A stretch of 64,000 nt of DNA, taken from Amycolatopsis thermophila (GTDB lineage Bacteria > Actinomycetota > Actinomycetes > Mycobacteriales > Pseudonocardiaceae). Below the pieces are notes generated by a model. That model was not told the DNA's origin. It made no database searches and saw only the letters and a list, made by a program, of their open reading frames with translations. This document shows, piece after piece, positions 1 through 64,000 of the stretch (its first letter is position 1; every line of letters starts with the position of its first letter). The DNA is taken from NCBI RefSeq assembly GCF_030814215.1, contig NZ_JAUSUT010000001.1, positions 5,084,001-5,148,000 on the forward strand, in the 5' to 3' direction. Made by a program: the position numbers and the translations under genes.

Positions 1-78
1 GACGCCGGGGCGGGCCCGGCCGGCGCGGCGCTGGACGCGCTGGCCACCCAGGTCGACCAGAACTTCAACCCCGGCTGA
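1..78 (+). CDS. 3' end of an unidentified gene
   Basis: An open frame enters the window in frame 1 and stops with TGA at 76-78, leaving 25 residues rich in Ala and Gly that end in NFNPG. The codons are GC-rich in the third position, which supports real coding. Its last 14 bases overlap tail-to-tail with the stop of the minus-strand gene that follows. Too little remains to name a family. Confidence 0.45.
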   Translation, partial: DAGAGPAGAALDALATQVDQNFNPG

Positions 79-904
79 CGGCCAGTGCCCGCAGGCCGGT
101 GTCGAAGGTGTGCAGCGCGGCGCCCACGGCGGCCGCGGCGGTCATCTCGAAGATCTCGTCCTCGGTCGCCGGCAGACGGGTGATGTCGGCGTCGGTGATG
201 CGGTACGAGGCGTCCCGGACCAGGGCCGTGTAGGTGCGCCACGGCTCGTCCAGGCCGGTGCCGGTGCCCGCCGCCCGGCGCAGCTCCGGCGACGTCACGG
301 CCGCCGCCTCGAACACCGCGTGCCGCAGGTTCGTCACCGGATCGCCGTGGTCGGTCCGGTCGCCGCCGGCGAGGAGGAAGCCGGGGAAGGCGTAGCCGAA
401 CCGGTGCAGCGCGCGGGTGCCGGTGTGCACCTGGTCGCCGCGCAGTGTGAACCCGAACGCGTTGGCCAGCCGGTTCACGACGTTCCACACGAGGTCGACG
501 TGCAGTGCCTCCCGCACGGCCGCCTCCGGCAGCTCCACCTCGGCCGTCTCGCCGGTCCGGGTCGCGTCGAGGAACGCCCGGATCGCGGCCACCTCGGGAC
601 GGCCGCGCCCGCCGGTATCGATCTCCCCGTGCCCGGCGATGCGGACCAGCTCGGTGTGGGAATCGGCGCAGAACGGGCACCGGTGGAACCGCGCGGTGGT
701 CATCGCCAGGTACTCGCGCTCGGCCGGCGTCCAGAAGGACGGCCCGCGCATCGCCGGGACCGTGATCGCCAGCAGGGGCCGGGCGAAGAAGTCCGGCCGG
801 TACAGCAGCGTCCGCACGATGTCCGGCGCGTCGCCCCGCCCGGTCACGGCGAGGAACAGCCGGGCGCGCGCACGGTGGCCGTTGTCGAGAATGGACAGTC
901 TCAT
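65..904 (-). CDS. AhpD-like / carboxymuconolactone decarboxylase family protein
   Basis: This 279-residue protein carries the AhpD-type redox motif C76-x2-C79-x3-H83 (CPFCADSH), the thiol pair and proton-relay histidine of alkylhydroperoxidase-like enzymes. A peroxidase or disulfide-relay role is therefore likely; the substrate cannot be read. The start at 904 forms an ATGA overlap with the stop of the ECF sigma gene, so the two are probably translationally coupled. Oxidoreductases of this kind are common partners of ECF sigma factors, so it is probably the output gene of this operon. Confidence 0.75.
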
Positions 905-2124
905 GAGGACTCCACATCGGTGAGCCGCCCGGACAGGTAGCGGCGGTCGGCGGGATGGGCGGCCAGGTCGAGCGCCCTGCGGTAGGACGCGGCGGCCTCG
1001 GCCCGGCGGCCGAGCCGGCGCAGCAGGTCCGCCCGCGTGGCGTGGAACAGGTGGTACCGGTCGAGCCCGTCGATGCGGTCGGCCAGGGCCAGGCCGGCCG
1101 ACGGTCCCTCGGCCATGGAGACGGCGACCGCGTGGTTGAGCGCGACCACCGGCGACGGTGCGGTCCGCAGCAGTTCGGTGTACAGGGCGGCGATCCGCGG
1201 CCAGTCGGTCTCCGCGGCCGATGGTGCCTGGGCGTGCAGGGCCGCGATCGCCGCCTGCACCTGGTACGGCCCGGGGGCGCCGTGCCGCAGCGCGCGGTCC
1301 AGCACGCCCATCGCCTCGGCGATCTCGGCGCGGTCCCACCGGCCGCGGTCCTGGTCGGAAAGCAGGACCAGCTCGCCGTCGGGGGAGTGGCGCGTGCTGC
1401 TGCGCGAGTCGTGCAGCAGGAGCAGCGCGACCAGGCCCAGTGCCTCGGGTTCGTCGGGCATCAGGGCCGCGACCAGTTTCGCCAGCCGGATCGCCTCCTG
1501 CCGGAGCGGTGCGGAGTCTTCGGAGGTCGTGTACCCCTGGGTGAAGATCAGGTACACGACCGCCAGCACGCCGGTCAGCCGTTCCGGGAGCAGGTGGTCG
1601 GCGGGCACGGCGAGGCTGATCCCGGCGTCGCGGATCTTGCGCTTGGCCCGCACCAGTCGCTGCGCCATCGTCGGCTCCGGGACGAGGAACATCCGCGCGA
1701 TCTGCGCGGCCGTCAACCCGGCCACGGCCTGCAGGGTGAGCGCGACGCGCGCCTCGGGGGCCAGCGCGGGGTGGCAGCAGGTGAAGACCAGGCTGAGCCG
1801 CTCGTCGCCCACGTCGAGCAGGCGGTTGTCGTCGAAGCCGGTCATCGCGGCCGCCCCGGGGTCCGCCTGGGCCTCCTTCGCCCGGCCCACCCGGTCCCGG
1901 CGCAGCCGGTCGACCACCCGGTTGCGGGCGGCGGTGAGCAGCCACGCGACAGGGTCGCCGGGCACCGTGCCGCGCCAGTGCCGCAACGCCAGGGCGCACG
2001 CGTCCTGCAGCGCGTCCTCGGCCAGCTCGAAGTCGCCGAGCACGCGCACGAGCGCCGCGAGCATCCGCGCCCGGTGCTCGCGGTAGACCTGCTCGACGGC
2101 CTGGTCAGCCGCCTGCTGCCGCAT
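901..2124 (-). CDS. ECF42-group RNA polymerase sigma factor with C-terminal TPR-like extension
   Basis: A 407-residue sigma-70 family protein. Region sigma-2 is at about residues 12-75 ([17 protein letters not shown]) and sigma-4 at about 125-180 ([20 protein letters not shown]). A long helical C-terminal extension of roughly 200 residues with [16 protein letters not shown] follows. That architecture plus an adjacent DGPF-domain gene is the hallmark of ECF42, which works without a classical anti-sigma factor and is thought to be controlled by its C-terminal extension. The start overlaps the DGPF gene by 20 bp and the stop overlaps the AhpD-like gene by 4 bp, so the three form one operon. A second ECF42 lies at 14591-15811. 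Confidence 0.88.
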
Positions 2125-2491
2125 GCCCGGCCGGGGAGTTGTCGACGCCCGGTGCCCGCACCAGCGGCCGGACCTCGATGGTGCCGGTCTCGGCCATCGG
2201 GCACAGCGCAGCCAGCTCCAGCGCCTCGTCGAGGTCCCGGCAGTCCAGGACGTAGTAGCCGCCGAGGTGCTCGTGCGTCTCCACGAACGGGCCGTCCGTG
2301 ATCAGGGTCCGGCCGTCCCGCACGCACACGGTGGTGGCGGTGTCCTCGCGGTGCAACGGGTCGCCGGCGACCAGCGCGCCGCGGCGGCGGCACTCGTCGG
2401 CGAACGCGTTCACCCTGGCCAGGGCCTCGGGAAAACCCGGATCGTCCGGCTCCGGCCGCTCGCAGTTGTAGATCATCAGCAGGTAGCGCAT
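2105..2491 (-). CDS. DGPF-domain (YCII-related) protein
   Basis: A 128-residue YCII/DGPF-family protein with an alpha-beta ferredoxin-like fold, starting [14 protein letters not shown] and carrying the name-giving motif in [10 protein letters not shown] chose the ATG at 2491 because the protein N-terminus matches the family there. DGPF proteins accompany nearly all ECF42 sigma factors; whether they are enzymes or regulators is not settled. It is the first gene of the operon and sits 28 bp downstream of an ECF42-like promoter, which suggests autoregulation by the sigma factor. Confidence 0.85.
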
Positions 2492-2519
2492 GTGTCCTCC
2501 CGGTCGCTCACCCCAGGAT

Positions 2520-2546
2520 GACGAACGGGACACCCGGAACTCGACA
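2520..2546 (-). promoter_or_regulatory. Putative ECF42-type promoter of the DGPF-sigma-AhpD operon
   Basis: Read on the minus strand, TGTCGA (2546-2541) is followed after exactly 17 bp by CGTC (2523-2520), 28 bp upstream of the DGPF start. As I recall, the ECF42 promoter defined in Streptomyces venezuelae is TGTCGA at -35 and CGA/TC at -10. The other ECF42 operon in the window has a weaker version with the same spacer. Confidence 0.6.
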
Positions 2547-2731
2547 CCTTGCGGGGAATTTCCCCGCACCGCGTGCTCAGCGGGGGGTGTAGCTCAGGCA
2601 GTTCGCGGCGTGCGAGCCGGGTTGCGCGCCCCACCCGCACAGCCGGCCCTGGTCACAGCGGGCGCGAGAACCGTGGACCGGTGGCCCCGGAAATGATTCC
2701 CACCCTTCGGGCGATTGTCCTGAGACGGCGG

Positions 2732-3592
2732 TCAGGCCGACCGGGCCGGGTAGGGCGACCAGGGCAGCACTTCGCCGAACCGGACGAGTTCGCCGTAGTG
2801 TTCGGGTTTCACCGGCTCGGTGGCGAGGTCCAGCAGCGGGACGGCGGCGGTGGCCGGGGCGGCCGCGTCCCGGACGTCCCACCACAGCGCGGACGTCGGG
2901 GTGTTCATCATGCCCGGGCACACCGCGGCCAGCAGGATCCCGCGCGCCAGGTCGGCCTCGCGCCGCTGCCCGGCCAGTGCCCGGACGGCAGCCACCTGGC
3001 CGATCTTCGACGGGATGTTCACGAACCCCGGCCACGCGCCGGAACGGGCGCTGCCGTCGGCGACCGCGTCCCGCCAGGCGGTGACCTGCTCGTCCACCTC
3101 CTCGAGCGAGGTCAGGCCGTCGAAGTGGCGGTGCAGGACCGGCGCGAGGTGGTGCAGCCTGCCCAGCGAGCTGGCCACCACGAGGAGCCGGCCGTCGTCG
3201 CGCAGCAGGGGCGCGAACGCCCGCAGCAGGCGGGTGGTGCCGAAGTTGTTGACCTGCGTGTAGGCGCCGACGACGGCGCGCGGGTCGTCGTCGGGCCCGA
3301 CGCGCATCACCGCGTTGCCGAACACGATGTCGACCCCGCCGTGCCGATCCCGCAGCCGGCCGGCGAACCGGCCGGCGGCAGCGGGATCGGCGACGTCGAA
3401 CACCTCGCCGACGACCCGCGCCCCACCCGCCGGCACGGCTTCGGCGGCCCGGCGGACCCGCTCGGCGTCCCGGCCGGTCAGGTAGACGGTGTCCGCAGTG
3501 GACAGACGCTGCGCCAGTCCCTCGACCAGCGCCAGGCCCAGGCCCTGGGTGGCGCCGGTGACGACCGCGACTTTCGCTCCGCTGTTGCTCAT
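2732..3592 (-). CDS. SDR-family protein lacking the catalytic tyrosine
   Basis: A 286-residue short-chain dehydrogenase/reductase with the dinucleotide-binding motif TGATQGLG at residues 12-19 and the NN motif region (QVNNFGTT). It resembles carbonyl-reductase-type SDRs. The catalytic Ser is present (VASSLGRL), but at the YxxxK position the sequence reads NIPSK with an AAC codon, so the lysine is kept and the tyrosine is Asn. It may be a non-catalytic or re-specialised SDR. It is divergent from a LysR regulator, with 70 bp between the starts, which makes it the likely LysR target. Confidence 0.8.
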   Translation of the reverse strand: MSNSGAKVAVVTGATQGLGLALVEGLAQRLSTADTVYLTGRDAERVRRAAEAVPAGGARVVGEVFDVADPAAAGRFAGRLRDRHGGVDIVFGNAVMRVGPDDDPRAVVGAYTQVNNFGTTRLLRAFAPLLRDDGRLLVVASSLGRLHHLAPVLHRHFDGLTSLEEVDEQVTAWRDAVADGSARSGAWPGFVNIPSKIGQVAAVRALAGQRREADLARGILLAAVCPGMMNTPTSALWWDVRDAAAPATAAVPLLDLATEPVKPEHYGELVRFGEVLPWSPYPARSA

Positions 3593-3662
3593 GACTCCAC
3601 GCTAGGAACGCCGGAGCCATCCGGGTAGCGAAAGTTCCGCAACGCGGGTATTCCTGTTCCTC

Positions 3663-4595
3663 ATGGCCTTCACCGATGCCTCGCTCACCGCGTTGCGCGT
3701 CTTCCGCGAGGTCGCGGAGCGGGGCACGCTCACCGCCGCGGCCGCCGCGCTCGGCTACACGCAGTCGGCGGTGTCCCGGCAGATCGCGTCGCTGGAACGG
3801 GCCGCGGGCGCGCCCCTGCTGGAACGGCGCCACGACGGCGTGCGGCTCACCCCGGCCGGCCGGGTCGTGGTGCGCCGGGCGGCCGGTGTGATCGACCAGA
3901 TCGACGCGACCGCGCGTGAGCTGGCCGGGCTGCCCGGCGAGGAGGGCACGGTCCGGCTCGGCTGGTTCGCCAGCGCCGGCGCCGCACTCGTGCCGCGGGC
4001 GCTCACGGCGTTGCGGCGCGCCCATCCGGCGATCACGGTGATCACGCGCGAGGGCAGCACCCCGGCGCTGGTGCGCGCGCTGCGGGCCGGCACGATCGAC
4101 CTCGCACTCCTCGCGGCCGCGCCGCCGTTCCGCCCGCCGGACACCGAAACCCCCGCGCTGGTGCTGCGGACGCTGACCGAACGCAGCCTGCGTGTCGCCG
4201 TGCCCGCCGCGCACCCGCTGGCCCGCGGTGACTACGTCGACATCGCCGATCTGCACGGGCAGCGGTGGATCGCCGGCACCGGTGACGACCGGGTGATGGG
4301 GGTCTGGCCCGGGCTCGACGAACGCCCCGAGATCGCGCACACCGCGCGCGACTGGCTGGCGAAGCTGCACCTGGTGGCGGCCGGGTTCGGGATCACCACG
4401 GTGACGGAGTCACTGACCGGCGTGGTGCCGGCGGGGGTGCGGGTGCTGCCGGTGCGGGGCGGGCCGTCCGAACGGCGGCGGTTGTGGGTGGCGCGGATGC
4501 CGGGGCCGGCCGCGGACGCGGCCGAACGGGTGGCGCAGGCCCTGCGCGCGGCGGCGATCGACGGGCCGGGCGACCGGCCTACGCTGGGGGAATGA
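3663..4595 (+). CDS. LysR-family transcriptional regulator
   Basis: A 310-residue LysR regulator. The N-terminal winged HTH covers residues 6-65 (LRVFREVAERGTLTAAAAAL, then GYTQSAVSRQIASLE), followed by a type-2 periplasmic-binding-like effector domain. It is divergent from the SDR gene, the usual arrangement for a LysR regulator and its target. The stop codon overlaps the start of the next gene (ATGA at 4592-4595), so regulator and methyltransferase are co-transcribed. The inducer is unknown. Confidence 0.88.
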   Translation: MAFTDASLTALRVFREVAERGTLTAAAAALGYTQSAVSRQIASLERAAGAPLLERRHDGVRLTPAGRVVVRRAAGVIDQIDATARELAGLPGEEGTVRLGWFASAGAALVPRALTALRRAHPAITVITREGSTPALVRALRAGTIDLALLAAAPPFRPPDTETPALVLRTLTERSLRVAVPAAHPLARGDYVDIADLHGQRWIAGTGDDRVMGVWPGLDERPEIAHTARDWLAKLHLVAAGFGITTVTESLTGVVPAGVRVLPVRGGPSERRRLWVARMPGPAADAAERVAQALRAAAIDGPGDRPTLGE

Positions 4596-5191
4596 GCATG
4601 GCGCGTGATCTCGCCGCAACGCGGGCGTTCTTCGGCCCGCGGGCGGCGACGTGGGAGATCAAGTTCCCCGACGACGGGCCGCGCTACCGGCGTGCGGTGG
4701 CGGACTTGGCGCCGCCCGCCGGTGGTGCGGTCGCCGACATCGCGTGCGGAACCGGGCGTGCGCTGCCCGAGCTGCGGGCGGCGGTGGGTCCACAGGGGAC
4801 GGTCATCGGGCTCGACGTGACACCCGAGATGCTCGGCGAGGCGCTGGCGCGCGGCCGGGGCGAGGCCGCGGCCCTGCTGCTGGGGGACGCGCTGCACCTG
4901 CCGTTCGCCGACGCGGTACTGGACGCGGTCTTCGCGGCCGGCCTGGTGGCGCACCTGCCCGACCCGGTCGCGGGGCTGCGGGAACTGGCCCGGGTGTGCC
5001 GCCCCGGCGGCCGGCTGGCGCTGTTCCACCCGATCGGCCGCGCGGCCCTCGCGCGCCGCCAGGGCCGCGCCCTGACGGACGACGACCTCCGCCGCGAGCC
5101 GAACATCCGCGCGGCGCTGGGAGCCGCGGGATGGCACCCCGAGCTGGTCGACGACGGTGCGGAGCGTTACCTGGTGCTCGCGAGCCGCTGA
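4592..5191 (+). CDS. Class I SAM-dependent methyltransferase
   Basis: A 199-residue Methyltransf_11-type protein. Motif I is VADIACGTGRALPEL, the acidic residue that binds the SAM ribose is in GLDVTPEM, motif II is in DAVFAAGLVAHLPDP, and the post-motif RVCRPGGRLALFHP is typical of UbiE-like enzymes. I placed the start at 4592, overlapping the LysR stop; a second ATG six bases on (4598) is possible. The substrate is not evident, and the LysR-SDR-methyltransferase grouping is the only context. Confidence 0.8.
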   Translation: MSMARDLAATRAFFGPRAATWEIKFPDDGPRYRRAVADLAPPAGGAVADIACGTGRALPELRAAVGPQGTVIGLDVTPEMLGEALARGRGEAAALLLGDALHLPFADAVLDAVFAAGLVAHLPDPVAGLRELARVCRPGGRLALFHPIGRAALARRQGRALTDDDLRREPNIRAALGAAGWHPELVDDGAERYLVLASR

Positions 5192-5439
5192 CCCGGGCCG
5201 AGGCGGCGTGACCGGCGGCGGCCGCACCGGGCAGAGGTGCTCCGGCGGGTGGCCGCCCCCGGGGCACCGGAAGCGCTGGAGCCCGCCGCCACCGAGCCGC
5301 AGCCCGGCGCGGGCCTGACCCCTCGCGGGCCTGAGCCCTCGCGGGCAGGGCGCTACTGACCCCTCGCGGCCCAGTCCGGCGCACCGGCAGCTGGGCGTGT
5401 TGCCTGGTGGGCACGGCTCGGGCGTGCCGCTAGCCGGGC
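5192..5439. other. Intergenic segment without recognisable genes
   Basis: No frame here looks like a conserved protein. It contains a direct repeat of the phrase cctcgcgggcctgagccctc near 5320-5345 and leads into the larger repeat array. No convincing terminator hairpin was seen. Confidence 0.4.
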
Positions 5440-5905
5440 TCGGGCGCTGCGTCGGCCAATCCGGCGGGGCCGGCGTGCCTCCAGTTCCGGCGGCGCGCCC
5501 ACCAGCCCGGCGGGGCCAGCGCGCTCCGGCCCGGCGGGGCCGGTGTGCCTCCAGCTCCGGCAGTGCGCCCCACCAGCCCGGCAGGGCCAGCGCGCCCCAG
5601 CCCGGCGGGGCCAGCGGTGCCCCGGCCCGGCGTGCGGCCGGTGTGCCTCCAGCTCCGGCAGTGCGCCCACCGGCCCAGCGGGGCCGGCGTGTCCCGGCGC
5701 GGAAGGGCCAGCACCCCGGCCCGGCGTGCGGCCAGCGCGCCCCGGACCGGCGGGGCCGGTGTGCCTCCAGCTCCGGCAGCGCGCCCACCAGCCCGGTTGG
5801 GCCGGTACGCCCCAGCCTGGCGGGGCCAGCACGCCCCGGCCCGGTTGGGCCGGTACGCCCCAGCCCGGCAGGGCCAGCCCCCGGCCCGGCGTGCGGCCGG
5901 CGGGG
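5440..5905. repeat. Degenerate GC-rich tandem repeat array
   Basis: The segment consists of diverged copies of a short unit (ggcccggcggggccagc and variants). A longer phrase beginning cctccagctccggcagtgcg recurs at about 5478, 5548, 5645 and 5765. All six frames are open over much of it but translate to Pro/Ala/Gly/Arg-rich sequence with no family signature, so I treat it as non-coding. It lies between the convergent ends of the methyltransferase and AraC genes. Confidence 0.75.
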
Positions 5906-5907
5906 CT

Positions 5908-6837
5908 TCAGCGGCGGGCTTGCGCCGGCGTCACGCCGTACCGCCGCCGGTAGGCCGCCGCGAAGCGGCTGGCGCTCGAGAAACCCCAGCGGGCCGCCAC
6001 GGCGCTGATCGTGTCGCCGGAGGCGGCCAGGTCCGCGTCCGCCCGCTGGAGGCGTACGCCGAGCAGGTATTCGGTCGGGCTGCAGCCCACCCACTGCCGG
6101 AACCCCTCCTGCAGGCGGCGCACGCTGGTGCCCGCCACCTCGGCCATGTCGGCCGCCGTCCAGGCCCGGGCCGGGTCGTCGTGCAACCGGTCCACCACGC
6201 GGGCGATCGCGCGCGGGCGCGGCACCGGCCCGGCCCCGGCCTCCGGGCACCCGGCCAGCAGGAAACTCGCCGCCAGCGCACCGGCCAGCTGCTCCCGCAC
6301 CAGGTCACCGAGCAGATCCGGCTCGTGCAGGTTCGCCGCCAGCCCGCCGACCAGCTGCCGCCACGCCCGCCCCCGCCCGGCGGCCAGCTGCAGCTGGTCG
6401 GGCAGCTCACCGCGCAGCGTCACGCGGTCACCGCCCAGCACGCGCTCCGCCTCGCGGTCCAGCCACCCGCTGTCGAACTTCACCCCGAGCACGGTGCAGG
6501 TCGCGTCCCAGTGGCTGATCAGCGACGGCGTGTCGGAGCGGAACACCGTCGCCTGCCCGGACACCGACACCACCGTCCCGTGCCGGCCGCGGCTCTCCAG
6601 GTGCCCGGTGAGCGGCATGTTGATCTCGTACGCGCCCGGGTAGTCGCACGCGACCCGCACGTCGGCGCCCCACCCCACGTGCCCGACGAGCACCGGCCCG
6701 AGGTCGAGCGTGCGCAGCGTCAGGCGCGGCTCGCGGCCCCCGCCGAGCGGGTGCAGCTCGTGCGGGAAATACGCCTCCGCCACCCTCCGGGACGCCTGGT
6801 GCCAGTCCCGGGGCGGCGCACTACGCCGTGCGGGCAT
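5908..6837 (-). CDS. AraC-family regulator, likely controlling gcoAB
   Basis: A 309-residue AraC/XylS-type activator. The N-terminal half is an AraC-binding-like sensing domain (to about residue 190) and the C-terminal half has two HTHs; the recognition part includes VAARWGFSSASRFAAAYRRRYG. I chose the ATG at 6837 (MPARRSAPPRDW) because residues upstream of it lack family similarity. It is divergent from gcoA, with 137 bp between the starts; AraC-type regulators next to gcoAB are known in actinobacteria. It probably activates gcoAB in response to guaiacol-like phenols. Confidence 0.83.
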   Translation of the reverse strand: MPARRSAPPRDWHQASRRVAEAYFPHELHPLGGGREPRLTLRTLDLGPVLVGHVGWGADVRVACDYPGAYEINMPLTGHLESRGRHGTVVSVSGQATVFRSDTPSLISHWDATCTVLGVKFDSGWLDREAERVLGGDRVTLRGELPDQLQLAAGRGRAWRQLVGGLAANLHEPDLLGDLVREQLAGALAASFLLAGCPEAGAGPVPRPRAIARVVDRLHDDPARAWTAADMAEVAGTSVRRLQEGFRQWVGCSPTEYLLGVRLQRADADLAASGDTISAVAARWGFSSASRFAAAYRRRYGVTPAQARR

Positions 6838-6974
6838 GGCCGGGAGGATACCAGAGACGCCGGTCGCCAACCGGCCGCGCGATCCGTGCCGACTCCGCGC
6901 GAAACGTGTCGCCGCGCAGGTCAGGGGCTCCTTAACCTCCCGGAACATCCGCACGACGACGTGGGAGGAACGCG

Positions 6975-8189
6975 ATGACGACCACCGAGAAGACGTGGCT
7001 CGACGAGGTCACCATGACCCAGCTCGAACGGAACCCGTACGAGGTGTACGAGCGGCTGCGGGCCGAGGCGCCGCTGGCGTTCGTGCCGGTGCTGGGGTCC
7101 TACGTCGCCTCGACGGCCGAGGTCTGCCGCGAGGTGGCGACCAGCCCGGACTTCGAGGGCGTGATCACCCCGGCCGGCGGCCGGACCTTCGGGCACCCGG
7201 CGATCATCGGCGTCAACGGCGACGTGCACGCCGACCTGCGGTCGATGGTCGAGCCCGCACTGCAGCCCGCCGAGGTCGACCGCTGGATCGACGACCTGGT
7301 GCGCCCCATCGCCCGCCGCTACCTGGAGCGGTTCGAGAACGACGGCCACGCCGAGCTGGTCGCCCAGTACTGCGAGCCGGTCAGCGTCCGCGCGCTCGGC
7401 GACCTGCTGGGCCTGCACGACGTCGACTCCGACAAGCTGCGCGAGTGGTTCGCGAAGCTGAACCGCTCGTTCACCAACGCCGCGATGACCGAGGACGGCG
7501 AGTTCGCCAACCCCGAGGGCTTCGCCGAAGGGGACCAGGCCAAGGCCGAGATCCGCGCCATCGTCGACCCGCTCATCGACAAGTGGATCGAGCACCCCGA
7601 CGACAGCGCCATCTCGCACTGGCTGCACGACGGCATGCCGCCCGGCCAGACCCGCGACCGCGAGTACATCTACCCCACGATCTACGTCTACCTGCTGGGC
7701 GCGATGCAGGAGCCCGGCCACGGCATGGCGTCCACGCTGGTCGGCCTGTTCAGCAGGCCCGAGCAGCTGGAGGAGGTCGTCGACGACCCGGCCCTGATCC
7801 CGCGGGCGATCTCGGAGGGGCTCCGGTGGACCTCGCCGATCTGGTCGGCCACCGCGCGGATCTCCACCAAGCCGGTCACGATCGCCGGTGTCGACCTTCC
7901 GGCCGGGACGCCGGTGATGCTGTCCTACGGCTCGGCCAACCACGACACCGGGACCTACGAGGCGCCCTCGACCTACGACCTGCACCGGCCGCCGCTGCCG
8001 CACCTGGCCTTCGGCGCCGGCAACCACGCGTGCGCGGGCATCTACTTCGCCAACCACGTCATGCGGATCGCGCTGGAGGAGCTGTTCGAGGCGATCCCGA
8101 ACCTGGAGCGCGACACCCGCGAGGGTGTGGAGTTCTGGGGCTGGGGCTTCCGCGGGCCGACGACGCTGCACGTGACCTGGGAGGTCTGA
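6975..8189 (+). CDS. gcoA: Cytochrome P450 aryl-O-demethylase GcoA (CYP255A-type)
   Basis: A 404-residue P450 that I recognise as the guaiacol O-demethylase: it converts guaiacol to catechol with release of formaldehyde, using electrons from GcoB. Heme-ligand Cys353 lies in [10 protein letters not shown] and the ExxR motif in ISEGLRW. The I-helix reads [10 protein letters not shown] rather than the usual AGxxT. Phe72 in GGRTFGHP corresponds to an active-site aromatic of the Amycolatopsis enzyme (three residues longer at the N-terminus, from memory). The ribosome binding site is gtgggaggaa, 8 bases before the ATG. gcoB follows after one base. Confidence 0.93.
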
Positions 8190-8190
8190 C

Positions 8191-9198
8191 ATGGTCGCGG
8201 TGAGCACCGGTGGCCGGCGCGTCGAGTGCGAGCCCGGCCAGACCCTGCTCGAGGCGTTCCTGCGCGGCGGGGTGTGGATGCCCAACTCCTGCAACCAGGG
8301 CACCTGCGGCACCTGCAAGCTGCGGGTGCTCTCCGGCGAGGTCGACCACGGGGCCTCGCCGCTGGACACCCTCAGCGAACCGGAGCGCGCGGCGGGCCTG
8401 GCGCTGGCGTGCCAGGCCCGGCCCCTGGCCGACACCGAGGTGAGCAGCCCGGGTGACGCCGGGCGCAGCACCCACCCGTTGCGGGACTTCACGGCGACGG
8501 TGCTGGAGATCGCCGACATCGCGCGGGACACCCGGCGGGTGCTGCTCGGCCTGTCCGAGCCGCTGGCCTTCGACGCCGGGCAGTACGTCGAGCTCGTCGT
8601 GCCCGGCTCGGGTGCGCGGCGGCAGTATTCGCTGGCCAACACCGCCGACGAGGACAAGGTCCTGGAACTGCACGTGCGCCGTGTGCCGGGCGGTGTCGCG
8701 ACCGACGGGTGGCTGTTCGACCGGCTCGCGGTCGGCGACCAGGTGTCGGCGTCCGGCCCGCTGGGCGATTTCCGCCTGCCGCCGGAGTCCGAGGACGACG
8801 GTGGCCCGATGGTCCTCATCGGTGGTGGTACGGGCCTGGCGCCGCTGGTCGGGCTCGCCCGGACCGCGCTGGCCCGGCACCCGTCCCGGGAAGTGCTGCT
8901 GTACCACGGCGTGCGCGGCGCGGCGGACCTGTACGACCTCGGCCGGTTCGCCGAGATCGCGGGGGAGCACCCGGGTTTCCGGTTCGTGCCGGTGCTCTCG
9001 CACGAGCCGGATCCGTTGTACCGCAGCGGTTTCCCGACCGACGCGTTCGTCGAGGACGTCGCCAGCGGGCGTGGCTGGTCGGGGTGGCTGTGCGGCCCGC
9101 CCGCGATGGTGGAGGCCGGGGTGAAGGCGTTCAAACGGCGGCGGATGGCGCCGCGGCAGATCCACCGGGAGAAGTTCACGCCCGCCGAGCCGGGGTGA
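8191..9198 (+). CDS. gcoB: GcoA reductase GcoB (2Fe-2S / FAD / NADH)
   Basis: A 335-residue single-chain reductase that passes electrons from NADH to GcoA. An N-terminal plant-type ferredoxin domain has ligands C34, C39, C42 and C74. The FAD domain (about 100-195) carries the RQYSLAN motif. The NAD domain contains GGGTGLAP and the C-terminal WLCGPPAMVEAG. This order, ferredoxin first, is the unusual layout reported for GcoB. It starts one base after the gcoA stop, so the two are made together. The next gene is convergent with a 4-base gap. Confidence 0.92.
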   Translation: MVAVSTGGRRVECEPGQTLLEAFLRGGVWMPNSCNQGTCGTCKLRVLSGEVDHGASPLDTLSEPERAAGLALACQARPLADTEVSSPGDAGRSTHPLRDFTATVLEIADIARDTRRVLLGLSEPLAFDAGQYVELVVPGSGARRQYSLANTADEDKVLELHVRRVPGGVATDGWLFDRLAVGDQVSASGPLGDFRLPPESEDDGGPMVLIGGGTGLAPLVGLARTALARHPSREVLLYHGVRGAADLYDLGRFAEIAGEHPGFRFVPVLSHEPDPLYRSGFPTDAFVEDVASGRGWSGWLCGPPAMVEAGVKAFKRRRMAPRQIHREKFTPAEPG

Positions 9199-9202
9199 GG
9201 CG

Positions 9203-9502
9203 TCACCGGAGCAGCTCGAGCCGGACGGTCGCGGTGTCGCCCTCGTCGAGGCCCTCGGCCGTCCGGACGGCGCGCTTGACCGGCAGCACGTAGCGGCCGC
9301 GGGCGCTGTCCGGGAAGATCGACGTGGTCCAGGTGCTCCCGGCGATGCCGGCGCGCACCCGGACCGAGCCGAACCCCCGGCGCGCGGGGCCGGTCCGGTC
9401 GCGGATCTCGTCGGACGCCTCGGCGGGCAGGGTGACGAAGGTCCAGGTGTCGGCGCGGCGGGCGTCCCACACCCACAGCTCGGCGTCGAAAACGTAGTCC
9501 AC
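9203..9502 (-). CDS. DUF1905 family protein
   Basis: A 99-residue protein that looks like the DUF1905 beta-barrel family: it opens with FDAELWVWDARRADTW, contains FVTLPAE, GFGSVRVRAGIAGSTWTTSI and YVLPVKRAVR, and ends in the family-like TVRLELLR. The biochemical role is unknown. It may form a unit with the TfoX-like gene 49 bp upstream. Confidence 0.75.
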   Translation of the reverse strand: MDYVFDAELWVWDARRADTWTFVTLPAEASDEIRDRTGPARRGFGSVRVRAGIAGSTWTTSIFPDSARGRYVLPVKRAVRTAEGLDEGDTATVRLELLR

Positions 9503-9551
9503 GGGCTCAGGATCGCACGGGCCACCGACAGTTCCGGGCCGCCGCCCTCGG

Positions 9552-9887
9552 TCACCGGGCCTTGGCCGGCAGGGACCGCGCGTACGACACGCCCCGCGCG
9601 ACCCACTGTTCGAGCTGCCGCCGGGTACGGACCGCCGGGGCGTCGACCAGGAGCCACCCCGTCATCTCGCGCCCGCGCATCACCATCGGGTGCACGTGGT
9701 CACCGATCAGGGCGTCCCCGTCCGCCGGCTCGACCCGCACCAGCAACCCGCCCTGCGAGCTGGCCGCGACGGACATGTTGCCGTGCACCAGGAACGCCAG
9801 CCCGCCGAACATGGGCTTCTCGGTCATGCCGTCCTCACCGGCCAGCAGCTCCCGGACCCGCTCGGCCAGTTCGCGGTCGTAGGCCAT
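9552..9887 (-). CDS. TfoX N-terminal domain protein
   Basis: A 111-residue stand-alone TfoX_N domain (MAYDRELAERVRELL, then KPMFGGLAFLVHGNM and LLVRVEP). In gamma-proteobacteria this domain is part of the competence regulator TfoX, but single-domain actinobacterial versions are uncharacterised. There is no adjacent competence gene, so I do not infer that role. Confidence 0.78.
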   Translation of the reverse strand: MAYDRELAERVRELLAGEDGMTEKPMFGGLAFLVHGNMSVAASSQGGLLVRVEPADGDALIGDHVHPMVMRGREMTGWLLVDAPAVRTRRQLEQWVARGVSYARSLPAKAR

Positions 9888-9902
9888 GCCCGAGTATCAC
9901 CC

Positions 9903-11294
9903 TCACCGGGTGCTTCGTTCCACCCGGTGCGGATCGGCGCCGCGCCGGACCAGCGGGTACAGCAGCAGGATCACCGCGAGGCTGACCACGCTGAGGTAGA
10001 GCTGCGAGCGCGCGTCCGCGACGAACAGCATGGAGACCACCACGGCGACCGTGCCGGCCAGGGTGAGCCAGCTCAGCCACGGGTAACCCCACATGCGCAG
10101 AGTCAGCCGCTCCGGGGCGGTCCGTTCGAGGGCGCGGCGCATCCGCAGCTGCGAGCCGGCGACGATCGCGTAGACGAACAGCGCCACCGCACCTGCCGAA
10201 TTGATGATGAACGAGAAGATCGTGTCCGGCGCGACGTAGCTCATCACCACCGCCACGTAACCGACCACTGTGGACAGCAGGATCGCCTTCCACGGGACGC
10301 CGCGCCGGTTGACGTCGGCGATCCAGCGCGGCGCCCAGTGGTGGCGGCGCAGGGCGAAGAGCATGCGCGAGGCGGTGTAGAGGCCCGAGTTGAGCACCGA
10401 CAGGGCCGCGGTGAGGACGACGACGCTGACGATCGTCTGCGCCGCCGGGATGCCGAAGCGGCCGAACGCCGCCGCGAACGGGCTGGTGTCGCTGGGCACC
10501 TCGCGCCACGGCGTGATCATCACGATCAGCGCGACCGAGCCGACGTAGAAGAGGATCACGCGCCACACCGTCGCGGCGGTCGCCTTGGCCACGGCCTTCG
10601 CGGGCTCGGCCGACTCGGCGGCGGCGATCGTCACGATCTCGGTACCGAAGTAGGAGAAGATCACGATGACCACGCCGTGCAGGACGGAAAACCCGCCGGT
10701 GGCGAAGAACCCGTCGCGCGCGATGTTGCCGACCGAGAACGACGCGCCCGGCCACAGCCCCAGCACGAACAGCACGCCGATCGCGAGGAAGACGACGATG
10801 GTGGCGACCTTGACGGAGGCCAGCCAGAACTCGGTCTCGCCGAACGAGCGGGCGGACGCGAGGTTGGTCGCGGTCAGCAGCAGCATCAGGACCAGCGAGA
10901 ACACCCACTGCGGCACCTGCGGGACCCAGCCGACGAGGATCTTCGCGCCGGCGACCGCCTCGAACGCCACCACGCCGACCCAGAAGTACCAGTACAGCCA
11001 CCCGATCGTGAACCCGGCCCACCCGCCGAGCGACTCCCGGGCGTACTCCATGAACGAGCCGAGCGCGGGTGAGGCGGTCGCCATCTCGCCGAGCATGCGC
11101 ATGACCAGCACGACGAGCAGGCCGCCGAGTGCGTAGGACAGGACCGCCGCCGGTCCGACCGTGTGCACCACGGCGCCGCTGCCGATGAACAGGCTCGCGC
11201 CGATGATCCCGCCGAGGGCGATCATGCGCACGTGCCGCTGCCGGAGGGTGGGGCGCAGGTTCGCACCGCGCCCGTGTTCGGTGGTCTGGCCCAT
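9903..11294 (-). CDS. Amino acid permease (APC superfamily)
   Basis: A 463-residue permease with about 12 hydrophobic helices. The N-terminus RHVRMIALGGIIGASLFIGS is the signature of the AAP family (GabP, AroP and ProY relatives), with a second family motif around FSYFGTEIVTIAAAES. I placed the start at ATG 11294; frames upstream are compositionally non-coding. It imports an amino acid by proton symport in the cytoplasmic membrane; the substrate cannot be chosen from sequence alone. A decayed transposase lies upstream. Confidence 0.85.
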   Translation of the reverse strand: MGQTTEHGRGANLRPTLRQRHVRMIALGGIIGASLFIGSGAVVHTVGPAAVLSYALGGLLVVLVMRMLGEMATASPALGSFMEYARESLGGWAGFTIGWLYWYFWVGVVAFEAVAGAKILVGWVPQVPQWVFSLVLMLLLTATNLASARSFGETEFWLASVKVATIVVFLAIGVLFVLGLWPGASFSVGNIARDGFFATGGFSVLHGVVIVIFSYFGTEIVTIAAAESAEPAKAVAKATAATVWRVILFYVGSVALIVMITPWREVPSDTSPFAAAFGRFGIPAAQTIVSVVVLTAALSVLNSGLYTASRMLFALRRHHWAPRWIADVNRRGVPWKAILLSTVVGYVAVVMSYVAPDTIFSFIINSAGAVALFVYAIVAGSQLRMRRALERTAPERLTLRMWGYPWLSWLTLAGTVAVVVSMLFVADARSQLYLSVVSLAVILLLYPLVRRGADPHRVERSTR

Positions 11295-11426
11295 TCTCAC
11301 GATCTTGACAGGGAAACGGTGAATGAGGAACCGGATTGGGCCGGGTGGGGCAGTGCGCTGCGCCGGGTGGCGGTCCCGCGGTCGGGCGGTTCGGGGCGGC
11401 GCCCGGCGTGAGCGCGACCGCGCCGG

Positions 11427-11836
11427 GGGATGTGCACGATGCCTGCCTCCACGGTGCACCGCGTGCTGGTGCGCCACGGGATGCCCAAGCCGGCCTGGCC
11501 GGGTCGTCCCGCCGGCGAGCCGATCTGCCGCTCCGAGCGGGACCGGCCCGGCGAGTTGGTGCACGTCGATGTGGAGAAACTTGGACGGCTGCGCGAGGGC
11601 GGCGGGTGGTGGGCCTGGCCTGCCGCCGCTCTCGCGCCTTCCGCGCCGCGGCCACCGAGATTCGGTGCCGCTCAACGCTTCACCCCGCGCCTACCGACCC
11701 CGAACCAACGGCAAAGCCGAACGCTTCAACCGCACCCCGGCCGAAGAATGGGCGCACGCCCAACCTTTCCACCACGACAACCACCACCGTGCCCACACCA
11801 GCCGCGTCGACGACCTCGCTGGGCGCTACACCCTAG
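11427..11836 (+). pseudogene. Decayed IS481-family transposase remnant
   Basis: Two pieces in different frames match the IS481 transposase at 23680-26023. The first (about 11439-11610) includes ASTVHRVLVRHGMPKP and ERDRPGELVHVDVEKLGR. The second (about 11675-11815) has RPRTNGKAERFNRTPAEEWA. Roughly 100 codons of the catalytic middle are missing and the frame shifts, so it cannot work. Its right edge ctacaccCTAG at 11833-11836 resembles the right end of the other IS481 copy and coincides with the stop codon of the convergent gene. Confidence 0.75.
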
Positions 11837-12570
11837 CGGCGGCGTGGCTTGCCCCGCTTGCCGCCCCGCTGGCCCGAGCCGCGCTGGCCCGAGCCCCGCT
11901 GGCGCGACGGTTCGCGTTCCTCGGCCGGGCGCTTGGCCTTCGACTGCTTCGGCGCCGGCGGGCGGCCGCGCGTGCTGTTCACGGTGCGGCCGCGCACGAT
12001 GCCGATGAAGTGCTCCATCAGGTCGGTCGTCTCGTCCTCGGGCCAGGACAGCGCCACCCGCGACTGCGGGGCGTCCACCAGTGGCCGGTAGGTCAGGTCG
12101 CGCCGGTGGTGCAGCCGCGCCAGCGACTGCGGAACGACCAGCACACCCACACCCGCCGCGACCAGTTCGATCGCCTCGCCCGTCGTGGCGGGGCGGTGGA
12201 GCGCCGGCCGGCCCGGGGGCTGTGCCCAGTCCAGGGTGTCGTCGAGCGGGTGCAGCACGACCTCGTCCGCCAGGTCCCCGGCCGTCACCTCGTCGGCGGC
12301 GGCCACCAGGTGGTCCTTGGGAACCACGACGACGGTCGTCTCCGTGTACAGCGGGATGGCGTGCAGGCCCTCGCGGTCCGTCGGCAGGCGCAGCAGGACC
12401 GCGTCGGCGTGCCGGTCGCGCGCCAGGCCGGCCGCCGCCGCGGCGGAGACCTGCACCAGGCGCAGCGGAACCCCGGGTGTGCGCTCCTCCCAGATGCGCA
12501 CCCACTTGCCCGGCGTCACCCCCGGGACGTAGCCGAGCGTGAACGAGGGCGCTGCGTCCGGCTCTGTCAC
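11833..12570 (-). CDS. LysR-type substrate-binding domain protein without HTH
   Basis: A 245-residue protein that begins directly in the effector-binding domain of a LysR regulator (FTLGYVPGVTPGKWVRIWEE) and continues to EDETTDLMEHFIGIV; no DNA-binding helix-turn-helix precedes it. The C-terminal 40 residues are a basic, low-complexity tail with repeated QRGSG units. The stop TAG lies in the CTAG of the neighbouring IS481 remnant. It is divergent from a DUF5997 gene (56 bp between starts), a pairing I recall from other actinobacteria. It may be a ligand-responsive partner protein; function unknown. Confidence 0.75.
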   Translation of the reverse strand: MTEPDAAPSFTLGYVPGVTPGKWVRIWEERTPGVPLRLVQVSAAAAAGLARDRHADAVLLRLPTDREGLHAIPLYTETTVVVVPKDHLVAAADEVTAGDLADEVVLHPLDDTLDWAQPPGRPALHRPATTGEAIELVAAGVGVLVVPQSLARLHHRRDLTYRPLVDAPQSRVALSWPEDETTDLMEHFIGIVRGRTVNSTRGRPPAPKQSKAKRPAEEREPSRQRGSGQRGSGQRGGKRGKPRRR

Positions 12571-12626
12571 CAGCCCAGGTTACCGGCCGTGACCGGCGCG
12601 CCCGCACGCTCGATACCCTGGACGCC

Positions 12627-12998
12627 ATGACGTCGCGAAAGACCCCCCAGACGATGAAGCCGGCGACGGCGGCGAAGAAGCTGGGCGTGTACCTCGGAGC
12701 CACCCCCGCGGAGTTCCAGGAGGGTGTCGTCTCCCGCGACGAGCTCAACGCCCTGCAGGCCGACCCGCCCGAGTGGCTGCGCGAGCTGCGCCGCAACGGC
12801 CCGCACCCCCGCCCGGTCGTCGCCGCGAAGCTGGGCGTGTCCATCGGCGGGCTCGCCCGTGGCGGCATCACCGACCCGCTCACCACCGAGCAGATCAACG
12901 CGATCAAGGCCGACAACCCGGAGTGGCTCCAGCGTGAACGCGCCACGCACGCCGAGGTGCGCAAGGAAGCGGCGCGGCAGAAGAACCAGCAGGGGTGA
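12627..12998 (+). CDS. DUF5997 family protein
   Basis: A 123-residue basic protein with an internal duplication: AAKKLGVYLGATPAEFQEG followed by a similar AAKLGVSIGGLARGGIT, each leading into a PEWL(R/Q) segment at about residues 50 and 102. It matches the uncharacterised actinobacterial family DUF5997. Its divergent pairing with the HTH-less LysR-type effector protein suggests the two act together, perhaps with DUF5997 as the nucleic-acid-binding part; that is inference only. Confidence 0.75.
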   Translation: MTSRKTPQTMKPATAAKKLGVYLGATPAEFQEGVVSRDELNALQADPPEWLRELRRNGPHPRPVVAAKLGVSIGGLARGGITDPLTTEQINAIKADNPEWLQRERATHAEVRKEAARQKNQQG

Positions 12999-13023
12999 CC
13001 CGGGCGGCGTGAGCCCGCTTGCC

Positions 13024-13068
13024 AAGCGGAACACTGCTCCGTATCGTTAACGGAGCAATGTTCCGCTT
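13024..13068. promoter_or_regulatory. 45-bp inverted repeat upstream of the LLM oxidoreductase
   Basis: Arms aagcggaacactgctccgt (13024-13042) and acggagcaatgttccgctt (13050-13068) are complementary at 18 of 19 positions around a 7-base centre. The sequence ends 24 bp before the start codon at 13092. Length and symmetry fit a TetR-type operator overlapping the promoter, though no TetR gene is adjacent. It could also act as an RNA hairpin in the leader. Confidence 0.6.
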
Positions 13069-13091
13069 GTTTCGCGCGCCAAGGAGCACCC

Positions 13092-13967
13092 ATGTCGCAG
13101 ACACCCCGGTTCGGGATCATGACCGCACCCATGCAGGTCGGCTACCAGGACATCCTGCGGGTCTGGCGGGAGGCGGACACGGTCCCGGAGATCGAGCACG
13201 CGTGGCTGTTCGACCACCTCCTGCCCATCGCCGGGCCGGTGGACGGGCCGATCCACGAGGGCTGGACCCTGCTGTCGGCCCTGGCGGCGAGCACGAGGCG
13301 GCTGCGGCTCGGTCTGCTCGTCACCAGCAACCGGTTCCGCCCGCCCGCGATGCTCGCCAAGATCGCGACGACCGTCGACGTCGTGTCCGGCGGGCGGCTC
13401 GACTTCGGCATCGGCGTCGGCTCGCGGCCGAGCCACCCGCTGGCCCGGCGCGAGTACGAGGCGCACGGCCTGGCGTACGAGGACGCCGGCGACGCCGTGG
13501 CGCGGTTCGCCGAGGCGTGTGTGGTGATCCGTCGCTTGTGGACGGAGGACGAGCCGTTCGACTTCCACGGCGAGCACGTCCGGCTCACCGGGGCGTTCGG
13601 CAACCCGAAGCCGGTGCAGCGCCCCCACCCGCCGATCGTGATCGGCGGCCGCTCGTCCGCGACGCTGCGGGTGGTCGCCGAGCACGCCGACGTGTGGAAC
13701 ATCCCGGGCGGCGGCGACATCGAGGACGTCGTCAGCCGCAGCGCGCTGCTGGACCGCTACTGCGGTGAGATCGGGCGCGACCCCGGCGAGATCACCCGGT
13801 CGATCTTCCTGCCCGTGTCCTACGAGCAGCCCGGCGAGACCCGCGGCGCGATCAAGGAAGCGCTGGACGCCGGCTTCACGCACCTCGTGCTGGGGCTGAC
13901 GCCGCCCTACCCCGAGCGGGTCGCGCAGTGGGTGGCGGACGAGCTGATCACGCGCACGCGAGCCTGA
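13092..13967 (+). CDS. LLM-class F420-dependent oxidoreductase
   Basis: A 291-residue luciferase-like monooxygenase-fold protein. Typical LLM features are LRLGLLVTSNRFRPPAMLAK (TIM-barrel strand with the cofactor region), VVSGGRLDFGIGVGS, and the substrate-side PHPPIVIGG followed by VAEHADVWN. Actinobacterial members usually bind coenzyme F420 rather than FMN; substrate unknown. The start is the ATG at 13092 behind aaggag. The long palindrome just upstream implies specific repression. Confidence 0.82.
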   Translation: MSQTPRFGIMTAPMQVGYQDILRVWREADTVPEIEHAWLFDHLLPIAGPVDGPIHEGWTLLSALAASTRRLRLGLLVTSNRFRPPAMLAKIATTVDVVSGGRLDFGIGVGSRPSHPLARREYEAHGLAYEDAGDAVARFAEACVVIRRLWTEDEPFDFHGEHVRLTGAFGNPKPVQRPHPPIVIGGRSSATLRVVAEHADVWNIPGGGDIEDVVSRSALLDRYCGEIGRDPGEITRSIFLPVSYEQPGETRGAIKEALDAGFTHLVLGLTPPYPERVAQWVADELITRTRA

Positions 13968-14600
13968 CCGGCGGCGGTGGTGTTGCTCGGCTCGATTCGC
14001 GCGGCGACGGCGGGTGGATCAGGCGGGAGCCGCGGCGCGCGGCGGCCGCGGGTGGATCGCGCGGCGCGCTGCGGGCACGGAACGCACGGCCCGCGGCGGC
14101 GCGGCACGCGGGAGCGGGGGGCGGCGCGGGCTCGGCGGCGACGTGCGGCAGCGGGCGCACGGCACGTCGGTCCCGAACCGCCGCGGATGGTCTCGGGTGT
14201 GCCGACCGTGGGCCTGGTCGGCTGGCGGTGGCGCTCGGCTCGATGCGCACGGCGACGGCAGGTGGATCGCGCGGTGCGCTCCGGGCACGGAACGCACGGC
14301 CTGCTTCGGCGGGGCGCGCGGCGGCCGCGGGAGCGGCGGCGGGGGAGCTGCGGCGCGGGCTCGGCCGCGACGTGCGGCAACGGGCGCACGGCACGTCGGT
14401 TCTGCGCCGCTGTGGATGGTCTTGGATGTGCTGACCGCGGGCCTGACCGGCGGGCGGTGGCGCTGCTCGGCACGATGCCCACGGCGACCGCGGAGGGTGG
14501 ATCGCGCGGGCGTGTGTGGGAGCTGCTGCGTCCGCGGAAGCTGCGTGCGCAGCCGCGAGTCGCGACGTGCGGCAGCGGGCGCATGGCACGTCAGTCCTGC
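13968..14600. repeat. Three imperfect ~230-bp direct repeats
   Basis: Three diverged copies begin at about 13968, 14205 and 14432. Each contains tggatcgcgcgg and ends with a conserved hairpin core, gacgtgcggcagcgggcgca followed by cggcacgtc (about 14139, 14370 and 14565), whose ends GACGTGC and GCACGTC are inverted repeats. The third copy runs into the last codons of the second ECF42 gene. Frames across it give only Arg/Ala/Gly-rich translations, so I treat it as non-coding. Confidence 0.7.
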
Positions 14601-15811
14601 TCCGCCGCGCGGCGGTGCAGGTAGCGCTGCTGCGCGAGGTTCGACGTGCGCTCGGCGGCGGCGAGGAACGCCTCGCGCGCCGCGACGGGGTCTCCGGTCT
14701 GCTCCAGCAGGTGCCCGCGCACCGAATGCCACCGGTGATCGCCGGCCAGGGCGTCGGCCAGCGGGTCGAGGCAGCGCAGCCCCGCGGACGGCCCGTGCAC
14801 CATCGCGACCGCGACCGCGTGGTTCAGCCGTACCACCGGGTTGTCCTGGATCCGCAGCAGAACCCCGTACAGGGCGAGGATCTGCGGCCAGTCCGTGCTC
14901 GCCGCGTCGGGCGCCTCGTCGTGGACCGCGGCGATCGCCGCCTGCAGCTGGTACGGGCCGGGCCGGCGGCCCGGCAGGACTTCGCTCAGCAGAGCCACCC
15001 CTTCCGCGATCTGCGAGCGCAGCCACCGTCCGCGGTCCTGCTCGGCCATCGGGATCAGCTCACCGCCCGGCCCGGTGCGGGCGGGCCGCCGGGCATCGGT
15101 CAGCAGCATCAGCGCCAGCAGTCCCGCGACCTCACCGTCGCCGGGCAGCAGCCGCCGCAGCAGGCGCGTCAGGCGGATCGCCTCGGCAGCGAGTTCGACC
15201 CGCTGCAGGCTGGACCCGGTGGTGCCGGCGTAGCCTTCGTTGAAGATCAGGTACAGCACGTGCAGAACCGCGGCGAGACGCCCGGCGCGTTCCGCCTCCG
15301 CCGGCAGCCGGAACCGGATCCCGCTCTCGCCGATCCGGCGCTTGGCGCGGGTGATCCGCCGCGTCATCGTCGCCTCCGGGACGAGGAACGCGCGCGCGAT
15401 CTCGGCGGTGGTCAACCCGGCCACGGCCCGCAGCGTGAGCGCGATCTGCGACGCGGGGGACAGGGCGGGGTGGCAGCACAGGAAGAGCAGCACCAGGGTG
15501 TCGTCCCCGTCGGGCGGCCGGTCCGCCGCGGGCGCGAGCCAGTCACCCGGCAGGATCCGCTGAGCGACGGTGTCCTCGCGGCGCCGCCTGGCCTGTTCGG
15601 CGCGCAGCAGATCGGTGAGCTTGTTCGCCGCGACGCGCACCAGCCAGCCGCGCGGGTGCTCAGGCACCTCCCGCCACTGCGTCGCCGCCGCGAGCAGCGC
15701 CTCCTGCACGGCGTCCTCGGCGAGGTCGAAGTGCCCGTACCGGCGCACCACCGCGCCCAGGACCTGCGGCGCGAGCGTGCGCAGCAGGTCCTCGACGCCG
15801 GTGGCGGTCAC
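14591..15811 (-). CDS. Second ECF42-group sigma factor
   Basis: A 406-residue paralogue of the sigma factor at 901-2124. It has sigma-2 (RRYGHFDLAEDAVQEALLAA), sigma-4 (GLTTAEIARAFLVPEATMTR) and the long C-terminal TPR-like extension (GPYQLQAAIAAVHDEAPDA, NHAVAVAMVHGPSAGL). The start is GTG at 15811, overlapping the DGPF stop by 4 bp (GTGA). Here no AhpD-like gene follows; instead the gene ends in the repeat array. Divergence from the first copy suggests separate promoters and targets. Confidence 0.87.
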   Translation of the reverse strand: MTATGVEDLLRTLAPQVLGAVVRRYGHFDLAEDAVQEALLAAATQWREVPEHPRGWLVRVAANKLTDLLRAEQARRRREDTVAQRILPGDWLAPAADRPPDGDDTLVLLFLCCHPALSPASQIALTLRAVAGLTTAEIARAFLVPEATMTRRITRAKRRIGESGIRFRLPAEAERAGRLAAVLHVLYLIFNEGYAGTTGSSLQRVELAAEAIRLTRLLRRLLPGDGEVAGLLALMLLTDARRPARTGPGGELIPMAEQDRGRWLRSQIAEGVALLSEVLPGRRPGPYQLQAAIAAVHDEAPDAASTDWPQILALYGVLLRIQDNPVVRLNHAVAVAMVHGPSAGLRCLDPLADALAGDHRWHSVRGHLLEQTGDPVAAREAFLAAAERTSNLAQQRYLHRRAAEQD

Positions 15812-16233
15812 AGGTCCGCGTCCGCCTCGGGCGGCCCCGCGATGGGCCGGATGTCGACGTACCAGTCGTGGTCCAGCACCGCACCCTCCGGGTGCGGCGT
15901 GTCGGCGAGCCGGGCGGCGATCTCGGTGGCCCGGTCGAAGTCCGCGCAGTCGACGATCGTGTACCCGGCGAGCACCTCCTGCGTCTCCGGGTAGGGGCCG
16001 TCGGTGACCACGGGCGCGCCGTCGCGCAGCTGGACCCGGCGCGTGTGGGCCGGCGCGTCCAGCCCTCTGGCCTCGACGAACTCGCCCGAGGCGACCAGCT
16101 CCTCGTTCCATTTCGTCATGAACTCGTGCAGCGCGGCCAGGTCCTCCGGCGACCAGGCCGGGGTGCCGGTGTCCCGGCCGACCAGCATGTCGTACTCCCG
16201 CTGCGACCCGTACATCATGATCATGTACTTCAC
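15808..16233 (-). CDS. Second DGPF-domain (YCII-related) protein
   Basis: A 141-residue protein of the DGPF family beginning KYMIMMYGSQREYDM, with the motif as VTDGPYPE, i.e. DGPY in place of DGPF. The start codon is GTG at 16231-16233. It is the first gene of the second ECF42 operon and overlaps the sigma gene by 4 bp. It is longer than its paralogue at 2105-2491, mainly through an acidic C-terminal end. Confidence 0.83.
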   Translation of the reverse strand: MKYMIMMYGSQREYDMLVGRDTGTPAWSPEDLAALHEFMTKWNEELVASGEFVEARGLDAPAHTRRVQLRDGAPVVTDGPYPETQEVLAGYTIVDCADFDRATEIAARLADTPHPEGAVLDHDWYVDIRPIAGPPEADADL

Positions 16234-16281
16234 GGTGTCTCCTCTCCGCCCGGCGCCGTGGTGGCGCCCCCGCAGAGGGAC

Positions 16282-16308
16282 ATCGGCACCGTCACGGGAT
16301 TCCGGACA
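16282..16308 (-). promoter_or_regulatory. Putative ECF42-type promoter, second copy
   Basis: On the minus strand TGTCCG (16308-16303) is followed after 17 bp by CGAT (16285-16282), about 50 bp upstream of the DGPF GTG. It matches the TGTCGA/CGWC pattern of the first operon in position and spacing, with two -35 mismatches. Confidence 0.4.
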
Positions 16309-16479
16309 TCACCGGCGAACCCAGTATCCTCGCTCGCCCTTGACGCAACCCATCGGTTGCACGCCCGCGAAGGTGTGGGTTTCCGGCAGGACCTGCGGAT
16401 CGAACGCGCGGAGGAGCCGCGCGTGTTCGCCTTCACCTGACGCCGCGGCGGTCGCCGAACAGGTCGTCGTCGCGCTGGG

Positions 16480-16720
16480 GTCCTGGCCGCGCTCGCCCGC
16501 GCCCGGGACGCGATGGCCACCCGGCGGCGGCGCATGCCGTGGGTCGCCGTGGAGCCCGCCCACGCCTGCGTCGGCTGTTCACTGGTCGCCGACCAGGTCG
16601 CGCACGTCGCCCAGCTCAACGCCCGCGACACCACCCTGGTGTTCGCCTCGCGCGCGCCACAACCCGGCACCAACGCGTTCATCCGGGACGGCGACCGCGA
16701 GCTACCTCGACATCACTGTG
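16480..16720 (+). pseudogene. DUF899 (thioredoxin-like) gene fragment
   Basis: A stretch translating as RRRRMPWVAVEPAH, then CVGCSLVADQVAHVAQLNAR and DTTLVFASRAP, resembles the core of DUF899 family proteins. It lacks a plausible start and the family's middle section. A later motif like SYLDIT appears only in another frame near 16700. It is probably a decayed or internally deleted gene between the second ECF42 operon and the MFS gene; nothing else of note was seen from 16309 to 16480. Confidence 0.5.
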
Positions 16721-16751
16721 AATGGTGGCACTGGCACGACGATCACCCCGC

Positions 16752-18113
16752 TCAGCCGCGGGCTCGAGCCGGGATTCCCTTGTCCAGCGCCGTCATCAGC
16801 AGCACGACCACGCCGATCCCGACGGTCACCGCGGCCACCTCGTGCAGTCCGGCGTCGGTGGCCGCGGTGCCGAACGCCAGTCCGATCAGGCTGGACGAGA
16901 AGATCGCGCCGAAGTAGGCGAACGTCCGGAACAGTCCCGCGGCGACCGCCACGTCCGCCGCCGGTGCCTGGACGTAGAGGGCCGCCTGGTTGGCGAACCC
17001 GCCGAACCCGTTCGCCAGCCCGAACAGCACCGTCATCCCGATCAGCAGCACCACCGGCGAGGTGTGGGTGATGGTGAACATCAGCGCGCCGGTCAGCAGC
17101 ATCGCCACACCGGCCAGCAGCAGCGGCCACCGCACCCAGCCGCGCAGCGACACCACCCGCGCAACGACGATGCTCGCTCCGGACAGCGGCAGCATGATCA
17201 GCCCGACCTGGGACGCGGTGTGGTGCGCGGCCTGTTCCATCCACTGGCTCGTCCCGTACAGGGCGGTGTAGTTGCCGAGCCAGACGATCGCCGACCGCAG
17301 GTAGGTCCGCGCCAGCGGGCCGTTGCGCCCGAGCATCCGCACGTCGATCAACGGCTGCGGGGCGCGCCGTTCCCAGGCCACCAGTGCCAGCCCGAGCACG
17401 ACGGCCACCGGCGGGAGCCACCACGCCGGTGACCGCAGGCCCGACAGGAACACGAGCACGGCGACGATCGTGCCGGCGAACAGGACGATGCCGGGAACGT
17501 CCAGCGTGGTCAGCAGCGATCCCTGCCGCAGCCGAGGTTCGTCGCGGTCGACCCCGAGGAAGGTGCACACCAGTGCGATCACGGCGAGCGGCACGTTGAC
17601 GAAGAAGATGGCGCGCCAGCCGAAGGTGCCGGTGAGCAGTCCGCCCAGGGGCAGGCCGACCACGGCGGTGACCTGGCCGGCGATGGACAGGCTGCCGAGC
17701 ACCCGGCTCGGCACCCCGGTCCGCAACCGGTCGGCGCGAGCGCGGATGAGCGCCATCGCCGTCGGGTAGGCGGCGGAGGTACCGATCCCGATGAGCGCCC
17801 GCGACAGCAGGAGCACCCCGAACACCGGCGCGGTCGCGCCGATCACCCCGGCGGCCACCAGCACGACCAGCCCGGCGGCGAACACGCGCCGCGCACCGAA
17901 AACGGTGGCCAGCTTGCCCATCGTGGGCTGGGCGACCGCGCTGCACAGGTACAGCACGGAGATCAGCGACGCGGTCGTGGCCGGTCCCTTGTGGAAATCC
18001 GCGCCGATGCCGACCAGGCCGGTCGCGATCGTCGAGGTGTTGATGGGGTTGAGCGACGACCCCAGCAGCAGGGGACTGGTGAACCGCCACCCGAACCCCT
18101 CGCGCCCGCTCAT
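16752..18113 (-). CDS. MFS transporter
   Basis: A 453-residue major facilitator with about 12-14 membrane helices. It includes the motif-C-like VVGLPLGGLLTGTFGWRAIF and the loop TMGKLATVFGARRVF, which point to the drug:H+ antiporter DHA type. The start ATG at 18113 overlaps the stop of the isochorismatase-like gene (ATGA). It is the last gene of a MarR-led operon, so it is likely induced by a compound that MarR senses and exports that compound or its product. Confidence 0.83.
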   Translation of the reverse strand: MSGREGFGWRFTSPLLLGSSLNPINTSTIATGLVGIGADFHKGPATTASLISVLYLCSAVAQPTMGKLATVFGARRVFAAGLVVLVAAGVIGATAPVFGVLLLSRALIGIGTSAAYPTAMALIRARADRLRTGVPSRVLGSLSIAGQVTAVVGLPLGGLLTGTFGWRAIFFVNVPLAVIALVCTFLGVDRDEPRLRQGSLLTTLDVPGIVLFAGTIVAVLVFLSGLRSPAWWLPPVAVVLGLALVAWERRAPQPLIDVRMLGRNGPLARTYLRSAIVWLGNYTALYGTSQWMEQAAHHTASQVGLIMLPLSGASIVVARVVSLRGWVRWPLLLAGVAMLLTGALMFTITHTSPVVLLIGMTVLFGLANGFGGFANQAALYVQAPAADVAVAAGLFRTFAYFGAIFSSSLIGLAFGTAATDAGLHEVAAVTVGIGVVVLLMTALDKGIPARARG

Positions 18114-18661
18114 GCCCGCAACACGGCGAGGACATCCTCGGTGGTCCCGGTCTCGGCGATGCGCGGGAAGACCCGGGTGACGCTGTACTCGTGCCGGTCC
18201 GGGTCGGAGTCGGTCATCGCGTCGACCGGCAGGGTGACGTGGAAGCCGAGGTCGTAGGCGTCCCGCGCGGTGGACTCGACGCCCGCGCCGGTCGCGACAC
18301 CCGTGACGACCACCTGGGTGACGCCGCGCTCGCGCAGCGACTCGGCGAGGCCGGTGCCGTGGAAGGCGCTGACGCAATGCTTGGTGACGAGCAGGTCGCC
18401 CGGCCGCGGGTCGAGTTCGGGGATCAGGTCGGTCCAGCCGTCCGGGAAGGTGCGGGCGGCCGGCCCGGCGTCGGTGCGGCCGGACGGCGTCCCGGCGACG
18501 TTGACGAGCACGACAGGCAGGTCGCGCTCGCGGAATCCGGCCAGCAGGGCGGTCGTGCGCTCGACGACGTCGTCCACGTGCGCCACGGGACGCGACACGA
18601 TGCCCTGCTGCAGGTCGATGACGACGAGGGCGGTGCGCGGGTCGAGGGCGGTGACGGGCAT
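18110..18661 (-). CDS. Isochorismatase-fold (cysteine hydrolase family) protein
   Basis: A 183-residue protein of the isochorismatase-like hydrolase fold. Catalytic-site candidates are the Asp in ALVVIDLQQG and the Lys in LLVTKHCVSAF. The third position, usually Cys in amidohydrolase members, is Gly (GVATGAGVESTA), as in true isochorismatases that hydrolyse a vinyl ether. It is probably a hydrolase of a small metabolite handled together with the MFS exporter downstream; the MarR gene lies 68 bp upstream. Confidence 0.8.
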   Translation of the reverse strand: MPVTALDPRTALVVIDLQQGIVSRPVAHVDDVVERTTALLAGFRERDLPVVLVNVAGTPSGRTDAGPAARTFPDGWTDLIPELDPRPGDLLVTKHCVSAFHGTGLAESLRERGVTQVVVTGVATGAGVESTARDAYDLGFHVTLPVDAMTDSDPDRHEYSVTRVFPRIAETGTTEDVLAVLRA

Positions 18662-18729
18662 GGGGTGTCCTTCGGGGGAGAACGGCGCGTGGCGTCGGCG
18701 CCGCGGCCGCAGGGCGGGTGCGGTGGCAG

Positions 18730-19167
18730 TCAGGCCCGCTGGACCAGACGCTTGATCAATTCGACGCTCCGGGCGAGCGTGACGATCTCCTCGTCGGTGA
18801 GGTGGTCGTCGATGGCCCGGGACAGCCAGTCCTCCCGGGCGCGGCGCCCGGTGCGGAAGTCCTCGAGTGCGGTGTCGGAGATGCTGAGCAGGGTCTTGCG
18901 GCCGTCGGAGGGGTCCGCGGCGGCGGTGACGAGACCGGCCGCCTGGAGCACGTGGACGATCTTGGCCATGGACTGCGGGCGCATCCCTTCGGCGCGGGCG
19001 AGGGCGGTCGCCGTCGCCGGGCCCTCCCGCTCAAGCCGGAGCAGGACCGACGTCTGCGACTTGGTGAGGTCGTTGCCCGGCGCGTGCTCCCGCAGCCGGC
19101 GGATCAGGTTGCCCAGGGCCACCCGGAGTTCGCCGGCCAGGAGTGCGATGTCGGGCTTCTCGCTCAC
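18730..19167 (-). CDS. MarR-family transcriptional regulator
   Basis: A 145-residue winged-helix regulator: LTKSQTSVLLRLEREGPATA leads into the recognition region ARAEGMRPQSMAKIVHVLQA and the wing DPSDGRKTLLSISD. It is the promoter-proximal gene of an operon with the isochorismatase-like and MFS genes. An inverted repeat lies 20 bp upstream of its start, which suggests autoregulation relieved by a small phenolic or similar ligand. Confidence 0.87.
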   Translation of the reverse strand: MSEKPDIALLAGELRVALGNLIRRLREHAPGNDLTKSQTSVLLRLEREGPATATALARAEGMRPQSMAKIVHVLQAAGLVTAAADPSDGRKTLLSISDTALEDFRTGRRAREDWLSRAIDDHLTDEEIVTLARSVELIKRLVQRA

Positions 19168-19186
19168 GCCTCGACGGTACCGAATG

Positions 19187-19212
19187 GACAGCTAACTGCA
19201 CAACTGGCTGTC
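19187..19212. promoter_or_regulatory. Candidate MarR operator
   Basis: GACAGC (19187-19192) and GCTGTC (19207-19212) form an inverted repeat with a 14-bp spacer, placed 20 bp upstream of the MarR start and in the gap shared with the divergent kinase gene. The location suits autorepression. Confidence 0.45.
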
Positions 19213-19360
19213 TATTGTGGCGGAGCCGGCGAGCAGGTGGTCGCCCCGGGCCCCCACGGCGAGGGTGTCGCCACCATGGTCACGAAAACGCGGATTCGGT
19301 GGCGCCGCCGCGCGCTTCGTGCTCTGATACGCCGAGCCGTGACCGGGGAGGGGTGGCGTC

Positions 19361-21601
19361 GTGAACCAGTGGCGGGTGCCGGGCTACAGCGAGGTCGAGG
19401 TGCTCGGGACCGGGGGCTTCGGCCGGGTGGTGCTGGCCAAGCACGAGGCCACCGGGCAGCTGGTCGCCATCAAGTACCTGCTGGCCGAGTTCCTCGGCGA
19501 TCCGGGGATCGTCGCGAACTTCCGCCGGGAGGCGCTGTTGCTGCACGGGGTCCGCAGCCCGCACGTGGCCCAGGTGCACGACTTCGTCGAGCGGCCCGAG
19601 GGTGCCGCGCTGGTCATGGAGGCCGTGCCCGGGGTGTCGCTGCGCGTGCTGCTGGCCGCGGAGAAGAAGCTGGCGCCCGAGTCGGCGCTGGCGATCCTCA
19701 AGGGCTCGCTGCTCGGGCTCGCGGCGGCGCACGCGGTCGGGGTCGTCCACCGCGACTACAAGCCCGGCAACGTGCTGGTGTCGCAGGCCGGCGAGTCCAA
19801 GCTCGTCGACTTCGGGCTGGCCACACTGGACGGACAGGCCGGGCTCGCCGCCGGGTCACCGTCCTACATGGCCCCCGAGCAGTGGTCCGGACTGCCCGGC
19901 CTGCCCGCCACCGACGTCTACGCCGCCACCTGCGTGTTCTTCCAGTGCATCACCGGGCACAAGCCGTTCGACGCCGGGACCACGGAGGAGCTGCGCGCCC
20001 TGCACCAGGCGGCACCGGTCCCGCTCGGCGCGGTGCCCGAGCCGGTGCGCCCCCTCGTCGCGCGCGGCATGGCGAAGGACCCCGCCCAGCGCCCGCCCAC
20101 CGCGGACGCCTTCGTCGCCGAACTGGAAGCCACCGCCCGCGCCGTCTACGGCCCGGACTGGGAGAGCCGCGGCTGGAAGCGCCTCGCGGCACCGGTCGCG
20201 GCCCTGACGGCCCTGACCCCGCTCGCGCTGCTGGCCACGGCCGGGACCGCGGCCGCCCCGGTGGCGGCGGTCGCCTCCGCGCCGGCCGGGGCGGGCATCG
20301 CCGCCGCCACCATCGGCAAGGTCGTGGTCGGGGTGCTGGTGACCGCGCTGGTCGCCGTCGGCGGGTTCCTCGTCTACCAGCAGTTCGACGACGACCCGCC
20401 CCGTCAGGCCGCGCTGAGCGTCGACCTGACCAGCACCACGGGCCGTGACCCCGCCCTGCCCATCACCTACGACCTGCAGTACCCGCGGGTGTCCGGGCAC
20501 GCGGACCCGGCGGCGGAGCAGCGCATCAACGCCGCGCTGCGGGCGCCGGTGGACGAGCGGCTGGATTCGGTGCGCCGGGCACTGGCCGATCCCGAGGCCG
20601 TGGCCAGGGTGCGCAGCCAGGGGGAGACCATCGGCGTCCGGACCACCGCGACCATCATGCTGCGGACGGAGACGTTGCTTTCGGTGCGCTACGACCACGC
20701 GCTGGACTCGGACTACCTGTCCCATTCGAGCTGGCGGTTCCCGGAGGGCCTGAACGTGGACCTGGGCAGCGGCCGGGTCCTGGGTCCGGCGGACATCTTC
20801 CGGGGCGATGTCCTCACGGCGAGCGGGATGGCTGCGCTCACCGAACGGTTGGTGACGCATTCGGCGCGCGGGTTCTGCCACCTCGCGGAAGTCGGTGGCC
20901 CCGGTCCGCTGGCGTCGATCGACAGCGCGGAGACCGCGGCCGGCGGCGATCACGTGCCCGTCGCGGACGTGGTGTTCACGCCGGCGGGGATGGATTTCCT
21001 GGTCCGGTACGCCGACCTGGGCTGTACGGAGGCGGACGGCCAGGAGACGATCACCCTGCCCTACCAGGAGATCGAGGATCTGCTGAGTCCCTCGATGCTG
21101 ACCATGCTGGGCCGGCCGGCTTCCTCGTCGTCGGCGGCCCCGTCGTCGGCGGCGTCCTCCTCGGCCGCGCTGGACGGGAAGGTCTACACCAACGCGCGGT
21201 TCGGCTTCAGCCTGCAGGTCCCGGAGGACTACCAGCGGCGCCCCTACGCACCGTCCGGCGGCGACGGCATGGAGTTCACCGACTCCCCGCTCGGCGCGAC
21301 GATGACGGTGTGGGGCGAGAACAACACGGCGGGACTGTCCACAGCGGACGCCCTGGCCGCGGCTATCCGGGCGGTGCAGGCGCAGGGCGGGCAGGTGACG
21401 GCGCAGCGCGTGGAAGGCGAGCAGTACACCATCAGCGGCTACACCGGCGACCGCATCTTCTACGAGCGGGGTTTCGTCGGCCGGGGTTCACGAGCCACCC
21501 TGCATTGGGACTACCCGAGGGTGAACAAGGAAGAACTGGACGCGGCCGTGAGCCGGACGGTGAAGACGCTCGAGCCCGGCGACCTGAGCCGGCCGCACTA
21601 G
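19361..21601 (+). CDS. Membrane Ser/Thr protein kinase (PknB-like) with extracytoplasmic domain
   Basis: A 746-residue protein. The N-terminal kinase domain (about 8-265) has the P-loop GTGGFGRV, the catalytic Lys in VAIKYL, the catalytic loop HRDYKPGN (Tyr where Leu is usual), DFG and MAPEQW. Two hydrophobic stretches follow (about 281-315 and 320-342), the second a clear transmembrane helix. The remaining 400 residues are extracytoplasmic and contain a Ser-rich linker near 586-603 that separates two modules. There are no PASTA repeats, so the ligand is unknown. The start is GTG behind a ggggagggg ribosome binding site. The stop TAG lies in a CTAG. Confidence 0.87.
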   Translation: MNQWRVPGYSEVEVLGTGGFGRVVLAKHEATGQLVAIKYLLAEFLGDPGIVANFRREALLLHGVRSPHVAQVHDFVERPEGAALVMEAVPGVSLRVLLAAEKKLAPESALAILKGSLLGLAAAHAVGVVHRDYKPGNVLVSQAGESKLVDFGLATLDGQAGLAAGSPSYMAPEQWSGLPGLPATDVYAATCVFFQCITGHKPFDAGTTEELRALHQAAPVPLGAVPEPVRPLVARGMAKDPAQRPPTADAFVAELEATARAVYGPDWESRGWKRLAAPVAALTALTPLALLATAGTAAAPVAAVASAPAGAGIAAATIGKVVVGVLVTALVAVGGFLVYQQFDDDPPRQAALSVDLTSTTGRDPALPITYDLQYPRVSGHADPAAEQRINAALRAPVDERLDSVRRALADPEAVARVRSQGETIGVRTTATIMLRTETLLSVRYDHALDSDYLSHSSWRFPEGLNVDLGSGRVLGPADIFRGDVLTASGMAALTERLVTHSARGFCHLAEVGGPGPLASIDSAETAAGGDHVPVADVVFTPAGMDFLVRYADLGCTEADGQETITLPYQEIEDLLSPSMLTMLGRPASSSSAAPSSAASSSAALDGKVYTNARFGFSLQVPEDYQRRPYAPSGGDGMEFTDSPLGATMTVWGENNTAGLSTADALAAAIRAVQAQGGQVTAQRVEGEQYTISGYTGDRIFYERGFVGRGSRATLHWDYPRVNKEELDAAVSRTVKTLEPGDLSRPH

Positions 21602-21666
21602 GGAGTGCCCGCAATGGGATTCGCGTAGGCGGAACCGGGCGACGGAAACATCTTGGCCAAGTACGG

Positions 21667-21972
21667 CTAGGGCGTGTCTGACAAAAGATTCGGCTGGTTG
21701 TTCGGATGCGGCTGGTCGTGTCGCGGTTTCCATTGCTTTCGGATGCGCGGGATGTGCCGGCGGTGTTCGGTCCGTGGCAGATGATCCGGACCTCGCCCGA
21801 CCGGGTCCGCGGCGACACGGCCTACTCATCACCAGCGATCCGGGGACATCTGCGCGCGCGGCATCACCGCGGTGATCCCCCGAGCCAGCTGACCAGGCCA
21901 GGCACCGCAAACGCCGCGGTCGTCCTGCATGCCGTGATCAGCTGGATCAAGGCATTGTCAGACACGCCCTAG
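21667..21972 (+). mobile_element. IS5-type deletion derivative (MITE-like)
   Basis: A 306-bp segment bounded by perfect 18-bp inverted repeats, ctagggcgtgtctgacaa (21667-21684) and its complement (21955-21972). Inside are scraps of an IS5-family transposase: SPDRVRGDTAYSSPAIRGHL, then a frame-shifted segment near 21880 and HAVISWIKALSDTP at the end. It cannot encode a transposase but could be mobilised by a related IS5 in trans. Its right edge is shared with the next element. Confidence 0.75.
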
Positions 21973-23559
21973 CTTGAGTTTTAACCGGGTCGGCGGGGTC
22001 GTGGGTTGCTCGATTTGGTGTTCTTGCGGTGTTTCGGCTTTGGTTTGTTCGTGCTGGTGAAGGTGTGGACGTCGTGGCGTGAGGCGGGTCGTTGGTTGGG
22101 TGTTCCGGCTGGACGTCCAGGGCCTGGCCGCGAGGGTTTCGGGACGCCGGCGGGGCAGGCGAGTTGTGGACGTAGGTTCCGAAACCCCCGGCGGACCCTG
22201 GCCGGGGTGAGCCGCCTGGCTTGTCGGGGTTTCTCCCAAGGACGGCGCAGGTCCGCTGTGAGGTCACGGGCGAGGCGCAGCTGGGTGTAGGCGGTCAGCT
22301 GCAGCCAGGTCCAGCGGTCGGCCGCCTCGGGTGAGCGAAGTTTTGGGGTGGTCCAGCCGAGGGTTTGCTTGAGCATGCGGAAGGTGTGCTCGATGTCGAA
22401 CCGGCGCAGGAACGCCTGCCAGGCCAGATCAACCTCGGTGGCGTCCAGGCCGATGCGGGAGTGCCAAAGCCACACCGGTTTCGGGATCGCCCCGGAGGGC
22501 AGCCGGTGGACTTCGAGCCGGATCACGGTGCCCTCGATGATCGGCAGAGTGCCGTCGTGGCCGGCCCAGGCGATGCGGTGGGTCAGCCGTGGGTGCAGCC
22601 GATCCCACGCCCGGACCAGCGCGGGACCATAGAGCCGGGTCGTGGTTTCGGTGACGACGTCGGGATGCCCCCAGGTGGCCGGGTCGCCGAAAGCGAACTC
22701 GTCCCCGTGGCGACGGGGTCTGCCCAGCGTGCCGGGCGGCTGCGGCGGGACCGGGCGATGCAGGACCCGATCAGTGCGCATCCGCACCAGCACGGTGATC
22801 GGAAGATCGGCCAGCACGTGAGCCAGCCGGGGGCCGTCGTAGCCGGCATCGGCGACCAGCAGGATGTCCGGGTCTCCCGGCCGCCAGTGCCCGGCCGCGA
22901 CCAGACGGTCCACCACGCCGCGGATCTGCCGGGCGGTCACGCTCGCGGCGTTGTCGCCCGGCGCGAGCCGGACCGCGTCCAGCGGCGCGGTCCACGAACC
23001 GCGCCCTGATTCCAGCGCGACGACGACGGAGTAGGGCCAGCCCGGCACCATCATGTGCTGGTCTTTGCCGCGGCCGTAGGTGTGACACAGGATCCGTTGC
23101 GGGCAGGTGTGCGCTTCCGGACGCAACCAGCAGGTCACATCTACCGCCAGCACCAGCCGCCCGTCCGCGGCCCGCGGGATCGGCGCCGCGCTCAGCGCGG
23201 TCTGCAACCGCGGCACGTCCATACTGCCGCGCGCGAGTGCGGCATACCCACTGCCATACCCTCGGCGATGCTCGCCCGCCAGGGACAACTCCGCGACCGA
23301 CCGTACCGGCCCATCAGCACACAACACCGCGTCGGCCAGCTCGAACAACGCGTCCGCCCGCCGGTTCAAAGACTCATACACCCGCCGCCGGAACCTCGAC
23401 AGCTCCCCATTGGCACGCCTGTTACTGGCATCAGGCAAACTGATCACCGCAGCCCTTGATCGATCTTCCAACTGTCGCAAGAAGGAATGATCGACCAAGG
23501 GCTGCGTTCATGATCAACAGGGGTAGGCAAGACCACCCGAAGGTTAAAACTCAAGCTAG
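21969..23559 (-). mobile_element. IS701-like insertion sequence
   Basis: A complete-looking element of about 1.59 kb. Perfect 17-bp terminal inverted repeats, TAGCTTGAGTTTTAACC at 21970-21986 and its complement at 23542-23558, flank one transposase gene. CTAG occurs at both outer edges (21969-21972 and 23556-23559). That fits a 4-bp YTAR-type target duplication, as I recall for the IS701 family. It abuts the IS5 remnant on the left and an IS481 on the right. Confidence 0.75.
21981..23498 (-). CDS. DDE transposase of the IS701-like element
   Basis: About 505 residues. A DDE transposase core is suggested by LVLAVDVTCWLRPEA (first Asp), ILLVADAGYDGPRLAHVLAD (second Asp) and FDIEHTFRMLKQTLGWTTPK (Glu region). 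The basic C-terminal tail is rich in Lys, Pro and Arg. The start is uncertain: a TTG at 23496-23498 opens the frame and no in-frame ATG with a good ribosome binding site is visible. The TAA stop is supplied by the left inverted repeat (21981-21983). The gene appears intact. Confidence 0.78.
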   Translation of the reverse strand: MVDHSFLRQLEDRSRAAVISLPDASNRRANGELSRFRRRVYESLNRRADALFELADAVLCADGPVRSVAELSLAGEHRRGYGSGYAALARGSMDVPRLQTALSAAPIPRAADGRLVLAVDVTCWLRPEAHTCPQRILCHTYGRGKDQHMMVPGWPYSVVVALESGRGSWTAPLDAVRLAPGDNAASVTARQIRGVVDRLVAAGHWRPGDPDILLVADAGYDGPRLAHVLADLPITVLVRMRTDRVLHRPVPPQPPGTLGRPRRHGDEFAFGDPATWGHPDVVTETTTRLYGPALVRAWDRLHPRLTHRIAWAGHDGTLPIIEGTVIRLEVHRLPSGAIPKPVWLWHSRIGLDATEVDLAWQAFLRRFDIEHTFRMLKQTLGWTTPKLRSPEAADRWTWLQLTAYTQLRLARDLTADLRRPWEKPRQARRLTPARVRRGFRNLRPQLACPAGVPKPSRPGPGRPAGTPNQRPASRHDVHTFTSTNKPKPKHRKNTKSSNPRPRRPG

Positions 23560-24474
23560 CTGTGCTGTTCGGGGACGTTGGTGATGGGCTGACACGCTGA
23601 GGATGATCTTGATGTGGGTGAGGACCTCCGGGTTCGGTGTGGATTGCGACATCTGCACCCGAACACCAGGAGGTCCTCGATGGTCCACCGTAACGCGCTC
23701 TTGACTCCGACGGGTCGGCTGCGGCTGGCCCGGTGTGTCGTGGAGCAGGGGTGGTCGCTGCGGCGGGCAGCGGAGCGGTTCCAGGTCTCCCACACCACCG
23801 TGGCCCGCTGGGTGGGGCGTTATCGCGAGCACGGGGCGGCGGGCATGGTCGATCGGTCCAGCCGCCCGCACCACAGCCCGGGCCGTACCTCGCCGGAGGT
23901 GGAAGCGCAGGTGGTGGCGCTGCGCACCGAGCACCGGATCGGGCCGCTGCGGATCGCCACCCGCGTCCCGGTGGCCGCTTCCACGGTGTACCAGATCCTG
24001 CGCCGGCACGGCCTGCCGCCGCTGGCCGCGTGTGATCGGGCCACCGGCGAGTCGATCCGTCGTTACGAACGCGACCGTCCGGGCGAGTTGGTCCACGTCG
24101 ATGTCAAGAAGCTGGGCCGCATCCCCGACGGCGGCGGTCACAAGATGCTGGGCCGTCCCGCCAGTCGCGCGAATCAGGTACGCGCCCGCGGCGGCACCTA
24201 CCTGTTCCTGCACACCGCGCTCGACGACCACTCCCGCCTGGCCTACACCGAAACCCTGCCCGACGAGAAAGCCGTCACCTGCGCGGCGTTCCTGCGCCGT
24301 GCCTACGCCTGGTTCGCCCAGCACGGCATCACCATCGAACGCGTCCTGACCGACAACGCCATGGCCTACCGCAAAACCACCTGGCAGCAGGTCTGCGCCG
24401 AACTGGGGATCCAACGCCGCTTCACCCGCCCATGGCGACCCCAAACCAACGGCAAGGTCTGTGAAGACTTAGCT

Positions 24475-24650
24475 CGGTGCTGCACCGGATCGGTCTGACC
24501 CTGGTCAAGGTATGACCTATCGATAGTGGTGGTGTCCTGCGTTCGATTTGTCGGCCGGCTCCGGTGCAGCACTGTGGTGCGCACCGGCCAGGCGGAGCTG
24601 ACCTGATAGGAGCTTGGGCTAGAAGCCCCCGTCGCAGACTTGTCGCCCCG
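24475..24650 (+). ncRNA. Predicted IS110 bridge RNA
   Basis: Four guide-like segments occur in the order expected for a bridge RNA. caaggt (24506-24511) equals the left target at 24453-24458. gcgttcga (24539-24546) is the reverse complement of the right target at 25839-25846. ataggagc (24606-24613) equals the element's right end at 25830-25837. tcgcaga (24632-24638) pairs with tctgtga at 24458-24464 with one G-T wobble. A 13-bp perfect stem (24477-24489 with 24560-24572) encloses the target loop, and a GGGC/GCCC hairpin (24616-24628) sits inside the donor loop. The RNA boundaries are approximate. Confidence 0.75.
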
Positions 24651-24705
24651 CCCGGCCGGTTCGCTCCATCCGTGAGATCAGCCCTAACGGAGGAGCACAT
24701 CCAGC

Positions 24706-25824
24706 ATGACAACCCAGATGGCTATAGAGCCAGCAGCTGGTGCCGTGATCGGCGGCGTCGATACCCACAAGAACACTCACTACGCGGCGGCGGTCGATGA
24801 CCACGGCCGCCTGTTGGGTCATCGGGAGTTCCCCGCCAATGACCGCGGCTACGCCGACCTTCTGGCATGGGTTCAGGAACACGGCGAGGTAGGCGCGATC
24901 GGGGTCGAGAGCACCGGATCTTTCGGCGCCACGCTGACTCGGTTCCTTACCGCCCGGGAGATTCGCGTGGTCGAGGTCAACCGGCCCAACAGACTGGCAC
25001 GGCACATGGACGGCAAGTCCGATCGGCTCGATGCCGAGCAGATCGCCCGGGCTGTCCTCGGCCAGACTTCGACGGCCACCCCGAAAGCCAAGTCCGGCCT
25101 GGTCGAGGTCATCCGGACCCTTCGGGTGACTCGTTCCAGCGCAGTCAAGGCACGCACCAGCGCATTCAACACACTGTGGGGCGTCATGATCGGGTCACCC
25201 TCTCCGTTGCGCGACGAACTTGTCGTGCTGAGCAAGAAGACGCTGGTCAACCGATGCCTGCGGCTGCGGCCGGAGACGGAGGACCTGCTCGGCCTGGCAA
25301 CAACCCCAGGCCGGCTATTGATGGCCGGAGTCAAGGCCACCCTACGGGGCCTGGCACGCCGCTGGAAGCAACTCGATGATGAGATCAAGGCCCTCAACAA
25401 GCAGATCGGGGCCCTGGTCCACGCAGCGGCACCCGAACTGGTCGAACTGCACGGTGTCGGCGTCGAGATCGCGGGCCAGTTCCTCGTCACCGCAGGCGAC
25501 AACCCCGAACGCATCCGCAACGAAGCCGCCTTCGCCAAGCTCTGCGGTGTCGCGCCCCAGCCGGCCAGCAGCGGACGCACCACCGGCCGACACCGACTCA
25601 GCCGCGGCGGCGACCGCGCCGCAAACAGTGCCCTCTACATCGTCACGATCGTCCGGATGCGTCGCCACCAACCGACCCGCCACTACGTCGAGCGGCGCAC
25701 CGCCGAAGGCCTGCGCAAACGCGAGATCATCCGCTGCCTGAAGCGCTACATCGCCCGGGAAATCTATGCCAACCTTCCCCGACCATCCACGGCCTCCGTC
25801 ACACCCCCTCCGACAGCGGCTTGA
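24706..25824 (+). CDS. IS110-family transposase (DEDD recombinase)
   Basis: A 372-residue recombinase. The N-terminal RuvC-like domain has the acidic tetrad D19 (GGVDTHKN), E68 (GVESTGSFG), D106 and D109 (KSDRLDAEQ). A coiled middle region is followed by the C-terminal Tnp_20 domain with the helix-hairpin-helix-like LHGVGVEIAGQFL and the conserved serines S288/S289 in PASSGRTTG, one of which should be the nucleophile. The ATG at 24706 is preceded by cggaggagca. The gene is full length, so the element is probably active; enzymes of this family act with a bridge RNA. Confidence 0.92.
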   Translation: MTTQMAIEPAAGAVIGGVDTHKNTHYAAAVDDHGRLLGHREFPANDRGYADLLAWVQEHGEVGAIGVESTGSFGATLTRFLTAREIRVVEVNRPNRLARHMDGKSDRLDAEQIARAVLGQTSTATPKAKSGLVEVIRTLRVTRSSAVKARTSAFNTLWGVMIGSPSPLRDELVVLSKKTLVNRCLRLRPETEDLLGLATTPGRLLMAGVKATLRGLARRWKQLDDEIKALNKQIGALVHAAAPELVELHGVGVEIAGQFLVTAGDNPERIRNEAAFAKLCGVAPQPASSGRTTGRHRLSRGGDRAANSALYIVTIVRMRRHQPTRHYVERRTAEGLRKREIIRCLKRYIAREIYANLPRPSTASVTPPPTAA

Positions 25825-26019
25825 CGAACATAGGAGCATCGAACGCTTCCACCGCACCCTGCTCGAGGAATGGGCCTACCACCAGCCCTACACCTCAGAA
25901 ACCCACCGCCAAACAGCCTTCCCCGACTGGCTGCACTGGTACAACTACCACCGACCCCACACCGGCATCGACGGCCACACCCCAGCCAGCCGCGGCACCA
26001 ACCTCACCAAACAACACAC

Positions 26020-26805
26020 CTAGCGCGCTTCCCGCGCCGCCCACTCGCGTCGCCGGCGGGTCAGCACCTCGACCAGCTCACTCCGCCGTCGCGCGACCTC
26101 GTCGTAACTGCCCATGACCCCCACCGCGGCCACGGTCTTGCCCCCCTCGACCACGGCGACCGACACCCCGTCGGCTTCGGTCGACGCACCGGGCGCGGCC
26201 ACGAGACCGTCCCGCTGGATCTGCGCCAGATCGGCCAGGAACCGGTCCACGCGGTCCGTCTCGTCCGGCGGCAGCGCACTGATCTGCGCCCACAGGTCCC
26301 GCTTGTCCATCCCGGCCAGCAGCACCCAGCCGGTCGACGTCCGGATCAGCGAGCGCCGGACGAACCCCTCCGCGAGGTAGGCGTACCGCGGATCGGACGA
26401 GGCGTAGTCGACGTAGTAGAGGTCGCTGCCGACCACGATGGCGAGCACGGCGGTCATGCCCGTCTCGTCGTGCAGGGCCACCAGGTCCTCGTGCGTGACC
26501 GTGGTGACGGTGGGACGGCCGGCGAGCCGGGTGAGCAGGAACGGTGCCGGCCCCAGGGTGTAGCGGCGGTCGCGCTCGTCCAGGTAACCGGTCGCGACGA
26601 GCCCGTTGACCAGGCCCTGGATGGAGCTCAGGGGCGCGTCGAGCTCGCGGGCGAACTCGGTCAGCGTCGTCCCGTGGGTCGAGCGGGCTGCCAGGTCGAG
26701 GATCGTCGCCACCCGGTCGATCATCCGGTGGCGGGGCCTCGGGCGGCCATGCGGCGTGGGGTGCGTCGGCACGGCGTCGCTGCTTTCTTGATCGGTTGCG
26801 TTCAC
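26020..26805 (-). CDS. IclR-family transcriptional regulator
   Basis: A 261-residue IclR protein. The N-terminal winged HTH (about 28-90; MIDRVATILDLAARSTHGTT, then LTEFARELDAPLSSIQGLV) is followed by an IclR effector domain (LYYVDYASSDPRYAYLAEG, RTSTGWVLLAG). It is divergent from caiB-gcdH, with 58 bp between starts, and likely controls them. Its stop TAG lies inside the terminal CTAG of the IS481 element, so the last residues may have been set or kept by that insertion. Confidence 0.86.
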   Translation of the reverse strand: MNATDQESSDAVPTHPTPHGRPRPRHRMIDRVATILDLAARSTHGTTLTEFARELDAPLSSIQGLVNGLVATGYLDERDRRYTLGPAPFLLTRLAGRPTVTTVTHEDLVALHDETGMTAVLAIVVGSDLYYVDYASSDPRYAYLAEGFVRRSLIRTSTGWVLLAGMDKRDLWAQISALPPDETDRVDRFLADLAQIQRDGLVAAPGASTEADGVSVAVVEGGKTVAAVGVMGSYDEVARRRSELVEVLTRRRREWAAREAR

Positions 26806-26825
26806 GGAACCCTACACCGGGGCGG

Positions 26826-26863
26826 GTTGCGTAAATACGTAGGTTACTGCCAGACTGCGTAAC
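26826..26863. promoter_or_regulatory. Candidate IclR operator region
   Basis: The word TGCGTAA is repeated at 26828-26834 and 26856-26862, 28 bp apart, within an AT-richer stretch (gtaaatacgtaggttac) between the divergent IclR and CoA-transferase starts. The second copy ends at the CoA-transferase ATG. Position suits repression, but no clean palindrome is visible. Confidence 0.3.
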
Positions 26864-28003
26864 ATGAACATGCCGCTGGACGGCGTCGTCGTCGCCGACT
26901 TCAGCCGGGTGCTGGCCGGCCCGCTGGCGTCGATGACGCTGGCCGACCTCGGCGCCACCGTGATCAAGGTGGAACGGCCCGGCTCGGGGGACGACACCCG
27001 CAGCTGGGGCCCGCCGTGGACGGCCAACTCCAGTGCGTACTTCGAGTGCGCGAACCGGTCGAAGCGCTCGGTGGTCCTCGATCTCGACGACGACGCGGAC
27101 CTCGCGCTGGCCCGTGAACTGGCCCGCCGCGCCGACGTCCTGGTGGAGAACTTCCGCGACGGCGCCCTGGCGCGCCGGGGTCTGGACTACGCGTCCGTCC
27201 GCGCCGTCAACCCGGGGGTCGTCTACTGCTCGGTGACCGGGTTCGGCAGCCGGGGAGGCGCGCCCCTGCCCGGCTACGACTTCCTCGTGCAGGCCACGGG
27301 AGGCCTGATGAGCATCACCGGCGAGGCCGACGGCGAACCGGCGAAGGTCGGTGTGGCCGTGGTCGACGTGCTGACCGCCAAGGACGCCACGATCGGGATC
27401 CTCGCCGCGCTGCGGGCCCGCGAGGCGACCGGGCGCGGGCAGCGGATCGAGGTCAACCTGCTGTCCAGCCTGCTCGGGTCGCTGGCCAATCAGGCCTCCG
27501 CCTATCTCGCGACGGGCCGGGCGCCCCGCCGGATGGGCAACCGGCACCCGTCGGTCGCGCCGTACGAAACGCTGCGGTGCAAGGACGACGTGCTGGCCCT
27601 GGCCTGCGGCAACGACCGGCAGTTCCAGCGGCTGGCCGACGTGCTCGGCGACCCGGGCCTGGCCGCCGACGGCCGGTTCGCGACCAACGAGGCGCGCGTT
27701 CTCAACCGTCCGGCGCTGCGGTCCGCGCTCGAAGACCTGCTGGCCCAGGACACCGCCGGCGCGTGGAGCGCGCGTCTGACCGCGGCCGGGGTGCCCGCGG
27801 GCGAGGTCGGCGACCTCGGCGACGGCCTGCGCCTGGCGGACTCGCTCGGCCTGGAGCCGACCGTCCCGGTCGGGGACGCGCCGCATCAGGTCCGGCACCC
27901 GGTGACCTATTCGGACACCCCGGTCACCCGCTACACCGCCCCGCCCCGCCTGGGGCAACACAGTGACGAGATCCGCCGCTGGCTCGAAGAGGAGACACGA
28001 TGA
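26864..28003 (+). CDS. CaiB/BaiF family (class III) CoA-transferase
   Basis: A 379-residue class III CoA-transferase that moves CoA between carboxylates. The N-terminus VVVADFSRVLAGPLASMTLA, the segment GATVIKVERPG, and PGYDFLVQATGGLM with the catalytic Asp at about 139 are diagnostic. It overlaps the following dehydrogenase gene by 4 bp (ATGA). Paired with a glutaryl-CoA-dehydrogenase-like enzyme it probably makes glutaryl-CoA from glutarate using succinyl-CoA, as in known glutarate pathways; the substrate is inferred from context only. Confidence 0.86.
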   Translation: MNMPLDGVVVADFSRVLAGPLASMTLADLGATVIKVERPGSGDDTRSWGPPWTANSSAYFECANRSKRSVVLDLDDDADLALARELARRADVLVENFRDGALARRGLDYASVRAVNPGVVYCSVTGFGSRGGAPLPGYDFLVQATGGLMSITGEADGEPAKVGVAVVDVLTAKDATIGILAALRAREATGRGQRIEVNLLSSLLGSLANQASAYLATGRAPRRMGNRHPSVAPYETLRCKDDVLALACGNDRQFQRLADVLGDPGLAADGRFATNEARVLNRPALRSALEDLLAQDTAGAWSARLTAAGVPAGEVGDLGDGLRLADSLGLEPTVPVGDAPHQVRHPVTYSDTPVTRYTAPPRLGQHSDEIRRWLEEETR

Positions 28004-29190
28004 GCACCACCACGAAGCTGCCGCCGCTCGACCCGCGCGACCCCGCCGGGATCAACGACCTGCTGTCCAGCGACGAGAAGGACATCGCCGCCGCGGTCCG
28101 CCGCCTGTGCGAGGAGCGGGTCGACCCGTTCGTCGCCGGGTGGTTCGAGGAGGGCCGGATCACCGACATCCGCGGCCTGGCGAAGGAACTGGGCTCGCTC
28201 GGGGTGCTCGGGATGCACCTGGAGGGCTACGGGTGCGCCGGGATGTCCGCCACCCAGTACGGTCTTGCGTGCCTGGAGCTCGAGGCGTCCGACTCCGGTC
28301 TGCGGTCGCTGGTGTCGGTGCAGGGGTCGCTGGCGATGTTCGCGATCTGGCGGTGGGGCTCGGAGGAGCAGAAGCAGCAGTGGTTGCCTCCGATGGCCGC
28401 CGGCGAGGCGATCGGCTGCTTCGGGCTGACCGAGCCGGACATCGGGTCGGACCCGGGCAGCATGCGCACGCGGGCGCGCCGCGACGGGGCGGACTGGGTG
28501 CTCGACGGCCGCAAGATGTGGATCACCAACGGCAGCGTCGCCGACGTCGCGGTGGTGTGGGCGCAGACGGACGAGGGTGTGCGCGGGTTCGTGGTTCCCA
28601 CGGACACGCCGGGTTTCTCGGCGCCGGAGATCAAGCACAAGCTGTCGCTGCGGGCATCGGTGACGAGCGAGCTGGTTCTGGACGGCGTGCGGCTGCCCGC
28701 GGACGCGGTGCTGCCCGAGGTGACCGGGCTGAAGGGCCCGCTGAGCTGCCTGAACGAGGCGCGGTTCGGGATCGTGTGGGGCGCGATGGGTGCGGCGCGG
28801 TCGTGCCTGCACGCGGCGCTGTCCTACGCGGGCGAACGCACCCAGTTCGGCAAGCCGATCGCCGGTTTCCAGCTGACGCAGCAGAAACTCGTCGACATGA
28901 CGCTGGAGTACACCAAGGGCGTGCTGCTGGCGTTGCACCTGGGGCGCCGGAAGGACGCGGGGGCGCTCCGGCCGGAGCAGGTGAGCCTCGGCAAGCTCAA
29001 CAACGTGCGCGAGGCGCTGGACATCTGCCGCGCGGCGCGGACGATCCTGGGCGCCAACGGGATTTCGCTGGAGTACCCGGTGATCCGGCACATGAACAAC
29101 TTGGAGTCCGTGCTGACCTACGAGGGCACCGTCGAGATGCACACGCTGGTCGTCGGCCAGGCGATCACCGGCCACGCCGCCTTCCGGTGA
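28000..29190 (+). CDS. gcdH: Glutaryl-CoA dehydrogenase-like acyl-CoA dehydrogenase
   Basis: A 396-residue FAD-dependent acyl-CoA dehydrogenase of the GCDH subgroup: GCFGLTEPDIGSDPGSM, KMWITNGSVADVAVVWAQT, KHKLSLRASVTSE, ARFGIVWGAMGAARSCL and ERTQFGKPIAGFQLTQQKL match that group. The catalytic base is Glu375 in TYEGTVEMHTLVVG. GCDH oxidises and decarboxylates glutaryl-CoA to crotonyl-CoA, the last specific step of lysine, tryptophan and glutarate breakdown. It is translationally coupled to the CoA-transferase and convergent with the thiolase operon, with a hairpin between. Confidence 0.83.
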   Translation: MSTTTKLPPLDPRDPAGINDLLSSDEKDIAAAVRRLCEERVDPFVAGWFEEGRITDIRGLAKELGSLGVLGMHLEGYGCAGMSATQYGLACLELEASDSGLRSLVSVQGSLAMFAIWRWGSEEQKQQWLPPMAAGEAIGCFGLTEPDIGSDPGSMRTRARRDGADWVLDGRKMWITNGSVADVAVVWAQTDEGVRGFVVPTDTPGFSAPEIKHKLSLRASVTSELVLDGVRLPADAVLPEVTGLKGPLSCLNEARFGIVWGAMGAARSCLHAALSYAGERTQFGKPIAGFQLTQQKLVDMTLEYTKGVLLALHLGRRKDAGALRPEQVSLGKLNNVREALDICRAARTILGANGISLEYPVIRHMNNLESVLTYEGTVEMHTLVVGQAITGHAAFR

Positions 29191-29198
29191 CCGGATCC

Positions 29199-29239
29199 GG
29201 CCGGCCCGTGGGACGCTTCGCGTGCCGTACGGGCCGGCC
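29199..29239. terminator. Bidirectional hairpin between convergent operons
   Basis: ggccggcccgt (29199-29209) pairs with acgggccggcc (29229-29239) to give an 11-bp GC stem, with an inner acgc/gcgt helix in the loop. It lies 9 bp after the gcdH stop. No U-run follows, as is common in high-GC actinobacteria. The rest of the gap to 29394 shows nothing else. Confidence 0.6.
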
Positions 29240-29394
29240 CGGGTCGTCGCGGGTCCCTTGGGATCGTGACCGGCAGCGGTAGCCCTCCACGATGGACTCG
29301 CGAGCGTGCCGGCCGCGGTGGCGCCCGCCGGTGTGTCCTCCTTCCAGTTGTGGGCGCCCCGGATCCGCCGTTCTCCTACTTCCGCCCCGACGCC

Positions 29395-30537
29395 CTAGGT
29401 GTGGTTGCTCAGCACCAGCGTGCCCGCCGCCATGAACATGCCTCCGTTGCCCAGCGCCACGCTCACCTCCACGCCCGGCACCTGCGCCGCCGCCTGGCCG
29501 CGCAGCTGCCGCACCGATTCCTGCACCAGGAACATCCCGTACATGCCCGTGTGGGTGTAGGACAGGCCACCGCCGTTGGTGTTGAGCGGCAGCTCGCCCC
29601 CGGGGGCGGTCCGGCCCTCCGCGATGAACGCCCCGGCCTCGCCCCGAGGGAGGAACCCCATGTCCTCCAGGCCGTAGACGGGGACGTGCGCGAACGCGTC
29701 GTAGATCATCAGGTGGTCGACGTCGCCGTGGGTGATGCCGGCCTCGGCGAACGCGTCGGCGCTCGAGCGGCGGAACGCGGCCGACGTGGTGAAGTCCGCC
29801 ATCTGCGAGATCAGCGGCGACTCGAACGTCTCCCCGGTGCCCAGGATGTGCACCGGCGGCTGGGGCAGGTCCCGCGCCCGCTCGGCGGAGGTGATCACCA
29901 GCGCCCCGCCGCCGTCGGTGACCAGGCAGCACTCCAGCAGGTGCAGCGGGTAGGAGATCATCCGCGACGCCAGCACGTCCTCCACCGTGATCGGGTCCCG
30001 GTAACGGGCCCGCGGGTTGCGCGCCGCCCACTGGCGCTGCGCGACGGCCACCGACGCCAGCTGCTCGGCGGTCAGCCCGAACTCCTTCATGTACCGCAGC
30101 AGGGGGATGGTGAACATGCTCGGCGGGCCGGTCACCCCGTAGGGCACCTCGAACTGGCCGTTGGGGCTGGACGCCGGGAACGCACCGCGCGCCGCGCCGA
30201 CCCGGGACTTGCCCGACTCGCCATGGGTCACCAGCACCGTGGTCGCGTGCCCGGCGCGGATCGCCTCGACCGCGTGCCGCACGTGCAGCAGGAACGACGT
30301 CCCGCCGACGCCGGTGCCGTCGATCCACCGCGGCTGGATGCCCAGCGCGTGCGCCACCGTGACCGGGCCCGGCGCCGACACGCTCGCGATCCCGTCGATG
30401 TCGGACATGCGCAACCCGGCGTCGGCCACGGCGTTGCGCGCCCCTTCGACGTGCAGGCGGATCGTGGAGTGCCCGGGCAGGACCCCGATCTCGTCGGTCT
30501 CGGCCGCCCCGCAGACCACCACGTCGCCGCGCGTCAT
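29395..30537 (-). CDS. Thiolase-like / lipid-transfer protein (acyl-CoA thiolase or aldolase)
   Basis: A 380-residue thiolase-superfamily protein of the SCP2-thiolase/Ltp type: VAVAQRQWAARNPRARYRDP, HLLECCLVTDGGGALVITS, MIYDAFAHVPVYGLEDMGFL and LPLNTNGGGLSYTHTGMYGM are typical. Such proteins work as complexes with a DUF35 partner, cleaving 3-keto- or 3-hydroxyacyl-CoA. The DUF35 gene is directly upstream and overlaps by 4 bp. It is the last step of the catabolic set encoded here. The stop codon is TAG in a CTAG. Confidence 0.84.
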   Translation of the reverse strand: MTRGDVVVCGAAETDEIGVLPGHSTIRLHVEGARNAVADAGLRMSDIDGIASVSAPGPVTVAHALGIQPRWIDGTGVGGTSFLLHVRHAVEAIRAGHATTVLVTHGESGKSRVGAARGAFPASSPNGQFEVPYGVTGPPSMFTIPLLRYMKEFGLTAEQLASVAVAQRQWAARNPRARYRDPITVEDVLASRMISYPLHLLECCLVTDGGGALVITSAERARDLPQPPVHILGTGETFESPLISQMADFTTSAAFRRSSADAFAEAGITHGDVDHLMIYDAFAHVPVYGLEDMGFLPRGEAGAFIAEGRTAPGGELPLNTNGGGLSYTHTGMYGMFLVQESVRQLRGQAAAQVPGVEVSVALGNGGMFMAAGTLVLSNHT

Positions 30538-30941
30538 GCCGGCACCTCCGTCCCGACCGGGGTGAACTGGGGGATGGTCACGTCGCCGCGCTGCTCGAAG
30601 GTGACCCGCAGGTCCATGTCGAGCACCAGGTTGCCGGGCGTGTTCTCGACACCGACGATGTTGGTCATCATCCGCGGCCCCTCCGCCAGCTGCACCACCG
30701 CGATCGCGTAGGGCGCCTCGAACCCGGGCGCCGGGCGGTGCGTGATCGTGTACGAGTACAGCGTCGCCCGTCCACTGGTGGTGAACCATTCCAGCGCGTC
30801 CGACGCGCAGAACGGGCAGCACGGGCGCGGGTAGAAGAACGGGCGGCCGCAGTCCAGGCAGCGCTGGATGCGCAGCTCGCCCCGCGCGGCGGCGTCGAAG
30901 AACGGCTGGGTTTCGGGCGTGGGCACCGGAACCGGTTTCAT
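30534..30941 (-). CDS. DUF35 zinc-ribbon/OB-fold protein, thiolase partner
   Basis: A 135-residue protein. An N-terminal rubredoxin-like zinc ribbon has C28-x2-C31 (CLDCG) and C42-x2-C45 (CPFC), followed by an OB-fold (GRATLYSYTITHRP, then YAIAVVQLAEGPRM). DUF35 proteins bind the acyl-CoA end and form obligate complexes with Ltp-type thiolases, aldolases and hydratases. Its 4-bp overlap with the thiolase gene and 19-bp spacing from the SDR gene support a single operon. Confidence 0.85.
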   Translation of the reverse strand: MKPVPVPTPETQPFFDAAARGELRIQRCLDCGRPFFYPRPCCPFCASDALEWFTTSGRATLYSYTITHRPAPGFEAPYAIAVVQLAEGPRMMTNIVGVENTPGNLVLDMDLRVTFEQRGDVTIPQFTPVGTEVPA

Positions 30942-30960
30942 GTCGCTCCTTTGTAGAGGG

Positions 30961-31839
30961 TCAGCGGCCGAGCAGCGGACCGAACGCCTGCTCGATCCGT
31001 GTCGCCAGCGTGTCGGGGTCCCACGGTCCGGTGCCGAAGATCCGGCTGACCGGTTCCGGGTTGTTGTAGAGCGCCACCTGGTACCCGGCGGCGTGCAGGA
31101 TCCGCCCGGTGATCCAGCCGGACGCGGTGCCGGCGAGGTAACCGACGAGCGGCGCGACGTTGTCCGGCGAATGCTCGTCGGCAGCGGGGGAGCGGCGCCG
31201 CTCGCCGGGGATGGAGTCGGTCATCCGGGTGGCGGCGCCGGGGGAGACGGCGTTGACCGTGACGCCGTAGCGGGCCAGCGCGCGGGCGCTGGAGTAGGTC
31301 AGCCCGACGATGCCCATCTTCGCCGCGGCGTAGTTCGGCTGGCCGGGCGCTCCGTGCAGGCCGGAGACCGAGGTGAAGTTGATGATCCGGTTCTGCGCGT
31401 CGCCGTCGCCGAGCGAGCGCCAGTGCGCCGACGCGAACCGGGTGGTGTTGAACGTGCCCTTGAGGTGGACCCGGATCACGTCGTCCCACTCGCGCTCGGT
31501 CATGTTGAAGATCATCCGGTCGCGCAGGATGCCGGCGACGTTCACCAGCACGTCCAGCCGGCCGAACTCGGCGATCGCCGTGCCGATCAGCTTCTCCGCC
31601 GCCGCGTGGTCGGAGACGTCGGAGGTGTCCGCGACCGCCTTCCCGCCGGCCGCGGTGATCTCCTCGGCGACCGTGGCGGCGGGGCCGGTGTCGGTGCCGG
31701 ACCCGTCCAGTTGGGTGCCGAGGTCGTTGACCACCACGTGCGCGCCGTCGCCGGCCAGCAGCCGGGCGACCGACGCGCCGATCCCCCTGCCCGCTCCGGT
31801 CACGATCGCGACCCGTCCGTCCAGGCGTCCCATGCCCAT
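30961..31839 (-). CDS. SDR 3-hydroxyacyl-CoA dehydrogenase (MFE-2 type)
   Basis: A 292-residue SDR with TGAGRGIG, the NVAG motif, the catalytic Ser in INFTSVSGLHG and the Tyr-Lys pair in NYAAAKMG. HVVVNDLGTQLDGSG and PGAATRMTDSIP resemble the dehydrogenase half of multifunctional enzyme type 2, which oxidises (R)-3-hydroxyacyl-CoA. I chose ATG 31839 because ggaaggcggg immediately precedes it. The divergently encoded hydratase (32034) is the matching hydratase-2 half, so a fused MFE-2 appears here as two divergent genes. Confidence 0.85.
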   Translation of the reverse strand: MGMGRLDGRVAIVTGAGRGIGASVARLLAGDGAHVVVNDLGTQLDGSGTDTGPAATVAEEITAAGGKAVADTSDVSDHAAAEKLIGTAIAEFGRLDVLVNVAGILRDRMIFNMTEREWDDVIRVHLKGTFNTTRFASAHWRSLGDGDAQNRIINFTSVSGLHGAPGQPNYAAAKMGIVGLTYSSARALARYGVTVNAVSPGAATRMTDSIPGERRRSPAADEHSPDNVAPLVGYLAGTASGWITGRILHAAGYQVALYNNPEPVSRIFGTGPWDPDTLATRIEQAFGPLLGR

Positions 31840-31861
31840 CCCGCCTTCCACCGCAGGTTTT

Positions 31862-31874
31862 AGAACTCGGTTCT
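31862..31874. promoter_or_regulatory. Operator-like site AGAACTCGGTTCT (SDR side)
   Basis: AGAAC-TCG-GTTCT is a palindrome of five-base arms around a 3-base centre, 22 bp upstream of the SDR start. The same word with small changes recurs at 31948-31960 and 37441-37453, in front of the other genes of this pathway and next to the TetR gene, which makes it the likely TetR operator. Confidence 0.6.
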
Positions 31875-31947
31875 GGAATTACTTTCGGCGCGGCGGGAGT
31901 GCCTGTCAAGAGGCTTGACACCGGGTGGCGGGGATCCTGTAATAGAC

Positions 31948-31960
31948 GAACCGAATTCTA
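31948..31960. promoter_or_regulatory. Operator-like site (hydratase side)
   Basis: On the minus strand the site reads TAGAATTCGGTTC, matching the site at 31862 in all but one base over the shared word. It lies about 75 bp upstream of the hydratase GTG start, in the same divergent promoter region. Confidence 0.55.
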
Positions 31961-32033
31961 ATATTCGTGTCTGGTCCACAGGGTCGTGAGACATCCCGGA
32001 GCGGCAACGGCGCCGCAGCGAGGAGGAAGGCAC

Positions 32034-32885
32034 GTGCCACTCAACCACGACGTGATCGGCCTGGAGTCGCCACCGGCCGAGAAGAGCTGGACCAGCAGGG
32101 ACACGCTGCTGTACGCGCTCGGCGTCGGCGCGGGCCAGGATGATCCGGCCGGCGAGCTCGAGTTCACCACGGAGAACACCGCCGGGGTCGGGCAGCGAGT
32201 GCTGCCCACCTTCGCGGTCCTCGCCGCCCAGGCGCCGGCGCGCCGGGACCTCGGCGACTTCGACCGGGCCATGCTGGTCCACGCGGAGCAGGCCTTCGAA
32301 CTGCACCGGCCGTTGCCCCCGGCCGGCACCGCACGGGTCACCACCACGGTGACCGGCATCCACGACAAGGGGTCCGGCGCGCTCGTGGTCACCGAGGCAC
32401 GCGCGGTGGACCCGGCCACGTCGGAAACGCTCGTCACCTCGCGCAGCTCCGTGTTCATCCGCGGCGAGGGCGGCTTCGGCGGCAGCCGCGGCCCGGCCAC
32501 CGAGTGGAAGGAGCCGGCACGTCCGCCGGACCACCGCGTGACCTACCGGACCCGGCCGGACCAGGCGCTGCTCTACCGGCTGTCCGGCGACCGCAACCCG
32601 TTGCACTCCGACCCCGCCTTCGCCGCCAGGGCCGGGTTCGCCCGCCCGATCCTGCACGGCCTGTGCACCTACGGCGTGACCGGCCGGGCGCTGCTGCACA
32701 CCCTCGCCGGGTCGGACCCGGCCCGGTTCGCCGCGATGTCCGGGCGGTTCAGCGCACCGGTGTTCCCCGGCGAGTCGCTCACGGTGTCGATGTGGGCCGA
32801 CGGCGAGAACGTCGCGTTCCGCACCACCAAGGACGACGGCACCGTGGTGATCGACCGCGGTACCGCCACGATCCGGCTCGGCTGA
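32034..32885 (+). CDS. MaoC/hydratase-2 type enoyl-CoA hydratase
   Basis: A 283-residue double-hotdog protein. The C-terminal half carries the hydratase-2 motif YRLSGDRNPLHSDPAFA, whose Asp and His add water to trans-2-enoyl-CoA to give (R)-3-hydroxyacyl-CoA; ILHGLCTYGV follows as in MFE-2 hydratases. The start is GTG 32034 behind a strong aggagg at 32021. It pairs functionally with the divergent SDR dehydrogenase. An MFS gene follows after 81 bp on the same strand. Confidence 0.86.
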   Translation: MPLNHDVIGLESPPAEKSWTSRDTLLYALGVGAGQDDPAGELEFTTENTAGVGQRVLPTFAVLAAQAPARRDLGDFDRAMLVHAEQAFELHRPLPPAGTARVTTTVTGIHDKGSGALVVTEARAVDPATSETLVTSRSSVFIRGEGGFGGSRGPATEWKEPARPPDHRVTYRTRPDQALLYRLSGDRNPLHSDPAFAARAGFARPILHGLCTYGVTGRALLHTLAGSDPARFAAMSGRFSAPVFPGESLTVSMWADGENVAFRTTKDDGTVVIDRGTATIRLG

Positions 32886-32966
32886 TACCCGATCGCACGT
32901 ACCCGGCCCGGGACACCCGCGCCGGCGATGACGCACGCGTTTTTCTCCACCCAGGGAAGGTGACCC

Positions 32967-34286
32967 ATGAGGTTGTTGCCGATACGTGAGCTGACCGAGT
33001 ATCCGACGGGCGCCCGCCGGATGCGGATCCTGACGATGGCGGTGCTCGCGATCCTGATCGGGTCGTACGAGGCGCAGATCGCCCCGGTGGTCCCGTTGCT
33101 GCTCAAGGACCTGCACATGTCGCTGGCCACCTACGGGCTGGTGTCGGCGGCCGGGGTGCTGGCGGGGGCGATAGCCTCCGCGATCGGCGGCAGGCTCACC
33201 GACCACGTGGGGCGGGTGCGCCTGCTGGTGCCGTTGATGTTCGCCACCGCGGTGTGCTGCTTCCTGATGGTGACGGTGCATTCGCCGACGCAGCTGCTGC
33301 TGGTGCGGATCATCCTGTCTATTGTGGACGGCATGGCGATGGCGGGCACCGCGCCGCTGGTGCGGGACTTCTCGCCGCGGATGGGGCGTGCGCAGGCGTT
33401 CGGGTTCTGGACCTGGGGCCCGGTGGGTGCGAACTTCCTGGCCGCCGCCGTCGCCAGCGCGACGCTGCCGGTGTTCGACGACAACTGGCGCTCCCAGTTC
33501 GTGATCATGGGCGCGTTCTCGCTGGTGATCTCGATCGTGATCATGTTCAACATCGCCGACCTGTCACCGGAGCTGCGGGCGCGCATCCAGCAGACCGAGC
33601 AGCAGGCGGTGCGGATCGGCCGGGACGGGCCGGCGCGGGCGCGGGAGTTGTTCCGGCACCGCAACATCTGGGCCCACGTCGTCGGCATCTCGTTGTGGCT
33701 GGTCATCTACATGACGCTGTCGTTGTTCGGGCAGACGATGCTGGCGGCGGCCTTCGACCTGAACGCGTCCACCGCGTCGGGCATCATGTCCGCGTTCTGG
33801 GTGCTGAATCTGCTGACGCTCGTCGTGATCGGGCGCGTGTCGGATCGGCTGCAGCTGCGCAAGCCGATCTGCGTCGCGGGGTCCGTGGTGGCCGTGCTGG
33901 TGACCGGGTACCTGATCCTGCTCATGGGCGATCCGGGTGTGTCGCACGTGCACCTGATGATCACCGGCGCCCTGCTCGGCGGCGCGCTCGGTGTGGCGTA
34001 CGGCCCGTGGATGGCGAACTACTCGGAGGACGCGGAGGACGTCGACCCGCGCCTGCAGGGCAGCGCCTGGGGCCTGTACGGGGCGCTGTCGAAGATCATG
34101 GCGGTGGTCGTGCTGTTCGTGATCCCGCACCTGGTGGAAGCGGCCGGGTGGCGCACGTGGCTCGCCATCGCCGCGTTCTGCCTGCTGCTGTTCGTCCCCG
34201 CGGTGTTCGCGTTCCACGGCCCGTGGCGGGCGCACCGCGGCCGCACCCCGGTGACCACCTCGCCGCTGGAACGCACCGCGAACTAG
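32967..34286 (+). CDS. MFS transporter, probable uptake of the pathway substrate
   Basis: A 439-residue major facilitator with 12 predicted helices: LIGSYEAQIAPVVPLLLKDL in helix 1, GRLTDHVGRVRLL as the loop 2-3 signature, and VVIGRVSDRLQLRKP as its repeat after the middle loop. It is downstream of the hydratase and within the block that shares the AGAAYTCGGTTCT-like site, which suggests import of the acid degraded by the block. The ATG at 32967 has ccagggaagg upstream. Confidence 0.8.
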   Translation: MRLLPIRELTEYPTGARRMRILTMAVLAILIGSYEAQIAPVVPLLLKDLHMSLATYGLVSAAGVLAGAIASAIGGRLTDHVGRVRLLVPLMFATAVCCFLMVTVHSPTQLLLVRIILSIVDGMAMAGTAPLVRDFSPRMGRAQAFGFWTWGPVGANFLAAAVASATLPVFDDNWRSQFVIMGAFSLVISIVIMFNIADLSPELRARIQQTEQQAVRIGRDGPARARELFRHRNIWAHVVGISLWLVIYMTLSLFGQTMLAAAFDLNASTASGIMSAFWVLNLLTLVVIGRVSDRLQLRKPICVAGSVVAVLVTGYLILLMGDPGVSHVHLMITGALLGGALGVAYGPWMANYSEDAEDVDPRLQGSAWGLYGALSKIMAVVVLFVIPHLVEAAGWRTWLAIAAFCLLLFVPAVFAFHGPWRAHRGRTPVTTSPLERTAN

Positions 34287-34547
34287 CGGGGCAGGAGCCC
34301 GCCGGGGTCGGCCTTGCCGGCCCCGGCACTCGTGCTGAGCAGGATGTCCTCCAGCGAGAACGTGCGCACCAGCGCACCTGGTGGAGGATCTTGAGCCGGC
34401 GCGCGGATCTCGGCGAGCTGTTCGTCCGGCCGGTGGCCGGTCAGGTACCGGGAGATCGCCGCGCGCGCCGGAAGATCGAGCGGCCGCCGCGGACGCGGCG
34501 GGGTTGATCGCAGGGGGCTGGACACGAAACCCGGAATCGAGCCGCCT
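34287..34547. other. Intergenic segment between MFS gene and IS5 remnant
   Basis: About 260 bp. A minus-strand frame of 80 codons (34283-34525) exists but shows no family features. I see no promoter or hairpin worth marking; it may be sequence damaged when the IS5 copy arrived. Confidence 0.35.
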
Positions 34548-34990
34548 GATCACCCCATCGGCCGCTCCCGTGGCGAGCCCACCACCAAGATCCACCGTCT
34601 AGTCGAGGGGAACGGCCGCGCACCGGTCACCCTGCTGAGCACGGACTCGCCCCGACCGGGTGCGCCGAGAAAAGGCTTACTCCTCCCGCGCCCATCCGCA
34701 CCCACCTCCGCGGGCGGGGAATCCGCGCGGTCATCCCCGAGCCGGCCGACCGAGCCGGACACCGGAAACGCCGCGGTTCCCGCGGCGGAGGGCCGCCCGC
34801 CTCCGACGGCCAGGACTACTGCGGCCGCAACGTCATCGAACGCAGCTTCAACCAGCTCAAACAACGGCGAGGAATCGCCACCCGGTTCGACAAACCCGCC
34901 ACCGTCCACCGAGCAGCCGTCCTCCTCCACGACGTCATCACCCGGACAAACGCTTTGTCCGACACGCTCCAGGCGTGCGGAGGCGGTTGC
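34548..34990 (+). pseudogene. IS5-family transposase remnant
   Basis: In one frame the DNA reads DHPIGRSRGEPTTKIHRLVE, the start of the IS5 catalytic domain; from 34718 it reads GIRAVIPEPADRAGHRKRRG, then NVIERSFNQLKQRRGIATRF and HDVITRTNALSDTL, the typical C-terminus. The middle is deleted and the frame changes. The last bases tttgtccgacacgctcc (34954-34970) resemble the terminal repeat of the IS5 derivative at 21955-21970. No left end is recognisable. Confidence 0.75.
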
Positions 34991-35115
34991 GCTCCTCGTC
35001 CGTCATCGTGACGGCCTCGGAGAGCGGCCGTGGAGCCGGAACAACTCGGCGCCGAGGGCGTTGCGCCGGGCGTCCTTGCGCGCGGCCCGTGCCTTCGGCG
35101 TGATCGCGGCGTCGG

Positions 35116-36597
35116 TCAGCTCACCGTGGACCGGTCCGCGGTGAGCCGTCGTGGCCGGGCCGCCGCGCTCCGGCGGCCGGTCAGGGACACCAGCACCGCC
35201 ACCACGGAGATCGCCGTCATCACGCCGAGCGTGATCCGGTACCCGGTGACCAGCAGACCGACCTGATCCGGGTGCAGGTGGGACAGCGTGCCCGCGAACA
35301 CCGACGGCCGCACGGCCGCCGGGAGCGGGCCGGTGACCAGCGTGAGCGCCAGCGCCGTGCTCATCACCACGCCGGTGTTCTGGACCATCAGGCGCATGGC
35401 ATTGACGATGCCGACCCGGTGCGGCGGCAGCTCGTCGAGCAGCGCCGTCGTGTTGGCCGGCATGAACATCCCGGATCCCGCCCCGAGCAGCACCAGCGCC
35501 ACGCACACCGGCGCGTAGGAACCGTCCGCGGACAGGAACACCAGCAGCACCGCCAGGCCGACCGTGCCGGTGAGGCTGCCCAGCGCCGCGACGGCACGCG
35601 CGGACATCCGGGCGTGCAACGGCCCCGCGCACGCCGAGGCGATCATCGCGGCGACGGACAGCGGCAGCACCTTCAGCCCGGCCGACACCGGGTCCGCGCC
35701 GTGCACCGCCTGGTAGAACAGCGCGACGAGCAGCACCACGGCCATCCTCGCGACCGTGTTGAGGAACGACGCGAGCAGGCCGAGCGTGAACACGCGGTCG
35801 GTGAACAGCCGCACGTCGACCACCGGGTGCGGGCTCCGCCGCTCCACCACCGCGAACACCGGCACGAGCACGGCGAACAACGCCACCCCGGTCAGCACGA
35901 CCGGATCCGTCCAGCCCCGGTCACCGGCCTGGGACAGGCCGAACAGCAGCCCGCCGAGCGAGATCAGCACCAGCACGTTGCCCGGCACGTCGATGCCGCG
36001 GTCCTGGCCCGTCCCGCTGGACCGGCGCAGGGTCACCGCGCCCCACGCCAGGCACACCAGGCCCAGCGGCACGTTGAACCAGAACACCCACTGCCACCCG
36101 AACCGGTGCGTCAGGAACCCGCCCAGCGTCGGGCCGATCAGCTGCGCGACGGAGAACGAGGCGATGTAGACGCCCATGCCGCGGCCGAGGTGACCGCGGG
36201 GGAACGCGTCGGTCAGGATCGCGGCGCTGTTCGTCAGCAGCATCGCGCCGCCCGCGGCCTGCACCACCCGCAGTCCCACCAGCCACCACGCGCCGGGGGA
36301 GAACCCCAGCAGCAGGCTGGCTCCGGTGTAGGTGGCCAGCCCGCACAGGTAGAGCGTCCGCCGCCCGAACAGGTCCGCGAGCCGTCCGAACACCACCATC
36401 AGCACGGTGTTGGCGAGCATGAACGACAGCAGCATCCAGCTCGCCGCCGCGGTGCCGGCCCCGAAGTGCCGGACCACCTCGGGCAGCGCCACGTTCAGCG
36501 AGCTGCTGCCCAGCGCGGTGAGGATGCTCGCCATGCTCACCACGGACAGCGCCCGCCACGCGTAGCGGAGCTGCTCCCGATCGGCCGGCTCGGACAT
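35116..36597 (-). CDS. DHA2-family MFS drug exporter (EmrB/QacA type)
   Basis: A 493-residue exporter of the 14-helix class. It has the helix 1 signature SSSLNVALPEVVRHFGAG, the loop GRLADLFGRRTLYL, the antiporter motif C in QLIGPTLGGFLTHRFGWQWV, and FWFNVPLGLVCLAWG. A TetR gene lies 130 bp upstream on the same strand and an imperfect palindrome stands 24 bp before the start, so expression is probably TetR-controlled. It may export toxic intermediates of the neighbouring pathway. Confidence 0.86.
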   Translation of the reverse strand: MSEPADREQLRYAWRALSVVSMASILTALGSSSLNVALPEVVRHFGAGTAAASWMLLSFMLANTVLMVVFGRLADLFGRRTLYLCGLATYTGASLLLGFSPGAWWLVGLRVVQAAGGAMLLTNSAAILTDAFPRGHLGRGMGVYIASFSVAQLIGPTLGGFLTHRFGWQWVFWFNVPLGLVCLAWGAVTLRRSSGTGQDRGIDVPGNVLVLISLGGLLFGLSQAGDRGWTDPVVLTGVALFAVLVPVFAVVERRSPHPVVDVRLFTDRVFTLGLLASFLNTVARMAVVLLVALFYQAVHGADPVSAGLKVLPLSVAAMIASACAGPLHARMSARAVAALGSLTGTVGLAVLLVFLSADGSYAPVCVALVLLGAGSGMFMPANTTALLDELPPHRVGIVNAMRLMVQNTGVVMSTALALTLVTGPLPAAVRPSVFAGTLSHLHPDQVGLLVTGYRITLGVMTAISVVAVLVSLTGRRSAAARPRRLTADRSTVS

Positions 36598-36620
36598 GGA
36601 TGTGCCTCCCGAGGGCTAAT

Positions 36621-36644
36621 CCTAGAATCTCATTCGATCCTAGG
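36621..36644. promoter_or_regulatory. Palindrome upstream of the DHA2 exporter
   Basis: CCTAG (36621-36625) and CTAGG (36640-36644) are inverted, with partial symmetry inside (AATC and GATC). Length and position, 24 bp before the exporter start, fit a TetR-family operator. It shares TCCTAGA with the site at 37438 but lacks the CGGTTCT half. Confidence 0.45.
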
Positions 36645-36727
36645 CAGCCCGCGCCGCCGCGCACTCCCGCAAACGGGTTGATCGGGGAGGGGAATTCACC
36701 CCGAACCGGTCCTTTTCGGACGACGGG

Positions 36728-37336
36728 TCACAGGTCGAGCGGGTTGAGCCGCCGGATGAGCGCGATCGCCGCGTCGGCGATCCGGTTGGCCTCGCGCTTG
36801 GACGACGACGTCGCGACCTCGCGGCCCGCCTCGCCGATGACGCTGGTCAGCACGGCGACGGTGAGCCGGTCGACCGAGCTGGTGCCCTTGCCGAGCAGCA
36901 CCGCGTTCTGCCGGACCCACTCCCGGCCGCGCGTGCGGCGCACCAGCTCGAACCCGGGCGGACCGTCGCCGTCCATGAACATCCGGGACAGGTCGCGGCG
37001 CTGCCACGAACCCTCCAGGAAGGCCCGCGCGCCCACGATGAACAGCTCGAGCGGGTCCTCCTCGCCGCCGGCCCGCGCCTTCGCGACCGCGGCCGCCGCC
37101 GCGTGCTCGTGCGCCGACTGGTGGTCCTCCCACAGGGCCAGGAACAGCTCGGTCTTACCGCCGAAGTGGTGGTAGAGGCTGCCCACGCTGGACTCGGCGC
37201 GGCGCACCACCTCGGCGATGCTGGCTTCGGCGAACCCCTGCTCGCAGAACACTTCGCGGGCAGCGTTGAGCATCACCCGCCGCGTCTCCGCGGTGCGGCT
37301 CCACTGCCAGGCGTTGCCGCTCGACTTGCGTGGCAT
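36728..37336 (-). CDS. TetR-family transcriptional repressor
   Basis: A 202-residue TetR protein: HTH in residues 16-62 (VMLNAAREVFCEQGFAEASI, AEVVRRAESSVGSLYHHFGG) and a ligand-binding domain after it. I chose ATG 37336 because gaggagg precedes it by six bases; a longer start at 37372 is less likely. It is divergent from the acyl-CoA dehydrogenase gene, with a 13-bp operator-like word between them that recurs in front of the SDR and hydratase genes. A CoA thioester is the likely inducer, by analogy with other catabolic TetR regulators. Confidence 0.86.
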   Translation of the reverse strand: MPRKSSGNAWQWSRTAETRRVMLNAAREVFCEQGFAEASIAEVVRRAESSVGSLYHHFGGKTELFLALWEDHQSAHEHAAAAAVAKARAGGEEDPLELFIVGARAFLEGSWQRRDLSRMFMDGDGPPGFELVRRTRGREWVRQNAVLLGKGTSSVDRLTVAVLTSVIGEAGREVATSSSKREANRIADAAIALIRRLNPLDL

Positions 37337-37437
37337 ACGCGCCTCCTCGCTGTCCGCCACGATGATAGCCACGTCGCGGCGGGAGTTCCCGGCACGCTCT
37401 TGACACGGTGGTTCGCGGCCCGGATGCTGAGTTGATT

Positions 37438-37456
37438 CCTAGAGTTCGGTTCTAGA
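37438..37456. promoter_or_regulatory. Operator-like site between TetR and acyl-CoA dehydrogenase
   Basis: The sequence cctAGAGTTCGGTTCTaga contains the shared word AGA(A/G)(C/T)TCGGTTCT (37441-37453) with extra CTAG/CTAG symmetry around it. It lies about 25 bp before the dehydrogenase ATG, where a bound repressor would block transcription. Confidence 0.6.
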
Positions 37457-37479
37457 AAGTCCCCGAGAGGATTTCGCCG

Positions 37480-38652
37480 ATGGTCGACTTCTCGCTCTCC
37501 ACCGAAGAACGACAGATCCGGGACACCGTGCGCACGTTCGTCAACCGCGAGGTGGTCCCGCTGGAACCGGAGGTACTGCGCAACGAGCGCGCCGGGCGGC
37601 CCGGCCTGGAGGCCGACGTGCTCAAGGAGTTGCGCGACAAGGCCCGCGCGGCCGGCTTCTGGGGCGTCAACACGCCCGAGGAGTACGGCGGGATGAACCT
37701 GGGCGCGGTGATGGCCGCGATCGTGGCGATGGAGACCGGGCGCACGTTCGTCCCGTTCAGCTTCGGCGGCACCGCCGACAACATCCTGTACTTCGCCAAC
37801 GACGAGCAGAAGCAGCGCTACCTCATCCCGACGATCGAAGGCGAACGCCGGTCCTGCTTCGCGATCACCGAGCCCGGCGCCGGGTCGGACGCGCGCAACA
37901 TCCGCACCCGCGCGGTGCGCGACGGCGGCGACTGGGTGATCAACGGCGAGAAGGTGTTCATCACCGGCGGCAACGAGGCCGACTTCGTCATGGTGTTCGC
38001 GGTGACCGACCCGGACAAGGGCGCCAACGGCGGCGTCACCTGCTTCCTCGCCGACCGCGACATGGGCTGGAAGTCCGAGCCGATCCCCACGATGGGGCAG
38101 TGGGGGCCGGCGTCCCTGGTGTTCGACAACGTGCGGGTGCCGGCGGAGAACGTGCTCGGTGAGGTCGGCCACGGGTTCGACCTGGCGATGCGCTGGATCG
38201 GGCAGGGCCGCTACCTCATCCCCGCCCGCGCGATCGGCGCTGCCGAGCGGATGCTGAAGATGGCGATCGACTACGCGAACATCCGGCACTCGATGGGGCA
38301 CCCGATCGCCGAGTACCAGGCGATCCAGTGGCAGATCGCGGACTCGCAGGTGGAGATCGAGGCCACCAAGTGGCTCACGCTGTACGCGGCGTGGCGGGTC
38401 GAACAGGGCCTGGACGCGCGTCACGCGTCGTCGATCGCCAAGCTCAACGGCGCGCTGATGGCCAACCAGGTCGTCGACCGGGTGCTGCAGATCCACGGCG
38501 GCATGGGCTACACGAAGGAACTGCCGATCGAACGGTGGTACCGGGAGCTGCGGCTGTTGCGTATCTTCGAGGGCACCGACGAGATCCAGCGCCGGACCAT
38601 CGCGCGGAACCTGCTCAAGGGGCACGTGCGGCTCGGCGGGATCGGGGAGTGA
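37480..38652 (+). CDS. Acyl-CoA dehydrogenase
   Basis: A 390-residue FAD-dependent acyl-CoA dehydrogenase with CFAITEPGAGSDARNIRTRA, WVINGEKVFITGGNEAD and the C-terminal RIFEGTDEIQRRTIARNLL, in which Glu364 is at the catalytic-base position of medium-chain enzymes. It forms the trans-2 double bond that the MaoC hydratase then hydrates. The ATG at 37480 follows ccgagagga. The CoA ligase gene starts 4 bp after its stop, so the first two steps, activation and oxidation, are co-expressed. Confidence 0.88.
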   Translation: MVDFSLSTEERQIRDTVRTFVNREVVPLEPEVLRNERAGRPGLEADVLKELRDKARAAGFWGVNTPEEYGGMNLGAVMAAIVAMETGRTFVPFSFGGTADNILYFANDEQKQRYLIPTIEGERRSCFAITEPGAGSDARNIRTRAVRDGGDWVINGEKVFITGGNEADFVMVFAVTDPDKGANGGVTCFLADRDMGWKSEPIPTMGQWGPASLVFDNVRVPAENVLGEVGHGFDLAMRWIGQGRYLIPARAIGAAERMLKMAIDYANIRHSMGHPIAEYQAIQWQIADSQVEIEATKWLTLYAAWRVEQGLDARHASSIAKLNGALMANQVVDRVLQIHGGMGYTKELPIERWYRELRLLRIFEGTDEIQRRTIARNLLKGHVRLGGIGE

Positions 38653-38656
38653 CCGG

Positions 38657-40753
38657 ATGACCTTGTCCCTGCGCGAGCTGTTCCGTCCCCACTCCATCGC
38701 GCTGGTCGGCGCCACCGACAAGTCCGGGTGGTCGCTGTCCACGTTCCAGAACCTGCGCGACCACCGGTTCGCGGGGAAGGTGTATCTGGTCAACCCGCGC
38801 ACGGAGGTGGTGCACGGCGAGACGGCCTACCGCAGCCTGTCCGACATCGGGCAGCCCGTCGACCTGGCCTACGTCATGGTGCCCACCCCCGCGGTGCTGT
38901 CGGTGCTGCGGGAGGGTGCCGGGCTCGGTATCCGGAACTACGTCGTGCTCACCGCGGGGTTCGGCGAGACCGGGCCGGAGGGCAAGCGGCTCGAGGACGA
39001 GATCGTGGCGTTCGCGACCGAGCACGGACTGACCGTGCTCGGCCCGAACGGCAACGGCTACATCAACGCCGCCGGCGCCACCACGCCGTACGGTCTGCCG
39101 ATTCCCGCGCCGCTGCTGTCCGGGCCGGTGGGGGTCGTGCTGCAGAGCGGGGCGCTGGCCAGTTCGGTGCTGTCGTTCGCGCAGGCGCGCAACGTCGGGC
39201 TGAGCCTGCTCACGTCGATGGGCAACGAGGCGATGGTCTCGGTGACCGACGTGATGTCCTACCTCGTGGACGATCCGGACACCTCCGTGATCGCGTTGTT
39301 CCTGGAGTCCGTCCGGCATCCCGAGGAGTTCGCACGGGTGTGCCGGCGGGCGGCCCGCGCGGGGAAACCGGTGGTGGCGCTGAAGATCGGGACCAGTGCG
39401 CTGGCCTCGCACACCGCCCAGGCGCACACCGGGGCGCTGGTGGGCGACGACCGGGTGATCGACGCGGCGTTCCGGCGCTTCGGAGTGGTCCGGGTGCACT
39501 CACTGGAGGACCTGATCATCACCGCGGGTCTTCTCGCGTCGGTGGGCCGGGTCGGCGGGCGGCGGCTCGGTGTGGTGACGCCGTCGGGTGGTGCGTCGGA
39601 GATCATCGCCGACCGGGCCGAGCAGGAGGGGCTGGAGCTGCCGGCGTTCGCACCGGAGACGGTGCACCGGCTGAAGGCGATCGTGCCGGAGTTCGCGACC
39701 GTGCAGAACCCGATGGACGTCACCGGGTACGTGGTGGTGGACCGGACGTTGCTGGGGCGGGCGCTGGAGGTGGTGGCCGAGGACCCGGGCATCGACGCGG
39801 TGCTGCTGCTCAACGACCTGCCGCGGGTGCAGCCGGCGGATCCGTCGGTGACGCTGCAGATCGCGGGCGCGACGGCCGACCGCATCCGTCGGGCGCCGGT
39901 GCCGGTGATGGTGGTGAGCAACGTGCTCGCGGACATCACGGAGTTCGGCCGGTACGTGCAGGCGCAGACGGGTTTTCCGTACGTGGCGGGCGGCATCGAA
40001 CACGGCATGGCGGCGATCGGCAACGCGGTCCGCTGGTCGGAGACGGTGACGGCGGCCGGCGCGGAGCCGGAGCCGGTGGGCGCCGCCGTGCCGGTGGACG
40101 TGGAGCCGGGCGAGTTGTGGGCCGAGCACCGGGCGGCGGCCTTCCTGGCTTCGCACGGGGTTCCGGTGGTGCCGGCCGAGCAGGTGGCGGACGAGGCGTC
40201 GGCGGTCGCGGCGGCGGAGCGGTTCGGCTACCCGGTGGTGCTCAAGGCCGCGGCGGAGGGGCTGGGGCACAAGAGCGACATCGGCGGGGTGCGGCTGGGA
40301 CTGTCCGGGCCGGCGGACGTGCGGACGGCGTACCGCGAGGTGACCGCGGCGCTGTCGGCCCGCGGGCTGACCGGGGCGGCGCTGGTGCAGCCGCAGCGGC
40401 AGGGCGGGGTGGAGCTGCTGGTCGGCGTGGTGCGCGACGCGGCGTGGGGTCTGACGATGGCGATCGGCCTGGGTGGGGTGTGGGTGGAGGTGCTGGGGGA
40501 CAGCGCGCTCCGGCTGCTGCCGGTCACGCCCGCGGACGTGCGGGAGGCGCTGGCGGAGCTCCGCGGACACGGCCTGCTCACCGGCGCGCGGGGCACGGAG
40601 CCGGCCGACCTCGAACGGCTGTCGGAGGTCGTCGCCGGGATCGGCACGCTGGCCCTGTCCCTCGGCGACCGGCTGGCCGCGCTGGAGATCAACCCGTTGC
40701 TGGTGCGGGGAGCGGAGGTGGAGGCACTGGACGCCCTGATCACCTGGACCTGA
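38657..40753 (+). CDS. ADP-forming acyl-CoA synthetase (acetate-CoA ligase family)
   Basis: A 698-residue fused alpha-beta NDP-forming ligase that makes acyl-CoA from acid, CoA and ATP through a phosphohistidine. The CoA-binding domain is at about 5-130 (HSIALVGATDKSGWSLSTFQ), then ligase-CoA domains with the phosphorylated His at about 257 (TAQAHTGALVGDD). The C-terminal ATP-grasp half carries FGYPVVLKAAAEGLGHKSDI and ALEINPLLV. It probably activates the acid that the shared TetR regulon degrades. Confidence 0.87.
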   Translation: MTLSLRELFRPHSIALVGATDKSGWSLSTFQNLRDHRFAGKVYLVNPRTEVVHGETAYRSLSDIGQPVDLAYVMVPTPAVLSVLREGAGLGIRNYVVLTAGFGETGPEGKRLEDEIVAFATEHGLTVLGPNGNGYINAAGATTPYGLPIPAPLLSGPVGVVLQSGALASSVLSFAQARNVGLSLLTSMGNEAMVSVTDVMSYLVDDPDTSVIALFLESVRHPEEFARVCRRAARAGKPVVALKIGTSALASHTAQAHTGALVGDDRVIDAAFRRFGVVRVHSLEDLIITAGLLASVGRVGGRRLGVVTPSGGASEIIADRAEQEGLELPAFAPETVHRLKAIVPEFATVQNPMDVTGYVVVDRTLLGRALEVVAEDPGIDAVLLLNDLPRVQPADPSVTLQIAGATADRIRRAPVPVMVVSNVLADITEFGRYVQAQTGFPYVAGGIEHGMAAIGNAVRWSETVTAAGAEPEPVGAAVPVDVEPGELWAEHRAAAFLASHGVPVVPAEQVADEASAVAAAERFGYPVVLKAAAEGLGHKSDIGGVRLGLSGPADVRTAYREVTAALSARGLTGAALVQPQRQGGVELLVGVVRDAAWGLTMAIGLGGVWVEVLGDSALRLLPVTPADVREALAELRGHGLLTGARGTEPADLERLSEVVAGIGTLALSLGDRLAALEINPLLVRGAEVEALDALITWT

Positions 40754-40925
40754 GGCGGTAGGCGCCGTGGTGGAGTCGCAGCGCGGGCGTGGCGTGGGTT
40801 CCGTGTCGTCGCCGTCGAGGCGGCCGGGTGGTCACGCCACGGCGGGAGGCCCGTGGGGTGACCAGGGTCGGTTCCCGCGCCCGCCGGGCGGGCTGGCGCG
40901 GGCGGCCCGAGCCCGCGTCGCCTGC
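40754..40925. other. Intergenic, no features seen
   Basis: GC-rich sequence downstream of the ligase. All frames give Arg/Gly/Pro-rich translations without family resemblance. It leads into the repeat units described next. Confidence 0.35.
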
Positions 40926-41133
40926 CGGCCGCCCCCGGCGGCCCTGCCCGCCCAGATCCGGGGCCGGGTTGGCGGCGGGGATTGAGCCGGCTTGCCTGCC
41001 CTCCGGTCCGGGGTGGGGCCGCCCGCCTACCCAGATCCGGTGGCCGGGCGCTCAGCGGTGTGGGTCGAGCCGGGCTTGCCTGCCCTCCGGTCCGGGGTGG
41101 GGCCGCCCGCCCGCCCAGATCCGGTGGCCGGCC
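40926..41133. repeat. Tandem ~84-bp repeat
   Basis: Two near-identical copies (from about 40985 and 41069) share cttgcctgccctccggtccg and gtggggccgcccgcc, then cccagatccggtggccgg. A partial third copy upstream (about 40926-40984) keeps gcccagatccggggccgg. It is non-coding by composition. The units lie downstream of the CoA ligase and before two large hairpins. Confidence 0.65.
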
Positions 41134-41361
41134 CCGAGACGCGGCGGGGTCTGGCCGGAGCTGTCCCCACCCGCAGTTCCGGTGCCGGGAGCGGGGGCCG
41201 ACCTCCCACGAACCGGACCTCCCTCGCCCCAGACACCCGGCGACGCCACGCGAGGTGCGGTGCGGCCTCCCGAGACCTCACGAGCCTCCCGGCGGCCGGC
41301 AACGCGAGGCGAGGCGCGACGTCACCAGACCTCCCCCGCCCCCGATCCCCAGCCCGCCTTT

Positions 41362-41421
41362 GGTCGCCGACCAGGCGTGTCAAGGTACTCTTTCCCGCCT
41401 TGACACGCCTGCTCGGCGACC
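41362..41421. terminator. 24-bp stem-loop
   Basis: ggtcgccgaccaggcgtgtc (start of the arm 41362-41385) pairs with the arm at 41398-41421 at 23 of 24 positions, with a 12-base loop (tactctttcccg). Such a long stem could terminate transcription from either side, or mark a regulatory RNA or mobile-element end. A short AT-richer stretch (ctttaaagatcaaaagatg) lies about 90 bp further right. Confidence 0.6.
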
Positions 41422-41600
41422 GAAAACACTCCACCCGGAGGGGGCGGGGGAGGTCGGCACCCAAGGCGACCGTTCGGCGCCGTGAGGCGCCTTCTTTTCA
41501 GCGCGTGAGCGCGGCTTTAAAGATCAAAAGATGTCCTCGCCGGACGGGCAGGCTCCGGGATGACCGGGGAGCGTTGTCGGCTCACCTCATGCAGTGGGTC

Positions 41601-41749
41601 GCTGGGTGGTCATCCCGTCGCCTGCATTGAGGCCTATCACTGTGAGCCAGGCCCGCACGCTTGTGTTCTTCGGCCGCCGGTGAGGGAGCAGGGTGCGGGC
41701 CTGGCTCACAGTGATGTGACGGCCTCAGGCGACGGGATGACCACCCAGC
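41601..41749. repeat. 149-bp imperfect inverted repeat with 57-base arms
   Basis: The left arm 41601-41658 and right arm 41693-41749 are complementary in two perfect blocks: a 24-bp outer block beginning gctgggtggtcatcccgtcg and a 23-bp inner block beginning atcactgtgagccaggcccg. They are separated by a mismatched stretch of about 10 bases. The 34-base loop is ttcttcggccgccgg-rich. It is too long for an ordinary terminator; a small MITE-like element or a structured RNA are the alternatives. No target duplication is evident. Confidence 0.7.
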
Positions 41750-41789
41750 TCTCTTTGGGGCACGGGCGCCGGCGCGCTTTTCCGGCGGA

Positions 41790-42590
41790 CTACACCCGTG
41801 CCAGGATCGCCTGCGCGCGCAGGAGCACGGGACGGTCCACCATCTGACCCTTGTGGACAGCCACGGAACCGTCGGTCACCGCGGCCAGTACTTCCCGCGC
41901 CCACGCCACGTCGGCGTCGCTCGGGGTGAACGCTTCGGTCACTGCCGCCACCTGGCGCGGGTGGATGCACAGCTTGCCCGTGAACCCCAGTTCGACCGCG
42001 TGCGCGAGGTCGGCCCGCAGCACGTCCTCATCGTCCACAGTGGTCGTCACCCCGTCGATCGGCGCGCCGCACCCGGCCGCCGCGGCGGCGAGCACCACCG
42101 CGGACCGCGCGTGCCGCAACGCTTCCAGTGAACGGTGGTCGACACCGAGCTGCGCCGCCAGATCGACACTGCCGAACGCCGGGCGCACCACCGCGTCCGC
42201 CGAGCACACCTCGACCGCCCCGGCCACGCCGAGCGCCGTTTCGATCAACGGGATCACCCCGGTGCCCGTGGGCAGACGCCGGGCGATCGCGTCCAGGCTC
42301 GCCCGGCTCTCGGCCTTCGGCACCATCACGGCCAGGGCACGGCCGGCGACCGCGTCGAGGTCGTCGTCGAACCACGGCGTGCCCGCGCCGTTGATCCGCA
42401 CCACCGCGTGGTTCCCGTCGTCCAGCCACGCCCGGACGTGATCACGCGCGGCGACCTTGCTGTCCTCACCGACCGCGTCCTCCAGGTCGAGCACCACCGC
42501 GTCGCACCCCGACGCCGCGGCCTTCGCGAACCGGTCCGGCCGGTGACCCGGCACGAACAGGAAACTCCGTCCACTCGCGACACCGCTCAT
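41790..42590 (-). CDS. CitE-like acyl-CoA lyase (HpcH/HpaI family)
   Basis: A 266-residue TIM-barrel lyase: SFLFVPGHRPDRFAKAAASG, CDAVVLDLEDAVGEDSK with metal-binding acidic residues, MVPKAESRA, IPLIETALGV, AFGSVDLAAQLG and GFTGKLCIHPRQV. The family cleaves malyl-, citramalyl- or related beta-hydroxyacyl-CoA to acetyl-CoA plus an oxoacid. With the hydratase and dehydrogenase upstream it resembles the order of M. tuberculosis Rv2500c-Rv2499c-Rv2498c (from memory). It overlaps the hydratase gene by 4 bp. Confidence 0.85.
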   Translation of the reverse strand: MSGVASGRSFLFVPGHRPDRFAKAAASGCDAVVLDLEDAVGEDSKVAARDHVRAWLDDGNHAVVRINGAGTPWFDDDLDAVAGRALAVMVPKAESRASLDAIARRLPTGTGVIPLIETALGVAGAVEVCSADAVVRPAFGSVDLAAQLGVDHRSLEALRHARSAVVLAAAAAGCGAPIDGVTTTVDDEDVLRADLAHAVELGFTGKLCIHPRQVAAVTEAFTPSDADVAWAREVLAAVTDGSVAVHKGQMVDRPVLLRAQAILARV

Positions 42591-43426
42591 CGCTCGCTCC
42601 GCAGGGTTCCGGTCGCGGTCTGACGCCCGTGGACGTCGCGGACCGCGGTGGTGGTCTCGTCCTCCGCCTTGACCGCCCTGGCCACCAGGCCCTGGTGGTC
42701 GAACAGCGGCGACACCAGCCGGTAGGAGAACACCTGGTCACCGCCGCACCCCGTGGCGCGCGCGGCCTCCGCCATGGCGAGCGCCTGCAGCGGCCCGTGC
42801 GTCAGCAGCCCGGGATACCCCTCGACGTCGCGCGCGTAGTCACGGTCGTAGTGGATCCGGTGGGCGTTGTAGGTCAGCGCGGAGAACCGGAACAGCAGCG
42901 TCGGCGACACGTCCAGCGCCCACTCGCCAGGTCCGGCCGGCACCACCGGCGCCTCCTCCGCGGTCGTGGCGATCGTGGAGGTCTCCGGCCGGTACACGAC
43001 GTCCTGCCGCTCCTCGACGACGACCTGCCCGGCCTGCTCGACCAGGTGCTCGACCGCGACGAACGTCAACGGCCCCGACCGTCCCTGCTTCTCCTGCACC
43101 GACCGCACCCGCGTGCGCCGCGTTGCGGGCTCACCGCACCGCAGCGCACCCCGGGTCCGCACCTCACCGCCCGCCCACATCCGGCGGCGGCCCGGACCGG
43201 GCGGCGCGGGCACGCAGTTGCGGATCGGGTGCCCGTCCGGGCCGAGGTCGGCCTGCGCCGGGCGTTCCAGCAAGTAGAACCAGTGCCACAGCAGGGGCAG
43301 GCCCTCGCCGCGGTCGAGGTCCGGCACCGGGACGTCGAGCAGGGCGCCGAGTGCCTGCGCGGGCCCGGGGAGCAGGATTTCGGTGCGCTCGACGACCTCA
43401 CCGGCGGACGGCTGGGGTTGCGACAT
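42587..43426 (-). CDS. HTD2/FAS1-like dehydratase, mesaconyl-/itaconyl-CoA hydratase type
   Basis: A 279-residue hotdog-fold hydratase of the group that includes mesaconyl-C4-CoA hydratase: LPLLWHWFYLLERPAQADLG and RRRMWAGGEVRTRGALRCGE near the front, then FRFSALTYNAHRIHYDRDYA and YPGLLTHGPLQALAMAE, in which the NAHRIHYD segment holds the active His and Asp. It probably hydrates a C5 unsaturated dicarboxylyl-CoA for the CitE-like lyase encoded next. It overlaps that gene by 4 bp and follows the dehydrogenase by 12 bp. Confidence 0.82.
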   Translation of the reverse strand: MSQPQPSAGEVVERTEILLPGPAQALGALLDVPVPDLDRGEGLPLLWHWFYLLERPAQADLGPDGHPIRNCVPAPPGPGRRRMWAGGEVRTRGALRCGEPATRRTRVRSVQEKQGRSGPLTFVAVEHLVEQAGQVVVEERQDVVYRPETSTIATTAEEAPVVPAGPGEWALDVSPTLLFRFSALTYNAHRIHYDRDYARDVEGYPGLLTHGPLQALAMAEAARATGCGGDQVFSYRLVSPLFDHQGLVARAVKAEDETTTAVRDVHGRQTATGTLRSER

Positions 43427-43438
43427 GACCTTCCTTCG

Positions 43439-44590
43439 TCAGATGCGGTGGCGGTTGATGAGCTGGCGGGCGATGACGTTGCGCTGGATCTCGTTGGTGC
43501 CCTCGCCCACGATCATCAGGGGCGCGTCGCGGAAGTAGCGTTCGACGTCGAATTCGGTGGAGTAGCCGTAGCCGCCGTGGATGCGCACCGCGTCGAGCGC
43601 GATCTCCATGGCGGTTTCGGAGGCGAACAGCTTCGCCATGCCGCATTCGAGGTCGGCGCGCTCACCGGAGTCGTAGCGGCGGGCGGCGTGGTGGACCAGC
43701 TGGCGCGCGGCCTCGAGCTTGGTGGCCATGTCGGCGAGGTAGTTGCCGATCGACTGGTGCTGCCAGATCGGCTTGCCGAACGTCTCGCGTTGCTGGGCGT
43801 AACGCAGGGAGTCCTCCAGTGCGGCCCGACCCACGCCCAGAGCCCGGGAGGCGACCTGGATGCGGCCGATCTCCAGGCCGCGCATCATCTGCGCGAACCC
43901 CTGTCCCTCCACCCCGCCCAGCACCGCGGACGCGGGCACGCGCACGTCGTCGAAGGACAGCTCGCAGCTCTCGACGCCCTTGTAGCCGAGCTTGGGCAGA
44001 TCGCGGGACACCGAGAAGCCGGGGCCTTTTTCCACCAGCAGCACGCTGATGCCCTTGTGCGGCGGATCGGCCTCGGGGTCGGTCTTGCACAGCAGCGCCA
44101 CCAGATCCGAGCGGCGCGCGTTGGTGATCCACGTCTTCGACCCGTTGACCACATAGGACTCGCCGTCACGGCGGGCCCGGGTGCGCAACGCCTGCAGGTC
44201 CGATCCGCCCCCGGGTTCGGTCAGCGCCATCGTGGCCCGCAACGAACCGGTGGCCATGCGGGGCAGGTACCGGTCCTGCTGCTCGCGCGTGCCGTAGGTG
44301 ACCAGGAGCTTGGCGACCACGGTGTGCCCGCCCATCGCGCCGGCCAGGCTCATCCAGCCGCGCGCGAGTTCCTCGGTGACGGCCGAGTAGCACGGGGCGG
44401 ATACCGCCGCCTCGCCCCACGGCTCGGGGATCGCCAGCCCGAAGATACCCATCCGCTTCATCGCCTCGATGAGCTCTTCCGGATAGGTGTTCGCGTGTTC
44501 CAGCTCCTGCGCCACGGGCTTGACCTCGCGGTCGACCCATTCGGCGACCAGCGCGACGATCGCGGCCTCGTCCTCGCTCAGCCCGTCCAT
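43439..44590 (-). CDS. Acyl-CoA dehydrogenase
   Basis: A 383-residue acyl-CoA dehydrogenase: TMALTEPGGGSDLQALRTRA, SKTWITNARRSDLVALLCKT, and the C-terminal VGEGTNEIQRNVIARQLINR with the catalytic Glu. It is the promoter-proximal gene of the operon with the hydratase and lyase and is divergent from a GntR regulator. A branched or dicarboxylic acyl-CoA is the expected substrate, given the downstream hydratase and CitE-type lyase. Confidence 0.87.
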   Translation of the reverse strand: MDGLSEDEAAIVALVAEWVDREVKPVAQELEHANTYPEELIEAMKRMGIFGLAIPEPWGEAAVSAPCYSAVTEELARGWMSLAGAMGGHTVVAKLLVTYGTREQQDRYLPRMATGSLRATMALTEPGGGSDLQALRTRARRDGESYVVNGSKTWITNARRSDLVALLCKTDPEADPPHKGISVLLVEKGPGFSVSRDLPKLGYKGVESCELSFDDVRVPASAVLGGVEGQGFAQMMRGLEIGRIQVASRALGVGRAALEDSLRYAQQRETFGKPIWQHQSIGNYLADMATKLEAARQLVHHAARRYDSGERADLECGMAKLFASETAMEIALDAVRIHGGYGYSTEFDVERYFRDAPLMIVGEGTNEIQRNVIARQLINRHRI

Positions 44591-44620
44591 CGAGTGTCCT
44601 CTCCTCGCAGTGCTTACTCT

Positions 44621-44632
44621 ATTCTATAGAAT
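44621..44632. promoter_or_regulatory. GntR operator ATTCTATAGAAT
   Basis: A perfect 12-bp palindrome, conspicuously AT-rich against the surroundings, 31 bp upstream of the dehydrogenase start and 20 bp upstream of the GntR start. FadR-subfamily GntR regulators typically bind short AT-containing palindromes in this position, so it should control both directions. Confidence 0.65.
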
Positions 44633-44651
44633 CAGGGGAGGGGAGGTGGGC

Positions 44652-45350
44652 ATGAGCACAGCAGAGCGCCGCGCGAGCGGCCCGCGTCGCACGTCGTTCG
44701 ACACCAAGCAGCAGCTCAGCGAGAAGGTGGCCGCCTACATCCGCGAGGGCATCATGGTCGGCCAGTTCCGCGCGGGCGAGTACATCCGCACCGAACGGCT
44801 CGCCGAGGAGCTCGGGGTCAGCCCCACCCCGGTGCGGGAGGCGCTGATGCTGCTGGGCAGCGAGGGCTCGGTGCGGTGGGAGCCGCGGCGCGGGTACCGG
44901 GTCGTGCCGCTGACCACGCAGGACGTGAGCGACCTGTTCCGGGTGCAGGCCTTCATCGCGGGCGAGCTGGCCGCGCGCGCCGCCACCGAGCTCAGCGACG
45001 CGGACCTGGACCGGCTGGAGGAGACCCAGGCCGAGCTGGAACGGGCCGAGCGTGAGGGTGACCTGGACCTGGTCGAGACGCTGAACTACCGGATCCACCG
45101 CACGATCAACAAGGCTTCGGGCTCCGCGCGCCTGGCGGTGCTGCTCGGCATCACGGTCAGCTACGTGCCGCTGGGGTATTTCGCCTCGATCGAGGGGTGG
45201 TCGTCGGCGTCGGTCCACGACCACAGCCCGATCTTCCAGGCGCTGCGGGCCCGCGACCCGGACGGCGCCCGCAAGGCGATGACGGCGCACATCGAGCACG
45301 TCGGCGGCCGTCTCGTGGACCACCTGCGCAAGCGCGAAGTCCTCAGCTGA
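44652..45350 (+). CDS. GntR-family (FadR/FCD type) regulator
   Basis: A 232-residue regulator. The N-terminal winged HTH (about 20-88: VAAYIREGIMVGQFRAGEYI, then RTERLAEELGVSPTPVREAL) is followed by an all-helical FCD ligand domain with the metal-binding His in NYRIHRTINKASG and the later HIEHVGG. The ATG at 44652 has ggggaggtggg in front. It is divergent from the dehydrogenase-hydratase-lyase operon and is its probable repressor. Confidence 0.87.
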   Translation: MSTAERRASGPRRTSFDTKQQLSEKVAAYIREGIMVGQFRAGEYIRTERLAEELGVSPTPVREALMLLGSEGSVRWEPRRGYRVVPLTTQDVSDLFRVQAFIAGELAARAATELSDADLDRLEETQAELERAEREGDLDLVETLNYRIHRTINKASGSARLAVLLGITVSYVPLGYFASIEGWSSASVHDHSPIFQALRARDPDGARKAMTAHIEHVGGRLVDHLRKREVLS

Positions 45351-45592
45351 GCGTTCCGGGGAGCGATCCGGATGTCCTCGGGCGCGTAGACCGGCGGGCC
45401 GCGCCAGTGCCGTCACCCGCTCCGCGGTGGCCGCCGTCCGCCGGCCGGTGGCACTTCCCTCTCACCGGGCACCGTTGCGCTGTTCCCCCGCTTGGTGCAA
45501 GGACTTTCCCGAACGGCGGATTGCGCGGTCGGTGTTCAGTGGGGGTGTCCGCGCCCGGGAAACGGGCGCACGGTGCCGAAGGGGCGCATGCG

Positions 45593-46804
45593 ATGACCGT
45601 CAGCCTTCCCGCCTTTCCCGCCGCCGCGGAAAGACCGCTCGACACCTGCATCCGGCTCCGGGAGATCGCCCCGGTGGTCGAAGCGGAGTTCCCCGGCGGT
45701 GTGCCGGCCTACCTCGCGCTGACGCACACAGCGGTCCGCGAAATCCTCGCCGGCGACAACAAGGCGTTCGCGCGTGACCCGAAGCACTGGCCCGCCCTGT
45801 ACGACGGATCCATCCCGGAGGACTGGCCACTGCGCAGCATCGTCCAGGGCGATCACCTCTCCACCAAGGACGGCGCGGACCACCGGCGCCTGCGCGGGCT
45901 GATCGGCAAGGCGTTCACCCCCGCCCGGGTGCTCGACCTCGAGCCGCGGATCCAGCAGCTCGTCGACGAACTGCTGGACGGGGTCGAGGCCGCCGGCGAC
46001 GGGGTCGACCTCGTGCCCGAGTTCACCGAGGTGCTGCCGATGGCCGTGATCTGCGAGCTGTTCGGCGTCGCCGAGCCGGACCGGATGCGGTTGCGGAAGT
46101 GGACCGCCACGCTGCTGGCCCACACCACGCCGGCGGAGGAGGCGTTCGCGACGCAGAACGCGCTCATGTCCTACTTGCGCGAGCTGGTGGAGCGCAAGCA
46201 GGCCGAACCGGGCGACGACCTCACCACGAGCCTGGTCCAGGCCCGCGACGAGGGTGACAAACTCACCACCGACGAACTGGTCGGCGTGCTGTGGCTGATG
46301 CTGATCGCCGGCCACGAGACCACCGTCCACCTGATCGGCAACGCCGTGATCGCACTGTCCCAGCACCCCGCTCAACTCGAGCTCGCCCGGAACGAGGACC
46401 GGTGGGCCGATGTCGTCGAGGAGACGGTGCGCTACCGCCATTCGGTCATGATGACGAGCTTCCGCTTCACCGTGGAGGACGTGACCATCGCGGGCGTCGA
46501 CATCCCCAAGGGCAACGCGGTGGGTGTGGTCTACCAGGCGTGCGGCCTGGACCCGGAGGCCTACGGCGACACCGCGGGGGAGTTCGACATCACCCGCCGG
46601 CAGGGCGCGAACCTCGGGTTCGGCCACGGCCCGCGGTACTGCATCGGCGCCCCGCTCGCGCGCCTGGAGGGCAGGGTGGCGCTGTCCACCCTCTACCGGC
46701 GGCTGCCGGGCCTGCGGCTGGCGATCGACCCGGACGACATCCCGTATTCGCCGTCGTTCTTCACGATCGGCCCGCTGTCGATCCCGGTGAACCTCGGCCG
46801 GTAG
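45593..46804 (+). CDS. Cytochrome P450 (bacterial class I type)
   Basis: A 403-residue P450. The I-helix is LMLIAGHETTVHL, the ExxR motif is in VVEETVRYRHS, and heme-ligand Cys350 is in FGHGPRYCIGAPLARLEG. I chose ATG 45593 (MTVSLPAFPAAAERP) because the upstream frame is not protein-like. No ferredoxin or reductase gene is adjacent and the gene stands alone between GntR and argG, so the substrate is open. The 240 bp upstream (45351-45592) show no clear operator. Confidence 0.86.
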   Translation: MTVSLPAFPAAAERPLDTCIRLREIAPVVEAEFPGGVPAYLALTHTAVREILAGDNKAFARDPKHWPALYDGSIPEDWPLRSIVQGDHLSTKDGADHRRLRGLIGKAFTPARVLDLEPRIQQLVDELLDGVEAAGDGVDLVPEFTEVLPMAVICELFGVAEPDRMRLRKWTATLLAHTTPAEEAFATQNALMSYLRELVERKQAEPGDDLTTSLVQARDEGDKLTTDELVGVLWLMLIAGHETTVHLIGNAVIALSQHPAQLELARNEDRWADVVEETVRYRHSVMMTSFRFTVEDVTIAGVDIPKGNAVGVVYQACGLDPEAYGDTAGEFDITRRQGANLGFGHGPRYCIGAPLARLEGRVALSTLYRRLPGLRLAIDPDDIPYSPSFFTIGPLSIPVNLGR

Positions 46805-46822
46805 TCCGGGGCCGGACGCACG

Positions 46823-46863
46823 ACGGCGGCGGCGCGGGCGTTTCCGCCCGGCGCCGCCGCCGT
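46823..46863. terminator. Strong hairpin between P450 and argG
   Basis: acggcggcggcgcgggcg (46823-46840) pairs with the arm 46845-46863 with a single bulged G and a 4-base loop. The two genes converge here (stops at 46804 and 46873), so it can serve both as a terminator. Confidence 0.75.
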
Positions 46864-46872
46864 GTCGCGGGG

Positions 46873-48366
<1,494 letters not shown>

Positions 48367-48413
48367 CCGGGCCGCCGTGTTCCGGCCCACGTCACTGTTT
48401 CCGGCGCCGCCGG

Positions 48414-49868
48414 TCACCCTGCGTCATCGACGGCACGGGCTCGGTGCGGCGCCGCACCGGCGGGCGCCTTGCGGACGAACAGCGAGGTCAGCAGGGCGAG
48501 CAGCCCCACCACGCCGGCGACGACGAACGCGGTGCGCAGCCCTCCGGCGTCCGGGATCCCGCTCGCGGTGCCGAGGGTCGTCACGCTGACGAACACCGCC
48601 GTGCCGAAGGCCCCGGCCACCTGCTGGAGCGTGGCGAGGATGGCGCTGCCGTGCGAGTAGAGGTGATCGGGCAGCACGGCCAGCGCCGACGTCATCAGCG
48701 GGGTCATCATGAACCCGAGCCCGGCCATCAGCAGGACGTGGAAGGCGATCACCGCGGCCAGCGCCGACTCCGGGCCGAGCGTGGTGAACAGCCACAGCGA
48801 CGCCGCCATGGCCGCCGCCCCCGGGATCACCAGCGGGCGGGCGCCGAAGCGGTCGAACAGCGCCCCGACCGGCCGTCCGAGCAGCCCGAGGACCAGACCG
48901 CCGGGCAGGACGGCGAGACCGCTGACGAAGGTGGTCGTGTGCAGCACCGTCTGCAGGTACAGCGGCAGCATGATGGAGGCGACACCGAGCAGGCAGACGA
49001 ACAGCAGTGCGGTCAGCGCCAGTGCCACGACGAACCCGCGGTCGGTGAACGGCCGCAGGTCCAGCAGGGCCCGGTCGTCGCGCTGCAGGCGCAGCTGGCG
49101 CCAGGTGAACACCGCGAGCGCGGCGACGCCGACGACGATCGGCACCCACGGCGGCACGAGGTGGTGCCCGCCGGACTCGCCGATCGAGGCCAGGCCGAAG
49201 AGCACGCCGCCGAACCCGAGTGCGGACAACACCACCGACGGCACGTCCAGCGGCACCGCGCGCGGGTTGCCCTCGAGCCGGAACCACACCGCGCCGACGG
49301 TGAGCGCGGCGACCGCGAGCGGCAGCACGATCCAGAACATCCAGCGCCAGCCCAGGCCGGACAGCACGGCGCCACCGATGGTCGGGCCGATCGCGGGAGC
49401 GACCGCGATGACGATCGTGATGGTGCCCATCGTCGCGCCCCGCCTGGCGGGCGCCACCAGGCGCATCACCGAGGTCATCAGCAGTGGCAGCATCACCGCG
49501 GTGCCGCACGCCTGCACCACGCGGCCGACGAGCAGCACCGCGAAACCGGGCGCCAGGCCGCTGATCGCGGTGCCGAGGCTGAACAGCGTGAGCGAGGCGA
49601 GGAAGACCTGGCGCAGCGTGAACCGTTCCAGCAGGAACCCCGTCGTCGGGATGACCACGGCCATGGTCAGCAGGAAGCCGCTGGTCAGCCACTGGACGGT
49701 GGTGGTGGAGACCTGGAGGTCGACGGTCAGGTCGCGCAGCGCGACGCTGAGGATCGTCTCGTTGAGGATCATGACGAACGCCGACACGACCAGCACGCCG
49801 ATCAGCAGACCGGCTCGCGGCGGGGCCTCCGGGGCGGCGTCGGCCGGCGCGGTCGTGGGGGCGGGCAT
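48414..49868 (-). CDS. DHA2-family MFS multidrug exporter
   Basis: A 484-residue 14-helix exporter: VSAFVMILNETILSVALRDL in helix 1 (the LNETIL variant of the LmrB/Lde group), GFLLERFTLRQVFLASLTLF, motif C in VAPAIGPTIGGAVLSGLGWR, and WMFWIVLPLAVAALTVGA. No regulator is adjacent. It is divergent from the broken larA gene; the 68-bp gap contains gtatac near the likely promoters. Confidence 0.85.
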   Translation of the reverse strand: MPAPTTAPADAAPEAPPRAGLLIGVLVVSAFVMILNETILSVALRDLTVDLQVSTTTVQWLTSGFLLTMAVVIPTTGFLLERFTLRQVFLASLTLFSLGTAISGLAPGFAVLLVGRVVQACGTAVMLPLLMTSVMRLVAPARRGATMGTITIVIAVAPAIGPTIGGAVLSGLGWRWMFWIVLPLAVAALTVGAVWFRLEGNPRAVPLDVPSVVLSALGFGGVLFGLASIGESGGHHLVPPWVPIVVGVAALAVFTWRQLRLQRDDRALLDLRPFTDRGFVVALALTALLFVCLLGVASIMLPLYLQTVLHTTTFVSGLAVLPGGLVLGLLGRPVGALFDRFGARPLVIPGAAAMAASLWLFTTLGPESALAAVIAFHVLLMAGLGFMMTPLMTSALAVLPDHLYSHGSAILATLQQVAGAFGTAVFVSVTTLGTASGIPDAGGLRTAFVVAGVVGLLALLTSLFVRKAPAGAAPHRARAVDDAG

Positions 49869-49936
49869 GCGAATACCTCACAAAGTGGTGGGCGGGGTCG
49901 CGGCACCGGCGCCGCTGGAGCGGCCGGGACACGGCC

Positions 49937-51340
49937 GTGACCTCTGTATACGGTGCGAACGTCGCCGATGTCCACCACATTTCGCTCATCGGTCGCGAAG
50001 GGGACTTTCGCGCGGTCGCCGTTGGGACACCCGGTTGCCGCGAGTTGTCCCGGCGGTTTGCCCGGCGGCGGTGGTCTGCCCGAACCACCACGCACACGCT
50101 CCGCCCCCGCACATCCGGCATCTGCTCGGCGACGAACGCGGACGCCGCCCGGAGCTGCCCGCTGCCGCTGCTGCTGTCGGCCCTGCACGAGCAGCTGACC
50201 GGGCGGGCGAGCCGGGTGACCGTCGTGGTCGCGCTGGGCACGCACGCCGCGATGGACCAGGCGCGGCTGACGGCGTGGCTCGGCTGTCCGGCCGGCGCAA
50301 TCGGCGAGCGGTACCCCGGCGTGGAGGTGCGCAACCACGAGTGGTGGGACCCGACGACCTTCGTGACGGTCGGGCACATCGCGGCGGAGCGGATCGGCGA
50401 GCTGTCCGGCGGGCCGCTGCGGCGGGGCGTGGACGTGCGGGTGAACCGGGCGGTGGTCGAGCACGACGTGACCATCATCGTCGGCCCGGTGCTCCCGCAC
50501 GAGGTGGCCGGGTTCTCCGGCGGCAACGAGTACCTGTTCCCGGGGCTGTCGGGTCCCGAGGTCATCGACGTGTCGCACTGGCTGGGCGCGCTCATCACCA
50601 GCCGCGACATCATCGGCAGCGCGGCACCACGCCGGTGCGCGCGCTGATCGACGAGGCGGCGGCGCTGGTGCCGGGGGAGCGGCACGCGCTGTGCGTGGTG
50701 GTTCGGCCGGGCGGGACCACGTTGCACAGCCTGGTGTTCGGTGATCCGGTCCCGGCCTGGGCGGCGGCCGCGGTGTCGGCGGAGGTGCACGTGCGGTACC
50801 TCGACGCGCCGGTGCGGCGGGTGCTGTCGCTGATCCCGCCCAGGTACGACGACATGTGGACCGCCGCGAAGGGGTTCTACAAGGTCGAACCGGTCACCGC
50901 GGACGGCGGGCGGGTGGTGGTCCACGCGCCGGGCATCTCGGCGATGCACCCGGAGATCGAGGAGATCGGCTACCACACGCGGGACTACTTCACGAAGCAG
51001 TGGGCGAGGTTCGACCACCTGCACTGGGGGTGCTGGCCCACTCGACGCACCTGCGCGGTGCGGGAACCTGTTCCGAGCACGACGGCGAGCGGTGCCGCGT
51101 GACGGTCACGCTCGCGACGGGGATCCCGCAGGAGCGCGTGCGCGCGGTGAACCTGGACTACCTGGACCCGGCCGAGGTCGACCCGGCGGTCTGGGAGCCG
51201 ACCCGGACACCCTGGTGGTCCCCGACGCGGGCGAGGTGCTCTACCGCCTGCGCGAGCCGGGTACGGCGCTGATCGCGGCGCCGCCGGGCGCGCCGGCCGG
51301 TGGGGGCGAGGTGCCGTCGTGGCCGCGTGAGCGGAGGCTG
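49937..51340 (+). pseudogene. larA: Frameshifted lactate racemase-like gene (larA/DUF2088)
   Basis: The reading frame changes at least three times. Up to about 50625 it gives LPLLLSALHEQLTGRASRVT, then ALGTHAAMDQARLTAWLG and HEVAGFSGGNEYLFPG of nickel-dependent lactate racemase. It continues from about 50628 as TTPVRALIDEAAALVPGERH and AKGFYKVEPVTADGGRVVVH, from about 51030 as VLAHSTHLRGAGT, and near 51205 as PDTLVVPDAGEVLYRLREPG. Each break is repaired by adding one G in a G-rich run. The first 80 codons are poorly conserved. As it stands it cannot make the enzyme. Confidence 0.75.
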
Positions 51341-51413
51341 ATCGCCCGCACGGCGGGGCGCCCTCACCGTGGGGGACGCGGATCGCAGGCCCGGCCGGCC
51401 ACCAGCCGCGGGA

Positions 51414-52595
51414 TCAGTCCGGCAGGGGGCCGCCGCTGAGGAGGCCGCGTGCCACGGCCGCCGCGGTGGCCTCGTCGAGCACCGCGCGTACCGGCCGGCC
51501 CGACGAGCGGGCCAGTGCCGCGGCGTCCTCGAACTCCGGCGTCGCCTGGACGATCCGGCCGCCGCGGTGCGCCACCTTGATCCGCACGGTGCCACCGGCC
51601 GCCGGGACGTCGAACCAGGTGCGCGCCAGCGCGGACTTGGTCACCGCGATCCGCCGGAAGCCGATCGTGCTCGTCTCGGTCAGCAGGACCTCCGCGACCT
51701 CGTCCACCCGAGCGGCGGGCACCAGCACGGGCACGGTGTGGGCCGGCCCTTCTTCATCAGGGTCGGCGTCAGCCACGCGTCCGCCGCACCGCGGGAGAGC
51801 AGCACACCCGGCCACACCCGCGGATCCAGATCGTCCACATCGGCCTCGAGCACGACCTCGTCCGTCGCGTCCGCCTCCCCGGCGGAACCGATCGCCACGC
51901 GCACCACGTTGACCCGCCCCGGGAAGTCCTTCGTCCCCGCGCCGCACCCCGAGGTCTCCACGCGCATCGCGGGCAGTGGCCCGCACTCCGCGGCCAGCTC
52001 GGTCACCAGGGCCATGCCCGTCGGCGTCGCCAGCTCGCCGTCACCTCCGGCGCGGACCCGCCACCCCCGCGCCATCGGCAGCACCGCGGGCACCGGCACG
52101 GGCATCTCCCCGTGCGCGGGCCGCACCGTGCCCGACCCGACCGCGACCGGGCTCGCCACGATCCGCTCCACGCCCAGGTGGTTCAGCGCCGCGCAGTACC
52201 CGACGACGTCGGCGATCGCGTCCAGCACAGCCACCTCGTGGAAGTGCACGGCGTCCACGCTCGTGCCGTGGACGCCCGCCTCCGCCTCCGCCAGCCGGGC
52301 GAACACGCGCACCGCGTCGTCCCGCACCGCCCGGCAGCGGAGCCGCCGCCGGCATCTCCCGGATCGCGGCCCAGTGCCGGTGCGGCGGATCGTTCACGAG
52401 CGCGACCGGATCGGCCTTCACCGCGCGCATCCCGCCGCGCACCACCTCCGCCACGTCCACCCGGACCGCGCCGGGTACCACCGCGTCGACCGCCCGCTGC
52501 ACCACGGCCACCGGCGCCCCCGCGTCGAGCAGCGCCCCGAGCACCATGTCCCCGGCCACGCCCGCCGACACGTCCGACCAGGCCGGCACCGTCAC
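51414..52595 (-). pseudogene. larC: Frameshifted nickel-pincer cofactor synthesis gene (larC)
   Basis: Three frames together give LarC, which inserts nickel into the racemase cofactor. The N-terminus is SDVSAGVAGDMVLGALLDAG, then from about 52335 RDDAVRVFARLAEAEAGVHG and VHFHEVAVLDAIADVVGYCA, with VETSGCGAGTKDFPGRVN and LEADVDDLDPR. From about 51750 it continues as HTVPVLVPAARVDEVAEVLL to GGPLPD. The break near 51750 is repaired by one added G; the one near 52335 needs one base removed or two added. The start is probably GTG 52595. It converges on the equally broken larA. Confidence 0.75.
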
Positions 52596-52619
52596 GCGGC
52601 CCAACCTACCGGCGCAGGA

Positions 52620-53774
52620 TCACTCCGCGGTGGGCGCGGCGACCGGGATGTCGTTCGTGGCGGCCCAGGTGGCGATGTCCTGCCGCTCGATCGCCGCGGC
52701 CATCAGGTCCGGGAACACCTCCGGCGTGCACGCGAACGCCGGGATGCCCAGCGCGGCCAGAGCGGCCGCGGTGTCGTGGTCGTAGGCCGGGGCGCCGTCG
52801 TCGCTCAGCGCCAGCAGACAGATCACCTGCACCCCGTCGGCCCGCAGCGCCTGCGCCCGCCGCAGCATCTCCTCCTCGTCGCCGCCCTCGAACAGGTCGC
52901 TGATCAGCACGAGCACCGTGTCCCGCGGCGAGTCGATCCGGCTCTGGCAGTACGCCAGCGCCGCGTTGATGTCCGTACCGCCCCCCAGCTGCACCCCGAA
53001 CAGCAGCTCCACCGGATCGGACACCGAGTCCGTCAGGTCGGCGACCGCGGTGTCGAACGCGATGACCTGCGTGCGCAGCGACCGGATCGACGCCAGGACC
53101 GCGCCGAACACGCTCGCGTACACCACGGAAGCCGCCATCGACCCGCTCTGGTCCAGGCACAGCACGATCCGCCTGCTCACGCTCGGCAGGCGGCGGCCGA
53201 ACCCGACGAGCCGTTCCGGCACCACCGTGCGCTGGTCCGGCTGGTAGTGCTTGAGGTTCGCCAGGATAGTGCGGTTCCAGTCGATGTCGCTGTGCCGCGG
53301 CCGGCGCGTGCGGTGGGCGCGGTGCAGCGCGCCGGCGACGGCCTGGCGGGTCGGCTGGGCGAGCCGCTTCTCCAGGTCCTCCACCACCCGCCGGACCACC
53401 GCCCGCGCGGTGTCCCGCGACCGCTCCGGGATGGCCCGGTTGAGCGACAGCAGCGTGCCGACCAGGTGCACGTCCGGCTGCACCGACTCCAGCAGTTCCG
53501 GTTCCAGCAGCAGTTCGCGCAGGCCGAGGCGGTCGATCGCGTCGCGCTGCATGACCTGCACGACCGAACTGGGGAAGTAGCCGCGGATGTCGCCCAGCCA
53601 CCGCGCGACCCGCGGCGACGAACCGGCCAGGCCCCCGCGCCGGTCCTCGCCCTTGTCGTACAACGCGGCCAGTGTCGCGTCCCGCTTGGCGTCCACACCG
53701 GACAGTGTCGTGCCGGTGCCGTCGGCGTCCCCGCCGCCGAGGATCATCCGCCAGCGGCGCAACCGCTCGCTCAT
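52620..53774 (-). CDS. VWA-domain protein of a MoxR/VWA module
   Basis: A 384-residue protein. About 200 helical, Arg-rich residues (including SSVVQVMQRDAIDRLGLREL) precede a von Willebrand A domain whose metal site begins D208-x-S210-x-S212 (CLDQSGSM). QLGGGTDINAAL supplies the MIDAS threonine region and LVLISDLFEGGDEEE the later Asp. VWA proteins act as substrate adaptors or activation partners for MoxR AAA ATPases. It is the last gene of a five-gene chain, overlapping DUF5682 by 4 bp. Confidence 0.85.
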   Translation of the reverse strand: MSERLRRWRMILGGGDADGTGTTLSGVDAKRDATLAALYDKGEDRRGGLAGSSPRVARWLGDIRGYFPSSVVQVMQRDAIDRLGLRELLLEPELLESVQPDVHLVGTLLSLNRAIPERSRDTARAVVRRVVEDLEKRLAQPTRQAVAGALHRAHRTRRPRHSDIDWNRTILANLKHYQPDQRTVVPERLVGFGRRLPSVSRRIVLCLDQSGSMAASVVYASVFGAVLASIRSLRTQVIAFDTAVADLTDSVSDPVELLFGVQLGGGTDINAALAYCQSRIDSPRDTVLVLISDLFEGGDEEEMLRRAQALRADGVQVICLLALSDDGAPAYDHDTAAALAALGIPAFACTPEVFPDLMAAAIERQDIATWAATNDIPVAAPTAE

Positions 53775-55966
53775 CGCAACAGCTCCAGGATCCGGGGCAC
53801 CACGAGCGACGCGCGTTCGTGGTCCAGCGTCACATCGGCCGCGCGCGGCCCGGCGGCGCCGTCGCCGCGGTCGAGGCGGGCGACCCGCTGCCCGATGTCG
53901 CGCCGCTCGGCGGCGGGGAACTCCGCGAACGTCCGCCGCAGCAGCGGGAGCAGGCGGTCGAACACCTCCCCGTCCACCCCGGTGGCCCACCGGTCGACGA
54001 TCTCCAGCAGCTCCGGCTCGTGCACCAGCAACGCGGCCTCGCCGGACAGGAAACCCTCCAGCCAGCCCGCCGATCCGGTCGTGTCCGCGGCCGGCGACAA
54101 CTGGCGGGACAGCCGTCCGGCCGCGTCGGCCACGTCCAGCAACCCCGCGTCGAGCAGCAGCCGCACCGCGCGGCCCGCGATGAGCCCGGGCACGCCCGTC
54201 CGGTCGGCGACCGACCGCAGCGCGCCGTACCAGACCTCGCGCAGCCCGGCCTGGTCGAGCAGGCCGATGCCGCGCTGCACGCCGTCGAGGAGCCGTCGCA
54301 CGTCCCGGCCCGCGTCCTCGTCCAGGCCGGCGCAGGCGCCGGGCAGGCCGACCGCGATGCGGGTGACGACACCGGTCAGCACCCGCTGCACCAGTTCGGT
54401 GTCGGCGCGGCGCACGTTGCCGTAGCGGCGGACCCGGGCCATCGGCTCGACCGCGGCCATCAGCCGGGTGATGTCGTGCTGCCGGGCCGCCCGCTCGTCG
54501 AGCGCGGCGAGCACCGCGGCCAGCGCCGCGGGCAGGTCGGCGGTCAGCGTGTGCTCGACCAGCTCGCTCAGCTCGGCGATGTCGGCCCCGGCGGCGCGCT
54601 GGGTGACGACCGCGGTGGCGGCCGAGGAGATCGTGGTGCCGTAGCCGCTGGCTTCGATGAGCGCGACCTCCAGCTCCGGCCGCCACTCCAGCGTCCACGA
54701 CTCGCGGAACGTGCCGCGGGTGCGGGCGGTCTCCGCCGGTTCACCCCACGGCACGTCGAGCAGCAGCAGCCGGTGCAGGAGCTTGCTGCGTTCCCGGTGC
54801 GAGGGCGTGCGCAGGTCCAGGTCGAGCTGCTGCTCGGCCGCGCTCTGCTTGAGCCGCAGCCGTTTCCGGGTCGCGGCGAGGTCCATCGCCAGCGGCACCC
54901 GTGGCGTGTCGCGGGGAACGCGGCCGAGGATGTCGCCGACCAGCAAGCGGCGCGCGATCAGCCGCATCGGCACGTCCGAACCGCCGCACAGCACGGCCCG
55001 GCAGGCCTCGAGCACCTCGGCCAGCCCCGGGTGCGGGCGGTCGCGCAGCACGGCGAGCGTGTCGGCGAGGCGGACCGCTTCGATCACCGCCGCCGGTGAC
55101 ACGTCGTGCTGCTCGCCGCGCAGCAGCTGCGCCACCCGGACCAGCCAGCGTCCCACCACCTCGTCCGGCGTGGTGAACAGGTGGTGGTACCAGCCGGGCG
55201 AGGAGATCCCGGCGCCGTAGCCGCTCATCCGCGCGAGCCGCGAGGAGGTCCAGGGCACCCAGGTCGCCGCGACCTTGGTGGTGGGCAGGCCCTTGAGCAG
55301 CCGGTTGTCCGCGGCCTGGGTCGGGAACGCCGAGGGCACCAGGACCGGGGCGTGCCACGCGCCGCACACCACGGCGATCGTGGCGGCGTCCCCGCGCAGC
55401 ACTGACCGCAGCACCCGCCGCATCGCGGCCTCGCGCCGTTGCGTGCCCAGGTCGGGCACGTGCCCTTCGCGGAGCGCGGCCATCGCGTCGCGCACGGCGT
55501 CGAAGACGTCGAGACCGTGGTAGCGCAGCTCGACCGCGTCCTCCCACCAGCGTTCCGGGTCGTCGTACCCGGCGGCCTCGGCGAGCGTGGCGATGGGGTC
55601 CAGCGGCGGCTCGGCGTCCGGGCCGCCGTGTTCGGCGTCGTCGCGGGCCGCGAGGGCGACGGTGGCGGGCAGGTCGAGGAACCGGACCTCGCGCTCGTGC
55701 TCCAGCGCCCAGCGCAGAGCCACCCACTCCGGGGAGAACACGGCCATCGGGTAGAACGCGGCGGTGGCCGGTTCGGCGACCGCGTACACCAGCCCGGCGA
55801 CCGGCGGCCGCATCCCCGCCGCGGCGGCCAGCGGCGCGACCGCGTCCAGTTCCGGCGGGCCCTCGATGAGCACGACCTCCGGGTCGAGGTGGGCGAGCGC
55901 GGTCGCCACGGCGCGGGCGGAACCCGGGCCGTGGTGGCGGATGCCCAGGACGTGGACCCGGCTCAC
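53771..55966 (-). CDS. DUF5682 family protein
   Basis: A 731-residue protein of unknown function starting at GTG 55966. Its N-terminus VHVLGIRHHGPGSARAVATA and the nearby VVLIEGPPELDAVAPL resemble the motif layout (His-containing loop, then an acidic EGP) of the TraB/EreA/ChaN-like hydrolase group, which I regard as a possible relation only. IAVVCGAWHAPVLVPSA is a further conserved patch. The C-terminal 400 residues are mostly helical. It overlaps both neighbours by 4 bp, so it should be made in fixed ratio with the MoxR ATPase and VWA protein. Confidence 0.82.
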   Translation of the reverse strand: MSRVHVLGIRHHGPGSARAVATALAHLDPEVVLIEGPPELDAVAPLAAAAGMRPPVAGLVYAVAEPATAAFYPMAVFSPEWVALRWALEHEREVRFLDLPATVALAARDDAEHGGPDAEPPLDPIATLAEAAGYDDPERWWEDAVELRYHGLDVFDAVRDAMAALREGHVPDLGTQRREAAMRRVLRSVLRGDAATIAVVCGAWHAPVLVPSAFPTQAADNRLLKGLPTTKVAATWVPWTSSRLARMSGYGAGISSPGWYHHLFTTPDEVVGRWLVRVAQLLRGEQHDVSPAAVIEAVRLADTLAVLRDRPHPGLAEVLEACRAVLCGGSDVPMRLIARRLLVGDILGRVPRDTPRVPLAMDLAATRKRLRLKQSAAEQQLDLDLRTPSHRERSKLLHRLLLLDVPWGEPAETARTRGTFRESWTLEWRPELEVALIEASGYGTTISSAATAVVTQRAAGADIAELSELVEHTLTADLPAALAAVLAALDERAARQHDITRLMAAVEPMARVRRYGNVRRADTELVQRVLTGVVTRIAVGLPGACAGLDEDAGRDVRRLLDGVQRGIGLLDQAGLREVWYGALRSVADRTGVPGLIAGRAVRLLLDAGLLDVADAAGRLSRQLSPAADTTGSAGWLEGFLSGEAALLVHEPELLEIVDRWATGVDGEVFDRLLPLLRRTFAEFPAAERRDIGQRVARLDRGDGAAGPRAADVTLDHERASLVVPRILELLR

Positions 55967-57042
55967 ACCAGTTCCCGGCACGCGCGGTAGAGGTCCGACC
56001 AGGGCTTGCGCTCGCGGACCACGGTCTCCAGGTACTCCTGCCAGACGATCCGGTCCTGCACCGGGTCCTTGACCACCGCGCCGTGCAGGCCGGCCGCCAC
56101 GTCGTCGGCCCGCACCACACCGTCGCCGAAGTGCGTGGCCAGCGCGATGCCGTTGGTCACCACGGAGATCGCTTCGGCGGTGGACAGGCTGCCGGACGGC
56201 GACTTGATCTTCGTGCGTCCGTCGCCGGTCACCCCGTCCCGCAGCTCGCGGAACACCGTCACCACCCGGCGGATCTCGTCGACGTCCTCCGCGGCGGCCG
56301 GCAGCCGCAGGGACTCGCCCAGCTGCCGCACCCGCAACCGGACGATCGCCACTTCTGACTCGGTGTCGCCGGGCAGCGGCAGCACCACGACGTTGAACCG
56401 GCGCTTGAGCGCGGCGGAGAGGTCGTTGACGCCGCGGTCGCGGTCGTTCGCGGTGGCGATCACGTTGAACCCGGGCCTGGCCTGGACCTCGCTGTCCAGC
56501 TCGGGGATCGGCAGCGTCTTCTCGCTGAGGATCGTGATCAGCGCGTCCTGCACGTCCGAGGGGATGCGGGTCAGTTCCTCGATCCGCGCGATGCCGCCGG
56601 TCTCCATCGCGCGCAGCACGGGGCTGGCGACCATGGCCTTCGGCGACGGGCCTTCGGCGAGCAGGCGGGCGTAGTTCCAGCCGTAGCGGATGGACTCCTC
56701 GGCCGTACCGGAGGTGCCCTGCACCAGCTGCGTCGAATCGCCGGAGATCGCGGCGGCCAGGTGCTCGGACAGCCAGGTCTTCGCCGTGCCCGGCACGCCC
56801 AGCAGGAGCAGCGCGCGGTCGGTGGCCAGCGTCGCGATGGCGACCTCGACCAGCCGCCGCGACCCGAGGTACTTCGGCGTGATCGGCGTGCCGTCCGGGG
56901 CCTCGCCGCCCAGGACGTAGGTCGCGACCGCCCACGGCGACAGCTTCCAGTGCGGCGGACGTGGCCGGTCGTCGGACTTCGCGAGCGCGGTCAGCTCGTC
57001 GGCGTGCTGCTGTTCGGCGTGTGCTCTCAGCACGTCGGTCAT
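55963..57042 (-). CDS. MoxR-family AAA+ ATPase
   Basis: A 359-residue AAA+ ATPase. Walker A is GVPGTAKT at 82-89; Walker B reads IARIEELTRIP, with Glu where Asp is usual; sensor 1 is FNVIATANDRDRGVNDLSAA; the arginine-finger region is LKRRFNVVVLPLPGD. MoxR proteins are ring-forming chaperone-like ATPases that activate or insert cofactors into partner proteins together with VWA proteins. The VWA protein is encoded two genes downstream. Start ATG 57042 overlaps the DUF5691 stop; the stop overlaps the DUF5682 start. Confidence 0.88.
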   Translation of the reverse strand: MTDVLRAHAEQQHADELTALAKSDDRPRPPHWKLSPWAVATYVLGGEAPDGTPITPKYLGSRRLVEVAIATLATDRALLLLGVPGTAKTWLSEHLAAAISGDSTQLVQGTSGTAEESIRYGWNYARLLAEGPSPKAMVASPVLRAMETGGIARIEELTRIPSDVQDALITILSEKTLPIPELDSEVQARPGFNVIATANDRDRGVNDLSAALKRRFNVVVLPLPGDTESEVAIVRLRVRQLGESLRLPAAAEDVDEIRRVVTVFRELRDGVTGDGRTKIKSPSGSLSTAEAISVVTNGIALATHFGDGVVRADDVAAGLHGAVVKDPVQDRIVWQEYLETVVRERKPWSDLYRACRELV

Positions 57043-58448
57043 TCGAACTCCTGCAGGATGGTCGAGCGGATGGTCAGCGCGTGGGCGATGCCGCGCAAGG
57101 TGCGGGCGGTCGCCTTCTGGTCCTTGGCGGGGGCGAGCAGCCACGCTTCGAGGGCCGGCAGCGCGGCGGGGTGCAGGTGTTCGGCCAGCGCCCGCGCGGC
57201 GAGCCGCAGGACGGCGTCGGCCTTGCCGGCGCGCAGCCGTTCGACGATGCCGGCGGAGAACCCGGGTGGCCACGGGCCCGGCGCGGCGGCGAGCAGGGCG
57301 CCGAAGCGGGCGTCGAGCTTGCGCTGCCGGCTCAGGACCTCGGCGGCGGCCTCCGGGGTGAGCGCGGCGACCAGCTCCGGGGTGGGCTGGTGGCGGGCGA
57401 GCGCGGCCAGCCAGTCCGGGTTCCGCTGGCGCAGCGCGGCTTTCGTCCAGCCGAGGAGCACGTCGCGGTCCGCGGTGCCGACGAGCCCGATGTCCCAGGT
57501 GCACAGCGGGGTCGCGGCCAGTAGCCGGATGAGCCGGGACGCGCCGCGGCCCAGGCCGGGCTCGCGGTGGTCGGTCAGGCCGTCGCGGCGGGCCGCGGCG
57601 TCGGGTTCGCCGGGCAGCTCGAACGTGCCGTCCGGCCTGCTCAGCGCGCGGGCCCGGGCGGCCATCCGGCGCGCGCGGGCCGAGCCGGGCAGGCGGTCGA
57701 GCAGTGCGGCGGCGGCCGCCCGGACGGTCGCCGCCCGGTCGTCGAGGGCCTGTTCGAGCAGCGGTTCGTCGTCGCCGCACAGTCCGGTGTGGAGGGTGTC
57801 GAGGAACGCCGCGCGGGTGGCCGCCTGCTCCTGGGACCAGGTCTGTTCGACCAGGGCGCGGGCCCGTGCCGGGTCGGTCGCGCGCAGGTCGGCGAGCAGG
57901 GCCAGCCGCTCGGCGCGGGTCCCCGTCGTGAACCTCTCGGCCACCTCCTCCGGGCGGAGCGCCTTCGCCCAGTGCCACGCCGGGTTGTGCTGGGCGAGCC
58001 AGGTGCCGCGCGGGCCGATGACCTCCTTCACCAGCGGCCGGCTCGCGCTGTCGAGCGTGCCGAACCGGAGCAGCTCCGGCAGCAGCCGGTGGGGCGGGCG
58101 GCGGCCGGTGTCGCGCGCGGCGGTGAGCCAGTCCACGGTGAGCGGTTCGGTGCCGACCTCCAGGCGGATGCCCCGGGTGAGCAGCAGTTCCAGGATCTGC
58201 GCCGCGGCCGCCGTGCACTCCGGGCGGTCGTCGGGGTCCGCGGGCGCGGGCGGGGTGCCGCGCCAGGTGGGCGGGGTCCAGCCGGCGCGCCGGTAGCCGG
58301 CGGCGAGGGCGGCCGCGGCCAGGAGCGCGGCTTCGGGCGTGTCCGCCTCCAGCTGATCGGCGCCTTCGACGGCGAGGTCGCCGAGGCGGAAGGGGCGGCG
58401 GCCGGTGCCCACGAGCGCCGCGCCGAGCAGGTCCTCCCAGGCGTTCAC
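57039..58448 (-). CDS. DUF5691 family protein
   Basis: A 469-residue protein of unknown function starting at GTG 58448 (NAWEDLLGAALVGTGRRPFR). It is almost wholly helical, Ala/Leu/Arg-rich, with HEAT-like spacing of helices (RAALVEQ-type segments, EPLLEQALDDRAATVRAAAA, PGSARARRMAARARAL), so it may be a scaffold. No catalytic motif is seen. It sits between the SWIM-protein gene and the MoxR gene with 4-bp overlaps on both sides. Confidence 0.82.
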   Translation of the reverse strand: MNAWEDLLGAALVGTGRRPFRLGDLAVEGADQLEADTPEAALLAAAALAAGYRRAGWTPPTWRGTPPAPADPDDRPECTAAAAQILELLLTRGIRLEVGTEPLTVDWLTAARDTGRRPPHRLLPELLRFGTLDSASRPLVKEVIGPRGTWLAQHNPAWHWAKALRPEEVAERFTTGTRAERLALLADLRATDPARARALVEQTWSQEQAATRAAFLDTLHTGLCGDDEPLLEQALDDRAATVRAAAAALLDRLPGSARARRMAARARALSRPDGTFELPGEPDAAARRDGLTDHREPGLGRGASRLIRLLAATPLCTWDIGLVGTADRDVLLGWTKAALRQRNPDWLAALARHQPTPELVAALTPEAAAEVLSRQRKLDARFGALLAAAPGPWPPGFSAGIVERLRAGKADAVLRLAARALAEHLHPAALPALEAWLLAPAKDQKATARTLRGIAHALTIRSTILQEFE

Positions 58449-59731
58449 ACCGCCACCAGCCGGTCGCCGACCACGACGCTGAGGGGGTGCAGGCGCTCGT
58501 CGATCCACTCGCCGAACACCGCGGCCGGGTGGCCGCCGGAGGCGGCGAGCAGCTGCCAGATGTCCGTGCCCGGCGCCAGGGTCAGCGCCGCGCCGTCGCG
58601 GTCGACGAGCAGCGGCGGATCACCGGGGACGACCGTCATCGCGTCCAGGGCCAGCGGGATCCGGCGCAGCCACGGGTTGCCGGCCAGCCAGCGGGCGGCC
58701 TGTCCCAGTGCGGTGCGGACGTCGGTGGCGTGCGGCAGGCCCGCGCCCTGGGTGACTTTGTGCTCGTCACCGGTGAGCAGCGCCCGCCGCGGCTGCCCGC
58801 CGGGGTAGCGGGCGATCTCACCGTCCACAACGGACCCGAGGACGTGCGCCACCTTGAGCGCCTGGCCCGCCGCCGCGAAGTCCAGCAGCACCACGGTCTC
58901 GCCGGTTCGCTCGCCGTGCAGCCACGTGCGCTGGGACAGCAGGCGCTCGTCCTCGTCCCGGCTCAGGCCGACGACCTGCCACCGGTCGGCCACCCGGTCA
59001 CCGATCTCGTCGCGGCGGCGCGGCCAGCCCAGCACCGTCCGCAGGTCGCCCAGTGCGGCCTCGTCCAGCTCCGCGCGGCGCCGCCAGGCCCGAACCGCCA
59101 GGTACCAGCGGCCCAGCTCGCCGAGCAGGTGCGGCGCCCAGTCGGGGCGGGCCAGCACCTCGCTGCCCGCCGCGCGGACCCGGTCGGCGAGCCCGGGCAG
59201 CTGCGCGTCGACCAGGCGGGCGGCGGCGGTGTCCCAGAACCCCGGCGGCTGGCGGCGCGCGGTGGCCAGGCCCTGCCGGACGAGGTCGTGCAGCCACAGC
59301 TCGAAGTCGTCGATGCCGGCCGACATGAGCGCTTCCCGCTCGGCCAGCCGCCTGGCCTGCGCCTCGGGATCGGGCGCGGCGCGCGTGGCGGTGGGGGTGG
59401 CGCCCCGCCCGGCCCAGGCGGCGGCGAACGGCTCGGCCTGGTCGAGGTCGGCGACCGAGCCGTCGTTGGCCGCCCACATCAGCAGCAGCGCCAGACCGTG
59501 CTTGCAGGGCACCTTGCGGCTGGGGCAGGTGCAGCGGAAGGCGGGCTCGGTGAGGTCGACGGTCACCTGGTAGGGCGCGCGGGCGCTGCCCTGGCACTTG
59601 CCCCAGACGAGCGTCGCGGTGCTGCCGAGGTCCGACCACGTGCGCGGGCCGGCGAGCCCGCGGGCGGCCCTGGCGGACCCGGCGTCGGGCGCGAGCGCCA
59701 GCACGCGGGCCACCGTCCACCGCGATCCCAA
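58445..59731 (-). CDS. SWIM zinc-finger protein
   Basis: A 428-residue protein with an N-terminal SWIM zinc finger of the CxCx(n)CxH type, FRCTCPSRKVPCKHGLAL, at about residues 66-83; SWIM domains bind nucleic acid or protein. The rest is helical and beta-rich with no known enzyme motif (ARRQPPGFWDTAAARLVDAQ, RRDEIGDRVADRWQVVGLSR, then QRTWLHGERTGETVVLLDFA). The start is TTG 59731 behind cacgagg. It is the first gene of the five-gene MoxR/VWA chain. Confidence 0.82.
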   Translation of the reverse strand: MGSRWTVARVLALAPDAGSARAARGLAGPRTWSDLGSTATLVWGKCQGSARAPYQVTVDLTEPAFRCTCPSRKVPCKHGLALLLMWAANDGSVADLDQAEPFAAAWAGRGATPTATRAAPDPEAQARRLAEREALMSAGIDDFELWLHDLVRQGLATARRQPPGFWDTAAARLVDAQLPGLADRVRAAGSEVLARPDWAPHLLGELGRWYLAVRAWRRRAELDEAALGDLRTVLGWPRRRDEIGDRVADRWQVVGLSRDEDERLLSQRTWLHGERTGETVVLLDFAAAGQALKVAHVLGSVVDGEIARYPGGQPRRALLTGDEHKVTQGAGLPHATDVRTALGQAARWLAGNPWLRRIPLALDAMTVVPGDPPLLVDRDGAALTLAPGTDIWQLLAASGGHPAAVFGEWIDERLHPLSVVVGDRLVAV

Positions 59732-59842
59732 ACCTCGTGCCCCTTCCCGTGCCGCCGGTGACCAGCCTATCCGGCCCCCGGCCGGCCGCCCTCGCTCCCG
59801 GCGCCCGGCGGCCCTCGCGGCGGGGACCGCCGGGGCCGGTGG

Positions 59843-60469
59843 TCAGGCCATCTCAGGAGCGCGCAGGTGGGCCAGCGCGAGCTCGAACTCGGCCACCTCG
59901 AGGATCTCCAGCCCGGCCTCCGACGCGGCCTGGGAACGCAGCGCGTCCGCCCGGTTGCGGGTCGCGGCCATCGTCTCGGGGCTCGCGTACGTCACCGACG
60001 ACACCGCGATCCCGCCCTCGCGGTCGAGCATCAGGCTCGCGCTGCAGAAGCCGTCCAGCCGCGACAGCTCGGGCAGCAGGCCCAGCCGGTAGGTGTCCAG
60101 GGCTCGCTCCAGCTGGTCGAAGCGGGTCCAGGTCACCCGGCAGCACGCGCCGTCCGGGGCGGGGTGCTCGCGGTGCAGCACCGCGATCTCCCACTCGTCG
60201 ACCTGGGCCCGGTTGCCGCCCATCACCTCCGCCGCGTGGTCCCGGATCGGCCGGACCCGCTCGGCGCTGGCGGCCATCGCCTCCGCCGACTCCCACGAGC
60301 TGGTGGCGATGCAGCGCCCGGAACCGCGGTCGACCAGTACCGACAACCCGACGCACCCGGGCATGGTCAGCAGTTCCGGCATCACCTCGTCCCGCAGGTG
60401 CGCGACTCCGGCGTCGATGGTGTCCAGATGGGCCTGCACCGTGGTGGAACGCGCGTACACGCCTCCCAC
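59843..60469 (-). CDS. Tandem ABM-domain (antibiotic biosynthesis monooxygenase-like) protein
   Basis: A 208-residue protein made of two ferredoxin-like alpha-beta barrel repeats. The first is around MPELLTMPGCVGLSVLVDRG with CIATSSWESAEAMAAS; the second is around LLPELSRLDGFCSASLMLDR with SSVTYASPETMAATRN. Such dimeric-barrel proteins include monooxygenases, heme-degrading enzymes and stress-response proteins. The start is GTG behind ggagagggg. It is divergent from the sensor kinase gene. Confidence 0.78.
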   Translation of the reverse strand: MGGVYARSTTVQAHLDTIDAGVAHLRDEVMPELLTMPGCVGLSVLVDRGSGRCIATSSWESAEAMAASAERVRPIRDHAAEVMGGNRAQVDEWEIAVLHREHPAPDGACCRVTWTRFDQLERALDTYRLGLLPELSRLDGFCSASLMLDREGGIAVSSVTYASPETMAATRNRADALRSQAASEAGLEILEVAEFELALAHLRAPEMA

Positions 60470-60594
60470 CCCCTCTCCGGTCGAGGCGGCGTCCCGGCGG
60501 CGCCGCCGGTCGCCCTACACCTTGCGCCGCCGGGGAAGCGGCCGCAACCGGACTTCACGTGGCCCCGTTCGGGACGGGCGTTACGGTGAAGCGC

Positions 60595-61902
60595 ATGGAG
60601 CAGGAACCGGACTGGGGGCGGTGGCAGCGGCCCGCTCCGACGCCACGGCAGCAGCGGCACGACGTGGCGCTCATGCTCCTCGTCCTGCTCGTCGCGGCCG
60701 GGATGACGCTGCTGATCACCAGCATCGGCACGGTCGCGATCGGGTCGGCCCCCTCGTTGACCGAGCAGCTGGCCTGGACCGCGGGCCTCACCGTGCCGCT
60801 GGCGCTGCGGCGCCGGTTCCCGCTGGTCGTGCTGGCGGTCGTCGGCGCGCTGTTCATCGCGGCCCAGATGCGGCAGATCGGCGACGGGTTCATGCCCTCG
60901 GTCGTGCTGTTCCTGGCCATCTACAGCGCGGGTGCGTGGGCCCGCCACCGGGCACGGGCGCGGTGGGCGCGCGTCGCGGTGATCGTGGCGATGTTCGCCT
61001 GGCTGGGCATCGGGCTCGTGCGGTACGCGGTCGCGCCCGGGCACCCGCCGAACGCGGCCGGGCCGCTGGACCCGCTGGTGGCGACCGTGCTCTACCAGAT
61101 CGTGTTCAACCTGATGTTCTTCCTGTCGGCCTACTTCTTCGGCGACCTGGCGTGGCGGTCGGCCCGCGGGCGGGCCGAGCTCACGCGCCGCGCCGAGCAA
61201 TTGCGGGCCTCGCAGGAGCAGAACGCGCGCGGCGCGATCGTCGCCGAGCGCGTGCGGATCGCCCGCGACCTGCACGACGTCGTCGCCCACCACGTGTCGG
61301 TGATGGGCATCCAGGCCTCCGCCGCCCGGCGGGTGCTCGACCGGGACCGCGAGCTGGCCGGCTCGGCCCTGCGCACCGTCGAGGACACCGCGCGCACCGC
61401 GATCAGCGAGCTGCGGGGGCTGCTCGGCGTGCTGCGCGCCGAGCCGGACGCCGAGGGGCGGCCGGATGCCGGGCACCAGGCCTCTCCGGGGCTGGCGCAG
61501 CTGCCCGCCCTGGCCGCGGCCACCCGGTCCGCGGGCCTGGACGTGCACTACGGCGAGTACGGCGATCCCCGGCCGGTGCCGGACAGCGTCGCGATGACCG
61601 CCTACCGCATCGCCCAGGAGGCGTTGACGAACGTGGTCAAGCACTCCGGCGCGCGCTCGGCGCAGCTGCGGGTCCGGTTCCTGGAAGCCGGCCTGGAGAT
61701 CGAGGTCTCCGACGACGGTCGCGGCTGCGGGGGCGACTCGACGCCGGCGGGGTTCGGCCTGCGCGGCATGCGGGAGCGGGTCGCCGTGCACGGCGGCGAG
61801 CTCGAGGCCGGGCCCCGCCGCGACGGCGGTTTCCTGGTGCGCGCGAGCCTGCCGGCACCGCGACCGGCCACTTCGGACAGTGCGGAGCTGCCGGTCCCAT
61901 GA
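60595..61902 (+). CDS. NarL-type sensor histidine kinase
   Basis: A 435-residue membrane kinase. Four to six hydrophobic helices occupy residues 20-180 (LMLLVLLVAAGMTLLITSIG and later). HisKA_3 has the phosphorylated His227 in RDLHDVVAHHVSVMG, and HATPase_c has AYRIAQEALTNVVKHS, DDGRGCGG and GFGLRGMRERV. With no extracytoplasmic domain it probably senses within the membrane, as kinases that monitor envelope stress or export do. It overlaps the response regulator gene by 4 bp. Confidence 0.9.
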   Translation: MEQEPDWGRWQRPAPTPRQQRHDVALMLLVLLVAAGMTLLITSIGTVAIGSAPSLTEQLAWTAGLTVPLALRRRFPLVVLAVVGALFIAAQMRQIGDGFMPSVVLFLAIYSAGAWARHRARARWARVAVIVAMFAWLGIGLVRYAVAPGHPPNAAGPLDPLVATVLYQIVFNLMFFLSAYFFGDLAWRSARGRAELTRRAEQLRASQEQNARGAIVAERVRIARDLHDVVAHHVSVMGIQASAARRVLDRDRELAGSALRTVEDTARTAISELRGLLGVLRAEPDAEGRPDAGHQASPGLAQLPALAAATRSAGLDVHYGEYGDPRPVPDSVAMTAYRIAQEALTNVVKHSGARSAQLRVRFLEAGLEIEVSDDGRGCGGDSTPAGFGLRGMRERVAVHGGELEAGPRRDGGFLVRASLPAPRPATSDSAELPVP

Positions 61903-62564
61903 CCCCGTTGCGTGTGGTGCTCGCCGACGACCAGGACCTCGTGCGCGCCGGCTTCCGCGTCATCCTCGGGACGGAGGAGGGCATCGAGGTCGTCGGCGAG
62001 GCCCGGGACGGCATCGAGGCCGTCGAGGTCGCCGGGCGGGAGAAGCCCGACGTCGTCCTCATGGACGTGCAGATGCCCCGGCTCGACGGGCTGGAGGCGA
62101 CCCGCCGCATCCTCGGCGACGATCCCGCGGCCTCGGCGGTGCGGGTGGTCATCCTGACCACGTTCGACCGGGAGGACTACCTGTTCGAGGCGCTGCGGGC
62201 CGGGGCGAGCGGGTTCCTGCTCAAGAACGCCTCACCGGAGGACCTCGTGGAGTCCGTGCGGATCGTCGCCCGCGGCGACGCGCTGCTCTCACCGGAGGTG
62301 ACGCGGCGGGTGATCGCCCGGTTCACCACGCCGGCCACGCCGGCGGGCCGCCGCCCCCCGTCCCTCACCGACCGCGAGTTCGAGGTGCTGGTCCTGATGG
62401 CCCGCGGCGCGAGCAACGCCGAGATCGCCGCCGAGCTGTACCTCGGGGAGACGACGGTGAAGACGCACGTGTCGCGGATCCTGCGCAAGCTGGACCTGCG
62501 CGACCGCACCCACGCGGTGGTCTTCGCCTATGAACAGGGCATCGTCGCGCCCGGCCTCGCCTGA
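61899..62564 (+). CDS. NarL/LuxR-type response regulator
   Basis: A 221-residue regulator. The receiver domain has the acidic pair in VVLADDQDLVRAGF, phospho-acceptor Asp56 in VVLMDVQMP, Thr in VILTTFDRED and Lys in FLLKNASPEDL. The LuxR HTH is LTDREFEVLVLMARGASNAE, followed by TTVKTHVSRILRKLDLRDR. It is co-expressed with the kinase through an ATGA overlap and likely activates the ABC exporter genes immediately downstream. Confidence 0.92.
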   Translation: MTPLRVVLADDQDLVRAGFRVILGTEEGIEVVGEARDGIEAVEVAGREKPDVVLMDVQMPRLDGLEATRRILGDDPAASAVRVVILTTFDREDYLFEALRAGASGFLLKNASPEDLVESVRIVARGDALLSPEVTRRVIARFTTPATPAGRRPPSLTDREFEVLVLMARGASNAEIAAELYLGETTVKTHVSRILRKLDLRDRTHAVVFAYEQGIVAPGLA

Positions 62565-62565
62565 C

Positions 62566-62592
62566 GCGGGTCCTCCGGCAGGAGGACCCCGC
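62566..62592. terminator. Hairpin after the response regulator gene
   Basis: gcgggtcctcc (62566-62576) pairs with ggaggaccccgc (62581-62592) with a 4-base loop and one bulge, starting 1 bp after the stop. It may attenuate read-through from the two-component genes into the ABC transporter genes, which begin 55 bp further on. Confidence 0.55.
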
Positions 62593-62646
62593 GCATCGGT
62601 CCGTGGCCGGACGCGACGGCGCGCCCGCGCGCCTAGCGTTCCCGGC

Positions 62647-63531
62647 ATGTTGACGGTGACCTCACTCAGCCGGAGCTTCGGCGATCACCGCGTGCTCGAC
62701 GACGTGTCCTTCACGGTGCGTCCCGGCCGCATGACCGGCTTCCTCGGCGCCAACGGGTCCGGCAAGACCACCACCATGCGGATCATCCTCGGTGTCCTGG
62801 CCGCGCACGGCGGCACGGTCAGCTGGCACGGCCGCGAGATGACCCCCGCCCAGCGCCGCCGGTTCGGCTACATGCCCGAGGAACGCGGCCTCTACCCGAA
62901 GATGAAGGTGGCCGAGCAGATCAGGTGGATGGGCCGGCTGCACGGCCTCGACGACGTCACGGCGCGCGCCGCCACCCGGCGCCTGCTCGACCGGCTGGAA
63001 CTCACCGACCGCGCCGGTGACCGCCTCGAGGAGCTGTCCCTGGGCAACCAGCAGCGTGCCCAGGTGGCCGCCGCGCTGGTGCACGACCCGATGATGCTCG
63101 TCCTCGACGAGCCGTTCTCCGGTCTGGATCCGCTGGCCGTCGACATCGTGCTCGACGTCCTGCGCGAACGCGCCGCGGCCGGTGTGCCGGTGTTGTTCTC
63201 CAGCCACCAGCTCTCGCTCGTCGAGCGGCTCTGCGACGACGTGGTGATCATCTCCGGCGGCTCGATCTCGGCGAGCGGGACCCGCGAAGAACTGCGCGCC
63301 CGCTACGGGACCACCCGGTTCGAGCTGGTCGTCGGCGCCGACGCCGGCTGGGTGCGCGACGAGCCGGGGATCCGGGTGCTCAGCGTCGACGGCCCGCGGG
63401 CGGTGTTCGAGCCCGTCGAGGGGGCGGGCGGCGGGCGCCGGGTGCTGGAGACGGCGCTGCGGCGCGGCGAGGTGCGTGGCTTCGTGCCCGTCGTGCCGTC
63501 GCTCGAGGAGATCTTCAAGGAGGCCGTGTGA
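62647..63531 (+). CDS. ABC transporter ATP-binding protein (NatA-like)
   Basis: A 294-residue ATPase: Walker A GANGSGKTT, Q-loop in FGYMPEERGLYPKMKVAEQI, signature LSLGNQQRAQV (LSxGN, as in NatA-type exporters), Walker B LVLDEPFSGLDP and switch His in FSSHQLS. The DUF4162-like C-terminal extension ends in VPSLEEIFKEAV. It energises the membrane protein encoded next; the ATG of that gene shares its last base. Na+ or drug export is typical of this subfamily. Confidence 0.9.
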   Translation: MLTVTSLSRSFGDHRVLDDVSFTVRPGRMTGFLGANGSGKTTTMRIILGVLAAHGGTVSWHGREMTPAQRRRFGYMPEERGLYPKMKVAEQIRWMGRLHGLDDVTARAATRRLLDRLELTDRAGDRLEELSLGNQQRAQVAAALVHDPMMLVLDEPFSGLDPLAVDIVLDVLRERAAAGVPVLFSSHQLSLVERLCDDVVIISGGSISASGTREELRARYGTTRFELVVGADAGWVRDEPGIRVLSVDGPRAVFEPVEGAGGGRRVLETALRRGEVRGFVPVVPSLEEIFKEAV

Positions 63532-64000
63532 TGACCACGACGACACCGTCCCGGGTGGACGGCCGGCCCGCCGCCGCGGGCACGTCGTTCTGGGCGGCGA
63601 CCCGTCTGGTCGCCGAGCGCGAGGTCCGGTCCTTCCTGCGCACCAAGGGGTTCTGGATCGGGCTGGCGGTGGTCGTGGCCGGCCTGTTCGCGGCCGGGGT
63701 GCTGCCCTCGGTGCTCGCCGGGGGACCGCCCGCGGTCGCCGCCGTCGGGCCGCAGGCCGCCCGGGCCGTCGCCGGGACGGACCTGGACGTGCGCCAGGTC
63801 GGCGACCTCGAGTCCGCCCGCGAGCTCGTGCGGTCCGAGGAGGTGGACGCGGCGATCGTGTCCGCGCCGGAGGGGATCCGGGTGCTGGCGCTGTCCGACC
63901 CGCCGACCGGCGTCGTGGCCGCCCTGAGCGTCGCGCCGCCGGTGGACCTGCTCGAGCCCGGCGACGTCGGACCGGGGGAGCGGCAGCTGGTGATCCTGGT
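63531..64000 (+). CDS. ABC-2 type transporter permease, 5' part
   Basis: The open frame from ATG 63531 runs off the window after about 156 residues. The N-terminus has a cytoplasmic segment TRLVAEREVRSFLRTKGFWI followed by a membrane helix (GLAVVVAGLFAAGVLPSVLA), then an extracytoplasmic loop, as in NatB/ABC2_membrane_3 permeases. It is translationally coupled to the ATPase gene and completes the exporter likely regulated by the two-component system upstream. Confidence 0.85.
   Translation, partial: MTTTTPSRVDGRPAAAGTSFWAATRLVAEREVRSFLRTKGFWIGLAVVVAGLFAAGVLPSVLAGGPPAVAAVGPQAARAVAGTDLDVRQVGDLESARELVRSEEVDAAIVSAPEGIRVLALSDPPTGVVAALSVAPPVDLLEPGDVGPGERQLVIL

Follow-up and report, generated by a model that had tools for sequence, protein, structure and literature searches.

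Bridge (or seek) RNAs are established, and their natural re-programming has been reported (PMC11187229). An RNA of 58-74 nt was sufficient for ISEc21, and the element provides a published precedent for catalytic transposase codons as a target (PMC11187229). For IS621, the top-strand cut is placed just 3' of the core (PMC11208158).

The element described here lies in the window (the whole 64,000-nt stretch of DNA analysed). Taken together, the data were best explained by a left end (LE) that very probably encodes a bridge RNA guiding insertion into codons of an IS481-type transposase. Sequence supports the element ends, the guides, the covariation of the fold, the covariation of guides with targets, and the positions of the sites; transcription, binding by the recombinase, strand exchange and a circular form would follow by analogy with IS621 and ISEc21.

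Element ends, recombinase and junctions

The element was placed at 24460..25840 on the forward strand (1381 bp including the right-hand TC), its ends being set by alignment of four identical copies in the same genome, with diverging flanks. The four copies were identical over a stretch reaching at least 249 bases upstream of the start codon and at least 1137 bases downstream of that codon's first base. The LE measured 246 nt and the right end (RE) 16 nt, so that a long left and a short right non-coding end were present with the RNA in the LE, as in the IS110 group. Neither an RNA in the right end nor the sub-terminal inverted repeats of 7-17 bp of the IS1111 group were found, and assignment to that group was rejected because the RNA lies in the left end and the RE has only 16 nt.

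The recombinase gene (24706..25824, forward strand; 372 aa) matched PF01548 with 80.5 bits (cut-off 29) and PF02371 with 60.4 bits (cut-off 21.3), the combination of a DEDD RuvC-like domain and a C-terminal PF02371 with conserved Ser that belongs to the IS110 group. Sequence comparison matched the protein to the IS621 and ISCro4 recombinases of known structure (E 1.8e-8 and 1.9e-7), and its VDTHK, ESTG, KSDRLDA and PASSG stretches aligned with motif regions of IS621 in phmmer; its N-terminal domain alone matched IS621 weakly (i-E 12, phmmer). A search for close relatives at E <= 1e-130 in 397 order-level and 394 class-level genomes returned the own genome alone, and of the 6 pattern-matching stretches in viral contigs none encoded a relative. 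A different IS110-type gene, not closely related, was observed in the own genome at 7021122-7021592 (L010; PF01548, 146.6 bits).

Target duplication and long terminal repeats were absent, and the core alone was common to the two junctions, as in the IS110 group. TC was the sole repeat at both junctions in the three G000 copies compared and likewise in the fourth copy; L015 and L077 were exceptions among the relatives. At these two loci (2257-2275 in L015, about 2228-2246 in L077) the left junction read AAAGCATC-TGTGA, against AAGGTC-TGTGA elsewhere, and the two extra bases looked like the CA of the right end remaining in the target. Two separate events seem likely because the host genes differ, and the extra bases may stem from an earlier excision that was imprecise, or from a CC core.

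The right part of the element contained TTGACG (25821..25826, forward strand), a possible -35 whose promoter role would arise at the circle junction. TTGAC was present in 71 of the 73 right ends examined, which is compatible with a promoter possibly formed there.

The left-end RNA and its guides

The initial annotation had assigned a bridge RNA to 24460-24705. Its location in the left end stood; that interval is the whole left end, and the covariance-model match covered 24472..24663 only (forward strand; 171.9 bits, with the window sequence itself in the model). The enclosing stem claimed at the same time was confirmed by folding of the window LE (MFE -101.5 kcal/mol, z -4.16; none of 200 shuffles folded as well), and the identity as a bridge RNA was upheld by guide-like targets at the other copies and by covariation of guides with targets across families.

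Rfam gave 0 matches at gathering score within the window, and the covariance model was therefore built from our own alignment. The consensus fold, built from 20 left ends (9 of the window clade and 11 others, including two closely similar G205 copies), comprised 37 pairs, 21 of them with compensatory changes on both sides. The internal loop of the first hairpin carried LTG on its 5' side and RTG on its 3' side, and the second held LDG and RDG, which is the two-loop RNA with the order LTG, RTG, LDG, RDG of the IS110 group. The target loop was closed by a small hairpin at 24514..24536 (forward strand; gac 24514-24516 with gtc 24534-24536), and the donor-loop stems were conserved. The interior of the small hairpin (24517-24533) was about 11 bases longer in the window copy and L017 than in other close relatives.

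Within the window the model gave one other match, on the opposite strand (15.7 bits), which was noise, and in the own genome it gave exactly four, namely the four copies. Against 30 sources, which included copies of model members, 25 matches were strong (E <= 6.3e-11), L047 was weak, and L020, L021, L023 and L052 gave no match. Of 200 genomes of the same family, 58 had a match at E <= 1e-4. An anti-terminator or riboswitch-like leader was considered and rejected, since it leaves the guide-target covariation unexplained.

All four guide-like stretches first annotated were read directly at their positions on the forward strand: LTG caaggt at 24506..24511, RTG gcgttcga at 24539..24546, LDG ataggagc at 24606..24613 and RDG tcgcaga at 24632..24638. 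Their assignment and order were borne out by the copies and by cross-family covariation, LTG and RTG also by the guide-target tests. The left target half with the core, caaggTC, was read at 24453..24459 and had the same position in the other copies; the core with the right target half, TCgaacgc, was read at 25839..25846 and checked in the other copies (both forward strand). The donor guides likewise fitted as annotated: LDG is identical to ataggagc in the right end (25830..25837, forward strand; read directly and in the copies), and RDG pairs with TCtgtga at the left end (24458-24464) with one G.T wobble. The perfect complement, TCACAGA, occurs in relatives, so the wobble is specific to the window copy. 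Among nine relatives with left ends 81-88% identical, gcgttcga was unchanged in 9/9 and caaggt in 8/9, LTG being caatgt in L017.

LE and RDG agreed in three variants in which copy comparison, not the guides, had set the ends: TCTGTGA/TCGCAGA (G000), ACAGTGA/TCACTGT (G283, G205 and G137) and ACTGTGA/TCACAGT (G088). In families with copy-defined ends, the RE motif and LDG had TAGG(A/G)GC in common. The co-change of LE and RDG and the conserved donor-loop stems speak against a short seekRNA in which only the target loop acts and the donor-loop matches reflect common ancestry of the ends instead of pairing; such an RNA would be in keeping with the 58-74 nt that were enough for ISEc21 (PMC11187229), and is very improbable here.

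The TC core proposed from the window alone recurred at both junctions of the window clade. G283, G205, G137 and G088 had AC at the left junction and TC at the right, and in 23 held-out guide sets AC prevailed at the left junction while TC stood at the right in 22 of 23, a count for which end-finding itself required the C. The core rule of the branch is xC, with the first base variable and the second C. LTG in the window reads T,A at the core, not T,C, and the second core base A mismatches the target C. Under the IS621 cut rule, the left junction would keep the core of the target and the right junction that of the donor, so that a match at the first core base would not be required.

Flanks of the four copies in the own genome matched the guides' CAAGGTCGAACGC at 13, 12, 11 and 10 of 13 bases, L009 being the weakest with 3 mismatches. 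Insertion of other copies into unrelated targets, named at the outset as evidence that would count against guiding, was thus not observed.

Guide-target agreement was scored for ten families in a fixed register, with one hand-chosen representative site each and six non-core positions per side. Own guides gave 98/120 non-core matches (LTG 54/60, RTG 44/60) against averages of 1.99 (LTG) and 1.58 (RTG) of 6, or 3.57 of 12 together, for swapped guides, and 0 of 200,000 label permutations reached the own total. The window target reached 11/12 with its own guides, and the guides of the other nine families gave it 7 at best. Fits were poor for L032 (RTG 2/6) and L051 (LTG 3/6). L037 was omitted because its anchor was not found (by manual reading LTG 5/6, RTG 3/6).

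A second test comprised 23 distinct guide sets outside the model with both ends placed, from 56 matches; 33 were dropped (RE end not found, 21; duplicate guides, 5; LE start not found, 4; already in the model, 2; left flank missing, 1). Own guides gave 212/276 matches (LTG 108/138, RTG 104/138), and swapped guides averaged 1.69 (LTG) and 1.54 (RTG) of 6. The own guide came first, ties included, for 21 of the 23 targets, and 0 of 200,000 permutations was as good. Because RDG and LDG served to locate the ends here, donor pairing would be circular evidence in this test and was not counted; target guides were unused for placement. Guides of L140, L177 and L049 were close to those of the model members L054, L060 and L051. 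Fits were poor for LTG in L043 (1/6), L169 (1/6) and L171 (2/6), and poor fits in other families arise in part from mis-placed ends or register.

A register-free best-match score with wobbles counted half, which left out L038 and L039 (no LE start), was too noisy, own guides often scoring no better and the top placement at many loci falling outside the guide, and was replaced by the fixed register. Searching the LE start by the RDG complement alone gave wrong positions at several window-clade loci, and narrower search ranges were then used.

Some insertion sequence families pick their targets by protein contacts, and the recombinase alone might read the target here, with the left end a structured leader and the target matches a coincidence or relic. 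This is scarcely credible, because guides followed unrelated targets while the recombinases stayed about 45-55% identical or more.

By the bridge RNA mechanism, the left end would be transcribed into an RNA bound by the DEDD recombinase encoded downstream. In the target loop, LTG would pair to the left of the core, on the bottom strand, and RTG on the top strand, starting at the core and running rightwards. The donor loop would pair with the joined ends of the element itself, its LDG with the right end and its RDG with the left. The recombinase would exchange strands beside the TC core, and the circular element would insert without target duplication. The target loop would spell N-G-K-V/I and then E-R of IS481-type DDE transposases, and insertion would split the gene, with the second Asp on one side and the presumed catalytic Glu on the other, thereby disabling the transposase.

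Transposase codons and other targets

The interrupted IS481-type gene consisted of a 5' part at 23614..24459 (forward strand; rve, LZ_Tnp_IS481), ending ...QTNGKV, and a 3' part at 25841..26023 (forward strand), starting ERFHRTL with the presumed catalytic Glu, so that insertion lay at ...RPQTNGKV/ERFHRTL... (a slash marks the insertion point here and below). Catalytic residues of transposases follow the DD(35)E rule, and for this reason the Glu past the junction is presumed catalytic; it lay 33-35 residues from the second Asp in 6 of 7 proteins, none being found in L012. The target codons were NGK(V/I)-ER of IS481-type transposases, just ahead of that Glu, and the predicted target sequence for the window element's RNA is GGCAAGGTCGAACGC. 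A second transposase gene (DDE_5/DDE_Tnp_1; 21981-23498, reverse strand) adjoins the interrupted one.

Thirteen distinct two-sided sites of the clade were scored (four in the own genome and nine in relatives; L035 repeats L019). Of 156 non-core-C guide positions, 133 were exact, 14 were G.T/G.U wobbles and 9 were mismatches, with the register shifted by two for L015 and L077 (two extra left-junction bases). The wobbles sat on K, V/I, E and R codon positions. A design of the guides for degenerate codons is only suggested, and synonymous change and transition bias could produce the pattern as well.

An rve-type domain above the Pfam cut-off adjoined 9 of the 13 sites (L007, L008, L011, L012, L013, L014, L015, L019 and L016). 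L077 had a weak rve match below the cut-off (E 0.014), NGKV was visible by eye at L006 (site outside the Pfam run), and no Pfam match was found beside the insertion at L009 or, on both sides, at L017. One-sided sites were in agreement by eye, with QGKV (L018), NGKV (L138) and NGKI (L139) on the left and ERFHRT (L023) on the right.

No exact match to GGVAARGTCGARCGC remained in the 7.3 Mb genome, so the two best genome sites were both occupied. With one mismatch there were 49 genome matches, against 36 for the pattern read backwards; the numbers of free sites are too small for claiming saturation.

A DDE transposase above the Pfam cut-off was present at the junction piece for 9 of 34 guide sets (window clade, L031, L051, L049, L042, L046, G088, L169 and L026). 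L031, L051 and L049 adjoined rve; in L031 and L051 the insertion point preceded the Glu by four codons, a site with which L146 and the one-sided L033 agreed. Insertion was in DDE_3 at ...VCDN/YGPH... (L042), in DDE_Tnp_4 at ...FYSG/KHKLHG... (L046), in DDE_Tnp_1 at ...ATRYD/KL in four of the five G088 copies, and in Transposase_mut at ...TNAI/ESLN... (L169, from G082) and near the N-terminus (L026). The fifth G088 copy (L069) lay elsewhere, with no Pfam match. L043 adjoined Transposase_mut in opposite orientation, its left end being uncertain, and the L029 site matched a Mu C-terminal domain at E 0.01. Seven different motifs, drawn from five DDE families of Pfam, were represented among the transposase targets, and several of them lie on presumed catalytic residues or no more than a few codons away. 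Where they go beyond the Pfam labels, the names IS481, IS3, IS256 and IS630 presumably apply.

Twelve model matches occurred in G082, and the three fetched copies (L168-L170) had the same left flank, with an IS256-type gene cut at TNAI/ESLN; these copies may have spread together with the IS256-type element. Guides of L060-L065 and L177 matched a palindrome-like repeat, GTTGCGAAAGCCAC/TTTCGCAAC, recurring beside the copies.

No Pfam transposase was found for 24 of the 34 guide sets (25 with the uncertain L043) at the tested pieces, one or few open pieces per family, so that these absences are soft. Together with other branch members lacking an adjoining transposase, and with G205 and G283 copies, which by our own reading adjoin short repeats or palindromes, they favour a working RNA that has no function against rivals and for which transposase codons are abundant, harmless, multi-copy and horizontally spreading landing sites. 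The spread of the targets over seven motifs and five Pfam DDE families, with several motifs near presumed catalytic residues, weighs against landing sites of this kind but is not decisive by itself; the chances of this explanation are about even. It is tentatively proposed that this widespread actinobacterial IS110 branch is an RNA-programmed hyperparasite, repeatedly re-aimed at conserved, often catalytic DDE codons, with wobble-tolerant letters facing variable codon positions and with insertion giving both a safe multi-copy home and a knock-out of the competitor's transposase. If the transposase theme is selected, the elements would be RNA-guided brakes on other mobile DNA, which suggests one way in which insertion sequences may limit each other.

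Comparison with known systems

As a bridge RNA the present one is ordinary, and the choice of target is its notable part. The branch offers a natural guide/target series, with one RNA scaffold and 34 distinct guide sets with sites, that is directly usable. Its core rule, xC, differs from that of IS621, and its target is set at the level of conserved protein codons.

IS621 (Durrant et al. 2024, PMC11208160; Hiraizumi-type structures, PMC11208158) likewise has an LE-encoded RNA with target and donor loops, and shares with the window element the order and sense of LTG, RTG, LDG and RDG and the DEDD recombinase. Both have a non-CDS RE of few bases (PMC11208160). The IS621 core is CT and that of the window element TC, and cores of the branch have C in the second place and a variable base in the first; IS621 targets REP whereas the window element has a protein-coding target, and sequence identity between the recombinases is low. 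The CT core of the IS621-type subgroup, whose second T is nearly invariant, was not found here (TC; AC/TC in most other families), and the difference from IS621 noted in the initial annotation was confirmed by TC at the junctions of the window clade. The element is a member of the IS110 group outside the CT-core IS621 subgroup.

IS4321/IS5075 of the IS1111 group, cited in PMC11187229, are also IS110-superfamily elements specialised on another mobile element; they differ in having sub-terminal repeats and in their target, which is not a set of catalytic codons but the terminal inverted repeat of Tn21-type transposons.

ISEc21 (Siddiquee et al. 2024, PMC11187229) is IS110-type like the window element; its RNA likewise lies upstream of the recombinase gene, and its guides follow the same order. 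In contrast to ISEc21, the window element is targeted ahead of the third (E) residue of IS481-type transposases, its host group is actinobacterial, and several sister elements carry guides for other transposase motifs. No earlier report of a branch-wide transposase-targeting theme was found in the open-licence PMC literature. Catalytic transposase codons are known as a target for one element, and the branch-wide targeting of several such motifs is the addition made here.
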